From Planosporangium flavigriseum (GTDB lineage Bacteria; Actinomycetota; Actinomycetes; Mycobacteriales; Micromonosporaceae), in NCBI RefSeq assembly GCF_011947225.1, contig NZ_JAATVW010000028.1:1-46318 (forward strand): a stretch of DNA of 46,318 nucleotides, given 5' to 3'. Both the position numbers and the translations under genes were made by a program. The notes under the pieces are model-generated. The model made no database searches. It saw only the letters and a list, made by a program, of their open reading frames with translations, and was not told the origin of the DNA. How positions within the stretch are numbered: the first letter of the stretch is position 1; each line of letters starts with the position of its first letter. Below, in pieces: positions 1-46,318 of this stretch.

Positions 1-10
1 TTTGGGCTGC

Positions 11-34
11 CCCGGCCCGCTCGTGCGGGCTGGG
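11..34 (-). terminator. Hairpin downstream of the decayed minus-strand gene
   Basis: A GC-rich hairpin: positions 15-20 pair with 25-30 around a 4-nt loop, extended by a G-U pair and three C-G pairs (11-13 with 32-34). It lies 13 nt past the minus-strand stop at 47-49. No U-tract is visible, which is common for actinobacterial terminators. Confidence 0.45.
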
Positions 35-46
35 ACAGGGGCCGAC

Positions 47-600
47 CTATCGGTTGTCGGCGTCTTGCGGGATGGAGGAGTCAACCGGGTTCTGGACGGT
101 GACGAGAGTGCCGCTGAGGAGCCAGGCGCGGGTAGTTGACGCGAACCTTGGCTGCATCAGCCCGTCATTGATCTCGCGGGTGACAGCTATCCGGTTGAAC
201 TCGGTTGCCGGCAGGAACAGCCGGCGGTTCGACCAGCCGCCGTCGGACGTGCCCTCCAATGGGGATGAACCGCATTCGCTTCTTCTTGCGTTCGGGGTTG
301 TTGACCGCGCGCCGGTCGGGCTGGTGTCGAGAAGCCGGTCGGAGTCGCGCGGGTTGTCAGGGTTGTCGCCGAACTGACGGGGTCGTTGGTGACCCCGGAC
401 GGGCCGGAGCCGATGCCTCCGGTGAACGGCGGTTCGTAGGTCGACGGTGCCCAGTCGGTGTCCTGGCTGAACTCCCAGTAGGAGTGCTGGTCGCTTTGCT
501 GACTGGCGTTGTAGGTGCCCAATGACAGTTGCCGGGGCACCGTGTCGGACCCTGGTCGGGGAAGCGGTCGCGGCCTGGGCGTCGGCGAATCCCATCCTCA
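47..600 (-). pseudogene. Decayed hypothetical gene, read in shifting frames
   Basis: I do not recognise the family. On the minus strand, protein-like stretches with high GC3 jump between frames. About 540-345 reads in one frame (Tyr/Trp-rich, with a segment around TDWAPSTYEPPF). A short basic stretch near 300-250 reads in a second frame. About 270-47 reads in a third frame, containing GGWSNRRLFLPATEFNRI and ending at a TAG at 47-49. No single frame covers the region without changing to Arg/Pro-rich shadow sequence. This is best explained by at least two indels in a once-intact gene. A real, strange Arg/Pro-rich protein of 184 residues in one frame is less likely. A hairpin after the stop supports a former gene end. 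Confidence 0.35.
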
Positions 601-737
601 TGACGGAGAAGCCGCGTGGCGGTCGGTGTGAGTGGCCGTAGCGGGATGACCCATTCCAGCTCCACCGTCGTTGGTGGATGGATCTCTCGACCGCGTCCAG
701 TCGACCGTGCGTGATGTGAAATCGCTTCCAATGAAGA

Positions 738-1028
738 GTGTGCGACGTGGCGTTCCGCTCCGGAATCGACCTGAGCCAGCAGGTCCTGCCGGGCGGCGAC
801 GACTATGTGTACGTTCCCGACGCCGCGAACGCGATCGAGCGGGCGCGGTCGGCGGTGGATTGCTGGACCGACCCGATCGAGCGAGACAATGCGCAGAACA
901 TGTTGGCGTCGTTGTCGCGCGATGTGGATGGCGGACAGCGTCAGCTCCTCCTCCGGGTGAGCCTGTACCAGCGCAGCCGTCCCGTCGTTGGCACGGCCGT
1001 CCTCGACCTGCTACGCGCGGCGGTGTGA
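738..1028 (+). CDS. Small hypothetical protein, 96 aa
   Basis: An unrecognised ORF with balanced, globular-looking composition (acidic and basic residues mixed, a helix-like DNAQNMLASLSRD segment) and consistently G/C third positions. These suggest it is or was coding. The start is uncertain: GTG at 738 or 747, with only a weak purine stretch (AAGAG) upstream. No signal peptide, membrane segment or metal motif is visible. A strong hairpin begins 21 nt after the stop, as expected for a gene end. It could be the 3' remnant of a longer gene, because the sequence upstream is decayed. Confidence 0.4.
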   Translation: MCDVAFRSGIDLSQQVLPGGDDYVYVPDAANAIERARSAVDCWTDPIERDNAQNMLASLSRDVDGGQRQLLLRVSLYQRSRPVVGTAVLDLLRAAV

Positions 1029-1049
1029 TCGAGCTATGCCGTAGCACAG

Positions 1050-1087
1050 TCCACCAGTGCCGGACAGTTCCGTCCGGGACTGGTGGA
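1050..1087 (+). terminator. Stem-loop after the small ORF
   Basis: The two arms (1050-1065 and 1072-1087) are inverted repeats with one G-G mismatch around a 6-nt loop. It lies 21 nt downstream of the stop at 1026-1028. There is no T-run, so it is a candidate U-less terminator. The remaining bases up to 1249 hold no convincing gene; they are the leader of the aldehyde dehydrogenase. Confidence 0.45.
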
Positions 1088-1249
1088 TGTCGGCGCGTTC
1101 GTGGCCGAGGTCGCCTGACGGTCGACCTGGGCCGATGCGGCGGCCGTGGACAGGGGGCTGCGCCGGGTGCCCGCTACAGTGATCATCAACCCGTGGGGTG
1201 GTCACCCTACCGGAGGGCGTATCACGACAAACTCAGACAGGACAGAGTC

Positions 1250-2677
1250 ATGGCAGTCTTCTCCGATCTGTTCATCGGTGGCCAGTGGGTCGCCGGTTCA
1301 GACCGTGTACCCGTCATCGACCCCAGCGACGGCTCCGTCATCACGACGGTGGCGACCGCGGGCGAGCGGGAGTGCGACGAGGCAGTGGCCGCGGCGGACG
1401 CTGCCGCCGGCGCGTGGGCACGTACATCACCGAGGGAGCGGGCGGAGATCCTCCGGCGGGCCTTTGAGCTCATGCGCGCCGAGGCGGACGACATCGCCGA
1501 GCTGATCACCCGTGAGAACGGCAAGGTGCTCGCGGACGCGCGCGGCGAAGCCACGTACGCCGCGGAGTTCTTCCGCTGGTTCTCGGAGGAGGCCGTTCGG
1601 GTGCCCGGCGACTTCCGGCCGGCGCCGAACGGGGACAAGCGGATCCTCGTGACGCACTACCCGGTCGGCGTCTCGCTGCTGATCACGCCCTGGAACTTCC
1701 CGGCCGCCATGGCGACGCGGAAGATCGCCCCGGCTTTGGCCGCTGGCTGCACCGTCGTGCTCAAGCCCGCCACGGAGACCCCGCTGACCGCCCTGGCCAT
1801 CGCGGACCTGCTGAAGCGGGCAGGCGTACCCGACGGTGTCGTGAACGTGGTGCTGCCCAAGCCGACCGGGGCGCTCGTGAGCCGGATGCTCCACGACCCC
1901 CGCGTCCGGAACCTGTCGTTCACGGGCTCGACCGAGGTCGGCCGGGTACTGCTGCACGAGGCCGCGGACCTCATCATCCGTACCTCGATGGAGCTCGGCG
2001 GCAACGCGCCCTTCCTGGTGCTGGCGGACGCCGACGTCGAGAAGGCGGTCGAGGGCGCAATGGCCGCGAAGATGCGCAACGGCGGTTCGGCCTGCACCGC
2101 GGCGAACCGGTTCTACGTCGCCCGCGAGGTGGCCAAGGAGTTCACCGAGCGTTTCGCGGCAGCGATGGGCGCGCTCCGGCTGGGGCCGGGCCTGGACCCG
2201 TCCTCGCAGCTGGGCGCGCTGGTCTCGACCGGTGAGCGGGACAAGGTCGCCGAGCTCGTCGACATGGCGATCGGCGACGGGGCGAAGCCCGTCGTCGGTG
2301 GCGCCGTTCCCGACCGCGCCGGCGCGTACTACCCGGCGACCGTCCTCACCGATGTCGCCGCGGACGCGCCGATCCTGGACCGGGAGATCTTCGGGCCGGT
2401 CGCTCCCATCGTGGTCGTCGACTCCGACGAGGAGGCGATCGCGCACGCGAACGCGACCGAGTACGGCCTCATCAGCTACGTGTACTCCGGCGAGCTCGGG
2501 CGGGCCATCCGGGCGGCGGAGGCGATCGAGTCCGGCATGGTGGCCGTCAACCGGGGCGTCATCTCCGACCCGGCGGCGCCGTTCGGTGGCGTGAAGCAGA
2601 GCGGCCTCGGCCGCGAAGGCGGCTTCGACGGTATCCACGAGTTCCTCGAGACCAAGTACATCGGTCTCGACATCTAG
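1250..2677 (+). CDS. NAD(P)-dependent aldehyde dehydrogenase (succinate-semialdehyde dehydrogenase family)
   Basis: Oxidises an aldehyde, probably a semialdehyde, to the acid with NAD(P)+. The 475-residue length is normal for the family. Visible motifs are the NAD-binding TPWNFP region, FTGSTEVG, the general base Glu248 in MELGGNAP, the nucleophile Cys282 in GGSACTAANR, and EIFGPVAP near the C-terminus. The GabD-like context of the Cys motif favours a semialdehyde or short aldehyde substrate. The start is ATG 1250, preceded by AGGACAG. A longer reading frame upstream is Arg/Pro-rich and not coding-like. It converges on the GntR regulator, which sits next to an omega-aminotransferase, so the likely role is oxidising the semialdehyde made by that aminotransferase. 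The exact substrate is not determined. Confidence 0.92.
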   Translation: MAVFSDLFIGGQWVAGSDRVPVIDPSDGSVITTVATAGERECDEAVAAADAAAGAWARTSPRERAEILRRAFELMRAEADDIAELITRENGKVLADARGEATYAAEFFRWFSEEAVRVPGDFRPAPNGDKRILVTHYPVGVSLLITPWNFPAAMATRKIAPALAAGCTVVLKPATETPLTALAIADLLKRAGVPDGVVNVVLPKPTGALVSRMLHDPRVRNLSFTGSTEVGRVLLHEAADLIIRTSMELGGNAPFLVLADADVEKAVEGAMAAKMRNGGSACTAANRFYVAREVAKEFTERFAAAMGALRLGPGLDPSSQLGALVSTGERDKVAELVDMAIGDGAKPVVGGAVPDRAGAYYPATVLTDVAADAPILDREIFGPVAPIVVVDSDEEAIAHANATEYGLISYVYSGELGRAIRAAEAIESGMVAVNRGVISDPAAPFGGVKQSGLGREGGFDGIHEFLETKYIGLDI

Positions 2678-2686
2678 TCGGCAGAT

Positions 2687-2732
2687 AACGCTGCGGTCCA
2701 CCTCGCCTACCGAGGTGGACCGCAGCGTTTTT
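2687..2732. terminator. Bidirectional rho-independent terminator
   Basis: A perfect 19-bp stem (2687-2705 with 2711-2729), 5-nt loop CCTAC, and a run of T to 2732 on the plus strand. The A residues at the other end give a short U-run on the minus strand too. It lies between the convergent aldehyde dehydrogenase and GntR genes and can end both transcripts. Confidence 0.92.
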
Positions 2733-2746
2733 GGTTGGGCGGCGGG

Positions 2747-3430
2747 CTAACTGGGGCTCTGGCTTCGCCCTTCCAGGATTGCCTTGAGTCGCTCACCGTT
2801 GCCCTCGACGTGCACGGTGACGGCTTGGACGGCGGCCTCGGTGTCGCCTGATTCGAGCGCGTCGAGGATGGGGCGATGCTCCTCCAGTACCGACTCCGGA
2901 CGCTCGTACTCCCGGTCGGTGACCGACAGGACCATGAGATAGAACCGCAGCTCTGTGGCCAGCTGGCTGTAGAAGGCGTCGATCCTCTTGCTCGCCAGCA
3001 GGCCCACGACGGCGGCGTGGAAGGCCAGGTCCTTGACGACGATCTCGTGCGCTTGACCTGACGCGGTCGCTTCGGCCAGTTCCTCGAACGCCGCCCGGAC
3101 GGCCCGTACCCGCTCCGGTGCGTGGGCGTGCCGGACCGCCGCCACCTCCAGCCGTAGCCGGGCCTGGTACAGCTCGTCGAGCTCGTCGACGGAGGGCTCG
3201 ATCACGACCGCGCCGCGGTGCATCTCGTGACGGACGAGTCCGCCCTGCTCCAGGATGCGTACCGCCTCTCGCACCGTATTGCGGGAGATCCCGAGCGACG
3301 CCGCGATCGCGCTTTCGCGCAGCGGTGCGCCTGCCGTCAGCGCCCCGCTCATGATCATGTCGCTCAGCCCGCTGGCGACCTGTTGCGCCGTGCTCTGGCG
3401 CTTGAGGGGGAGGTCTTCGAACGTCATCAC
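2747..3430 (-). CDS. GntR family regulator with FCD effector domain
   Basis: A DNA-binding repressor or activator of 227 residues. The N-terminal winged helix spans about 10-75 (ISRNTVREAVRILEQGGL is the recognition-helix region). The C-terminal all-helical FCD domain spans about 85-220 and usually binds a small carboxylic or amino acid, often with a metal. The start could be either Met of the MM pair at 3430 or 3427. It is divergent from the aminotransferase gene across a 176-bp intergenic region with a palindrome at 3443-3463. It therefore probably controls both itself and the catabolic genes that follow, with a pathway substrate or product as inducer (inference). Confidence 0.9.
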   Translation of the reverse strand: MMTFEDLPLKRQSTAQQVASGLSDMIMSGALTAGAPLRESAIAASLGISRNTVREAVRILEQGGLVRHEMHRGAVVIEPSVDELDELYQARLRLEVAAVRHAHAPERVRAVRAAFEELAEATASGQAHEIVVKDLAFHAAVVGLLASKRIDAFYSQLATELRFYLMVLSVTDREYERPESVLEEHRPILDALESGDTEAAVQAVTVHVEGNGERLKAILEGRSQSPS

Positions 3431-3442
3431 GCGCTGATTATA

Positions 3443-3485
3443 GAGAACAAGGTACTTGTGCTCTACAGTTCAACTGCTCTACAGT
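3443..3485. promoter_or_regulatory. GntR operator candidate and direct repeats
   Basis: Positions 3443-3463 form an interrupted palindrome, GAG-A-ACAAG-GTA-CTTGT-G-CTC, immediately upstream of the regulator start. Two copies of CTCTACAGT follow at 3461-3469 and 3477-3485, 16 bp apart (about one and a half helical turns). FCD-type GntR proteins typically bind such short inverted repeats. The position between two divergent genes suits autoregulation plus control of the aminotransferase promoter. Confidence 0.6.
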
Positions 3486-3606
3486 CTGCGATCACTGGAT
3501 GTGTCCTGGGCCACGCTGGTACGTCACACGCCCGCTCGCGGACGTGCCGCCGGAGTCGGACACCCGATCGAGCAACGACCGGTGACGCCGGCGCCTGGAG
3601 GAGTCC

Positions 3607-4875
3607 ATGAGCAGTAACCGGGTGGGACTTGGCACTTCGCTGTGGAGCGCGCAGGCGCATATGCCTTCGGTGCTCGACAGCCGGGTCACGCTCGTGGCCG
3701 GCGACGGTGCGTACCTCACCACGTCCGACGGGGCCAGGCTGCTCGACGCGACCGCGGGTCTCTGGCATGCGAACGTCGGCCACGGCCGTGAGTCGATCGC
3801 CCGGGCAGCGTATGAGCAGATGTGCCGGCTGGAGACCTACCACGTCTTCGGGCGCTTCGCGAACGAGCCGGCCCTGCAGCTCGCGGACCGGGTCACGGCG
3901 ATGGGTCCCATCCCCGACGCCAAGGTCTTCTGGACCAGCGGTGGCTCCGACGCGGTCGACCTCGCCTGCAAGCTGGCTCGCCGGCACTGGCAGCTGGAGA
4001 ACCGGCCGGACAAGCGCATCATCCTGAGCCGCGCCAACGCTTACCACGGTCTGCACGGCTTCGGCACCAGCATCGCGGGGCTCGAGTACAACCGGGACGG
4101 GTACGGCTCCGACTCGCTCATCCCGGAAACGGCCCGGATTCCCACCAACGACCTGGCCGGCGTCGCTGCCGTCATCGCCGAGCTGGGCCCGGAGCGCATC
4201 GCCGCGATCGTCGCGGAGCCGGTCATGGGCACCGGTGGCGTCATCCCGCCGGAGCCGGGCTACCTCGACGGCCTGCAGCGGCTCGCCCGCGCCAACGACA
4301 TCCTCTTCATCGTCGACGAGGTGATCACCGGCTTCGGCCGTACCGGCGTGATGTTCGCCAGTGAGCGCTTCGGGCTCCAGCCCGACATGGTGCTGATGGC
4401 CAAGGGAATCACCTCCGGCTACGCGCCGCTCGGCGGCGTGCTCATCGCGCCCGCCGTCTGGGGACGCTTCTTCGCCGACGCGGACGCGCCCATGTTCCGG
4501 CACGGCCTTACGTACTCCGGCCACGCGACCGCGTGTGCCGTCGCGGCCACGAACCTCGACATCCTCGAGCAGGAGGGGCTCGTGGAGCGGGCCGCTGAGC
4601 TCGAAGGGGTCCTCGCCCGGGCCGTCAAGCCGCTGGCCGATCACGAGCTCGTGGCGGACGTGCGGAGCGCCGGATTCATGGCCGGTGTGCAGTTGCTGCC
4701 GGAGGTGCCGGGGGAGGCGATCGCCGACGCGTGCATCGCGGGCGGTGTCGTGATGCGGGCCATCAACAACAACACGCTGCAGATCTGCCCGCCCTTCGTC
4801 GTGACCGACGAGGAGGTGTCGCGAATCGCGGCAACGATCCAGGACGCGCTCGACGGCTTCGCGAGCCGGCGATGA
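3607..4875 (+). CDS. Class III omega-aminotransferase (omega-amino acid/amine:pyruvate type)
   Basis: A PLP enzyme of 422 residues that moves a terminal amino group from an omega-amino acid or amine to an acceptor, usually pyruvate. The cofactor-binding Asp237 lies in FIVDEVITGFGRTG and the Schiff-base Lys266 in LMAKGITSGY. A YHG motif near residue 143 and the GLTYSGH segment are typical of the family. The start ATG 3607 follows GGAGGAG. The downstream alanine dehydrogenase would recycle alanine to pyruvate, so a pyruvate-dependent reaction fits. Substrate candidates are beta-alanine, GABA, taurine or a diamine-derived compound; the sequence alone does not choose. It is the first gene of the long catabolic series. 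Confidence 0.9.
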   Translation: MSSNRVGLGTSLWSAQAHMPSVLDSRVTLVAGDGAYLTTSDGARLLDATAGLWHANVGHGRESIARAAYEQMCRLETYHVFGRFANEPALQLADRVTAMGPIPDAKVFWTSGGSDAVDLACKLARRHWQLENRPDKRIILSRANAYHGLHGFGTSIAGLEYNRDGYGSDSLIPETARIPTNDLAGVAAVIAELGPERIAAIVAEPVMGTGGVIPPEPGYLDGLQRLARANDILFIVDEVITGFGRTGVMFASERFGLQPDMVLMAKGITSGYAPLGGVLIAPAVWGRFFADADAPMFRHGLTYSGHATACAVAATNLDILEQEGLVERAAELEGVLARAVKPLADHELVADVRSAGFMAGVQLLPEVPGEAIADACIAGGVVMRAINNNTLQICPPFVVTDEEVSRIAATIQDALDGFASRR

Positions 4876-4888
4876 CGACCGCGACCAT

Positions 4889-4981
4889 GGCGGTCCGGCC
4901 GTCGGGCGCGAGGGCGGCGCGGAGGGCATCCCGGAGTACCTCGACCTCACGTACGTCGCACTGAACAACCAGGCCAGCTAG
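4889..4981 (+). pseudogene. 3' remnant of a second aldehyde dehydrogenase
   Basis: In the 127-bp gap between the aminotransferase and alanine dehydrogenase genes, the frame ending at TAG 4979-4981 reads [22 protein letters not shown]. This matches the conserved aldehyde dehydrogenase C-terminus, here SGLGREGGFDGIHEFLETKY in the intact gene at 1250-2677. A preceding HGGPA resembles the FGGVKQSG motif with residues missing. There is no start and nothing else of the gene remains. It is a deletion scar showing that an aldehyde dehydrogenase once stood in this operon. Confidence 0.75.
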
Positions 4982-5002
4982 TTCGAAACGGGGGAGAGTC
5001 AC

Positions 5003-6094
5003 ATGCGGGTAGGCGTGGTAGCCGAGATCAAGCCGGCGGAGCGGCGGGTCGGGCTCACTCCGGCCGGCGCGGCCGCGCTGGTGGCGGACGGGCACGACGT
5101 GCTCGTGCAAACCGGTGCCGGCGTCGGTGCGGGCTTCGGCGACGAGGACTATCTGCGGGCGGGGGCCCGAATTGTCAGTGTCGACCAGGCCTGGGGCGAC
5201 AGCGAACTGCTTGTGAAGGTCAAGGAGCCGATCGCGGCGGAGTACGGGTACCTGCGGTCCGACCTGACCCTGTTCACCTACCTGCACCTGGCCGCCGACC
5301 GGCCGCTGACCGAGGCGCTCATGGCCGCCAAGACGACGGCGATCGCGTACGAGACGGTGCGCGACGAGTCCGGGGCGCTGCCATTGCTCGCGCCCATGAG
5401 CGAGGTGGCGGGCAGACTCGCCGCGCAGGCCGCCGCCCACCACCTCCAGCACCCCTTCGGCGGCCCCGGTCTCCTGATCGGAGGCGTGCCCGGGGTGCCG
5501 CCCGCGCGCGTCGTGGTCATCGGCGGCGGCGTCGTCGGTACGCAGGCGGCGCTGGTCGCTGTCGGGATGCAGGCGGACGTCACGATCCTCGATTCGTCGC
5601 CACGGCGGTTGCGGCAGCTCGACGAGTTCTTCGGTCCGCGCGCCCAGGTCGTCATGTCGGACCCGCTGGCGCTGGAAGAGGCCATTGTGGACGCCGACGT
5701 CCTGATCGGCGCGGTGCTCGTGCCCGGGGCGGCGGCCCCCAAACTGGTGCGGGCGGACCACCTGCCGTCGCTCAAGCCCGCGGCGGTCCTGGTCGACGTC
5801 GCTATCGACCAGGGCGGCTGCTTCGAGACGTCCCGCCCGACCACGTACCTCGACCCGACGTACCGGGTGGCCGGGATCCTGCACTACTGCGTCGCCAACA
5901 TGCCCGGTGCCGTGCCGCGCACCTCGACCCGCGCGCTGACCAACGCCACCCTTCCCTACGTCAGGAAGTTGGCCGGGCTCGGCCCCGACCTGGCGCTGGC
6001 GGGCGACGAGGCGCTGCAGGCGGGCCTCAATGTGCGCGACGGTCTTGTCCGGCACGCCGGCGTCGCGACGGCTTTCCCGGACTTGGCCAGTTGA
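5003..6094 (+). CDS. ald: Alanine dehydrogenase
   Basis: Catalyses reversible NAD-dependent deamination of L-alanine to pyruvate and ammonia in the cytoplasm. It has 363 residues, close to the usual 370. Substrate-binding Lys74 lies in KVKEP, catalytic His95 in YLHLAAD, the Rossmann glycine motif GGGVVG near 175, and catalytic Asp269 in VAIDQGG. The SRPTT and CVANMPG segments are hallmark. The start ATG 5003 follows GGGGGAGAG. Next to the omega-aminotransferase it would regenerate the pyruvate acceptor and release nitrogen as ammonia. Confidence 0.94.
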
Positions 6095-6126
6095 CGGCGC
6101 CAGCGCTCCGGCGGGAGCCGAGCGAC

Positions 6127-6705
6127 ATGAGCACGGCGCGAGGGGTCGGCCTACCGGATTCGGTTGTGGCCGGGTCCATCGTCCGCGCGGCCCGTACGCG
6201 CCGGCGGATGACGCTGCGCCAGCTGTCCACGGTGACCGGGCTGTCGGAGAGCTTCCTGAGTCAGTTCGAGCGGGGGCTGAGCCAGGCGAGCATCGCCTCG
6301 CTGCGCAGCATCACCGGCGCCGTGGGGATCACGCTGGCGGACGTCTTCACCACCAGCGGCGCGGCGGGCGCCCGGGTACTGCGGCAGTCGGCGCGGCCGA
6401 CCATGCCCTTCGGGGACAACGCCGTGAAGTACCTCTTGACGCCACACCCGATGCGACACCTCGAGGCATTTTGCGTCACGTTTCAGCCCAACGGATCGAC
6501 CGGCGACACGCACTACACGCACGGCGACTCCGAGGAGCTGCTGCTCGTCACATCCGGCGCGGTGAAGTTGGAACTTTCCACGGACGTCTTTCTCCTGGAG
6601 GCAGGCGACTCGATCGCCTTCTGGAGCAGCGTTCCGCACCGCGTCGTCAACGTCAGCCAGGAGCCTTCCCAGGCTCTCTGGGTGATCAGCTCACCGAGTA
6701 ACTGA
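6127..6705 (+). CDS. XRE-family regulator with C-terminal cupin domain
   Basis: A 192-residue regulator. An N-terminal helix-turn-helix (about residues 15-70, with [21 protein letters not shown]) binds DNA. A cupin barrel (about 105-185, with [18 protein letters not shown] and a distal PHRVVNV) probably senses a small ligand. I chose ATG 6127 because GGGAG precedes it; a TTG at 6091 overlapping the ald stop is possible but less likely. This architecture is common for regulators of amine, polyamine and amino-acid catabolism. Its position between ald and the ABC importer suggests it controls the transporter and downstream genes. Confidence 0.88.
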
Positions 6706-6751
6706 GCCCCTACCAGGTGTTGTCAGCGAAGTAATCAACCGGAGGTTCAAG

Positions 6752-7870
6752 GTGAAGAACAACATGTCAGCGCGGCGCCGGGCGGGGGCTGGCCTCGCCG
6801 CTGCCGCCGCTGCCGCGGTGCTGCTGTTAACGGCTGCCTGCGGCGGAAAGACCTCGGCCGGAGCGGGGTCGGGTTCGAGCAAGAGTGAGGACAAGGGCCC
6901 GCTCGTCGTGGCCAGCTGGGGATCGACCACGACGGAGTCGATGCGCAAGTACCTCGCCGAGCCCTTCACCAAAGAGACCGGCATCGAGATCAAGATCGTC
7001 GACGCGCCCGGGAAGTACGCGGCGGGCGTGCAGTCCCAGTCGCGCGCGGGGAAGATCCAGTGGGACATCCTCGACGCCGCGTCGGCGCCGGACGCCTACG
7101 CCCTCCACGCCCAGGGGCTCCTCGAGCCGCTGCCGGCCGACCTCAAGCAAAAGCTGTCGAAGATCCTGGTCGACGGCGCCGTGAAGGACTTCGGCTACAG
7201 CTACTCCGCGCTCGGCTACATCGTCGGCTGCCAGGAGCAGCGGGTGGCGAGCTGCCCCGACGCCCAGCAGTACTTCGACGCGAAGGCGTATCCGGGGCGG
7301 CGGCAGATGATCGCGACCTCGCCGATGGTCAACCTCAGCCTCGCCGAGCTGGCCAACGGTGTCGCTCCGAAGGACCTCGGGACGCACGAGATCAACATGG
7401 ACCGCGCCTTCGCCAAGCTCAAGGAGCTCAAGCCCGACGTCAAGGTCTGGTGGCAGTCGTCGGACCAGTCCCAGCAGACCATCCGCAACGGCGAGGTCGA
7501 CCTGGGGATCCTGTACAGCGGCCGCATTTACCTGCTCAAGGAGCAGGGCACGCCGGTCAAGCCGGTGTGGAAGGGCGGGCTCTACAACCCCGGCTACATG
7601 GCCGTGGTGAAGGGGTCGCAGCACAAGGACGCCGCGTTCCGGTTCCTGCAGTGGATCGCGGAGCACCCGGAGGCCCAGGCCGGCTGGGCGTCGGGCACCC
7701 GCAACTCGGTGCCCAACCCCAAGTCGTTCGACACCATGACGCCGCAGCTGCGGGAGTCGTTGGCGGACTGGCCGGCTAACCGCGAGGTGCTCGCGAACAT
7801 CAACTACGACTGGTACGTCAAGAACCTCGACGAGGTCAACAGGCGCTGGCAGGAGTTCCTGCGCGGGTAA
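6752..7870 (+). CDS. Substrate-binding lipoprotein of a spermidine/putrescine-type ABC importer
   Basis: The extracytoplasmic receptor of the ABC importer. The start is GTG 6752, 6 nt after GGAGG. The first 30 residues form a lipoprotein signal: positively charged MSARRR, a hydrophobic Ala/Leu core and the lipobox LTAAC with Cys30 as the lipid anchor. The mature part (about 340 residues) resembles family 1 / PotD-type binding proteins (polyamines, iron, aminoethylphosphonate). Segments such as VVASWG near the N-terminus and YNPGYMAVVKGSQHKDAA near the C-terminus fit. It is followed by two permeases and an ATPase in tight linkage. The ligand is unknown; an amine or amino-carboxylate used by the neighbouring enzymes is the natural inference. 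Confidence 0.88.
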   Translation: MKNNMSARRRAGAGLAAAAAAAVLLLTAACGGKTSAGAGSGSSKSEDKGPLVVASWGSTTTESMRKYLAEPFTKETGIEIKIVDAPGKYAAGVQSQSRAGKIQWDILDAASAPDAYALHAQGLLEPLPADLKQKLSKILVDGAVKDFGYSYSALGYIVGCQEQRVASCPDAQQYFDAKAYPGRRQMIATSPMVNLSLAELANGVAPKDLGTHEINMDRAFAKLKELKPDVKVWWQSSDQSQQTIRNGEVDLGILYSGRIYLLKEQGTPVKPVWKGGLYNPGYMAVVKGSQHKDAAFRFLQWIAEHPEAQAGWASGTRNSVPNPKSFDTMTPQLRESLADWPANREVLANINYDWYVKNLDEVNRRWQEFLRG

Positions 7871-7897
7871 TCGCGGACACCGACGAGGAGGAGTGCT

Positions 7898-8800
7898 GTG
7901 AGCGCTGCGATGCAACAGGCGACGGTGCCAGCGGGACGAGCCCGTCCCGGCAAGACGTGGAGTGCTCAGCTGTCCCGGCGTACGGCCGTCCTGATGGTCG
8001 CCCCGCTGGTGCTGGCAGTCCTCCTCCTCGTCGTGTACCCGATCTTCAAGCTGCTGTACGACTCCCTGACCCAAGGGGACGGGCCGGGGAACTACGTGGA
8101 GGCCGTGTCGTCGAAGGCGATCCGGCGCGCGTTCGTGCTGACCCTGTTGAACTCGGCTGCAGTCACCGTGCTGTCGCTCGGGCTCGGCGCGGTTCTCGCG
8201 TGGACGCTGCGCCTGGCCCGCCGGCGGCTGGTGACGGCCCTGGTCTGGGCCGTCGTCCTGCTGCCGTTCTGGATGGGCGTCGTCGTCAAGAACTACGCCT
8301 TCGCGCTGCTGCTGGCGCGCGACGGTCTGGTGAACACCGCGCTGAGGGCGCTCGGCATCGTCGACGAGCCGGTCCAGTTGCTGTACACGCCCTGGGCCGT
8401 CATCGCCGGCATGACGTACACCATGATCCCGTACGCGGTGCTGGCGCTGTACCCGAGCATGAGCGCCGTCGACCTGGAGTTGCTCAACGCGTCGCAGGGC
8501 CTCGGCGCCTCGCGCAGCAGGGCCTTCCGGTCGGTGCTCCTGCCGCTGGTCCTGCCCGGCGTCATCGCGGCGACGGCGATCGTGTTCGCGATCTCGATCG
8601 GGTTCTACGTGACCCCGGTGCTCCTCGGCGGCGCGCAGACCCCCTTCATCGCCACCGTCGTCGGGGACGACATCTTCACGTTCTTCAACTATCCGCGGGC
8701 CGCGGCGGCATCGGTCCTCCTGTTGGCGATCGCGCTCGCAGCCATCGGTACCGCGGCGAAGGCCGTCGGTTTCAAGTCGCTTCGGGGAGGGCTCGGGTGA
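7898..8800 (+). CDS. ABC importer permease (PotB-like)
   Basis: An inner-membrane permease of 300 residues with about six hydrophobic segments. The first helix is near residues 28-50. The EAA cytoplasmic-loop motif, which docks on the ATPase, lies around NASQGLGASRSRAFRSVLLPLVLPG. The start is GTG 7898 after GAGGAGGAG. The stop overlaps the GTG of the next permease, so the two are translationally coupled. It pairs with the PotC-like protein to form the transmembrane channel. Confidence 0.9.
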   Translation: MSAAMQQATVPAGRARPGKTWSAQLSRRTAVLMVAPLVLAVLLLVVYPIFKLLYDSLTQGDGPGNYVEAVSSKAIRRAFVLTLLNSAAVTVLSLGLGAVLAWTLRLARRRLVTALVWAVVLLPFWMGVVVKNYAFALLLARDGLVNTALRALGIVDEPVQLLYTPWAVIAGMTYTMIPYAVLALYPSMSAVDLELLNASQGLGASRSRAFRSVLLPLVLPGVIAATAIVFAISIGFYVTPVLLGGAQTPFIATVVGDDIFTFFNYPRAAAASVLLLAIALAAIGTAAKAVGFKSLRGGLG

Positions 8801-9600
8801 CCACCAGATCCGGCAAGGTTGGCGACCGGCTGTTCTCGTTGGCCGGGCGCGTGGGCGCGGTGGTGGCCTTCACGTTCATGGCGGCGCCCGCCCTGTTCAT
8901 CGTGGTGCTGTCGTTCTCCAACGACAAGTTCATCGGCTTCCCGCCGAAGACCTGGGGGCTGGACCGGTACACGTCGGTGTTCACGTCCGGGACCTGGCTG
9001 GACCCGATCTCGCTGTCGCTCCAGGTGGCCGCGCTGGCCGCGCTCCTCGCGCTGGTGCTGGTCGTGCCGGCGGTCCTCGGCATGAAGCGGGGCATGCTCC
9101 CGGGGGCGGGCCTCATCGAGGCGACGGCGATCGCGCCGATGCTCTTCCCGATCGCCGCCTACGCCGTCGCGATGTACGCCGTGTTCGCCGAAGCGGGTCT
9201 GATCGGAACGTTCCACGGGATCGTGCTGTCGCATGCGATCCACGCCGTGCCGCTCGTGGTCATCGTCTTGAGCACCGCCCTGGACCGGGTACGACCCGAG
9301 CTCGAGCTGGCGGCCATGACGATGGGCGCGAGCCGGGCCCGTGCCTGGGTCGGAATCACGCTTCGTCTCCTCACGCCGGCGGTGCTCGGCGGGGCGACGC
9401 TCGCGTTCGTGAGCAGCTTCGACGAAGCCGTGTTCATCACGTTCCTCGGCGGACCGGGGCTCGTGACCCTACCCAAGATGATTTTCGACTCGGTCCAGTA
9501 CGGCGTCGACCCCAGCATCACCGCGATCGCGACGATCCTCATGGTCGTCACCGCCGGTCTGATGCTGGGCGCCACTCAACTGCGGAAGGATGTCCGATGA
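8797..9600 (+). CDS. ABC importer permease (PotC-like)
   Basis: The second permease subunit, 267 residues. It starts at GTG 8797, which overlaps the preceding TGA in GTGA; an open frame extends further upstream but lies inside the PotB-like gene. Hydrophobic segments appear at about 20-45, 70-90, 105-130, 145-165, 195-215 and 235-260. The EAA-type loop is MTMGASRARAWVGITLRLLTP. The typical LSFSNDKFIGFP periplasmic start of PotC-like proteins is visible. The stop overlaps the ATPase start as ATGA. Confidence 0.9.
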   Translation: MTTRSGKVGDRLFSLAGRVGAVVAFTFMAAPALFIVVLSFSNDKFIGFPPKTWGLDRYTSVFTSGTWLDPISLSLQVAALAALLALVLVVPAVLGMKRGMLPGAGLIEATAIAPMLFPIAAYAVAMYAVFAEAGLIGTFHGIVLSHAIHAVPLVVIVLSTALDRVRPELELAAMTMGASRARAWVGITLRLLTPAVLGGATLAFVSSFDEAVFITFLGGPGLVTLPKMIFDSVQYGVDPSITAIATILMVVTAGLMLGATQLRKDVR

Positions 9601-10706
9601 CCACCGTGGCCGGCGTTGAGCGCGGTACCCAGCCCACCCCGGACGGCGCGAGATCCGTCGCGCTGCACGTTCGCTCCATCCGCAAGTCCTTCGCCAACCA
9701 GGAGGTGCTGCGGGGCATCGACCTGGACGTGCACGAGGGCGAGTTCCTGACGCTGCTCGGCCCGAGCGGATCGGGAAAGACGACGCTGCTGCGCATCATC
9801 GCGGGCTTCGAGAGCCACGACAGCGGTGAGATGCGGTTGCAGGGAAACGACATCTCCCGGCTCAGCCCCGCCCAGCGGGACCTGGGCATGGTGTTCCAGC
9901 AGTACGCGCTCTTCCCGCACATGACGGTCGCCGACAACGTCGCGTACGGGCTCAAGATGCGCCGGTGGGACAGCGCGAAGCTGCGCGCGCGGGTGGAGCA
10001 GATGCTCGAGATGGTCGGCCTGCCGCACCTGGCCGACCGCAAGCCCAGGCAGCTGTCCGGCGGGCAGCAGCAGCGGGTCGCGCTGGCGCGCGCGTTGGCG
10101 TACGAGCCCAAGCTTCTGCTGATGGACGAGCCGCTCGGTGCGCTGGACAAGAACCTGCGGCTGCAGATGGAGGAGGAGCTGCGGCGCGTCCACCGGCAGC
10201 TGGGGACGACCGTCATCTACGTGACCCACGACCAGGAGGAGGCGCTCGCCCTCTCCGACCGGATCGCCGTCATGCAGGAAGGCCGGTTTGCCGGCCTGGA
10301 CACGCCCACCGCTCTCTACCAGCGGCCCCCGTCGACCTTCGTCGCGCGGTTCTTCTCCAACGCCAACCTCATTCCGGCCACGGCGTCGAGTGACCCCGGA
10401 TCGGAGGGCGCCGTCGTCGAGGTGGGCGACTGCCGGTTCCCTGCCGCAACCGACCTGCGCGGCGACGTCATGCTCGCGGTCCGACCCCGCAGCCTCCGTC
10501 CGGAGACTGTCGCGGACGGGCTCACGATTCACGGCACGGTCATCGACTCCCTGCTGATGGGCGACGACCGCCAGGTGCGGCTCGAGGCCGCGGGTGTCGG
10601 ACCGGTCGTCGCCCGGATCAGCGCCGCGCAGCCGGGCGAGTTCGAGCCCGGCGCCACGGTCACGCTGTCCGCCGCGTCGCATGACATCACCGTGCTGGCG
10701 CCGTAG
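9597..10706 (+). CDS. ABC importer ATPase (PotA-like)
   Basis: A cytoplasmic ATPase of 369 residues that powers the importer. Walker A GPSGSGKT lies near residue 55, a Q-loop at VFQQYALFPHM, signature LSGGQQQRVALARAL, Walker B LLLMDEP and the switch His in YVTHDQEEA. The C-terminal third (about 270-369) is a TOBE-type beta domain typical of PotA/MalK-like importers. ATG 9597 overlaps the previous stop by 4 nt. A 48-nt gap with GGGGAGAGG leads to the monooxygenase gene. Confidence 0.93.
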   Translation: MTTVAGVERGTQPTPDGARSVALHVRSIRKSFANQEVLRGIDLDVHEGEFLTLLGPSGSGKTTLLRIIAGFESHDSGEMRLQGNDISRLSPAQRDLGMVFQQYALFPHMTVADNVAYGLKMRRWDSAKLRARVEQMLEMVGLPHLADRKPRQLSGGQQQRVALARALAYEPKLLLMDEPLGALDKNLRLQMEEELRRVHRQLGTTVIYVTHDQEEALALSDRIAVMQEGRFAGLDTPTALYQRPPSTFVARFFSNANLIPATASSDPGSEGAVVEVGDCRFPAATDLRGDVMLAVRPRSLRPETVADGLTIHGTVIDSLLMGDDRQVRLEAAGVGPVVARISAAQPGEFEPGATVTLSAASHDITVLAP

Positions 10707-10754
10707 CGCACCGCCGTCACCCCTGCCACATATTTCGTTCCGGGGAGAGGATCC

Positions 10755-11906
10755 ATGGCCGACAAGAGAACCGTTGCCATCGCCGGGGGCGGCATCGCCG
10801 GATTCGCGGCTGCCGCCGCGCTGGCGCGCCACGGCTTCGACGTGAGGGTTTACGAGCAGTCCGAGGAGCCGCGTGAGTTCGGCGCCGGCATCTACCTGAA
10901 GGAGAACAGCCTCCAGGTCCTCGACCGGTTGGGTATCTCCGACCAGTTGGCGGCGAAGGGACAGCGCCTGAACGCGGTCCGGGTCGTCGACGAGGCCGGC
11001 AAGATGATCATCAACCGTACGCTCGAGGACGAGCGCCTCATCGTCACCCTGCGGGCCGACCTGCACACCGCGCTGCGCGACGCAGCCCTCGACGCCGGGG
11101 CCGAGCTCATCACCCGTCGACGGGTGGCCGGCGCCTCGCCCGAGGGCGTGCTGCACTTCGAGGGCGGCGACGAGGTCAAGGCCGACCTGGTGATCGGCGC
11201 GGACGGCCTGCACTCGCGGGTACGCGACCTGCTCGGCCTCGCCCGGATCAACGCGCGCCTCGGCGACGGCGCGACCCGCGTGCTCATCCCCCGCGAGGAG
11301 GAGCCGTACAGCACGGAGTACTGGTCGGGACAGCACCGGGTGGGCGTCGCGCCGTGCAGCCCCGACTGGACGTACTCGTTCATCATCGGTCCCGAGCGGG
11401 AGGATCGCGTCCGCCGGCTGCCGCTGGACCGGGCGTACTGGACCAAGCAGTTCCCGCACCTGGAGCACGTCTTCGCCCGGGTCTCCGACGAGACCGGCAT
11501 TCACCACGCGCACGCGTTCGTCTACTGCGACACCTGGGTCGCCGGGCGGGTCGCCATCATCGGTGACGCCGCGCACGCGCAGCCGCCGAACTTCGGGCAG
11601 GGCGCCGGCCTGGCGATCACGGCGGCGTGGACGATGGCCGAGACCCTCGCGGACGCCCGGGACATCGGCCGGGGACTGGTCCGCTGGGAGCGGCAGGAGA
11701 AGCCGCGCGTCGACATGGTCCAGCGCCTGACCACCGCGTACGACGTCGCCGGCTACAAGTGGCCGCCGGCCTTCGCGGGCCTGCGCTCGAAGGTGTTCGA
11801 GACGCTCGCGACCACCCCGTTCACCGCCAGCCGCTGGACGTACTACTGGCGGGGCGGGATCGACGCGCCGGACGGGCTGGACGAGCTCGAGGGCACCGCC
11901 CGGTGA
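10755..11906 (+). CDS. FAD-dependent aromatic-type monooxygenase (salicylate/hydroxynicotinate hydroxylase family)
   Basis: A flavoprotein hydroxylase of 383 residues that uses NAD(P)H and O2. The N-terminal dinucleotide motif is GGGIAGFAAA at about 11-20. The DG motif is GADGLHSRVRDLLG near 150-163. The second FAD motif, GDAAHAQPPNFGQGAG, lies near 272-287. Overall length and motifs fit the class A hydroxylases acting on salicylate, 6-hydroxynicotinate or related rings. It lies in the same direction as an amine-type importer and overlaps the amidohydrolase gene by GTGA. An N-heterocyclic or amino-aromatic substrate is therefore attractive but not shown. Confidence 0.86.
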   Translation: MADKRTVAIAGGGIAGFAAAAALARHGFDVRVYEQSEEPREFGAGIYLKENSLQVLDRLGISDQLAAKGQRLNAVRVVDEAGKMIINRTLEDERLIVTLRADLHTALRDAALDAGAELITRRRVAGASPEGVLHFEGGDEVKADLVIGADGLHSRVRDLLGLARINARLGDGATRVLIPREEEPYSTEYWSGQHRVGVAPCSPDWTYSFIIGPEREDRVRRLPLDRAYWTKQFPHLEHVFARVSDETGIHHAHAFVYCDTWVAGRVAIIGDAAHAQPPNFGQGAGLAITAAWTMAETLADARDIGRGLVRWERQEKPRVDMVQRLTTAYDVAGYKWPPAFAGLRSKVFETLATTPFTASRWTYYWRGGIDAPDGLDELEGTAR

Positions 11907-13522
11907 CCGTCTCGGTACGCAGCCGGGGCGCCGACCTGATCCTGTCCGGCGGCCGGATCGTGACCATGGACGACGCCCGCCGGGTGGTGAGCGCGCTGGC
12001 GGTCAAGGACGGGCGGGTCCTGCTCGCCGGGTCGGAGCCCGAGGTCCGTGCGGCGGCGCACGAGGGCGCCCGAGTGGTGGACCTGGCCGGCCGGACCGTC
12101 GTACCCGGAATGATCGACGCTCACACCCATGTCGAGCTCACCGCGTACGCACGGCACTTCTTCTCGGACGCCCGTGGACTGACCGTGCCGCAGCTTCTCG
12201 ATCGTGTCGCGGAACTCGTGGCCCAACGACCGGACGGGGTCTGGATCGTCCTGCAGGGCACCTTCGGCCAGGCCCTCCCGACGCGGCAGCAGCTCGACGC
12301 GGTCGCGCCGCACCACCCGGTGTCGTTTCGCTGGTCCATGCACAAGCAGCAGGTGAACACCGCGGCCCTGAAGGCGAGCGGGATCACCCGCAGGACGGTC
12401 GCGCCGCCCGGGGTCAGGATCCATCGCGCGGCCGACGGCGAGCCCACCGGTCTCATCGAGGAGGGCTGGGACCTCCTCGGCTGGCGTCATCCGTCGCCCG
12501 ACGTGCTCAGCTCGGTCCTGCAGGAGACGCTGCGGGAGCTGTTCCTGACCAACGGCGTCACGACGGTCAACGAGGTCGTCGCCAGCGCGGCGGGTGCCCG
12601 CGTCTACCAGGACCTCGCCGCCACCCGGACGATCCCGCGGATGGGACTGGCGCTCACCGCGGCCCCCGGCCATCAACCCCTCGTCGACGCCGACCAGTTC
12701 TCGAGCCTCGGGTTGCGCACCGGCTTCGGGGACGAGCGCTGCCGGCTACAGGCGGTCAAAATCTTCCTCGACGGCGGCCGGGACGGGGCTCTCCGCTCCA
12801 GCGATCTCGCCGCTCCAGCCGCAGCGTGGGGGCTGCTGACGCGGACACCCCAGCGGCTCGTGCAGGAACTCGCGGCGGCCGCCGACGCCCGCATGCAGGT
12901 GTGGGTGCATGCGATCGGGGACCTGGCGCAGGAGTGCGCGGTCACGGCCGTCGAGCAGATCGCCCTGATACACCCCGGGCTCGACCACCGGGCGCGCATC
13001 GAGCACTTCGCCAACGAGATGTACGAGATGAGCCGGCTGCAGCGCCTCGTCGACGCGGGCGGCCTCGCGGTACCGAACCCCGGCTTCGTCTTCGCGGAGC
13101 CGGACGACCCGGCCGGCCGCATCCCGCCGGGCGTCACCAAGTACGGGCTGCGCACGCTCAAACGCATGTCCGGCTTCGTGCCCGGCAACTCCGACACCGC
13201 GGGCGCTCAGCCCTTCACGTGCAACCCGTGGTTCGTCATGCAGTGCATGGTGCTGCAGGAGAACCGCAACGGTCTGGTCATCTCGCCCGACGAGACCGTC
13301 TCGGTCGACGACGCCCTCGCCTCCTTCACCCGCGACGCGGCGTACGCCACGTTCCGGGAGGACGAGATCGGGACGCTGGAGGCGGGCAAGCTCGCGGACC
13401 TCGCGGTCATCGACAGCGACCCGTTCACGATCGATCCGCGCAAGCTGCACACGATCGGGACGGTGGCGACCGTCATCGGGGGCGAGGTCGTGTACGGGGA
13501 GCTTCCGGAGGTACAGGAATGA
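11903..13522 (+). CDS. Amidohydrolase family 3 (YtcJ-like) metal-dependent hydrolase
   Basis: A 539-residue amidohydrolase-superfamily enzyme cleaving an amide, imide or cyclic C-N bond. The N-terminal beta-sandwich (ILSGGRIVTMD) is followed by the metal-binding DAHTHVE motif near 72-78. VKIFLDGGRDG near the middle is the family 3 hallmark, and VHAIGD supplies a metal His. The C-terminal sandwich contains GTLEAGKLADLAVID. The GTG 11903 start overlaps the preceding stop; the open frame continues upstream only as out-of-frame sequence inside the monooxygenase gene. Adjacent to the monooxygenase and 2-hydroxyacid dehydrogenase, it probably acts on an oxidised intermediate of the same pathway. 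Confidence 0.87.
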   Translation: MTVSVRSRGADLILSGGRIVTMDDARRVVSALAVKDGRVLLAGSEPEVRAAAHEGARVVDLAGRTVVPGMIDAHTHVELTAYARHFFSDARGLTVPQLLDRVAELVAQRPDGVWIVLQGTFGQALPTRQQLDAVAPHHPVSFRWSMHKQQVNTAALKASGITRRTVAPPGVRIHRAADGEPTGLIEEGWDLLGWRHPSPDVLSSVLQETLRELFLTNGVTTVNEVVASAAGARVYQDLAATRTIPRMGLALTAAPGHQPLVDADQFSSLGLRTGFGDERCRLQAVKIFLDGGRDGALRSSDLAAPAAAWGLLTRTPQRLVQELAAAADARMQVWVHAIGDLAQECAVTAVEQIALIHPGLDHRARIEHFANEMYEMSRLQRLVDAGGLAVPNPGFVFAEPDDPAGRIPPGVTKYGLRTLKRMSGFVPGNSDTAGAQPFTCNPWFVMQCMVLQENRNGLVISPDETVSVDDALASFTRDAAYATFREDEIGTLEAGKLADLAVIDSDPFTIDPRKLHTIGTVATVIGGEVVYGELPEVQE

Positions 13523-14493
13523 ACGTTCCGCAGGTCCTGGCGGTCGGCGGCGGATCGGTGGTGCCGATCCCACCGCTCGACGCCGTCGCTGAACTCGCGA
13601 AGGTCACGGTGGTGGACTCGGCGAACGACCACTGGCCGGCACTGCCGGACGCCGAGGTCGCGTTCGTGTGGAACTTCCAGTGGGCCGCCCCGGGGCGGCT
13701 GCTCACGGCGGCGCCCGGGCTGCGCTGGATCCACGTCGCCGCGGTCGGCGTGGACCGCGTGCTCAGCCCGGAGATCGTGGCCAGCGACGTCCTGGTGACG
13801 AACTCCCGGGGAGTGTTCGACCGGTCCATCGCCGAGTACGTCGCCGGCCTGCTGCTCGCGCACACCAAGGAGTTCCGGCTCACGTACGACCTGCAGCGGC
13901 AGCGCGTGTGGCGCAACCGGGTCACCCGGACGCTCGCGGGCCAGACCGTCGCGGTGGTCGGTACCGGGTCGATCGGGCGCACCATCGCCCGCATGCTCAA
14001 GGCGCTGGAGATGCGGGTGGTGCTGGTGGGGACCAGGCGCCGCCTCGACCCGGAGTTCGGGGAGATCCGCGTGGCGGCGGAGCTCGCCGCGGTCGCCCGG
14101 GACTGTGACGCCCTGGTCCTGGCGGCGCCGGCCACCGAGCGGAACCGAGGGATGGTCGACCGCACGGTGCTCGACGCGCTCGGCAGCGACGGCTACCTGG
14201 TGAACATCGGTCGCGGATCGCTCGTCGTCGAGGACGATCTCGTGGAAGCGCTCGCCTCCGGGAGCCTCGGCGGGGCCGCGCTGGACGTCTTCGCCACGGA
14301 GCCGCTCCCGCCGGAGTCACCGCTGTGGCGCCTGCCGAACGTCGTCGTGTCACCGCACATGTCAGCTGACACGGAGGGTTTCGCCCAGGATCTCGTCGCC
14401 GTCTTCCTGCGCAACCTGCACCGGTGGATCAAGGGCGAGCCGCTCGACAACGTCCTGGACAAGAAGCTCGGCTACGTCCCCAGTACCGCTTGA
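13519..14493 (+). CDS. D-isomer-specific 2-hydroxyacid dehydrogenase
   Basis: An NAD(P)H-dependent enzyme of 324 residues interconverting a 2-keto acid and a D-2-hydroxy acid. The nucleotide-binding motif is VGTGSIGRTIA near 155-165. The catalytic triad is Arg232 in NIGRGSLV, Glu261 in FATEPLP and His280 in SPHMS. The GAALDVFATEPLP signature is clear. It starts with ATGA overlap on the amidohydrolase stop, so it is the last gene of the coupled set. The preferred keto acid cannot be read from the sequence. Confidence 0.9.
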   Translation: MNVPQVLAVGGGSVVPIPPLDAVAELAKVTVVDSANDHWPALPDAEVAFVWNFQWAAPGRLLTAAPGLRWIHVAAVGVDRVLSPEIVASDVLVTNSRGVFDRSIAEYVAGLLLAHTKEFRLTYDLQRQRVWRNRVTRTLAGQTVAVVGTGSIGRTIARMLKALEMRVVLVGTRRRLDPEFGEIRVAAELAAVARDCDALVLAAPATERNRGMVDRTVLDALGSDGYLVNIGRGSLVVEDDLVEALASGSLGGAALDVFATEPLPPESPLWRLPNVVVSPHMSADTEGFAQDLVAVFLRNLHRWIKGEPLDNVLDKKLGYVPSTA

Positions 14494-14554
14494 CGCGCCT
14501 GGCCTCCGATCGGAATGGTGTCGGTAGCTTTTCGCGTACCGAAGGGGGCCGCAC

Positions 14555-15376
14555 ATGGGTGAGCAGGTCGGTGACTGGTGGAAGCTCGACGGGCACGCCG
14601 GCGAGCTGCGGGTACGGGTGTGGCCGAGTGCGCGGCCGAAGCGCCTGGTGCTGATCTGCCACGGGTACGGCGAGCACATCGGCCGGTACGAGCACGTGGC
14701 GGCGGCGCTGGTCGAGGGCGGTGCGACGGTCTGTGGACCCGACCACGTCGGCCACGGGCGTTCGGCCGGGGAGCGGGTGGTCATCGCCGACTACGAGGCG
14801 GTCGTCGACGATGTGCGCCTGGCGGCGGAGCGGGTCCGGGTGGAGCATCCCGACCTGCCCCTCGTGGTGATCGGGCATTCGATGGGTGGCACGATCGCCA
14901 CCCGGTACGCCCAGCGGCACCGGCCCGACCTCGCCGGGCTGGTGCTGTCCGGCCCGGTCCTCGGGCGGTTCGAGACCATCGAGCAGCTTCTCGCGCTGCC
15001 GGAGATCCCGGACATCCCGATCGACATCGACACCCTCTCGCGCGACCCGGAAGTCGGCGCCGCGTACGCCGCCGACGAGCTGGTCTGGCACGGCCCGTTC
15101 CGCCGGCCGACGCTGCTGGCCTGGCAGCGGGTGCTCGACGACATCGCCGCCGGCCCGGCGCTGGGCGACCTGCCGGTGCTGTGGGTCCACGGCGAGGACG
15201 ACCCGCTCGTTCCGCTGGCCGGTACCCGCGCCGGGATCGCGGGCCTGGGCGCCAGCCGCCTGGTCGAGCGGACCTATCCCGGTGCCCGGCATGAGCTCTT
15301 CAACGAGATCAACGCCGACGAGGTGCTGGCCGAGGTGACCGCCTTCGTCGAGCGGGTCACCCCGGCGGCCTCTTAG
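14555..15376 (+). CDS. Alpha/beta hydrolase, monoacylglycerol lipase-like (serine aminopeptidase S33 family)
   Basis: A 273-residue hydrolase, probably acting on monoacylglycerols or other lipid esters. It has the early HGYGEHIGRY segment of monoacylglycerol lipases (oxyanion region), the nucleophile Ser109 in GHSMGG, the acid Asp in GEDDPLVP and the catalytic His in ARHELFNE. No signal peptide or anchor is seen, so a cytoplasmic location is likely. It has its own 61-bp upstream region and AAGGGGG before the ATG. The stop overlaps the convergent VOC gene by 4 nt. Confidence 0.88.
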   Translation: MGEQVGDWWKLDGHAGELRVRVWPSARPKRLVLICHGYGEHIGRYEHVAAALVEGGATVCGPDHVGHGRSAGERVVIADYEAVVDDVRLAAERVRVEHPDLPLVVIGHSMGGTIATRYAQRHRPDLAGLVLSGPVLGRFETIEQLLALPEIPDIPIDIDTLSRDPEVGAAYAADELVWHGPFRRPTLLAWQRVLDDIAAGPALGDLPVLWVHGEDDPLVPLAGTRAGIAGLGASRLVERTYPGARHELFNEINADEVLAEVTAFVERVTPAAS

Positions 15377-15837
15377 TCGCCCGCGTACGCCTGCTGGAGC
15401 GCGGCGACGTCGAGCTTGCTCATCGTGAGCATCGCCTCGGTGGCCCGCTTCGCCTTCACCGGGTCCGGGCCGCCGATCAGGTCGGGGAGCACGGCGGGGA
15501 TGACCTGCCAGGACACGCCGTACCTGTCCTTGAGCCAGCCACACTGGCTCTCCCGGCCGCCCTGGCGCAGACGGTTCCAGTAGTAGTCGACCTCGTCCTG
15601 GTCGGCACAGAAGATCTGGAACGAGATGGATTCGTTGAACGTGAACTGCGGTCCGCCGTTCAGCGCGACGAACCGCTGGCCGTTGAGCTCGAACTCCACG
15701 GTGAGCACCGCCCCGCCGGCGGCGTTGTGACTGACGCTTCCGAGCTTCGAATTCTTGAAGATCGAGGTGTAGTGGTTCGCCGCCTCCTCGGCCTGCCCGT
15801 CGAACCACAGGCACGTGGTGAGTCCGTTGGTGGTCAT
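15373..15837 (-). CDS. VOC-superfamily protein, PhnB-like
   Basis: A 154-residue protein of the PhnB / so-called 3-demethylubiquinone methyltransferase-like glyoxalase fold. It has the opening CLWFDGQAEEAANHYTSIF, the central GPQFTFNESISFQIFC and the conserved CGWLKDRYGVSWQVIP. The function of these proteins is not settled; they bind small molecules or metals. I chose ATG 15837 because AGGAGGTG precedes it at good spacing. An ATG at 15879 would add 14 residues without a good ribosome site. It is convergent with the lipase-like gene. Confidence 0.88.
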   Translation of the reverse strand: MTTNGLTTCLWFDGQAEEAANHYTSIFKNSKLGSVSHNAAGGAVLTVEFELNGQRFVALNGGPQFTFNESISFQIFCADQDEVDYYWNRLRQGGRESQCGWLKDRYGVSWQVIPAVLPDLIGGPDPVKAKRATEAMLTMSKLDVAALQQAYAGD

Positions 15838-15914
15838 CGGCACCTCCTGGTCGGTAAACGTGTCCTCGGTACTGACCACTCTCGGGCCACAAACTCATCG
15901 GAAGCCGGAAGCGT

Positions 15915-17633
15915 TTACGGCATCCGCAGCGGCGTCCGGGCCGAGACGGCACGCAGGTCGGCTTCGATGCGGGCCGCGGCCCGGCGCAGCGCCGGCAGGA
16001 GGGTGGCGAGGGTGTCGGCGATCGAACCCCTGCCGGTGTGGGTGGACACGTTGACCGCGGCCACCACGGTGCCGGCGGCGTCGCGTACCGGTACGGCGAG
16101 CGAGCGCAGCCCCTCGTCCAACTCCTCGTTGACGAGGGCGTACCCGTCGGTGGCCGTGTCGCGCAGGATCTGCGCGAGCGCCGCCGGGTCGGTGACGGTC
16201 CGACTGGTCAACGGTCGCAGGTCGGCGCGGGACAGTCGGTCGAGCCGCTCGGTTTCGTCCAGCCCGGCCAGGAGGACCCGGCCCATCGAGGTCGCGTACG
16301 CGGGGAAGCGGGTGCCGACGGTGATGTCGACGCTCATGATCCGGTACGTGGGGATGCGCGCGACGTACCGGATGTCGTCGCCGTCGAGCACGGTCATCGA
16401 GGCCGATTCGTGGACCTCCCCGACCAGCCGCTCCAGGTGTGGCTGGACGATCTGGGTGAGGCTGAGTCCGGACAGGTGGGCGTAGCCGAGTTCGAGCACC
16501 CGGGGGAGTGGCCGGAAGCGCCGCCCGTCGACCTCCACGTAGCCGAGCTGTTCCAGGCTGAGCAGCGCCCGCCGTGCGGTGGCGCGGGGAAGGTCGGTGG
16601 CGTACGCGACCTCGGACAGGGTGCGACCGCCCGCCGCGTTGAGCGAGGCCAGCACGGCCAGTCCGCGGGCCAGCGACTGCAGGAAGCCGGCGCCGAGTTC
16701 CTGTTTGGCGGTCAGATTGTCAGGTGGTGCGCTGTCGGGCGCTGCCCTGCCACCGGGCTGCGTGACGGCCTCGGCCAGCGCGCGCTCCATGGCTGCCGCC
16801 TCGTCCCGCAGCCTCGGCAGCACCGCCGCCGCGAGCGACTCCACCGTGTGCCGGCTGATGTGGCTGACCACGCTCACCGCGCACACCGTCCGCCCGGACG
16901 GGTCCGCCACCGGCACCGCCACGGCGATCAGGCCCGGCTCGACGAGCTGGTTGTCGGCCGACCAGCCGCGCGCGGCGGCCTGCGTGACGCGGTCGCCGAA
17001 GTCCGCCTCGGCGGTCTCCGCGACCGTGGCGGACGTGCGCGTCGGGACGGCGGAGAAGGAGGCGTCGCAGGGGTCGGCGCGCAGGCGCGCGCGCCAGGCG
17101 CTCCACTGCTGCTCGGTCCACTCCTTCGCGAACAGCGCCCCGGGCGCGCAGCGCTCGGCCGGCAGCAGGTCCCCGATGCGGAACGCCAGCGACATGGTCC
17201 GTCGCCGGGACACCCGCGTGACGAAGCGGACGCCGTCACCGTCGGGTACGGCCAGCGAGAGCGACTCGTCGAACTCGGCGGCCAGCCGGTCGGCGATGGG
17301 GCCGAGGGTGTCCGGGATGCCGCACGCGGACAGGTACGCGTTGCCGAGTTCCAGCAGGCGGGGGGTGAGCTCCACGTCGCGGCCCGCCTGCCGAAGGTAG
17401 CCCAGGTGCACCAGCGTGCTGACGACCCGGTCCACGGTGGCCCGCGCCAGCCCGGTCGCCCGTACCAGGTCACTGGGGCGCAGGCGGTGCTCGCTGGGGG
17501 CCGACATGGCGCGCAGGACGGACAGGCCCCGGTCGAGCGGCCCCACCACCGCCTCGTCGGCGGCGGGGAGCGGCGATTGAGCGGGGGTGGGGAGCGGCGC
17601 CTGGGCGTCCGTAGGCCCGGAGGTCGAGGTCAT
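15915..17633 (-). CDS. Tandem IclR-type regulator of the pca operon (two IclR modules in one chain)
   Basis: A 572-residue protein made of two complete IclR units. The first (about 30-280) has a winged helix with LRPSDLVRATGLARATVDRV and an effector domain with GLIAVAVPVADPSGRTVCAVSV. The second (about 310-560) has LSEVAYATDLPRATARRALLSL and LRSLAVPVRDAAGTVVAAVNV. A Pro/Ala-rich head and a linker near 285-310 separate them. The start ATG 17633 has AGGAG upstream; the open frame continues to 17732. IclR proteins of the PcaR/PobR group control protocatechuate genes and bind beta-ketoadipate, protocatechuate or 4-hydroxybenzoate. Divergence from pcaI implies that role here. The second half resembles the single-module regulators at 26564-28154 more than the first half does. 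Confidence 0.88.
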   Translation of the reverse strand: MTSTSGPTDAQAPLPTPAQSPLPAADEAVVGPLDRGLSVLRAMSAPSEHRLRPSDLVRATGLARATVDRVVSTLVHLGYLRQAGRDVELTPRLLELGNAYLSACGIPDTLGPIADRLAAEFDESLSLAVPDGDGVRFVTRVSRRRTMSLAFRIGDLLPAERCAPGALFAKEWTEQQWSAWRARLRADPCDASFSAVPTRTSATVAETAEADFGDRVTQAAARGWSADNQLVEPGLIAVAVPVADPSGRTVCAVSVVSHISRHTVESLAAAVLPRLRDEAAAMERALAEAVTQPGGRAAPDSAPPDNLTAKQELGAGFLQSLARGLAVLASLNAAGGRTLSEVAYATDLPRATARRALLSLEQLGYVEVDGRRFRPLPRVLELGYAHLSGLSLTQIVQPHLERLVGEVHESASMTVLDGDDIRYVARIPTYRIMSVDITVGTRFPAYATSMGRVLLAGLDETERLDRLSRADLRPLTSRTVTDPAALAQILRDTATDGYALVNEELDEGLRSLAVPVRDAAGTVVAAVNVSTHTGRGSIADTLATLLPALRRAAARIEADLRAVSARTPLRMP

Positions 17634-17704
17634 CGGCGTGCTCCTGTAGCTCAGCGGCGGTCCAATGCCGATCGGGTGGAATCCTCTCAAATCCCGTGCC
17701 GTCA

Positions 17705-17774
17705 TTGACACTGAACCGAGAGGGGCGGACACTGCATGACGCAGATAGTGAACTAAAGTTCACCTCGCGAACAC
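17705..17774 (+). promoter_or_regulatory. pca promoter/operator region
   Basis: A perfect inverted repeat GTGAAC-TAAA-GTTCAC occupies 17748-17763, with a further half-site GCGAAC at 17767-17772 in direct orientation to the first. Two palindromic halves plus a third repeat is the layout known for PcaU/PobR-type IclR operators. A TTGACA at 17705-17710 with GACACT 17 bp later is a possible promoter for pcaI, which would place the operator just downstream of the start site. The repeat is seen directly; its function is inferred. Confidence 0.6.
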
Positions 17775-17831
17775 AAGGCGGCAATCGGGCGATCGGTTGA
17801 TCCCCACACCGCTTGGGAGCGAAAGGGGATC

Positions 17832-18662
17832 ATGGCCGACATCCGCACCCTGCACGACGCCGTGGCGGAGCTGATCCACGACGGGGACACCGTCGCGATG
17901 GAGGGCTTCACCCACCTGATCCCGTTCGCCGCCGCGCACGAGATCATCCGTCAGGGCATCACCGATCTGACGCTCGTCCGCATGACCCCGGACGTGATCT
18001 ATGACCAGCTCATCGGTGCCGGACTGGTGCGCAAGCTCGTCTTCTCCTGGGGTGGCAACCCCGGGGTCGGCTCGCTGCACCGCTTTCGCGACGCCGTGGA
18101 GAACGGCTGGCCGCGCCCCCTCGAGCTGGACGAGCACAGCCACGCCGGCATGGCCAACCGCTACGTCGCCGGCGCCTCCCGGCTGCCGTTCGCGGTGCTG
18201 CGCGGCTACCGGGGCAGCGACATCCCGACTCGCACCGACACCGTCTCGACCGTCACCTGCCCCTTCACGGGGGAGGAGCTGGCCGCAGTCGCCGCGATCA
18301 ACCCCGACGTGACCGTCATCCACGCCCAGCAGGCCGACCGCCAGGGCAACGTCCGGCTGTGGGGCCTCGTCGGCGTGCAGAAGGAGGCCGCCCTCGCGGC
18401 CGACCGGGTCCTGGTCACCGTCGAGGAGATCGTCGACGAGCTGTCGCCCCAGGCCGGCGCGGTCACCCTGCCCGCGTGGGCCATCAACGCGGTGGTGGAA
18501 GTCCCCGGCGGAGCCCACCCGTCCTACGCGGCCGGCTACTCCGTCCGCGACAACGACTTCTACAAGGCCTGGGACCCGATCGCGCGCGACCGGGAGAAGT
18601 TCCAGGCCTGGATCCGCGAGCACGTCCTGGAGAACACGGCAGAAGGAGCGGCCGCCCGATGA
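17832..18662 (+). CDS. pcaI: 3-oxoadipate CoA-transferase, alpha subunit
   Basis: One half of the family I CoA-transferase that moves CoA from succinyl-CoA to 3-oxoadipate, the penultimate step of the beta-ketoadipate pathway. At 276 residues it resembles the glutaconate-type alpha subunits used in actinobacterial pca clusters. GFTHLIPFAAAHEII near 26-40 and WGGNPGVGSLHRFRDA near 75-90 are recognisable. The start ATG 17832 follows GAAAGGGG. It overlaps pcaJ by ATGA and is the first gene of the pca operon. Confidence 0.88.
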   Translation: MADIRTLHDAVAELIHDGDTVAMEGFTHLIPFAAAHEIIRQGITDLTLVRMTPDVIYDQLIGAGLVRKLVFSWGGNPGVGSLHRFRDAVENGWPRPLELDEHSHAGMANRYVAGASRLPFAVLRGYRGSDIPTRTDTVSTVTCPFTGEELAAVAAINPDVTVIHAQQADRQGNVRLWGLVGVQKEAALAADRVLVTVEEIVDELSPQAGAVTLPAWAINAVVEVPGGAHPSYAAGYSVRDNDFYKAWDPIARDREKFQAWIREHVLENTAEGAAAR

Positions 18663-19453
18663 CCCAGACCGCCCAGCAGGCACCGGCCGCGGCCGAGTGG
18701 ACCTCCGACGAGCTGATGACGATCAACGCGGCCCGGGCGCTGGTCGGCGCCCGTACCGTCTTCGTCGGTATCGGACTGCCCAGCACCGCCGCGAACCTGG
18801 CCCGCCGGACCGCGCACCCCGACCTCGTGCTCATCTACGAGTCGGGCACGCTCGGCTCCAAGCCCACCCGACTGCCGCTGTCGATCGGCGACGGCGAGCT
18901 GGCCGACACCGCCGACGCGGTCGTCTCCGTACCCGAGATCTTCAACTACTGGCTGCAGGCCGGCCGCATCGACGTCGGCTTCCTCGGCGCCGCCCAGGTC
19001 GACCGGTACGCCAACATCAACACCACGATCGTCGACCGCGGCCCGGACAAGCCGGAGGGGCGCCTGCCAGGTGCCGGCGGCGCGCCCGAGATCGCGGCCA
19101 ACTGCGGCCGGGTACTGATGGTGCTGCGCCACTCGACCCGCAACTTCGTGAAGAAGCTCGACTTCGTCACCACCGTCGGCCACGGCTCCGGCCCCGGCGA
19201 CCGGGAACGGCTCGGGCTGCGCGGCGCCGGACCGGTCGCCGTCATCACCGACCTCGGTATCCTTCGCCCCGACCCCGCCACCTCGGAGCTGGTGCTCACC
19301 GATCTCCACCCCGGCGTGACCGTGGCGCAGGTCCGGGCCGCCACCGGCTGGGACCTCAAGGTCGCCGACACCGTCGCCACCACCGAGCCGCCCACCGCCG
19401 ACGAACTCGCCGCCCTGCGCGCCCTGCAGGCAGCCGGAAGGAGCGCGACATGA
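18659..19453 (+). CDS. pcaJ: 3-oxoadipate CoA-transferase, beta subunit
   Basis: The beta subunit (264 residues) that carries the catalytic glutamate, here probably the Glu of LIYESGTLG near residue 60. FVGIGLPSTAANLARRT and the GGAPEIAANCGR segment fit the family. It begins inside the pcaI stop (ATGA) and its own stop overlaps pcaF, so pcaI-pcaJ-pcaF are translationally coupled. Confidence 0.88.
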   Translation: MTQTAQQAPAAAEWTSDELMTINAARALVGARTVFVGIGLPSTAANLARRTAHPDLVLIYESGTLGSKPTRLPLSIGDGELADTADAVVSVPEIFNYWLQAGRIDVGFLGAAQVDRYANINTTIVDRGPDKPEGRLPGAGGAPEIAANCGRVLMVLRHSTRNFVKKLDFVTTVGHGSGPGDRERLGLRGAGPVAVITDLGILRPDPATSELVLTDLHPGVTVAQVRAATGWDLKVADTVATTEPPTADELAALRALQAAGRSAT

Positions 19454-20643
19454 CCGACCGTCTCCGCGACGTCTACATCGTCGACGCCGTACGCACCCCG
19501 ATCGGCAAGTACGGCGGCGCGCTCGCCCGCACCCGCCCCGACGATCTCGCCGCCCACGTGGTCCGGTCGCTCGTCGACCGCACGCCCGACCTCGACCCGG
19601 CGCGCATCGACGACGTGCTGTTCGGCAACGCCAACGGCGCCGGCGAGGAGAACCGCGACGTGGCGCGCATGGCCGTGCTGCTCGCCGGCCTGCCCGTCAG
19701 CGTCCCCGGCGCCACCGTCAACCGGCTGTGCGGCTCGGGCATGGAGGCCGTCATCCAGGCGGCACGGGCCATCGCGCTCGGCGACGCTTCGATCGCCATC
19801 GCCGGTGGCGTGGAGTCCATGAGCCGTGCGCCGTGGGTGCTGCCCAAGCCCGAGAAGGGCTTCCCGGCAGGGCACGAGCAGCTGCACTCCACCACGCTCG
19901 GCTGGCGGATGGTCAACCCGCGGATGCCCAAGGAGTGGACCGTGTCCCTCGGCGAGGGCACCGAACTGCTCGCCGACAAGTACGGCGTCAACCGGGAGGA
20001 CCAGGACGCCTTCGCGCTCGCCAGCCATCAGAAGGCCGCCCAGGCGTGGAAGGACGGTCGGTACGACGCGGAGGTCGTCGCGTACCCGGGCGTCGACCTC
20101 ACGCGCGACGAGTCCATCCGTTCCGACACCTCGCTGGCGGCGCTCGCGAAACTCAAGCCGGTCTTCCGGCCGGACGGCGGCACCGTGACCGCGGGCAACT
20201 CGTCGCCGCTCAACGATGGCGCCGCCGCGCTGCTGCTCGTCGATTCCGAAGGCCTGAAGGCCACCGGCCGCGAGCCGCTCGCCCGGGTCCGGGCCTCGGG
20301 CGTCGCCGGCATCGAGCCCCAGTACTTCGGGGCCGGGCCGGTCGAGGCGGTGCGCAAGGCCCTGGCCAAGGCCGGTCGCGGCTTCGGCGACCTGCACACG
20401 TTCGAACTCAACGAGGCGTTCGCCGCGCAGTCGCTCGCCTGCCTGTCCGAGTGGCCCGACCTCGACCCGGCGGTGGTCAACCCCCGTGGTGGCGCCATCG
20501 CGATCGGCCACCCGCTCGGCGCCTCCGGCGCGCGTCTCGCCGGCGCCGTCGCCCACCAGCTAGCCGCCGCCGGTAGCGGCACCGGACTCGCCGCCCTGTG
20601 CATCGGCGTCGGCCAGGGACTGGCTCTGGTCCTCGAGCGCTAA
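19450..20643 (+). CDS. pcaF: 3-oxoadipyl-CoA thiolase
   Basis: Cleaves 3-oxoadipyl-CoA with CoA to succinyl-CoA and acetyl-CoA, the final step of the pathway. 397 residues. The acyl-accepting Cys94 lies in NRLCGSGMEAV, the activating His in AIAIGHPLGASGAR, and the second Cys in ALCIGVGQG near the C-terminus. MSRAPWVLPKP and GNSSPLNDGAAALLL are typical. ATG 19450 overlaps the pcaJ stop. Other thiolase activities are conceivable, but the operon position settles the call. Confidence 0.93.
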   Translation: MTDRLRDVYIVDAVRTPIGKYGGALARTRPDDLAAHVVRSLVDRTPDLDPARIDDVLFGNANGAGEENRDVARMAVLLAGLPVSVPGATVNRLCGSGMEAVIQAARAIALGDASIAIAGGVESMSRAPWVLPKPEKGFPAGHEQLHSTTLGWRMVNPRMPKEWTVSLGEGTELLADKYGVNREDQDAFALASHQKAAQAWKDGRYDAEVVAYPGVDLTRDESIRSDTSLAALAKLKPVFRPDGGTVTAGNSSPLNDGAAALLLVDSEGLKATGREPLARVRASGVAGIEPQYFGAGPVEAVRKALAKAGRGFGDLHTFELNEAFAAQSLACLSEWPDLDPAVVNPRGGAIAIGHPLGASGARLAGAVAHQLAAAGSGTGLAALCIGVGQGLALVLER

Positions 20644-20654
20644 CGGAGACTTAC

Positions 20655-21440
20655 ATGACCGCATCCATCGAGCGGGCGCCAGCCGTGCCCGCACCAGAAG
20701 CACAGGCCGACATCGACCGCGAGATGGCCGAACTGAAGCGTGCAGCGGCCGGCAAGCCGGCGCTCCTGCACCCGGCCCGCGACTACGCCCCGTACCGCAG
20801 CAGCGCGCTGCGGTACCCGAAGAACCCTCTCGTGGTGGTCCGCGACCCGGAGGCCGTCGAGCTGTCCGGGCCGGTCTTCGGCGTCACCGACACCACCGAG
20901 CTCGACTCCGACCTCACCCGGCAGCACCAGGGCGAGCCGCTCGGTGAGCGCATCACCGTGGCCGGGCGGGTCCTCGACCGCCAGGGCCGGCCGGTACGCG
21001 GCCAGCTGGTCGAGATCTGGCAGGCGAACGCGTCCGGCCGGTACGCCCACCTGCGCGACCAGCACCCGGCGCCGCTCGACCCCAACTTCACCGGTGTCGG
21101 CCGCTGCCTGACCGACGACGAGGGTCGCTACCAGTTCACGACGATCAAGCCAGGCGCGTACCCGTGGCGCAACCACCTCAACGCCTGGCGGCCGGCCCAC
21201 ATCCACTTCTCGCTGTTCGGCACCGCGTTCACGCAGCGGCTCGTCACGCAGATGTACTTCCCGAACGATCCGCTGTTCGCGTTCGACCCGATCTACCAGT
21301 CGATCACCGACGACAAGGCCCGTGAGCGCCTGATCGCGACGTACAACCACGACCTGTCCAGCCCCGAGTGGTCGCTGGGCTACCGCTGGGACATCGTCCT
21401 CGATGGCCCGTCCGCGACCTGGATGGAGGAGGGCCGGTGA
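20655..21440 (+). CDS. pcaH: Protocatechuate 3,4-dioxygenase, beta subunit
   Basis: The catalytic Fe(III)-binding subunit that ring-cleaves protocatechuate between the hydroxyls to 3-carboxy-cis,cis-muconate. 261 residues from ATG 20655 (a longer frame upstream lies in pcaF). The four iron ligands are visible: Tyr130 in GRYAHL, Tyr169 in GAYPWRN, and His182 and His184 in AHIHFS. WRPAHIHFS and the VEIWQANASGRY strand match the intradiol dioxygenase core. It overlaps pcaG by GTGA, giving equal amounts of the two subunits. Confidence 0.95.
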   Translation: MTASIERAPAVPAPEAQADIDREMAELKRAAAGKPALLHPARDYAPYRSSALRYPKNPLVVVRDPEAVELSGPVFGVTDTTELDSDLTRQHQGEPLGERITVAGRVLDRQGRPVRGQLVEIWQANASGRYAHLRDQHPAPLDPNFTGVGRCLTDDEGRYQFTTIKPGAYPWRNHLNAWRPAHIHFSLFGTAFTQRLVTQMYFPNDPLFAFDPIYQSITDDKARERLIATYNHDLSSPEWSLGYRWDIVLDGPSATWMEEGR

Positions 21441-21994
21441 CCGCTCCCACGCCGTCCCAGACCGTCGGCCCGTTCTACGGGTACGCCCTGCCGTTCGTCG
21501 GCGGCGGCGACGTCGCCCCGGCCGGGCACGCGGGCGCCATCACCGTCCACGGCTACGTCTACGACGGCGCCGGACAGCCGATCCCCGACGCCCTGCTGGA
21601 GTTCTGGCAGACCGGCCCGGACGGCTCGACGACCGGCGCACCCGGCTCGCTGCGCCGTGACGCCACGACCGGCGCGGTCATCGGCCGCAACGGCGTCGAC
21701 TTCACCGGCTTCGGCCGGGTGCCCACCGACGCCGACGGGCACTACGTCCTGCGTACGCTGCCGCCCGGCGACTCGCCCTACATCTCGGTGTGCGTGTTCG
21801 CCCGCGGTCTGCTGCACCATCTGTTCACGCGGGCCTACCTGACCGACAGCGCCGAAGACCAGCTACTTGCCTCGCTCGCGCCGGAGCGCCGCGCGACTCT
21901 CGTCGCGGCGTGCGAGCGCGACCGGGTGTACCGCTTCGACATTCGCCTGCAGGGCGATTCGGACGAAGAGACGGTCTTCCTTGACTTCGGCTGA
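21437..21994 (+). CDS. pcaG: Protocatechuate 3,4-dioxygenase, alpha subunit
   Basis: The non-catalytic partner (185 residues) of PcaH, sharing the intradiol fold but without the iron ligand set. The N-terminal PSQTVGPFYGYALPF, which helps shape the active site of the neighbouring beta subunit, and VDFTGFGRVPTDADGHY are characteristic. GTG 21437 overlaps the pcaH stop. The gene's end overlaps the probable TTG start of pcaB. Confidence 0.94.
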   Translation: MTAPTPSQTVGPFYGYALPFVGGGDVAPAGHAGAITVHGYVYDGAGQPIPDALLEFWQTGPDGSTTGAPGSLRRDATTGAVIGRNGVDFTGFGRVPTDADGHYVLRTLPPGDSPYISVCVFARGLLHHLFTRAYLTDSAEDQLLASLAPERRATLVAACERDRVYRFDIRLQGDSDEETVFLDFG

Positions 21995-23357
21995 CCTGCC
22001 CCAGGGTGACCTCGGCCTGCTGTCCCCGGTACGCGCCGGGTCGGCGGCCGAGGCCGCCACCGGCGACGCCGCGTTCCTGCAGGCGATGCTGGACGCGGAG
22101 GCGGCGCTCACCCGGGCGCAGGCGGCGATCGGGCTCGCCCCGGCATCGGCGGCCGCCGCGGTCGGTGCCGTCGCCCGTGCCGAGGCGTACGACCTGCCCG
22201 GCCTCGCGCGGCGCGCCCGCTCCGGCGGCAATCCGGTCATCCCGCTCGTCGCCGACCTCACCGCGGCCGTCGCCGAGCGCGACCCGGACGCCGCAGCGTA
22301 CGTGCACCGCGGCGCCACCAGCCAGGACATCCTCGACACCGCCGCGATGCTGGTGGCCCGGCGCACGCTCGGGCACCTGCTCGCCGACCTCGACCGGGCC
22401 GCCGCCGCGCTGGCCCGGCTCGCCGAAGAGCACCGCGGCACGCCGATGCCCGGCCGTACCCTCACCCAGCACGCCGTGCCCACCACGTTCGGGCTCAAGG
22501 CCGCCGGCTGGCGCAACCTCGTGCTGGACGCCCGCGACCGCCTGCACGCCGTACGGGCATCCCTGCCGGCGCAGCTGGGCGGCGCCGCCGGGACCCTGGC
22601 CGCCTTCCACGAGGATGGCGGCGGCCTCGACCTGCTGTCCCGGTATGCGCAGGAGACCGGCCTGGCCGAGCCGGCGCTGCCCTGGCACACCCTGCGTACG
22701 CCCGTCGCCGACCTCGGCGCGGCGCTCGCCTTCACCGCGGGGGCGCTGGGCAAGCTCGCCGCCGACGTCCTCGTGCTGTCGCGTACCGAGATCGGCGAGG
22801 TCGCCGAGGGTAGCGGCGGCGGTTCGTCGGCGATGCCGCACAAGAGCAACCCCGTCCGCGCGACCCTCATCGCCGCGACGGCCCGGCAGGTCCCGGCCCT
22901 GGCCTCCGTCCTGTTCGGCGCGGTCGCCGCGGAGGACGAGCGCCCGGCCGGCGCCTGGCACGCCGAGTGGCAGACCCTCCGCGAGGCGCTGCGGCTCACC
23001 GGCGGCGCGGCCCGCGACGCCGCCGAACTGGCCGAGGGGCTGCGGGTGCACCCGGACCGGATGCGCGCCCACCTGGGCCTCACCGGCGGGCTCATCATCT
23101 CCGAGCGGTTGAGCGTGGCGCTCGCCGCGAAGGTCGGCCGGGTCAACGCCAAGGAGATCGTCGCCCGCGCCTCCCGGCGCGCCGCGGCCGAGGGGATCGG
23201 CCTCGACGTGGCCCTCGCCGAGGAGCCCGCGCTCGCCGGCATGCTCGACGCCGACCGGCTGCGCGAGCTCACCGACCCGGCCGGCTATCTGGGCTCGGCC
23301 GTCGCGCTTACCGACCGGGCGCTGCGGCGCAGACCGTCAGGGGAGAACAACCGATGA
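21981..23357 (+). CDS. pcaB: 3-carboxy-cis,cis-muconate cycloisomerase
   Basis: A fumarase/aspartase-superfamily enzyme converting carboxymuconate to 4-carboxymuconolactone. The signature loop GGSSAMPHKSNPVRA lies near 275-290, RGATSQDILDTAA near 110-122, and MPGRTLTQHAVPTTFG near 155. The most credible start is TTG 21981, overlapping the end of pcaG. Sequence upstream in the frame is Arg/Ser-rich shadow of pcaG, and there is no in-frame ATG before the conserved region. This gives 458 residues, the normal length. It overlaps pcaL by ATGA. Confidence 0.93.
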   Translation: MTSADLPQGDLGLLSPVRAGSAAEAATGDAAFLQAMLDAEAALTRAQAAIGLAPASAAAAVGAVARAEAYDLPGLARRARSGGNPVIPLVADLTAAVAERDPDAAAYVHRGATSQDILDTAAMLVARRTLGHLLADLDRAAAALARLAEEHRGTPMPGRTLTQHAVPTTFGLKAAGWRNLVLDARDRLHAVRASLPAQLGGAAGTLAAFHEDGGGLDLLSRYAQETGLAEPALPWHTLRTPVADLGAALAFTAGALGKLAADVLVLSRTEIGEVAEGSGGGSSAMPHKSNPVRATLIAATARQVPALASVLFGAVAAEDERPAGAWHAEWQTLREALRLTGGAARDAAELAEGLRVHPDRMRAHLGLTGGLIISERLSVALAAKVGRVNAKEIVARASRRAAAEGIGLDVALAEEPALAGMLDADRLRELTDPAGYLGSAVALTDRALRRRPSGENNR

Positions 23358-24547
23358 CCACCCTCCTGCACCACCGCCTCGACGGCCCGGAAGGCGCGCC
23401 GCCGTTGATCCTCGGCCCGTCCCTGGGTACCTCGCTGGCGGTGTGGGAGCCGTCGGTGCCCGAACTCGCCCGTACGCACCGGGTACTGCGCTTCGACCTG
23501 CCGGGCCACGGCGGGTCGCCGGTCACGGTGCTCCCGGCGGGCACCACGACAGTCGCCGACCTGGCCCGGCTCGTCCTCGACCTCGCCGACCACCACGGCT
23601 GGCAGCGGTTCGCGTACGCGGGCATCTCGCTGGGCGGCGCGATCGGCGCGTACCTGGCGCTGCACCACCCCGACCGGGTCGAAAGCCTCGCGATGATCTG
23701 CTCGTCCGCCCGATTCGGTGAACCGCAGGGGTGGGCCGATCGGGCTCAACTCGTGCGTACCCAGGGCACGAAGGCGGTGGCGGACGCGACGCCCGCGCGC
23801 TGGTTCACCGCTTCCTTCGCCGGCTCCGACCGTGCGAAGGCGCTCATCGGGGACCTGGTGGCCGCCAACGACGCCGGGTACGCCGCCTGTTGCGATGCGC
23901 TCTCCGCGTACGACCTGCGCGCGGACCTGCCCCGGATCGCCGTCCCCACGCTGGTGGTCGCGGGGCGCGACGACCCGGCCACCCCGCCGGCGCACGCCCG
24001 GGAACTCGCCGACGGCATCCCCGGCGCGAGCCTCCTCGAGGTGGCCGGCGCCGCGCACCTGGCCAACGTGGAGAAGCCCGAGGTCGTCACCGCGGCGCTG
24101 GCCCAGCACTTCGGCCCGGCGGTCAGCGGGGACCGAACCCGGCACGCGGCCGGCATGATCGTGCGGCGGGCGGTGCTCGGCGACGCCCACGTGGACCGGG
24201 CAGGCGCCAACACCACCCGGTTCACCGCGGACTTCCAGGACTTCATCACCCGGTACGCGTGGGGTGAGATCTGGACCCGCCCCGGCCTGGACCGCCGCAC
24301 CCGCTCGTGCATCACCATGACCGCGCTGGTGGCCCACGGCCACCTGGACGAGCTGGCGATGCACGTCCGCGCCGCCCTGCGCAACGGACTGACGCCCGAG
24401 GAGATCGGCGAGGTGCTGCTGCAGGTCGGCGTCTACTGCGGCGTACCGGCCGCCAACGCGGCCTTCGCCGTCGCCCAGCGCACCCTCCGCGAAGAGGGCG
24501 TCGAACTGGAACCGCTCAACCTGAACGACCCCTCCGGGAGGAACTGA
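23354..24547 (+). CDS. pcaL: Fused 3-oxoadipate enol-lactonase / 4-carboxymuconolactone decarboxylase
   Basis: A 397-residue bifunctional enzyme doing two consecutive steps. The N-terminal alpha/beta hydrolase (about 1-260; PcaD) has nucleophile Ser92 in AGISLGG, Asp in GRDDPATPP and His in GAAHLANVE. The C-terminal carboxymuconolactone decarboxylase domain (about 275-390; PcaC) has TRSCITMTALVAHGH and GEVLLQVGVYCGVPAAN. Such PcaL fusions are known in actinobacteria. ATG 23354 overlaps pcaB, and the stop is shared with the pobA start (TGATG). Confidence 0.95.
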   Translation: MTTLLHHRLDGPEGAPPLILGPSLGTSLAVWEPSVPELARTHRVLRFDLPGHGGSPVTVLPAGTTTVADLARLVLDLADHHGWQRFAYAGISLGGAIGAYLALHHPDRVESLAMICSSARFGEPQGWADRAQLVRTQGTKAVADATPARWFTASFAGSDRAKALIGDLVAANDAGYAACCDALSAYDLRADLPRIAVPTLVVAGRDDPATPPAHARELADGIPGASLLEVAGAAHLANVEKPEVVTAALAQHFGPAVSGDRTRHAAGMIVRRAVLGDAHVDRAGANTTRFTADFQDFITRYAWGEIWTRPGLDRRTRSCITMTALVAHGHLDELAMHVRAALRNGLTPEEIGEVLLQVGVYCGVPAANAAFAVAQRTLREEGVELEPLNLNDPSGRN

Positions 24548-25722
24548 TGCGCACCACCGTCGGCATCGTCGGCGGCGGCCCCGCCGGGCTGCTGCTCGCT
24601 CGCCTTCTTCACCAGGCCGGCGTCGACTGTGTACTCCTGGAGTGCCGCGACCGCGCCTACGTCGAGCAGCGTCAGCGCGCCGGCATCCTCGAGCAGGGCA
24701 CCATTGACGCGCTGCGGGCCTGCGGGGCCGGCGAGCGCATGGACCGCGAGGGCCTGCCCCACGACGGCGTCGAGCTCCGCTTCGACGGCCGGGGTACCCG
24801 GATCGACTTCCCCGGCCTGACCGGCCGGCAGGTCATGGTGTACGCGCAGACCGAGGTCGTGAAGGACCTCATCGCGCTGCACCTGGCCGAGGGCCCGCAG
24901 CTGCTCTTCGAGGCCCAGGTCACTGCGGTCGAGGGCGCCGACACCGACAGCCCGGTCATCCGCTTCACCCACTCCGGCCGCGAGCAGACCCTGCACTGCG
25001 ACTATGTCGTCGGCTGCGACGGCTTCCACGGCGTGACCCGGCACGCCATCCCCGACGGTGTCCGGCAGACGTTCGAGCGGGTCTACCCGTACTCGTGGCT
25101 GGGCATCCTGGCCGACGTGCCGCCCTCGTCCGACGAGCTGATCTACGCCCACCACGAGCGCGGCTTCGCCCTGCTCAGCATGCGGTCGCCGAGCGTCAGC
25201 CGGCTGTACCTGCAGGTCCCGAACGGCACCGACCCGGCCTCCTGGTCCGACGAGCAGATCTGGGGCGAGCTCGACGCCCGGTTCGCCCTCGCCGACGGCA
25301 GCTTCAAGCTGGCGCGCGGGCCGATCACCAGCAAGTCGGTGACCCCCATGCGCAGCTTCGTGGCGGAGCCGATGCGGTACGGGCGGGTCCTGCTCGCCGG
25401 CGACGCGGCGCACATCGTGCCGCCCACCGGCGCCAAGGGCCTCAACCTTGCCGTCGCCGACGTCGTGGTGCTCGCCCGGGCCTTCGCCCACCTGCACACC
25501 ACTGGCTCCGCCGAGCTGCTCGACGCCTACTCCGACACCTGCCTGCGCCGGGTGTGGCGGGCCGAGCACTTCTCGTACTTCATGACCACCACGCTGCACC
25601 CCGACCCGGAGCAGTCGCCGTTCGAGACCCGCCTGCAGATCTCGCAGCTGGACCGGATCGCGTCGTCGCAGCACGCCGCCGCCGAAGTGGCGGAGAACTA
25701 CACGGGCCTGCCGATCGGGTAG
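24547..25722 (+). CDS. pobA: 4-hydroxybenzoate 3-monooxygenase
   Basis: An FAD enzyme that hydroxylates 4-hydroxybenzoate to protocatechuate using NAD(P)H and O2, feeding the pca pathway. 391 residues. FAD-binding GGGPAGLLLA at 9-18, the QRAGILEQGT segment that is near-diagnostic for PobA, CDGFHGVTR near 160, and GDAAHIVPPTGAKGLNLA near 285. It is the last gene of the coupled pca operon (TGATG with pcaL). Finding pobA inside the pca operon means 4-hydroxybenzoate and protocatechuate use are switched on together. Confidence 0.95.
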   Translation: MRTTVGIVGGGPAGLLLARLLHQAGVDCVLLECRDRAYVEQRQRAGILEQGTIDALRACGAGERMDREGLPHDGVELRFDGRGTRIDFPGLTGRQVMVYAQTEVVKDLIALHLAEGPQLLFEAQVTAVEGADTDSPVIRFTHSGREQTLHCDYVVGCDGFHGVTRHAIPDGVRQTFERVYPYSWLGILADVPPSSDELIYAHHERGFALLSMRSPSVSRLYLQVPNGTDPASWSDEQIWGELDARFALADGSFKLARGPITSKSVTPMRSFVAEPMRYGRVLLAGDAAHIVPPTGAKGLNLAVADVVVLARAFAHLHTTGSAELLDAYSDTCLRRVWRAEHFSYFMTTTLHPDPEQSPFETRLQISQLDRIASSQHAAAEVAENYTGLPIG

Positions 25723-25727
25723 TCAGG

Positions 25728-26438
25728 TCATTTGTCGGCGGGGTTCAGGGCACGGAAGACGAACCCCGCCGCGACGCCGCCGATCAACTCGGCCACCACG
25801 TAGATTCCCAGCATCGACCAGGCGATCAGGCCCATGGCGCAGGCGCCGAGGGTGATCGCCGGGTTGATCGCGGCGCCGGAGATGCGGCCGATGGCGATGG
25901 CCGCCGTCACCAGGGTGAAGCCGACCGCCAGGCCGTAGAAGGAGTTGACCGGGTGGTCGCTGCTCGTGGCGACGTTGAGCACGACGTAGCAGAGCGCGAA
26001 GGTGAACAGCAGCTCCGCGACGAAGGCCGCTGCCAGGGCGTGGCCGGACAGCGGCCGAGCCCCGCCGGGCCCCGGGGCGATGAACCCGAGGACGACCAGC
26101 GCGGCGAGCAGGCCGGCGGCGAGTTGGGCGGCCCAGTACCCGACGGCGTCGCGCCAGTCGATCCGGCCGCGTATCAGCGCTGCCGCGGTCACGGCCGGGT
26201 TGTAGTGGCCGCCGGAGATGTGCGCACCGGCGTAGATCATGACCATCAGGGCCGCGCCGACCGCCAGGGGCGCCAATGGGCTGCCGGTGAAGGTGGTGGT
26301 GCCCACCGTGAAGACGAGGAAGAACGTTCCGATCAGCTCGACGGCGTACTTCCGAGCGGCCACCGCCGCGGGGTTCGCGACGGCGGGTCGGGCCGGGGCG
26401 ACCGCGTTGATCCCGTGCAGGGCACCGACGCTGCTCAT
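25728..26438 (-). CDS. MIP family channel (aquaporin-like) with atypical second NPA motif
   Basis: A membrane channel of 236 residues with six predicted helices and two half-helices. The NPA motifs are HYNPAVTA (first half) and INPAITLG (second half). In classical aquaporins the second motif is NPAR, whose Arg forms the aromatic/arginine filter. Here Ile replaces it, so selectivity may be wider (glycerol, small neutral solutes or gases). An Ala/Pro-rich N-terminal tail of about 28 residues precedes helix 1. It is downstream of two IclR genes on the same strand, with a 125-bp gap holding no other gene. Its link with aromatic catabolism is only positional. Confidence 0.88.
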   Translation of the reverse strand: MSSVGALHGINAVAPARPAVANPAAVAARKYAVELIGTFFLVFTVGTTTFTGSPLAPLAVGAALMVMIYAGAHISGGHYNPAVTAAALIRGRIDWRDAVGYWAAQLAAGLLAALVVLGFIAPGPGGARPLSGHALAAAFVAELLFTFALCYVVLNVATSSDHPVNSFYGLAVGFTLVTAAIAIGRISGAAINPAITLGACAMGLIAWSMLGIYVVAELIGGVAAGFVFRALNPADK

Positions 26439-26563
26439 AGGGATCGCCTACCTCTCGATCGCGTACGGGAACCGGTTCTGCTGAATCACCCCTACCTCTT
26501 CGAGTGGAGGGCTAACGTCAGCCGGAGCGTGTACCGGCCGCGTGCAACTAGCTCCGGACCGGT

Positions 26564-27334
26564 TCAGGGGAACTGGCCGCCCGCGATCTCAGTACTGATG
26601 TTCTTCGCCGTCTCCAGCAGGTGCGGCAGGAACGACCGGCGCATCGTGTCCAGCGAGGTCCGGCTGGCGTGGGTCGACGTGTTGACCGCGGCGACGACCC
26701 GACCCTGCGCGTCCCGGATGGGTGCCGCGATCGACCGCAGCCCCGATTCCAGCTCCTGGTCCACGATGATCCACCCCTGCCGCCTGACCTTTTCGATGTC
26801 GCGAGCGAGGTGCTCGGCGCTCGTGACGGTGTCGGCGGTCAACTGCCGCAGCGCGGTCCGCTCCAAATAGGACCGCAATGCGGCGTCGTCGAGGCCGGCG
26901 AGCAGGACCCGGCCGGTCGATGTCGCGTACGCGGGCAGGCGGGTACCGACTGCGATGGAGACGGTGAGAATCCGGAACCCGTGTACGCGGGCGACGTACA
27001 CGACCTCGTCGTCGTCGAGCACCGTCAACGACGTCGTTTCCCGTACCGCCGCAGCCAGCCGTTCCAGGTGGGGCAGTGCGATGTCCGGTAGCCGCAGGCT
27101 CGACAGGTACGCGTGGCCGATCTGCAGCACGCGGGGTCGCAGCGTGAACGTCCGCCCGTCGAACTTCGCGTAGTCCAGCTCGACGAGGGTGAGCAGGAAC
27201 CGCCGCGCGGCGGCGCGCGTCATCCCGGTCTGCTTGGCGACCTCCACCAGGGTCAGCCCGGCGGGGGAGTCGTTGAGGGTGCGCAGGACTTCCAGTCCAC
27301 GCTCCAGGGACTGAACGAAGGGCTGGTCAGACAC
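26564..27334 (-). CDS. IclR family regulator (PcaR/PobR group)
   Basis: A 256-residue regulator. The N-terminal winged helix (about 8-70) includes LVEVAKQTGMTRAAARRFLLTL. The C-terminal ligand-binding domain (about 80-250) includes LTVLDDDEVVYVARV, YATSTGRVLLAG and LRSIAAPIRDAQGRVVAAVN. It overlaps the end of the upstream IclR gene by 8 nt, so the two are co-translated. Its likely targets are the aquaporin downstream or the divergent oxygenase operon (inference). Confidence 0.92.
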   Translation of the reverse strand: MSDQPFVQSLERGLEVLRTLNDSPAGLTLVEVAKQTGMTRAAARRFLLTLVELDYAKFDGRTFTLRPRVLQIGHAYLSSLRLPDIALPHLERLAAAVRETTSLTVLDDDEVVYVARVHGFRILTVSIAVGTRLPAYATSTGRVLLAGLDDAALRSYLERTALRQLTADTVTSAEHLARDIEKVRRQGWIIVDQELESGLRSIAAPIRDAQGRVVAAVNTSTHASRTSLDTMRRSFLPHLLETAKNISTEIAGGQFP

Positions 27335-28154
27335 GTGCGCTGCCTCGTTGGTCGGGCGCCGGCGTGGCGGGGTAGATGAGCAGGTCCGCCTCGATCCGGG
27401 CCGCGGTGGCCAGCAGTGGTGGGAGGATCGAGCGCCGGAGGTCGTCGACGGAGTGGCGGCTGGCGTGGGTGGCCACGTTGAGCGCTGCGACGGTCACCCC
27501 GTGCCGGGAGCGTACGGGTACCGCGACCGCGCGTACCCCCTCCTCGAGCTCCTCGTCGACGATGCACCAGCCCTGCTTGCGTATGCGGTCCAGTTCGGCG
27601 CGCAGCTCGTCCGCGTCGCAGATGGTCCTGCTGGTCCGGCGGGTGAAGCGCACCCGGTCGAGGTGCTGCTCCAGGGCGTCCGGTGGCAGGTTGGCGAGCA
27701 GCACCCGGCCCATGGCGGTGACATGAGTGGGTAGGCGGCTGCCGAGGCCGAGAGCGTGGGTCATGATTCGTGAGGTGGCCACCCGGGCGGCGTAGACGAT
27801 GTCGGCGCCGTCGAGGACCGTCAGCGAGGTCGACTCGTGGACCTCGGCGGCGAGGCTCTCCAGGTGCGGTTCGGCGACGTCACGGAGCGTCAGCCGGGAG
27901 AGGGCGCCGTAGCCGAGGCTGAGCACGCGTGGCCGCAGCGAGTACAGCCCGTCCTCATACGCGACGTAGCCCAACTGCAGCAGCGTGAGCAGGAAGCGGC
28001 GGGCGGCGGCGGGTGGCATGTTCGCGGCCCGGGCGACCTGGCTCAGGGTCATCCGCGGGTTGGCCGCGTCGAAGGCGTTGATCACCGCCAGCCCGCGCGC
28101 GAGGGACTGGACGAAATCCGTGTTGCGAGGCGAGCGGCGCGTCGGGTCGCTCAT
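27327..28154 (-). CDS. IclR family regulator, paired with the preceding one
   Basis: A 275-residue IclR protein with helix-turn-helix LSQVARAANMPPAAARRFLLTLLQLGY (about 30-65) and effector domain with LTVLDGADIVYAARV, HVTAMGRVLLANLP and VRAVAVPVRSRHGVTVAALN. It is divergent from the MFS/Rieske operon across about 320 bp containing a promoter and an inverted repeat, so it is the best candidate regulator of that operon. It closely resembles its neighbour and the second half of the tandem regulator at 15915, consistent with local duplication. Confidence 0.92.
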   Translation of the reverse strand: MSDPTRRSPRNTDFVQSLARGLAVINAFDAANPRMTLSQVARAANMPPAAARRFLLTLLQLGYVAYEDGLYSLRPRVLSLGYGALSRLTLRDVAEPHLESLAAEVHESTSLTVLDGADIVYAARVATSRIMTHALGLGSRLPTHVTAMGRVLLANLPPDALEQHLDRVRFTRRTSRTICDADELRAELDRIRKQGWCIVDEELEEGVRAVAVPVRSRHGVTVAALNVATHASRHSVDDLRRSILPPLLATAARIEADLLIYPATPAPDQRGSARV

Positions 28155-28352
28155 CAGGGCCTCGCTCTCTCCGCGCGTATCGACAGCTCATTTTACGTAC
28201 CGTGCACGTTTTGCCGGCATCGCCGCGCCGGAGCACTGATGTGCGCATGGCGAACACTAGCGTCCTTAGTGAACGGTACGCAATCGCGGATCCAGAGCGT
28301 GCGCAGGCGCCCGGCGCCGTGGCCCGTGGAGGCCGCAGGTTGCGGGCCATTT

Positions 28353-28369
28353 AACGGACGTAATCCGTT
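28353..28369. promoter_or_regulatory. Inverted repeat, possible IclR operator
   Basis: AACGGA-CGTAA-TCCGTT is a perfect 6-bp inverted repeat with a 5-nt spacer, lying about 34 bp upstream of the -35 box of the MFS operon promoter. Nearby, CGTACCGT (28196-28203) and ACGGTACG (28273-28280) form another spaced inverted pair. The rest of 28155-28402 holds no gene. Confidence 0.4.
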
Positions 28370-28402
28370 TTGGCGAAATTGCGGACAGGTTTCGTGTGGC
28401 CG

Positions 28403-28431
28403 TTGACACCCGGTGTGAGCCTCACTACGTT
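28403..28431 (+). promoter_or_regulatory. Sigma-70-type promoter of the oxygenase operon
   Basis: A consensus -35 TTGACA at 28403-28408, a 17-bp spacer, and TACGTT at 28426-28431 matching the actinobacterial TAnnnT -10 pattern. Transcription would begin near 28438, leaving a leader of about 38 nt before the MFS start. Confidence 0.65.
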
Positions 28432-28475
28432 GACCGTACTACGCACGAGTGTTCGACATGCGAAAAGGCGGCGCG

Positions 28476-29732
28476 ATGGAGATTTCGAAGCAAGCCGGGG
28501 AGCGCTCCGTGCCCCGTGGCTTCGGGTTCACGCTTGCGCTCGCCATGGGGGTCGGTCCGCTCGCGCTCTACACGCTCAACGCGACCTCCCCGCTGGTCAC
28601 GGCCGACCTCGGGCTGAGCCGCGCGGAGTTCGGGATCTTCGCGATGGTGGCGTTCCTCGCCGCGGCGATCGCCTCTCCGCTGGTCGGCAGGTGCGCGGAC
28701 GTCTTCAGCAGCCGCGTCGTGCTCGTCGTCCTCTTCACCGGCTCCGCGCTCGCGCTCGTCGGCGCCGCCGTCGCACAGTCCTTCGGGTGGCTGCTGCTGG
28801 CAGTGGCGGTCTGCGGTGCCGTGCAGGCACTGTCCAACCCGGTCACCAACCAGCTCATCGCGGCGCACGTGCCCGCCGGTCGGCGGGGGCCGCTCATGGG
28901 TCTCAAGCAGGCGGGGGTCCAGCTGAGCCAGTTCACCGCGGGCCTGGTGCTGCCCACCGTCGCGGTGCTGCTCGGCTGGCGGGGCGCCGCGGCCGTCGCC
29001 GCGTCCGTCGCGGTCGTGGGCCTGCTGCTCGTCCGGGGCACCGTGCCGGACGACGCGCCGGCGACCGGGGTCCGTCACGGCCGGCGGCTGGCGGACCTGC
29101 CGGCGGCGGTGTGGTGGCTGACCGGATACGCGCTCCTCACCGGCGCCGCGCTGCAGGCGACCAACGTCTACCTGCCGCTGTACAGCTTCGAGCGGCTGCA
29201 CCTGTCGGTGCGGGTGGCCGGCCTTACCGCGGCCGTGGTCGGCAGCGTGGGCCTCGTGTCCCGGATCGGCTGGGGTCGGGGCGCGGACCGGATGCGTGAC
29301 CCGTACCACCCGCTGTTCCTGCTCGCCATTGCGGGCGGGTTGGGGGTGTCCGCCGTGCTCGCGGCGGAGCACCTCCACCAGCCGGCGCTGATGTGGGCCG
29401 GGGCGGTGGTCTTCGGTGCGAGCGGGCTCGCCGCCAACGTCGTGGTCATGATCGCGCTGGTGCACGTCAGTCCCGTACAGGTCATCGGCACCGCCTCCGG
29501 GATCCTCGCCGTCGGTCTCTATCTCGGCTTCGCCCTCGGCCCGATCAGCTTCGGCCTGATCGCCGACGGCATCGGCTACTACACGGACGGCTGGCTCGCG
29601 GTCATGGCGACGTACGCCGTAGCCGCCGTCCTCGCCCTTGTCTGGCGCGCGCAGCGCGCGAACGGCGGTGCGCCCGTCGTGCCCGGCGAACCCGACCGCG
29701 CGCCGGTCGAGGCCGCCCAACGTTCTCGTTAG
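28476..29732 (+). CDS. MFS transporter (probable aromatic acid carrier)
   Basis: A major facilitator of 418 residues with about 12 hydrophobic segments. The loop 2-3 motif reads GRCADVFSSRVVL, and a basic central loop (RHGRR) separates the two six-helix halves. ATG 28476 is chosen because AAGGCGG precedes it at usable spacing; in-frame alternatives are GTG 28449 and ATG 28458. It is the first gene of an operon with a Rieske oxygenase (32-bp gap), so it probably imports the oxygenase substrate. The substrate is inferred from context only. Confidence 0.85.
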   Translation: MEISKQAGERSVPRGFGFTLALAMGVGPLALYTLNATSPLVTADLGLSRAEFGIFAMVAFLAAAIASPLVGRCADVFSSRVVLVVLFTGSALALVGAAVAQSFGWLLLAVAVCGAVQALSNPVTNQLIAAHVPAGRRGPLMGLKQAGVQLSQFTAGLVLPTVAVLLGWRGAAAVAASVAVVGLLLVRGTVPDDAPATGVRHGRRLADLPAAVWWLTGYALLTGAALQATNVYLPLYSFERLHLSVRVAGLTAAVVGSVGLVSRIGWGRGADRMRDPYHPLFLLAIAGGLGVSAVLAAEHLHQPALMWAGAVVFGASGLAANVVVMIALVHVSPVQVIGTASGILAVGLYLGFALGPISFGLIADGIGYYTDGWLAVMATYAVAAVLALVWRAQRANGGAPVVPGEPDRAPVEAAQRSR

Positions 29733-29764
29733 GACATTCGCTCCACCCGCACGAAAGGACAGCA

Positions 29765-31051
29765 ATGCTCACCCAGGAACAGAACGAGCTCCTCACCCGC
29801 ACCGGCCCGGGCACCCCGATGGGCGGCCTCTTCCGCCGGTACTGGATCCCGGCGCTGCTCGCGGAGGAGATTCCGGAGCCGGACTGCCCGCCGGTGCGCG
29901 TCAAGCTGCTGGGCGAGCAGCTCATCGCCTTCCGCGACAGCCAGGGCCGCATCGGCCTGCTCGACGAGTTCTGCAGCCACCGCACCGCGTCGCTGTTCTT
30001 CGGCCGGAACGAGGAGTGCGGCCTGCGCTGCGCGTACCACGGCTGGAAGTACGACGTGGAGGGCAACTGCGTCGACATGCCGTCCGAGCCCGAGGGTTCG
30101 AACTTCAAGAACCGCATCAAGCAGACGGCGTACCCCTGCGTGGAGCGGGCCGGCATCATCTGGACCTACATGGGGCCGGCCGACAAGCGCCCCGAGCTGC
30201 CCGAGTTGGAGTGGGCGCTGCTCGAAGACGACCAGCGGTTCGTCTCCAAGCGCTGGCAGGAGTCCAACTACCTGCAGGCGATGGAGGGTGGCATCGACTC
30301 CAGCCACGTGTCCTTCGCCCACCGCTTCAATATCGACGACGACCCGATGCACGCCGGTACCGAGGGGTTGAAGTACCTCAAGGCCGACACCCGGCCGAAG
30401 TTCGAGGTGGCCGAGTCCGATGGCGGCCTGGTCATCGGCGCCCGCCGCGTTGCGGACGAGGAGAACTACTACTGGCGGATCACGCAGTGGATCATGCCGT
30501 GGTACACCATCATTCCTCCGTTCGGCACGCACAACCCGCTCGGCGGCCACGCCTGGGTGCCGATCGACGACGAGAACTGCTGGGCGTGGAGCATCAACTA
30601 CCACCCGAGCCGCCCGCTGCGCGAGGACGAACTGGCCGCGATGCGCGCCGGTGACGGCATCCACGTCAAGTACCTCCCCGGCACCTACCGCCCGCTGGCC
30701 AACAAGGACAACGACTTCCTGATCGACCGGCAGGCGCAGAAGGAGAAGCGCAGCTTCAGCGGCGTGGAAGGCATCTCGATGCAGGACGCCTCGCTGCAGG
30801 AGAGCATGGGCACGATCTGCGACCGCACCAAGGAGCGGCTGGGTACCAGTGACGCCGCCATCATCCTGGCGCGCCGCCGGCTGCTCGCCGCCCTGGAGGA
30901 GCTCGACTCGACCGACGTGCTGCCCGGCGCCGAACCGGAGCACCAGCGGGTCCGCTCGACCTCGATCATCCTGCCGAGCACGGTGCCGTTCCAGGAAGGC
31001 GCCAAGGAGGCGCTGATCGCCGAGCCGGGCACGGACTTCGTCTCTATCTGA
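29765..31051 (+). CDS. Rieske non-heme iron oxygenase, phthalate 4,5-dioxygenase family
   Basis: The terminal oxygenase (428 residues) that hydroxylates or O-demethylates an aromatic acid. The Rieske [2Fe-2S] ligands are Cys70, His72, Cys89 and His92 (CSHR and CAYHGW). The catalytic iron site is visible as Asp178, His181 and His186 in the DSSHVSFAHR stretch, with a third acidic ligand expected further on. The homo-oligomeric phthalate-type length, lack of a small subunit and a matching class IA-type reductase at 35547 define a two-component system. Known relatives act on phthalate, isophthalate, 3-chlorobenzoate or phenoxybenzoate; several yield protocatechuate, which the neighbouring pca genes would degrade. 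Confidence 0.92.
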   Translation: MLTQEQNELLTRTGPGTPMGGLFRRYWIPALLAEEIPEPDCPPVRVKLLGEQLIAFRDSQGRIGLLDEFCSHRTASLFFGRNEECGLRCAYHGWKYDVEGNCVDMPSEPEGSNFKNRIKQTAYPCVERAGIIWTYMGPADKRPELPELEWALLEDDQRFVSKRWQESNYLQAMEGGIDSSHVSFAHRFNIDDDPMHAGTEGLKYLKADTRPKFEVAESDGGLVIGARRVADEENYYWRITQWIMPWYTIIPPFGTHNPLGGHAWVPIDDENCWAWSINYHPSRPLREDELAAMRAGDGIHVKYLPGTYRPLANKDNDFLIDRQAQKEKRSFSGVEGISMQDASLQESMGTICDRTKERLGTSDAAIILARRRLLAALEELDSTDVLPGAEPEHQRVRSTSIILPSTVPFQEGAKEALIAEPGTDFVSI

Positions 31052-31081
31052 ACTTTCGCGACCGACATAAGGACGAGTGAC

Positions 31082-32170
31082 ATGAGTGCAATGAGCAGAG
31101 TCGGCGGTGGCGCGGTCGCGGCCGGGGTCGCCGCCACGGTGGCGCTGTTCGCCGCGGGCTGCGGCGGCGGCTCGGACCAGGCAGCGGCCAAGGAGTCCTG
31201 TAACGGCAAGACCGTGTCGATCGGCATCACGAAGAGCGCGAGCGACGCGCCCTTCTACGTCGCCCAGGACAAGGGCTACTTCAAGAAGCAGGGGCTGACC
31301 GCGAAGTTCGTGCCGTTCGACTCGGCCGCGAAGATGATCGCCCCGCTCGGCTCCGGCCAGCTCGACGTCGGCGCGGGCGCACCGTCGGCCGGGTTCTACA
31401 ACGCGGTCGGGCGCGGTGTGAAGCTGAAGATCGTCGCGGACAAGGGCTCGATGCCCAAGGGCTACGGCTACATGCCGCTCATGGTCCGCAAGGACCTGTA
31501 CGACAGCGGCAAGGTGAAGAGCATCGCCGACCTGAAGGGTCTGAAGGTCGCCGAGCCGGCGCAGGCGACGGCCACCTCCAACACGGCGGCCGTCCTGCTC
31601 GCGAGCGGCGGACTCTCGTACGGCGACGTGAAGCACGAGTTCATCGGCTTCGCCGAGCAGCCGACGGCGTTCATGAACAAGGCGATCGACGCGGCCCTGA
31701 TCACCGAGCCGTCCGCCACGGTCGCCGAGCAGCGCGGTGTCGCGGTGCGCCTGGGCGACCCGCCGGCGTTCTACGACAACCAGCAGCTCGCCGTGGTCCT
31801 GTATGGCGGCAAGTTCGCCGCGGAGAAGAGCGAGCTCGGCAAGTGCGTCATGACGGCGTACCTGGAGGGTGCCCGGGACTACGTGTCCGCGCTGTCCGAC
31901 GGCAAGGTGAGCGGCAAGAACGCCGATGAGATCGTCGGCATCGTCACCAAGGCGACCGGGCTCAAGCCCGAGCTGTACCGCACGATCGTCGCCAACTACG
32001 TGAACCCAGACGGGGTCGTGAACACCGAGAGCCTGCGTCGCGACTACGACTTCTTCAAGCAGCAGGGCTGGCTGGAGGGCAACCCGCCGGCGGTCGACGA
32101 CCTCGTCGACTCCTCGTTCGCCAAGGCAGCCGCCGAGAAGCTCGGCGCCTTCGCCAAGGCCGGGTCCTAG
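31082..32170 (+). CDS. ABC importer substrate-binding lipoprotein (NMT1/SsuA-like)
   Basis: The periplasmic-type receptor, 362 residues, with a lipoprotein signal ending in LFAAGC (lipid-anchored Cys27). The mature domain has the NMT1/nitrate-sulfonate-taurine opening VSIGITKSASDAPFYVAQDKGYF and GSGQLDVGAGAPSAGF. Members of this group bind sulfonates, thiamin precursors and, in actinobacteria, phthalate-type acids. Its position after the oxygenase suggests an aromatic acid ligand. It is linked to a permease and ATPase with gaps of 27 bp or less. Confidence 0.9.
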   Translation: MSAMSRVGGGAVAAGVAATVALFAAGCGGGSDQAAAKESCNGKTVSIGITKSASDAPFYVAQDKGYFKKQGLTAKFVPFDSAAKMIAPLGSGQLDVGAGAPSAGFYNAVGRGVKLKIVADKGSMPKGYGYMPLMVRKDLYDSGKVKSIADLKGLKVAEPAQATATSNTAAVLLASGGLSYGDVKHEFIGFAEQPTAFMNKAIDAALITEPSATVAEQRGVAVRLGDPPAFYDNQQLAVVLYGGKFAAEKSELGKCVMTAYLEGARDYVSALSDGKVSGKNADEIVGIVTKATGLKPELYRTIVANYVNPDGVVNTESLRRDYDFFKQQGWLEGNPPAVDDLVDSSFAKAAAEKLGAFAKAGS

Positions 32171-32197
32171 TGGGCCGTGGGCCCGGAAGGAGTAGAC

Positions 32198-33034
32198 ATG
32201 GCCACCGCACCATTGATTGAGACACGGGGCATCGCCCGCCCAAGCGGCGCGCCGGTACGGCCGTCGCGCTGGCGTACCGCCCGCAACCGGGACCGCCTCC
32301 TCGCCGCGGCCACGCCGGTGGCGCTGCTCGTGGTCTGGGAGCTGCTGGCCCGTACGGGCCTGATCGACGCGCGGTTCTTCCCGGCGCCCAGCAGCATCTT
32401 CGACCAGATGGTCACCCTGATGAAGAGCGGCGAGCTGTGGACCCACATGTGGGCCAGCCTGCAGCGGCTGTTCCTCGGGTTCTGGCTGGGGCTGGTACCC
32501 GGCCTCGTGCTCGGCGTCCTGATGGGGCTGAGCCGGCCGTTCCGGGCGGCGGTCTCGCCGCTCGTGTCCGGCACCTACCCGATCCCGAAGAGCGCGCTGC
32601 TGCCGCTGATCCTGCTGATCTTCGGCCTCGGCGAGATGTCGAAGGTCGTGATGGTGGCGATCGGCGTGTTCTACCCGGTGGTGCTCAACACGGCCGCGGG
32701 CGTCATGCAGATCCAGCCGATCTACTACGACGTCGCGAAGAACTTCGGCGCGAAGCGGATGAAGGTGTTCCGCACCGTGGCCCTGCCCGGTGCCATGCCG
32801 AGCATCATGACCGGCGTCGAGCTGGGCGCCGGCCTGGGGCTGATCCTCATCGCCATCGCCGAGATGGTCGGGGCCCAGTCGGGTCTCGGCTTCATGATCT
32901 GGAACGCGTGGCAGCTGTACTCGGTGCAGACGATGTACGTCGGGCTGCTGGTGATCGCGGTCATCGGCTACGTCATGTCGCTTCTGCTGGGCTGGGTTGC
33001 CCGCATCGTCACTCCCTGGAGGACCGACCGGTGA
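32198..33034 (+). CDS. ABC importer permease (SsuC/TauC-like)
   Basis: A 278-residue inner-membrane permease with about six hydrophobic segments and the EAA-type loop KNFGAKRMKVFRTVALPGAMPS. YPIPKSALLPLILLIFGLGE is the hallmark of SsuC/TauC permeases. I chose ATG 32198 because GGAAGGAG precedes it; a GTG 21 nt upstream is possible. Its stop overlaps the ATPase start (GTGA). Confidence 0.92.
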   Translation: MATAPLIETRGIARPSGAPVRPSRWRTARNRDRLLAAATPVALLVVWELLARTGLIDARFFPAPSSIFDQMVTLMKSGELWTHMWASLQRLFLGFWLGLVPGLVLGVLMGLSRPFRAAVSPLVSGTYPIPKSALLPLILLIFGLGEMSKVVMVAIGVFYPVVLNTAAGVMQIQPIYYDVAKNFGAKRMKVFRTVALPGAMPSIMTGVELGAGLGLILIAIAEMVGAQSGLGFMIWNAWQLYSVQTMYVGLLVIAVIGYVMSLLLGWVARIVTPWRTDR

Positions 33035-33906
33035 CCGATCAGTACACGACCACCGCGCTGCGGGATTCGCGGCCGCAGGACGGCACCGCCGAGCCGGAGA
33101 TCAAGGTGTGCGTCCGGGGCCTGCTCAAGCAGTTCCCGGCCAAGGACCGGATGGTGACGGCGCTGGACTCGCTCGACCTCGACATCCCGCGTGGCCAGTT
33201 CTTCATGATCGTTGGTCCCAGCGGCTGCGGGAAGACGACGCTGCTGCGGATCCTCGCCCACCTCGAGCAGCCGACGGCGGGCACCGTCGAGGTGCTCCGG
33301 TCGACCGAGGGCCGGCCGGAGAACTCGATGGTCTTCCAGGGCGACTCGATCTTCCCGTGGATGACGGTCTGGGACAACGCGTCCTATGGCCTGCGCATGC
33401 GCGGGGCGCCGGCCGCGGAGATCAAGGAGACGGTGGGCCACTACCTGGACAAGACCGGGCTGACCGCGTTCGCGGACTGCTACCCACACCAGCTGTCGGG
33501 CGGCATGCGCCAGCGGGTCTCCATCGCCCGGGCCTTCGCCAACGACCCGGACGTGCTGCTGATGGACGAGCCGTTCTCCGCACTCGACGAGCAGAACAAG
33601 ACGCTGCTGCAGAGCGAGTTGCTGCGGATCTGGGACGAGACCCGCAAGACGGTCATCTTCATCACGCACAGTGTGGACGAGGCGGTGACCCTCGGCGACC
33701 GCATCATGATCATGACCTCCCGCCCGGGGCGCGCGAAGGCATTCGTCGACGTGCCGTTCGAGCGCCCCCGCGACGTCCTCGAACTGCGCCACCGGCCGGA
33801 GTACGGCGAGATCGTCTACGACATCTGGCAGCACCTGCGCGACGAGGTCAACAATGCCCAGGTGACGGCCCCGCAGTCGCAGCAGCGCCGGTGGTTCCGC
33901 CGATGA
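33031..33906 (+). CDS. ABC importer ATPase (SsuB/TauB-like)
   Basis: A 291-residue ATPase: Walker [10 protein letters not shown] near 68-76, Q-loop [11 protein letters not shown], signature [15 protein letters not shown], Walker [12 protein letters not shown] and the His switch FITHSVDEA. No TOBE domain, as expected for this branch. The GTG 33031 start overlaps the permease stop, and ATGA links it to the alcohol dehydrogenase gene. Confidence 0.93.
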
Positions 33907-35006
33907 GGGACAGCACCGCGCTCGCGAGCGTCGCGCTGCCGGGCAGCAAGACCGAGCTTCGGGAGTTCGCGCTCCCGGCGTGCGACACGGACTCAGGCTG
34001 GCTGCGGGTCGAGGCGAGCGGCATCTGCGGCACCGACGTCGGGCTGCACTCCGCCGGCCTGCCCAGTCCGACGGTGCTCGGCCACCACGTCTACGGCCAG
34101 ATCGCCGAGATCGGTGACGAGGCCGCGCGGCGCTGGGCCGTGCGGCCGGGCGACTGGGTGGTCATCGAGGAGTACCTGCCCTGTGGCCACTGTGACCGGT
34201 GCGCCGACGGCCGGTACCGGCTGTGCCCGCGCACCGACATGTGGGGCGAGGGCCGCCGGGTGGGGCTGATCGCGATCGACGAGGCGCCGGCCCTGTGGGG
34301 CGGCAACGGGCAGTACATGTACCTGCCGCCGCAAGCCGTGGTCCACCCGCTGCCCGGCGGCGTCGACACCGGACGCGCGGCGTGGGCGCTGCCACTGGCC
34401 AACGCGCTCGACTGGGTGCTCGGCGCCGGCGCCCTGAGCAGCGGCGAGACCGTGGTCGTGCTCGGCCCCGGCTACCACGGCCTCGCCGCCGTCGCGGCCG
34501 CGCACCACGGCGACGCCGGCAATGTTGTGGTGTGCGGGCTGCCGCGGGACCGGTCGCGGCTGGACATCGCCGCGGCGATGGGCGCCACGACCGTGGAGTC
34601 GTCCGGTGACGACCTGCGGGAGCGCGTCGTCGACGCCACCGGCGGGCGGATGGCCGACGTCGTGCTCGACCTGACGGGCGCCGGCGCGGACAGCGTCACC
34701 CGCGCCGTCTCGCTGCTCGCCCAGTCCGGGCGGCTCGTCCTCGCCGGCGGGAAGGGCTCCACGGCGGCGACCCTCAACACCAGCGAGCTCACCAGATTGA
34801 CCGCGACCGTACGAGGGGTGCGCGGACGCGCGCCGGAACGGGTACGGCAGAGCATCCACCTGCTGGCCGACGGTGTCGGGCCGGAACTGGACAAGGTCCC
34901 GACCGTCGAGGTGCCGCTCGCCGGGGTGGGGGAGATGCTCGACCGCCTCGCCGCCGGTACGGGCCCGGACAGTCCGCACGTCGTCGTCCGGCCATGGGCC
35001 GAATAG
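33903..35006 (+). CDS. Zinc-dependent alcohol dehydrogenase (MDR, threonine/sorbitol dehydrogenase-like)
   Basis: An NAD(P)-dependent medium-chain dehydrogenase of 367 residues. The structural zinc site CGHCDRCADGRYRLC (about 98-112) has all four Cys. The catalytic Cys is in GICGTD near residue 42. The usual GHE motif reads LGHHVYG, with His where Glu is nearly invariant. The nucleotide-binding segment VVVLGPGYHGLAAV near 185 lacks one canonical glycine. It is coupled to the ABC ATPase by ATGA, so it belongs to the oxygenase operon. It may oxidise an alcohol or dihydrodiol intermediate; the substrate is unknown. Confidence 0.85.
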   Translation: MRDSTALASVALPGSKTELREFALPACDTDSGWLRVEASGICGTDVGLHSAGLPSPTVLGHHVYGQIAEIGDEAARRWAVRPGDWVVIEEYLPCGHCDRCADGRYRLCPRTDMWGEGRRVGLIAIDEAPALWGGNGQYMYLPPQAVVHPLPGGVDTGRAAWALPLANALDWVLGAGALSSGETVVVLGPGYHGLAAVAAAHHGDAGNVVVCGLPRDRSRLDIAAAMGATTVESSGDDLRERVVDATGGRMADVVLDLTGAGADSVTRAVSLLAQSGRLVLAGGKGSTAATLNTSELTRLTATVRGVRGRAPERVRQSIHLLADGVGPELDKVPTVEVPLAGVGEMLDRLAAGTGPDSPHVVVRPWAE

Positions 35007-35023
35007 GAACGGAAGGAAACCCG

Positions 35024-35530
35024 ATGAACAGGCGCTCCTACGAGGCCCACGTTCTGCTCGTACCACTCGGCACGGACGCGGCCCGCGCGCAGGAGGACAT
35101 GGTGGCGCGGGGCCTGGACGGCGTCATGACCGTTCGCGGCGTCACGCCGTTGACCGGCTCGGACGGCGCCGAGCCCCGGCTCGGCTCCGCACCGCTGGCC
35201 ACGACCGGCTGGCGGCCCGCAGCCGACGGCCTCACCGTGGCCCGGCTCGTGGACGACGCCGACATGGTGGTCCTGCTCGCCACCGACCTGGCCGAGGTGC
35301 CGCCCCGGTTCTGCCTGACCGTGGCCGAAGCAGCCCAGGCCAACGGCTCCCTGGTCGCCGCGCTGGTGGTGGGGTCCGGCAACTGGGACACCCCGCAGGG
35401 CAACACGGCGATGGCGGCGCTTCGCGAGGCCGTGGACATGCTCGTGGTGGTCCGCGGCGTGGCGTTGGCCGCGCCCTTCCTCGACGTTCTCCGCGGCGGC
35501 CGCCGCAAACCCGCCCTGGCGACCCTCTGA
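35024..35530 (+). CDS. Small FtsZ/tubulin-like protein of unknown function
   Basis: A 168-residue protein that I cannot assign to a named family. From about residue 78 the pattern DDADMVVLLATDL ... LTVAEAAQANGSLVAALVV ... ALREAVDMLVVVRG follows the order of strand-helix-strand elements around the FtsZ GTPase loop (ADMVF.AAGMGGGTGTGAAPVVAE ... TVAVVTKPF ... L...VD.LI.IPN). The glycine-rich GTP-binding loop itself is replaced by a non-glycine stretch, so GTP binding is doubtful. The start ATG 35024 follows GGAAGGAAA. It sits 17 bp after the alcohol dehydrogenase and 16 bp before the reductase, clearly in the operon. The FtsZ likeness is my reading and could be chance. Confidence 0.6.
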   Translation: MNRRSYEAHVLLVPLGTDAARAQEDMVARGLDGVMTVRGVTPLTGSDGAEPRLGSAPLATTGWRPAADGLTVARLVDDADMVVLLATDLAEVPPRFCLTVAEAAQANGSLVAALVVGSGNWDTPQGNTAMAALREAVDMLVVVRGVALAAPFLDVLRGGRRKPALATL

Positions 35531-35546
35531 GATACCGCAAAGGCAC

Positions 35547-36578
35547 ATGAGCATGACCGTAATGATGGAAAGCGCGCCGGAAACCGTGAGCGACGCGAGT
35601 CGCGATCTGCGCCAGCTTCTCGTGAAGACCGCGACCTGGGAGGCCGACGGCGTCCTGTCGCTGCGCCTCGTCGATCCGCACGGCGGGGAACTGCCGGCCT
35701 GGGAGCCGGGCGCGCACCTGGATCTGGTGTTGCCGTCCGGGCTGGTGCGGCAGTACTCGCTCTGCGGGCGTACCGACGACCGGCGCGCGTACACGATCGC
35801 GGTGCTGCGGGAGGTGGACGGCCGGGGCGGTTCGCGGGAGGTGCACGAGACCGCGCTGGTCGGAAAGACCGTCTCGGTACGCGGCCCGCGGAACAGGTTC
35901 CCGCTGGAGGACGCCCCGCGTTACCTGTTCCTCGCCGGCGGCATCGGCATCACGCCGATCCTCGCGATGATCCGCGAGGCAGAGGCGCGCGGCGCCGACT
36001 GGCGCCTCGCGTACGGTGGGCGGTCCCGCTCGACGATGGCCTTCGTGGACGAACTCGTCGAGCTGGGGCGGGGCGGTGTCGACGGAGTCGACGGTGTCGA
36101 CCGGGTCGACATCGTCGCGCAGGACGAGCGCGGCCTGCTCGACCTGGACGCTCTGCTGGAGCAGGCCGAGCCGGGCACGGCGGTCTACTGCTGCGGCCCG
36201 GAGGGGTTGCTGGCCGCTGCCGAGCAGCGCTGCGGGGACCGCGGTATCAGCCTGCACCTGGAGCGGTTCGGCGCGAGCGGAGCTGCCGAACCTGTCGACG
36301 ACAGCGCCGAAGTCTCGTTCGAGGTGGAGCTGGCGCGCAGTGGGTGCGTTGTCACCGTGCCGCCCGGCTGCAGCATCCTGGACGCGGTCCGTGACGTCGC
36401 ACCGGACGTGATGACCTCCTGCGAGGAGGGCTTCTGCGGGACGTGTGAGACGAAGGTACTCGAGGGCGTGCCCGACCATCACGACACGATCCTGTCCGCC
36501 AAGGAACGCGAGCGCGGCCAGACGATGATGATCTGCGTCGGGCGGTCCAAGAGCCCCCGGCTGGTCCTCGACCTGTAG
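35547..36578 (+). CDS. Phthalate dioxygenase reductase-type oxidoreductase (FMN/NAD plus [2Fe-2S] ferredoxin)
   Basis: The electron-transfer partner of the Rieske oxygenase, 343 residues. The N-terminal flavin domain (about 20-125) has the RQYSLCGR flavin motif, the NAD domain follows (GGIGITPILAM near 132-142; YCCGPEGLL near 213), and the C-terminal plant-type ferredoxin binds a [2Fe-2S] cluster through Cys292, Cys297, Cys300 and Cys330 (SCEEGFCGTC and MICVGRS). Electrons pass NADH to flavin to [2Fe-2S] to the oxygenase. A GVDGVDGVDRVD stretch, encoded by near-repeated 9-mers around 36075-36110, sits between strands of the NAD domain. It is the last gene of the operon, 11 bp before the terminator. 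Confidence 0.93.
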   Translation: MSMTVMMESAPETVSDASRDLRQLLVKTATWEADGVLSLRLVDPHGGELPAWEPGAHLDLVLPSGLVRQYSLCGRTDDRRAYTIAVLREVDGRGGSREVHETALVGKTVSVRGPRNRFPLEDAPRYLFLAGGIGITPILAMIREAEARGADWRLAYGGRSRSTMAFVDELVELGRGGVDGVDGVDRVDIVAQDERGLLDLDALLEQAEPGTAVYCCGPEGLLAAAEQRCGDRGISLHLERFGASGAAEPVDDSAEVSFEVELARSGCVVTVPPGCSILDAVRDVAPDVMTSCEEGFCGTCETKVLEGVPDHHDTILSAKERERGQTMMICVGRSKSPRLVLDL

Positions 36579-36589
36579 TTCGCACGACA

Positions 36590-36621
36590 GGGGGGATGCC
36601 GATCGTGGTCGGCATCCCCCC
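36590..36621 (+). terminator. Operon terminator
   Basis: A perfect 13-bp stem (36590-36602 with 36609-36621) with a 6-nt loop, six G opposite six C at the base. It begins 11 bp after the reductase stop and closes the operon that starts at 28476. No T-run follows. Confidence 0.8.
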
Positions 36622-36830
36622 GGTGCGATGTCCATCATGGATGCGTGTTCGATCGCGGCCACGCCCGACATGGCCGCGATCTGGTCTTGCCTGGTCTGGT
36701 CCACCGTCCCGGTGATCACGCCTACCGAGCGGAGGATCTGCTCGACGCGCATGCCGGCCGCCCGCAGTCGCTCGGCGACGTCGTCGATCGGGCCGCCGGA
36801 TCGCGTACCTGATGAGCGCTACGCGCCGTC
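36618..36830 (-). pseudogene. Remnant of a small subtilase-associated (inhibitor I9-like) protein
   Basis: On the minus strand, PIDDVAERLRAAGMRVEQI and the following LRSVGVITGT and AAMSGVAAIEHASMMDIAPG match small actinobacterial proteins often called ketohydroxyglutarate aldolase. These are found beside S8 subtilases and resemble the I9 propeptide fold (beta-alpha-beta repeat). Upstream, the N-terminal strand (VALIRYAI) lies in a different frame, separated by a one-base shift near 36797, and the matching frame hits a TAG. At the other end no stop follows the APG; the frame runs into the operon terminator. So the gene is broken at both ends. It is divergent from the intact subtilase at 36928. 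The rest of 36831-36927 shows no gene. Confidence 0.55.
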
Positions 36831-36927
36831 CGTTCCCCGTGCCTGTTTGCACAGTCGGTGCGCGCTGACCTGTAGCGGGCAGGAATTACTCGTCCAATGG
36901 GGGTATCCAACATGGTCTGGAGTTCCG

Positions 36928-38442
36928 ATGAGCAACCCTGGCCGGGGTGTCCGGGTCACCCGGTGGACCGTCAATCCGCTCCTACGTCATGATCACATCT
37001 GGCGCGCGGAGCAGAACCTGGTGGCTAGCTACGGCGACGGCCGTCGAGGCGTTCTCATCGAGCTCAACCTCTCCGCCGGGGTTGAACCCGACGAGGTTTT
37101 CACCCGGTTCCTGGAGGGCTACCGGGCGCGGCTGCCCGACGCGCAGCCGCCCGAACGGCTCTCGGCCATGTACGCGCGGGCGGTGCTCGACCGCGAGCAG
37201 TTGCAGCGCCTGGTCGGCACCGACCAGGGCACCACCCCGCTTCCTCCGCTGCTACCGTTCGTGGTCCGGATCTGGCCCGACTACGTGGTCGAAGCCCACG
37301 TCGACCACTCGATCTCCACGGTGAAGGCGGACGCCGCCAACCGCACCTACGGCGCCGCCGGAGCCGGCATCGCGTGGGGCGTGGCCGACAGCGGCATCTG
37401 CCGCGACCACCCGCACTTCGCCGGCGGGACCCTGACCGACCCTGCCGTGATGGCGCTGCACCGTGACTTCACCTACCTGGTGCGGGGCGATCCGCCGCCG
37501 CCCAAGTTCGACCCGGCCGACGCGCTGGTCGACCTGAGCGGGCACGGTACCCACGTGGCAGGGATCATCGCCGGGGCTGCCCCGGCCGCGGCGGTGCCAC
37601 ACATCGCCTGCCAGCAGTGGACACCCCACGCCGGCGACCAGGACCTGGTCGAGTGGACCACGCGGACGCTCGAGCCCAGCCGTACGCTCTCCGGCATCGC
37701 GCCGCTGGCCCGGCTGGTCAGCCTGCGTGTTCTGCTCGAGGACGAGACGACCACCTCCAGCGCGGTCATCAAGGCCCTCGACTATGTCCGCGAGGTCAAC
37801 GCAGGCGGGAGCAACCTGCGGATCCACGGCGTGAACCTCTCGTTGGGACTCGTCTACCAGCCGCAGGAGTACGCTGCCGGACGCAGCCCGCTGTGCCGAG
37901 AGGTCAACCTCCTGGTGGGTACCGGCGTGGTCGCGGTGGTGAGCGCCGGCAACAACGGCGCGGCCACCGCCGACCCGTTCGCTGGCGGCGACCCCCGCGC
38001 GTCGCTGGCCACCATCACCGATCCCGGCAACGCCGACCGGGCGATCACCGTGGGCAGTACCCACCGCGACAGCCCACACACCCACGGCGTCAGCTTCTTC
38101 TCCTCCAAGGGGCCCACCCTGGACGGGCGGCCCAAACCCGACCTGGTCGCGCCCGGGGAGCGGATCACCTCCGCCGCGGTCGCGCATTTCCGTACCCGCA
38201 GCCGGGACCTGGCCCGGTTCACCGACGCGGACCCCTGCTACATCGAGGAGTCCGGCACCTCGCAGGCGGCCCCGCACGTGTCGGGCGCGATCGCCGCGTT
38301 CCTGTCCGCCCGCCCCGAGTTCACAGGGCAACCGGACTGGATCAAGAAGCGTTTCTGCGACAACGCCACCTCGCTGGGCCGGCACCAGTTCTTCGAAGGC
38401 GCCGGTCTGCTCGACCTCATGCGCGTGCTGTCCAACGTCTAG
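36928..38442 (+). CDS. S8 family serine peptidase (subtilase)
   Basis: A 504-residue subtilisin-like protease. The catalytic triad is Asp154 in VADSGIC, His206 in SGHGTHVAG and Ser445 in GTSQAAPHVSG, with the oxyanion Asn in SAGNNGAA. The first 130 residues form a domain before the catalytic core (containing RVTRWTVNPLLRHDH). No signal peptide or membrane helix is visible, suggesting an intracellular protease or non-classical export. I chose ATG 36928; the frame is open from 36628 but overlaps the antisense remnant. The ribosome site (TGGAG) is modest. The next gene, 16 bp on, encodes an alpha/beta hydrolase, so the two are probably a functional pair. Confidence 0.9.
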   Translation: MSNPGRGVRVTRWTVNPLLRHDHIWRAEQNLVASYGDGRRGVLIELNLSAGVEPDEVFTRFLEGYRARLPDAQPPERLSAMYARAVLDREQLQRLVGTDQGTTPLPPLLPFVVRIWPDYVVEAHVDHSISTVKADAANRTYGAAGAGIAWGVADSGICRDHPHFAGGTLTDPAVMALHRDFTYLVRGDPPPPKFDPADALVDLSGHGTHVAGIIAGAAPAAAVPHIACQQWTPHAGDQDLVEWTTRTLEPSRTLSGIAPLARLVSLRVLLEDETTTSSAVIKALDYVREVNAGGSNLRIHGVNLSLGLVYQPQEYAAGRSPLCREVNLLVGTGVVAVVSAGNNGAATADPFAGGDPRASLATITDPGNADRAITVGSTHRDSPHTHGVSFFSSKGPTLDGRPKPDLVAPGERITSAAVAHFRTRSRDLARFTDADPCYIEESGTSQAAPHVSGAIAAFLSARPEFTGQPDWIKKRFCDNATSLGRHQFFEGAGLLDLMRVLSNV

Positions 38443-38458
38443 CCGATCGGAGCGCACC

Positions 38459-39754
38459 ATGGGCAACGATGGTCAGAGAATCGGTGGTCTGTCCTCCTAC
38501 GAACTTGAGTTCACCGAAGGCGGCTCCCTGGTACGCGACACCGGACTCCGGGGCGCGGTCACCACCGGCGAGTTCGACGACGTCTTCGTGTTCTCCCACG
38601 GCTGGAACAACGGCACCGACTCGGCGCGGCGCCTCTACGGCACCATGTTCGACCTCCTCGGCGCCGGTCTCGCCCGCCATGCGCCGGACAAGACCGCCCG
38701 CACCGCGGTCGTCGGTATCTTCTGGCCGTCCCTGCTCTTCCCGGAAGACGATCCGACCACCGGGCGGCCGGCTTCCGCTCCCCGATCCTCCGGCGCCGAG
38801 CTGGCCACCGCGTTGAAGCCGGCGTTCCCCGGTAACGAGGACAACCTGGCGCGGATCGGCGAACTCCTCGACGGCAAGGGCGGCAGTGACCAACTCGTCG
38901 AGTTCCACGAACGCGCGAAGCGGCTGGTGACCACCCCGAACCTCGACGCGGGCGAGGACTCGGGGGAGCGGGCCGCCGTCGAGCTACCGACCGGTGCCGT
39001 CATCACGTACTACTCGGGCTGGCCGCACGCCGATGGCCGGGCGGCGGAAGGACTGCTCGACCCCGTCGAGGGTCTGTGGGACGGCGCCCGCGAGGTGCTG
39101 CGCACCCTCAGCTACTACGAGATGAAGAACCGCGCCGGACAGGTGGGGCGCGTTGGACTCGGCCCCTTCCTGTCCACGGTGGCCGCCCCGGATGGGCACC
39201 GTCCCCGCGTACACCTGCTCGGGCACAGCTTCGGCGCCCGGCTCGTGGCGTACGCGTTGTCCGGACTCGCCGACGGTCTGGTCGGTGCCGCGAGCCCGAT
39301 CAAGTCGCTGCTGCTGATCCAGGGTGCGTTCTCCCACTTCTCGTTCAACGACAGGCTGTCGTTCGATCCGGACCGGGGCGGCGCGCTGGCCGGCTACTCC
39401 AACCGGGTCGACGGGCCGCTGCTGTCCACCTTCACCCGGCATGATCGCGCGGTCGGCTGGTGGTATCCGCTGGCCAGCATGCTGAAGCGGCAGGACGCCA
39501 GCAGCCAGGCGGATCTGTTGTACCGCTGGGGCGCGATGGGCGCGGACGGCTACCAAGTGGACGGCACGAGCCGGGTCCCCCTCGGCGACGACGGTTTCCC
39601 GTACGGCTTTGCCTCCGGCAGGTTCTACCGGCTCGACGCCAACTCCGTCATCGACGCCGTCCAGTCGCCGTTCACCGGCGCCCACAGCGACATCTGCCAC
39701 CCGGAGGTGGCCTGGGCAGCCATCGCTGCGGCCGGTCTGGCCAACGGCCGTTAG
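38459..39754 (+). CDS. Alpha/beta hydrolase of unknown substrate, paired with the subtilase
   Basis: A 431-residue protein with a serine-hydrolase core: early FVFSHGWNNGTDSARRLY (oxyanion region), then nucleophile Ser257 in LLGHSFGARLVAYAL. LLLIQGAFSHFSF and SDICHPEVAW near the C-terminus may provide the acid and His. A long insertion between the first strand and the nucleophile (about 75-220), acidic and low in hydrophobic residues, is unlike standard lipases. No signal peptide. Start ATG 38459, 16 bp after the subtilase stop. I cannot assign a substrate; a lipase or esterase role is a guess from the fold. Confidence 0.75.
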   Translation: MGNDGQRIGGLSSYELEFTEGGSLVRDTGLRGAVTTGEFDDVFVFSHGWNNGTDSARRLYGTMFDLLGAGLARHAPDKTARTAVVGIFWPSLLFPEDDPTTGRPASAPRSSGAELATALKPAFPGNEDNLARIGELLDGKGGSDQLVEFHERAKRLVTTPNLDAGEDSGERAAVELPTGAVITYYSGWPHADGRAAEGLLDPVEGLWDGAREVLRTLSYYEMKNRAGQVGRVGLGPFLSTVAAPDGHRPRVHLLGHSFGARLVAYALSGLADGLVGAASPIKSLLLIQGAFSHFSFNDRLSFDPDRGGALAGYSNRVDGPLLSTFTRHDRAVGWWYPLASMLKRQDASSQADLLYRWGAMGADGYQVDGTSRVPLGDDGFPYGFASGRFYRLDANSVIDAVQSPFTGAHSDICHPEVAWAAIAAAGLANGR

Positions 39755-39757
39755 ACC

Positions 39758-39795
39758 GGCTGTCCGGTCGGCAGTGCTGACAGGGCTGGACAGCC
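39758..39795. terminator. Stem-loop between convergent genes
   Basis: GGCTGTCC (39758-39765) pairs with GGACAGCC (39788-39795), and the intervening 22 nt contains a further imperfect inverted repeat around GCAGTGC. It lies between the convergent hydrolase and DUF892 genes, where a shared terminator is expected. Confidence 0.5.
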
Positions 39796-39803
39796 CCGGC
39801 CTG

Positions 39804-40298
39804 CTAAGCGGTCGCCATCATCCGCTGGCGCATCTCGTGGCCGGTCCGCTCCACCCTGCCCTTGCTCTCGTCCATCATCACCAGGTTGGTCTGCAGGATC
39901 TGGGCGCACCGCGTCTCACCCATCGCCATCGCCATGTCGACCAGGTTCGTGTAGCACCCGCGTTCGTAGTTACCCGCCTTCACCATGAGGTTGAGCGTGG
40001 CCATGTCGACCGTCTCGGGCGGCGGATTCTGACCCATGAACTTCTGGTACTCGGTTCGCATCCCATCCGTGGCCAGGCAGCGGACGTCCTGCGGCTGGGT
40101 GCCCAGGGCCTGGAAGCAGGACTCGAGGTTGCGCACCAGCTGCTGCCCCTGCTGCTGCTCCGTCCGGATGAGCTGCTGCACGTTGGCGTCGCGGACCTGG
40201 TTGACCACCTCACCCTTCCACTCAGTGGTCTTCTTCTGGGAGTCGTACACGCCGGAGAGTTCCTGGACGAACAGGTCTGCCGGGCCCTGAATGGCCAT
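39804..40298 (-). CDS. DUF892-like ferritin-fold protein
   Basis: A 164-residue mainly helical protein. The start PADLFVQELSGVYDSQKKTTEW and the RTEQQQGQQLVRNLESCFQ helix match the DUF892 (YciE-like) ferritin fold, which is stress-associated and may bind metal. It has three Cys (in ESCFQ, VRCLA and GCYTN) and many Met and Gln. The start ATG 40298 follows AGGAGG. It stands alone on its strand, convergent with the hydrolase. Bases 40299-40464 upstream hold no gene and should contain its promoter. Confidence 0.75.
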   Translation of the reverse strand: MAIQGPADLFVQELSGVYDSQKKTTEWKGEVVNQVRDANVQQLIRTEQQQGQQLVRNLESCFQALGTQPQDVRCLATDGMRTEYQKFMGQNPPPETVDMATLNLMVKAGNYERGCYTNLVDMAMAMGETRCAQILQTNLVMMDESKGRVERTGHEMRQRMMATA

Positions 40299-40464
40299 GC
40301 GCTCCTCCTGATCACATCAAATGGTGGGCTGATGGCAGGGCGGACTACCCCGGCCGACGCGCCCTAGTCCCGTGCGGGTCGAAATCGCCGGACGTCACGC
40401 CGGCTGCCTAACCATGCCGCCAATCGCCGTGGCAGACCCGGAGAACGCGACGCAGGCTGGAGTT

Positions 40465-40867
40465 ATGGCACAGGACCCGAGAGAACAGGTCTTCAACGGG
40501 TGCTTCAACGACAACGACACCGGCGGCTGGTTCGCCGCCAACGCGACGATGTCCGCCCCTGACGGGAAAGTGAAAGCCGAGGTGCCGGGGGTACGGCCGG
40601 GCCGTCCGACGTCATCATCGGGCAGAACGACATCCCGCTGCAGCGGGGGCAGCCGTACACGTTGACGTTCACCGCGTCGGCGAGCCGCCCGGCGCGGCCG
40701 AAGGTCCACGTACAGCTCAGCGAGGAGCCGTTCACCGAGACGTTCTCCCGGGACGTCGACCTCGGCCCGGACCCGCGGCCGCAGACCTTCACGTTCACGC
40801 CGGACTTCGACACCGACCGTGGCCAGGTCCCGTTCTACCTCGGCGGCCAAGGCGATCCCTGGACCTT
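40465..40867 (+). pseudogene. Carbohydrate-binding module fragment with a one-base frameshift
   Basis: From ATG 40465 the frame encodes the start of a CenC-like (CBM4/9-type) beta-sandwich: REQVFNGCFNDNDTGGWFAA. At the G-run 40587-40591 the homology switches to the +1 frame. It continues as PSDVIIGQNDIPLQRGQPYTL and the family ending VPFYLGGQGDPWT at about 40867. Adding one G to the run restores a continuous domain. After DPWT the expected CVDDVSL-type end is missing. It is either a real frameshift or a homopolymer miscall, but the gene is truncated in any case. Confidence 0.65.
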
Positions 40868-41020
40868 ACGAGCCGGCCGTCCCGCGCCGCCGTCCTGGAG
40901 GAGCTCATCGCCTACGTGGTCTCCTGCGACGACGTCTGGGTGGCGCCGCTGGCCGAGGTCGCGGAGTACGTGCGCAGTCTGGGGCTCACCCCGCGATCGG
41001 TGCCGCAGCCGGAGCTGTAA
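40868..41020 (+). pseudogene. C-terminal remnant of a polysaccharide deacetylase
   Basis: In yet another frame, 40868-41020 reads TSRPSRAAVLEELIAYV, then DDVWVAPLAEVAEYVRS and a TAA at 41018-41020. This is the typical C-terminus of NodB-type (PuuE-like) deacetylases: a GRPSR loop, a helix, VWVA, and AEVA-Y. The catalytic domain is absent; the fragment is joined directly to the carbohydrate-binding fragment. The last 35 nt lie antisense to the end of the kinase gene. Confidence 0.65.
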
Positions 41021-41939
41021 CTCGTTCGTCAGACCCCCGGTCGAGGACCGGTCGCAACGGGTCGCGGGTCAGCGCCTTGAGCACGGCCGCGAGTTCGCGC
41101 AGGCTCGGGCGCCGGGCCGGCTCAGGATCGAGGCACGCCTCGACCACGGTCCGAAACTCGGCGGGCAGCGTGCGTCGCCACCGTCGTAACGGCACGGCCG
41201 GGCGTTCCAGCTGAAGATACCGATGGTCCTGCACGGCCGCCTCCTCTTGGGAGTTCAGCGGGGCGAAGGGAGCATCCCCGGACGCCGCCTCGTAGAGCGT
41301 GGTCCCGATTCCCCACACGTCGGTGGCGGTGGTCACCGTCTCGCCGCGCACCTGCTCGGGCGCGAGGTACTCACGGGTTCCGCGGCCCCGAGTGGTCGGT
41401 CCGGGTGGCGCGGCGAGGCTGAGGTCGATGACCTTCGCGATGCCCTGCTGCTCGATGACGTTGGCCGGTTTGAGGTCCAGGTGCAGGTATCCCGTGCCGT
41501 GCAGGTAGTGCATCGCACTGCACAGGTGCAGTCCCAGGTAGGCGAGGTCGACGATGGGCAGTCGACGGGGCGCCATCTCGATGTAGTCCTCGAGCGTCAG
41601 GCCCGGGAACGTCTCGAGGATGACGACCGGGTCCGGCTCGCGGAACACGGCGTAGGCCCGCACGAGGTGCGGGTGGGACATGCGCAGCGCCAGTTCGCCC
41701 TCCCGCAGGAGCCGCGTGCGTACCCGCTCGACCCCTCGGCGGTCCGGGCGGATCACCTTGGCTATGCAACTGCAGAACCGCTCGTAGCTCCACACGTCGT
41801 AGACGTCGAGCGCGTCGCCGCGGCTGATGTGCGCCAGGACTTCGTAGCCGGGTGCGAGCGGGTAGGCCGGTGGGAACGGTGGTTCGCACTCCTCCTCGGG
41901 TGTGGCTTCGCTGACCTCGGTGGCTGGCGCTACGGCCAT
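40986..41939 (-). CDS. Hanks-type Ser/Thr protein kinase with altered catalytic motifs
   Basis: A soluble 317-residue kinase with one catalytic domain (about 33-290) and no transmembrane or sensor domain. ATP-site Lys61 lies in CIAKVIRP, with Glu80 or Glu82 as helix C partner. The catalytic loop is HLDLKPAN (base Asp155, Lys157, Asn160), so HRD has become HLD. The metal-binding motif is IDLS (Asp172) in place of DFG. APE is LAPEQ. The glycine-rich loop is degenerate (ISRGDALDVYDVW). All essential acidic residues and Lys remain, so activity is plausible. It overlaps the ABC exporter gene by 10 nt and is thus co-translated with it. A substrate candidate is the Arg/Ser-repeat peptide encoded at 44004-44147. 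Confidence 0.85.
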   Translation of the reverse strand: MAVAPATEVSEATPEEECEPPFPPAYPLAPGYEVLAHISRGDALDVYDVWSYERFCSCIAKVIRPDRRGVERVRTRLLREGELALRMSHPHLVRAYAVFREPDPVVILETFPGLTLEDYIEMAPRRLPIVDLAYLGLHLCSAMHYLHGTGYLHLDLKPANVIEQQGIAKVIDLSLAAPPGPTTRGRGTREYLAPEQVRGETVTTATDVWGIGTTLYEAASGDAPFAPLNSQEEAAVQDHRYLQLERPAVPLRRWRRTLPAEFRTVVEACLDPEPARRPSLRELAAVLKALTRDPLRPVLDRGSDERVTAPAAAPIAG

Positions 41940-43906
41940 GGGAGCACCGTTCTTCCTTCCGAAGGGTTGGGCAGGGTGGCTGTCGAATGCCCGGCTCCCG
42001 CGAGAGCGGGACTGGTCGGCCCCGCCGCGATACCACGGGTCGGGACCGGCGCGACCCCGGTGAACCGCTGCCGGCGGTGCAGTGCGAGCCCCGATGACCG
42101 GTACAACTGCCGGTAGTGGCCGCCCCGCTTCAACAGTTCGTCGTGGGTGCCCCGCTCCACGATGGCGCCGTGGTCGAGCACCACGATTTCGGTGGCGTCC
42201 CGCGCGAGGAGCAGGTCGTGGGAGATCACGATCGTCGTCCGGCCGGCCATGAGCCGCCGGGCCGGTTCGAGGACCCGCGCGCCGGACTGCGGATCGAGCC
42301 CGGTCGTCGGTTCGTCCATGAGCAGCACCGGCGCGTCGCGGATCATGGCACGGGCGATCGCGATCCGCTGGCGCTGGCCACCGGAGAGGCGCGAACCGCG
42401 CTCGCCGATCCGGGTGTCGTAGCCGTCGGGCATGGCCATGACGAAGTCGTGCGCGTCGGCGGCCCGGGCGGCCGCCTCGATCTCCGCGTCGGTCGCGCCG
42501 GGCCGACCGTACGCGATGTTGTCCCGGATGGTGCCGTCGAAGACGAGGGTCTCTTGGAGCACGACCGCGATGTTCTGGCGCAGGTCGTCGAGGCGGAGAT
42601 CCCGGAGGTCGATACCGTCCACCGTTACCTGCCCGTCGTCGGGGTCGTGGAACCGCAGCAGCAGCCGGGCGATCGTGGACTTGCCGGCGCCGCTGGCGCC
42701 GACCAGCGCGAGGACCTGGCCGGTACCCACCCGCAGGGACACCTTGTCCAGCGCCCGCGTGCTCGTCTCCGGGTAGGTGAAGGACACCTCGTGCAACTCC
42801 ACCACGGACGGTTGGGACGGCAGCTCGCGTGGTGACGGCGGGTCGGTGACGCTCGGACGTTCATCGAGGATCTCGACCAGCCGTTCGGCGCTGGCAGCGG
42901 CGGCGTAGGCGCTGGTCATCAGCCCGTTGATGCCACGGATCGGACCGTACAGCCGGCTGAGCAGGGTAACGAAGACGAGCAGTTCGCCGACGGTGAGGCG
43001 ACCGTGGGACACCTGCCAGGCGCCGTAGCCGATGACGACCAGGGCGCCGATCATCTCCACCCCGTTGATGAGTGGCGAGTACACGCCGCGCAATCGGGCG
43101 TACGACATCTCAGCGCGGTACTTCGCCTCCGCCGCGCGGGTGAAGCGGTTGCTCTCGCGCTCCTGCTGCCCGTAGGCCTGTACCAGGGGAACGTTGCGCA
43201 GCACTTCCTCGACGACGACGCTGATCGATCCTGACCTGCGGCGCGACTCCCGGGAGACCTGTTTGATCCGCCGGCTGAAGAAGCGCGCCACCGCCCAGAA
43301 GACGGGTGCGACGACGAGCGAGACCAGCGCCAGTCGCCAGTCGAGGAGGAACAACATCACCGAGAACACCGCGATGCGCACCGCGTATGCGACGAAGTCG
43401 GCGGCACCGCCGAGAAGGAACGACTCGATGGCGGACACGTCGCTGGTGAGGCGGGATACCAGGTCGCCGAGTCGCCGGCGCTGGAAGAAGTCGATCGAGA
43501 ACGCCTGCAGGTGCCGGAAAACGTGCCCGCGCAGGTCTATGAGAAACCGCTGGCTCAACCAGGTGGAAAGAACGCCGTCGACGAAGCGGAGAACCCCTTG
43601 GATAAGCAGGAAAATAAGGTAGAGCGCCGCGACGCGCGGGAAAACGCCGAAATTTTTCGGGATGAGCATATCGTCGACGACAATTTTGAACAGCCAGACC
43701 TCGCCGGCTTCGATAAACGGCGCGACCGTGCTGATGCCGAGCACGGCCGCCAGGCCGACGGGGCGCCGACGAACGAAAGGCCAGAAGCGACGGAGAATGG
43801 TGCTGATCGGCACCGCGGCCGCTTGCTCGACGTACTCCGCGTCATCGTCGGGGGCGGGTGCCGAAACGGCGCGCCGCTTAGCCGCGTCGGGTCTCAGCAA
43901 GGCCAT
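41930..43906 (-). CDS. ABC exporter, fused membrane and ATPase domains
   Basis: A 658-residue half-exporter of the peptide/lipid/multidrug type. A six-helix membrane domain (about 35-320) is followed by the ATPase (about 370-600): Walker A GASGAGKST, Q-loop VLQETLVFDG, signature LSGGQRQRIAIARAM, Walker B LLMDEPTTG and His switch VISHDLL. There is no N-terminal C39 peptidase domain. A C-terminal tail of about 50 residues, Gly/Pro/Thr-rich, is unusual. The start ATG 43906 has GGTGG upstream; a longer open frame upstream runs through a hairpin and the peptide gene and is rejected. Immediately after a small peptide gene and overlapping a kinase, it probably exports the peptide. Confidence 0.9.
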   Translation of the reverse strand: MALLRPDAAKRRAVSAPAPDDDAEYVEQAAAVPISTILRRFWPFVRRRPVGLAAVLGISTVAPFIEAGEVWLFKIVVDDMLIPKNFGVFPRVAALYLIFLLIQGVLRFVDGVLSTWLSQRFLIDLRGHVFRHLQAFSIDFFQRRRLGDLVSRLTSDVSAIESFLLGGAADFVAYAVRIAVFSVMLFLLDWRLALVSLVVAPVFWAVARFFSRRIKQVSRESRRRSGSISVVVEEVLRNVPLVQAYGQQERESNRFTRAAEAKYRAEMSYARLRGVYSPLINGVEMIGALVVIGYGAWQVSHGRLTVGELLVFVTLLSRLYGPIRGINGLMTSAYAAAASAERLVEILDERPSVTDPPSPRELPSQPSVVELHEVSFTYPETSTRALDKVSLRVGTGQVLALVGASGAGKSTIARLLLRFHDPDDGQVTVDGIDLRDLRLDDLRQNIAVVLQETLVFDGTIRDNIAYGRPGATDAEIEAAARAADAHDFVMAMPDGYDTRIGERGSRLSGGQRQRIAIARAMIRDAPVLLMDEPTTGLDPQSGARVLEPARRLMAGRTTIVISHDLLLARDATEIVVLDHGAIVERGTHDELLKRGGHYRQLYRSSGLALHRRQRFTGVAPVPTRGIAAGPTSPALAGAGHSTATLPNPSEGRTVLPWP

Positions 43907-43949
43907 ACGTCCACCGGAATCCTTCCGTTGCCACGGCCGCCTTTCCCGC

Positions 43950-43996
43950 GCCAGGCGGCAGCGGAACCGCGCGAAGCGGTTCCGCTGCCGCCTGGC
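43950..43996 (-). terminator. Strong stem-loop between peptide gene and exporter gene
   Basis: A perfect 21-bp stem (43950-43970 with 43976-43996) with a 5-nt loop that reads TTCGC on the transcribed strand. It begins 8 nt after the peptide stop codon and ends 44 nt before the exporter start. There is no U-run, so it may be a partial terminator or an RNA-processing/stabilising structure that makes the peptide transcript much more abundant than the exporter. Confidence 0.75.
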
Positions 43997-44003
43997 ACAT
44001 GCC

Positions 44004-44147
44004 TCAGTAGGACCCCGTGTGGCGGGACTGGCTGCGGCTGTGACTGCGGCTGCGGCTGCGGCTGCGGTGGTGGTGCCGGCTGCGGCGTTGGTTGTTGCCA
44101 CAGTTCGAGCTCCCGCCGTAGCTGGGGCTGAGTCCACCGAAACTCAT
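44004..44147 (-). CDS. 47-residue Arg/Ser-repeat peptide, candidate secreted or modified precursor
   Basis: A small gene encoding, in order: a Gly/Ser-rich head (MSFGGLSPSYGGSSNCGNN), then a basic section with RRSRHHHRSRSRSRSHSRSQ and a short end SRHTGSY. It has one Cys (residue 16), a Gly-Gly at 11-12 that could be a processing site, and at least six Arg-Ser/Ser-Arg units. The ribosome binding site (GGGAGGAAATC before ATG 44147) is the strongest in the neighbourhood. A very stable stem-loop follows, then an ABC exporter and a Ser/Thr kinase on the same strand. That is the layout of a small-peptide precursor with its export and modification genes. I do not recognise the family. Other frames here are also low complexity, but none has a comparable start. 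Confidence 0.7.
   Translation of the reverse strand: MSFGGLSPSYGGSSNCGNNQRRSRHHHRSRSRSRSHSRSQSRHTGSY
44026..44076. repeat. Hexanucleotide-type repeat (GCTGCG) within the peptide gene
   Basis: On the plus strand, GCTGCG/GGCTGC units recur with small variations (GTGACT, GTGGTG). On the coding strand this is CGCAGC, encoding Arg-Ser. Because each unit is 6 nt, gain or loss by slippage changes the number of Arg-Ser dipeptides without shifting the frame. Confidence 0.7.
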
Positions 44148-44206
44148 GATTTCCTCCCTCTCGTGATTACCTTGGCGTGTCGATACACCGGGCCATCATT
44201 TAGATA

Positions 44207-44246
44207 CGTCATGAAAGCCCGGATCCGACGCGAATTGTGACGTCAC
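44207..44246 (-). promoter_or_regulatory. Palindrome upstream of the peptide gene
   Basis: GTGACGTCAC (44237-44246) is a perfect 10-bp palindrome about 90 bp upstream of the peptide start, and a related half-site TACGTCATGA lies at about 44204-44213. The 254-bp space between the carboxyltransferase stop and the peptide gene (44148-44401) contains no other gene, so an independent regulated promoter is likely. A clear -35/-10 pair is not evident to me. Confidence 0.4.
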
Positions 44247-44401
44247 CTATCCGCTGGCGCCGGTATTCTTGGTAAGGCTCCGTCCACAAGAGAACCTATG
44301 GGTTGGCAGTGGGGCTCACAACTCGAGGCGTGAAAAAGTTCGGACGCTGCCGTAGGCCGGAGCGGTGATCGAATGCGAGCGGCTGCCGTCCTATTTGGAG
44401 A

Positions 44402-45901
44402 TCAGGTATCTGACGTCAACGTTTCCCGGCCGAGGTTGCGGTACCTTGCGCGCCGCGCGGTCAGGCGGCTGACCGGATCGGTGACCAGGACACTCGCCAG
44501 TTCGTACTCGATGGCCAGCCCCATCCGGTCCAGGAACGACTCCGGCTCCTCGGCGGCATCGGGCAACTCGGGGACGACCCGGTCGACGATGCCGTGCCGC
44601 AGCAGATCGAGCGAGCGTACGCCCTGCGCGGCGGCCACCTCCGGGGCGTGATCGGGTGTGCGGTGGACGATGGCGCTGGCGCCTTCCGGCGGGAGCGGCG
44701 ACACCCAGCCGTGCTGGGCGCAGAGCACCCGGTCCGCCGGCAGCAGGGCGAGCGCGGCGCCGCCGGCCCCCTGCCCGAGCACGACCGACACGGTGGGGGC
44801 GTCGAGGCGTACCAGGTCCAGCAGGCTGTGCGCGATCGCGCTCGCGACGCCCTCTTCCTCCGCCTCCGGAGACAGGGCCGCGCCGGGCGTGTCGATGACG
44901 GTGAGCAGCGGCACGCGCAGTTCGCGGGCCAGCCGCATGCCCCGGCGGCCCACCCGTAGCGCACTTCGAAACAGGGCCGGCCCGCTCCGGTCATGTCCCA
45001 CCACAACGCAGGGGAGGCCGCCGAACGTGGCCAGCGCGAGGACGACGCCTTCGTCGACGTCCCCCTCCAGGCTGCCGTGCAGGTGCACGACGTCCAGCGC
45101 GGTGGCCCGGAGGAGGTCTCGCACCCCCGGCCGGTCGGCGCGCCGGGTCCGCTGGATCGACTCCCACGCGGAGACGTCCGGTACGGATCCGTACGGCGCG
45201 GGCGGCCGGACGCCTACCGGGTGCGGCGCGCACGCGACGTTGAGCACGCGTTCGATCGTCTCCGCGAGCTCCTCGGCGGGTACGACCGCGTCGATCAGCC
45301 CGTGCTTGTGGAGGTTCTCCGCGGACTGGACGCCGTCAGGGGGTGCCTCCCCCCGGATCGCCTCGTACGCCCGTGGGCCGAGGAACCCGATCAGCGCGCC
45401 CGGTTGCGCCAGCGTGACGTGCCCCAGCGAACCCCACGAGGCCAGTACGCCGCCGGTCGTGGGGTGTCGCAGGTACACCAGGTAGGGCAGGCCGGCTGCC
45501 CGATGCGCGGCGACAGCGTCAGTGATTTTGACCATCTGCAGGAACGCGAGGGTGCCCTCCTGCATGCGGGTGCCGCCGGAGGCGGGGGCGACCAGCAGCG
45601 GCAGCGCTTCCCTGGTCGCCCGTTCCATGGCGAGCAGGAGGCGCTCGGCCGTGGCCACCCCGATGGAGCCGCCGAGGAAACCGAAATCCCCAGCGAGCAC
45701 TGCGACTCGCCGGCCGGCGATGCGACCCTCTCCGGTCAGGACCGCCTCGGTCAGGCCGGTTTCCTGCCTCGCCCGGGCGAGCGCCGCCCGGTAATCGTCG
45801 GGCACGTCCGCGAGCGTCGGCTCCGGATCGTCCCAGGGCACCCAGGAGCCGCTGTCGAGTACCTGTTCGATAAACGCACGCGCACCCGGTTCAGACGCCA
45901 C
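44402..45901 (-). CDS. Acetyl-/acyl-CoA carboxylase carboxyltransferase, fused beta-alpha (AccD-AccA type)
   Basis: A 499-residue biotin-dependent carboxyltransferase with two crotonase-fold halves. The N-terminal half (about 1-235; AccD-like) has GDFGFLGGSIGVATAERL, PASGGTRMQEGTLAFLQM and PTTGGVLASWGSLG. The C-terminal half (about 250-490; AccA-like) has RRGMRLARELRVPLLTVIDTPGA and VLGQGAGGAALALLPAD. It lacks the zinc finger of E. coli AccD. No biotin carboxylase or biotin carrier gene is in the window, so it must work with subunits encoded elsewhere. It is on the same strand as the peptide module but 254 bp upstream, so co-transcription is uncertain. Confidence 0.88.
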   Translation of the reverse strand: MASEPGARAFIEQVLDSGSWVPWDDPEPTLADVPDDYRAALARARQETGLTEAVLTGEGRIAGRRVAVLAGDFGFLGGSIGVATAERLLLAMERATREALPLLVAPASGGTRMQEGTLAFLQMVKITDAVAAHRAAGLPYLVYLRHPTTGGVLASWGSLGHVTLAQPGALIGFLGPRAYEAIRGEAPPDGVQSAENLHKHGLIDAVVPAEELAETIERVLNVACAPHPVGVRPPAPYGSVPDVSAWESIQRTRRADRPGVRDLLRATALDVVHLHGSLEGDVDEGVVLALATFGGLPCVVVGHDRSGPALFRSALRVGRRGMRLARELRVPLLTVIDTPGAALSPEAEEEGVASAIAHSLLDLVRLDAPTVSVVLGQGAGGAALALLPADRVLCAQHGWVSPLPPEGASAIVHRTPDHAPEVAAAQGVRSLDLLRHGIVDRVVPELPDAAEEPESFLDRMGLAIEYELASVLVTDPVSRLTARRARYRNLGRETLTSDT

Positions 45902-45910
45902 GGTCGCAGC

Positions 45911-46128
45911 CTACGGTTGCCCCGGTCGGTCCGTGTCCCGGAGGAAGTCGACCGTACGGGTCTCCTCGCCCGGCCAGTGCAGCGTCGTTTCGGCCACCGG
46001 GTTCTCGGCCACGAGGTGACCGTGCGCGACGACGTAGCGCGGCCGCACCTGGCGGCGCAGGATGTCGATCCGGTCGGTAGCTGGGGGCCGCAATGCCGGA
46101 AGGGGTGGCCCGCGTGCACGCGGGCCAC
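45911..46128 (-). pseudogene. 3' remnant of an amidohydrolase (cytosine deaminase-like)
   Basis: The frame ending at 45911 reads RQVRPRYVVAHGHLVAENP followed by about 25 residues and a stop. This resembles the C-terminal beta-sandwich of cytosine deaminase/amidohydrolase proteins (a VRRYVLRGGRVVA-type strand pair). No metal-binding or catalytic part is present. Upstream the frame runs into the palindrome at 46096-46137. The nearest start is a TTG at 46093, without a ribosome site. A deletion scar is the simplest reading. Confidence 0.5.
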
Positions 46129-46137
46129 CCCTTCCGG
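46096..46137. terminator. 42-bp perfect palindrome, flagellin terminator candidate
   Basis: Positions 46096-46116 are the exact reverse complement of 46117-46137, including a central TGCA; as RNA this gives a stem of about 19 bp with a 4-nt loop. It starts 37 nt after the flagellin stop (minus strand), as expected for a terminator of a highly expressed gene. Confidence 0.75.
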
Positions 46138-46174
46138 TGCCTATGTAGTTGTCGTGCGATTAGGTCCAGCCGGT

Positions 46175-46318
46175 TCAGCCGAGGAGCTTGAGCACGCCCT
46201 GGCTGGCGATGTTGGCCTGGGCCAGCATCGCGGTACCGGCCTGGGTCAGGATCTGCGCCTTCGAGAAGTTCGTCATCTCCAGGGCCATGTCGGTGTCGGT
46301 GATGGCCGACTTCGACGC
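46175..46318 (-). CDS. fliC: Flagellin, C-terminal part (gene runs off the window)
   Basis: The last 47 residues of a flagellin: [19 protein letters not shown], then [24 protein letters not shown] and stop. This is the conserved C-terminal D0 helix that packs inside the flagellar filament core. The start and central domains lie beyond position 46318. It shows the organism builds flagella, which among filamentous actinomycetes points to zoospore formers. Confidence 0.95.

Follow-up and report, generated by a model that had tools for sequence, protein, structure and literature searches.

A recurring actinobacterial gene module combining a small, mostly Arg-rich peptide, an ABC exporter and a lone Hanks-type kinase

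In the window, i.e. the whole 46,318-nucleotide stretch of Planosporangium flavigriseum DNA analysed here, a small peptide gene, a hairpin, an ABC exporter gene and a Ser/Thr kinase gene form a conserved module (Table 1). Relatives share the three genes in this order, along with the hairpin and the start of the peptide, and selection acts on the relatives' peptide frame. We consider it rather probable that this is a RiPP-like module yielding a kinase-modified, exported peptide, phosphorylation and export being predicted steps. In the broad sense of the term, the locus has the gene content of a RiPP system: a small precursor with a conserved start and a variable core is encoded next to an exporter and a candidate modifying enzyme. 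All four elements lie where the initial annotation had placed them, on one strand, with the exporter and kinase genes overlapping by 10 nt (41930-41939). The peptide reads MSFGGLSPSYGGSSNCGNNQRRSRHHHRSRSRSRSHSRSQSRHTGSY.

Table 1. Features of the module in the window
Feature	Position	Strand	Basis
47-aa precursor-like peptide gene	44004..44147	-	ORF; small-peptide genes at relatives' kinase loci
N-terminal leader-like motif MSFGGLSPS, matching F-[SG]-x-x-x-P-[AS]	44121..44147	-	Motif recurrence in relatives' peptides
Arg/Ser/His low-complexity tract, peptide residues 21-43	44019..44087	-	Sequence
Shine-Dalgarno GGGAGG, 5 nt ahead of the peptide ATG	44153..44158	-	Sequence
Perfect 21-bp hairpin with 5-nt loop, between peptide and exporter genes	43950..43996	-	Inverted repeat
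MsbA/ABCB-type ABC exporter	41930..43906	-	Pfam ABC_membrane and ABC_tran; PDB sequence matches
One-domain Hanks-type Ser/Thr kinase	40986..41939	-	Pfam Pkinase; invariant catalytic residues; AlphaFold2/Foldseek

We compared 49 loci carrying the kinase, the window included. Of these, 42 contain a small peptide gene, which precedes the exporter gene in 40, so that the proposed order of peptide, exporter and kinase holds in relatives and their syntenic position does contain a small ORF. Five of the seven kinase loci without a peptide gene stop at a contig edge. The exporter is linked to the peptide in 40 of the 42 peptide-bearing loci; in L022 the peptide adjoins the kinase with no exporter adjacent, and in L109 both peptides are located after the exporter. 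Tandem peptide copies occur in L023, L027, L075 and L086. The trio is also found in distant actinobacteria and therefore appears to be a genuine system by which a strongly charged, probably phosphorylated peptide is produced and secreted. The relatives' peptides were first chosen by loose filters (a basic run, a Ser/Thr run or the motif) and by eye, a procedure that favours the peptide-module reading. As a control, a fixed small-ORF rule, defined after the peptides had been seen and satisfied by 30 of the 47 listed peptides, was applied to small ORFs bearing a Shine-Dalgarno sequence. Among 760 such ORFs from the 42 loci there were 33 matches, of which 32 fell at the module site and correspond to 30 listed peptides and two longer starts of listed ones. 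In 20 control regions none of 415 matched, and a chance ORF was rejected on this basis.

The module is sporadic in the window's class, and the window copy is probably a sporadic, horizontally acquired member. The kinase is absent from all three same-genus genomes, and a scan of genome contigs with the kinase gave one weak match, at 25% (L002). In the exporter tree, the L103 exporter falls in the clade of the window exporter (SH-aLRT 98). The L029 exporter (41%), which comes without a kinase match and was used as outgroup only, was placed within the family, on a long branch.

Sequence matches of the exporter in the PDB are ABCB1, Sav1866, TM0288 and MsbA. No C39, FHA or other phospho-binding domain was matched in it by Pfam, and a peptidase-containing (C39) ABC transporter was rejected for want of an N-terminal C39 match. 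The 317-aa kinase matches only kinase models in Pfam (Pkinase, PF00069), its residues K61, E80, H153, D155, K157, N160 and D172 are invariant in 21 sequences, and by eye it has no transmembrane segment. Its AlphaFold2 model (pLDDT 89) has PknB as top Foldseek match, PknB being the nearest among the bacterial and other structures listed. The usual GxGxxG loop is missing and DLS stands in place of DFG, which counts against our reading.

Could this kinase regulate the exporter instead of modifying the peptide, with the exporter still carrying the peptide? The mycobacterial Rv1747-PknF pair, described in PMC3908365, likewise places an ABC exporter and a Ser/Thr kinase in one operon, and PknF positively modulates Rv1747. 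In favour of such a partnership, 16 of the 19 loci in which both genes were mapped have overlapping exporter and kinase genes, counted on gene starts from our own gene caller. However, the module differs from Rv1747-PknF in its single-domain kinase, its extra peptide gene and its exporter without an FHA match, and we did not assign it to that type given the missing FHA match. Since the exporter matches no phospho-binding domain of another kind either, the kinase stays beside the peptide in L022, and most cores are Ser/Thr-rich, regulation of the exporter is unlikely, if the best placed of the alternatives.

The start of the peptide recurs. A strict motif, F-[SG]-x3-P-[AS], is found in 19 of the 47 peptides and a loose one, [FL]-x4-[PT]-[AS], in 34; the other 13 lack even the loose form, which counts against the peptide-module reading. 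In 350 kb of locus sequence the motif is matched by 27 of 2618 small starts; 14 of these 27 have a Shine-Dalgarno sequence, every one of them at the module site. The purifying selection that a translated peptide would be expected to show is seen in close pairs of relatives, to which the test was confined: synonymous differences exceed amino-acid differences in six of eight pairs (9:4, 8:4, 14:6, 13:10, 3:1 and 14:5), some of which share members. Behind the peptide gene, a hairpin is present in 32 of 38 loci tested. That of the window has a best stem of 22 pairs when one mismatch is tolerated, whereas no stem in 100 dinucleotide shuffles exceeded 11. A simple scan of 43800-44500 found no terminator-like site; the hairpin is therefore not a textbook T-tailed terminator.

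Beyond the start, the cores are of low complexity and comprise poly-Arg flanked by Asn-Ser/Thr, Arg-Ser, Arg-Thr and poly-Ser. Thus, the Arg-Ser repeat peptide of the initial annotation is borne out insofar as Ser/Thr-rich repeats, Arg-Ser and Arg-Thr among them, recur, but Arg-Ser is only one core type and poly-Arg is the commonest. A run of at least six Arg/Lys occurs in 31 of the 47 peptides, and in 41 the core is at least 17% Ser plus Thr. In the remaining six, Ser/Thr account for at most 10% of the core, which counts against our reading: L018 (Trp-Asn-Gly), L041 (R18 and an acidic tail), L099, L100 (His-Asp-Gly) and both L109 peptides (Trp/His/Arg).

An Arg-rich ORF followed by a hairpin ahead of an exporter also suits a regulatory leader peptide, in which ribosome pausing in the Arg codons would set transcription past the hairpin (attenuation) and the product would be inert. 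We regard this as improbable: the N-terminal motif is conserved as amino acids, several cores have no Arg runs (poly-Ser in L076 and L078, WNG in L018), Arg codon types are mixed (AGR and CGN in the tracts of f32 loci), the tandem copies are intact, and synonymous differences are in excess in six of eight pairs. Equally improbable is an intracellular, protamine-like nucleic-acid binder whose binding is set by phosphorylation, with the exporter there for another reason. Such a role would fit the net charge of +9 to +22 in 40 of the 47 peptides and the likeness of Arg/Ser repeats to protamines and SR proteins, but fits poorly with the exporter linkage at peptide loci and with the near-neutral peptides of L018, L041 and L100.

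The window's Arg-Ser tract is encoded almost entirely by CGC AGC, so that a DNA repeat and a protein feature are indistinguishable from this genome alone and it is the relatives that decide. Arg-Ser cores in other codons occur in L103 and L080. The window peptide has no close sequence relative, and no BLASTP alignment with the L103 peptide was obtained. A decayed or non-translated ORF, with a tract that is a slipped CGCAGC repeat, might be suggested by the tract's codons and the kinase-free congeners but is very improbable given the strong Shine-Dalgarno sequence, the motif and hairpin, the open exporter and kinase frames, and the differently encoded Arg-Ser core of L103 within the same exporter clade.

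The favoured reading is a kinase-modified, exported peptide. Judging from the Shine-Dalgarno sequence and hairpin, the peptide gene would be strongly translated and its mRNA kept above that of exporter and kinase by the hairpin that follows it. The short conserved start may serve as recognition element, and the lone kinase would phosphorylate several Ser/Thr of the core. The resulting Arg/phospho-Ser peptide would be zwitterionic, so that the cytoplasm is spared an untamed polycation. The exporter would then carry the peptide out, to act at or beyond the envelope; the window peptide has no hydrophobic signal by eye, and Sec-type secretion was rejected. More tentatively, the module may define a new actinobacterial class of ribosomal peptides, i.e. 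exported, multiply phosphorylated Arg-rich polyampholytes with a lone Hanks kinase, a short leader motif and a hypervariable low-complexity core. Such a class would parallel SR-repeat or silaffin chemistry in bacteria; it would have a dedicated exporter and, in many lineages, a neighbouring two-component system. Bacterial peptide-modifying operons would gain a kinase-only branch, and kinase action on Arg-Ser repeats would have a compact, testable example in bacteria. Because the core is hypervariable yet of low complexity while the start recurs, the question arises how a single kinase and a single exporter can handle poly-Arg, Arg-Ser, Arg-Thr and poly-Ser alike. Comparison of 11 peptides with Pfam and NCBIfam gave no family match, and the module has therefore probably been overlooked in annotation.

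Eukaryotic SR proteins and their SRPK kinases combine Arg-Ser dipeptide repeats with a Ser/Thr kinase, as the module does. The window peptide, by contrast, is only 47 aa long and without a Pfam domain, where an RNA-binding domain would be expected, and the kinase has PknB as its best match; membership of that group was not assigned. The initial annotation knew of no described bacterial system with this layout. We found no earlier description of the module, nor one among bacterial SR kinases, among the literature matches listed, whose coverage is thin for subscription journals, but partial parallels exist, the closest known being the LanL lanthipeptide kinase step, phosphorylated lasso peptides and CotB/CotG/CotH.

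Firstly, the class IV lanthipeptide system VenA/VenL/VenT/VenH, and RamC of the SapB system, resemble the module in uniting a precursor, Ser/Thr kinase activity on it and an ABC transporter in one cluster, and the VenL kinase domain alone is described as adding several phosphates to VenA (PMC2843593). The module kinase, in contrast, is a lone domain with no lyase or cyclase, and the exporter a single MsbA-type protein. A class III/IV (RamC/LanL) assignment was rejected because there is no lyase-kinase-cyclase(-like) synthetase, the LanL model matching the window kinase through its kinase portion alone (81 bits, cut-off 650), and because Ser/Thr are present but Cys, needed for lanthionine rings, occurs in one of the 47 peptides, that of the window. 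Secondly, in phosphorylated lasso peptides a cluster kinase (PadeK, ThcoK, SyanK or PsmK) is described as phosphorylating Ser of a small precursor (PMC9266682), whereas the module core is of low complexity and its kinase is Hanks-type; this PF00069 match and PknB-like fold excluded the lasso-type family. Thirdly, CotH of Bacillus subtilis adjoins and multiply phosphorylates the Ser/Lys/Arg repeat proteins CotB and CotG, as described in PMC7821199. CotH is an atypical kinase, its two substrates are larger and belong to the spore coat, and a CotH-type kinase was rejected since the match is to Pkinase and not to a CotH model.

In 15 of 42 loci there is a full-length histidine-kinase match in the vicinity, against none of the 20 control regions. 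Two of these control regions gave two-component matches of lower significance, with E 2e-9 and above; the window itself has no match to the two-component system. Where kept beside the module, this system may control or sense the peptide. Its sensor part in f32 is unrelated to that in f56, and a single common sensed ligand is therefore not supported. Acidic ectodomains, with a net charge of -11 to -30 in six, were seen in f32 only, the three f56 ectodomains ranging from -4 to +2.

The module (small peptide gene, hairpin, ABC exporter and lone Hanks-type Ser/Thr kinase) is real and conserved. All elements claimed in the initial annotation, a 47-aa ORF, a 21-bp hairpin, an exporter gene and a kinase gene overlapping it by 10 nt at the ends, were located on one strand and in order. 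The 47-aa peptide matched no Pfam or NCBIfam model. The carboxyltransferase upstream of it fuses AccD-like and AccA-like halves in one gene.

Coordinates of the module and of the gene preceding it in the window
Feature	Position	Strand	Basis
AccA/AccD-like carboxyltransferase, upstream of peptide	44402-45901	minus	family-model matches
Peptide ORF, 47 aa	44004-44147	minus	GGGAGG 5' of ATG
Perfect 21-bp hairpin	43950-43996	minus	inverted repeat in sequence
ABC exporter	41930-43906	minus	ABC_membrane, ABC_tran and two general AAA models
Kinase	40986-41939	minus	kinase models only

We examined 49 kinase-bearing loci, window counted, and identified a small peptide gene in 42, giving 47 peptides (two apiece in five loci). 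The refuting condition of the initial annotation, absence of a syntenic small ORF from relatives, did not hold, the peptide gene lying upstream of the exporter in 40 of the 49 loci, i.e. in all peptide-bearing loci except L022, where it is directly 5' of the kinase with no adjacent exporter, and L109, where Trp/His/Arg-rich small ORFs are placed after the exporter. The L109 ORFs (5739-5876 and 6993-7115) flank the kinase, an arrangement that differs from the other 41 peptide loci. No peptide gene was found in L024, L042, L046, L050, L051, L085 and L106 (7/49); in L042, L046, L050, L051 and L085 the contig stops before or at the expected position.

A strict start motif, F-[SG]-x3-P-[AS], is present in 19 of 47 peptides (MSFGGLSPS in the window), and a loose version near the N terminus, [FL]-x4-[PT]-[AS], in 34, being absent from 13. 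A low-complexity core follows, with an Arg/Lys run of at least 6 in 31/47, often bordered by Asn-Ser or Asn-Thr repeats, as in L043 (MRFSKTSPAVRAKAAGSDSSNSNSGRRRRRRRRRRRRRNRRSSSNS). The window, L103 and L080 have Arg-Ser cores, L082, L084, L087 and L104 have Arg-Thr cores, and L076 and L078 have poly-Ser cores that lack an Arg run; the C-terminal residue is Ser or Thr in 28/47. Arg-Ser tracts are encoded by CGC AGC in the window, mostly by AGG TCG in L103 and by a mixture in L080, placing the repeat at the protein level in this group. Six peptides count against a simple Ser/Thr rule, with Ser+Thr at or below 10% of the core: L018 (Trp-Asn-Gly), L041 (R18 plus acidic tail), L099, L100 (His-Asp-Gly) and both L109 peptides. 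In the L041 peptide (oriented 4379-4615, upstream of the exporter), a run of 18 Arg leads into a strongly acidic tail, possibly making it a self-neutralising variant.

Across 350 kb of loci, the N-terminal motif occurs in 27 of 2618 small starts; 14 of these 27 have a Shine-Dalgarno sequence, every one of them at the module site. A fixed rule (Shine-Dalgarno, loose motif and basic run), chosen after the peptides had been seen, gave 33 matches among 760 Shine-Dalgarno-bearing small ORFs across 42 loci, namely 30 listed peptides, two longer starts of listed peptides and one elsewhere, and none among 415 such ORFs in the control set, 20 regions drawn from 13 of the genomes. Synonymous codon differences exceed residue-changing ones in six of eight close peptide pairs, some sharing members; the exceptions are L048/L049 (7:12) and L047/L081 (8:13). 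These counts and the ORF controls cover relatives, the window peptide being without a near relative for such counting.

Of 38 loci tested, 32 have a hairpin, defined as a stem in the first 110 nt 3' of the peptide that no more than 5 of 100 dinucleotide shuffles reach; L048, L049 and L083 (gaps too short) and L109 were left out. No qualifying stem was present within that distance in L022, L028, L100, L102, L103 and L104. The exporter is 5' of the kinase on the same strand in the 19 loci with both genes called, and the two overlap in 16.

Alignment of 21 kinases showed the catalytic residues K61, E80, H153, D155, K157, N160 and D172 to be invariant. In place of the glycine loop there is a conserved HLHRSxxxDVYDV-like stretch, and the DFG position reads DLS, DLN or DLG. 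The AlphaFold2 model (pLDDT 89) best matches PknB. For the exporter, the nearest PDB sequences are ABCB1, Sav1866, TM0288 and MsbA. In a quick, short-search tree of 43 exporters (L100 and other short matches omitted; outgroup not one clade), the window clusters with L103 and L104 (SH-aLRT 98), two loci with Arg-Ser and Arg-Thr/Ser-Thr repeats in their peptides, and g70 loci cluster with the S. nigrescens plasmid copy.

At E <= 1e-40 the kinase turned up in 1/61 genomes, that of the window itself; the 60 relatives, three of them of the same genus, gave no match. The exporter at E <= 1e-110 was found in 2/300 family genomes, the window's own and G235. Thus, the module is accessory in the window's lineage. 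The G235 exporter is 41% identical to the window's, with no kinase match at 1e-15 in the 19 kb examined. Just upstream of it (L029, G235:C19, oriented 9505-9612) is a small basic, Lys/Ala/Pro-rich ORF, MAIKILPKKPAAKPAAKKSACTTAKPKATAHKPAR; this locus is a possible kinase-free cousin of the module. At 1e-38, the kinase sequence matched 13/396 phylum genomes (beyond the window's own, eleven of family f32 and one of f56); kinase-positive genomes number 11/39 in f32 and 12/61 in f56. A kinase profile built from 21 rows matched, at 1e-70, 23/399 genomes in the class containing f56 and 9/394 in the window's own class, own genome counted. Two Streptomyces plasmids carry a match. The S. cathayae plasmid copy (L100, 5846-8857) is apparently broken, since its exporter and kinase matches are each split in two pieces; the sole annotation of its peptide is hypothetical protein (WP_279331629.1).

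Given the recurring linkage of peptide, exporter and lone Ser/Thr kinase, together with the Ser/Thr-rich cores, the best reading of these sequences is a putative kinase-modified, exported peptide. The kinase would modify the Ser/Thr-rich peptide and the ABC exporter would carry it out, where it may serve in a surface layer, as a signal or as an antimicrobial. Precedents for a kinase acting on a peptide come from passages of three papers: the VenL kinase domain by itself puts several phosphates on VenA (PMC2843593), lasso kinases phosphorylate precursors (PMC9266682), and CotH multi-phosphorylates the Ser/Lys/Arg repeats of CotB and CotG (PMC7821199). Among the literature matches listed, none describes this module. 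Peptide, modifier and exporter is a known kind of arrangement, and the module is not categorically new, because its parts come from known families and the modification is only putative.

A histidine kinase and response regulator adjoin the module in nine of the first loci, in varying positions and orientations. A full-length histidine-kinase match is present in 15/42 loci, a count that includes two query loci and is inflated by kinship; in the 20 control regions (360 kb versus 540 kb of loci), none reached 1e-15 and weaker two-component matches occurred in two. Within the window's own class, L105 is the only peptide locus with a two-component match, the window itself having none. These neighbouring systems favour a product that is regulated or sensed in part of the family.

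Elsewhere in the window, a subtilase gene (Peptidase_S8) is directly followed by a 431-aa gene for which Pfam gave no match (36928-39754, plus strand), a possible pair. Finally, a perfect 42-bp palindrome (46096-46137; two 21-nt arms, zero loop) adjoins a partial, presumably flagellin-like ORF at the window end.
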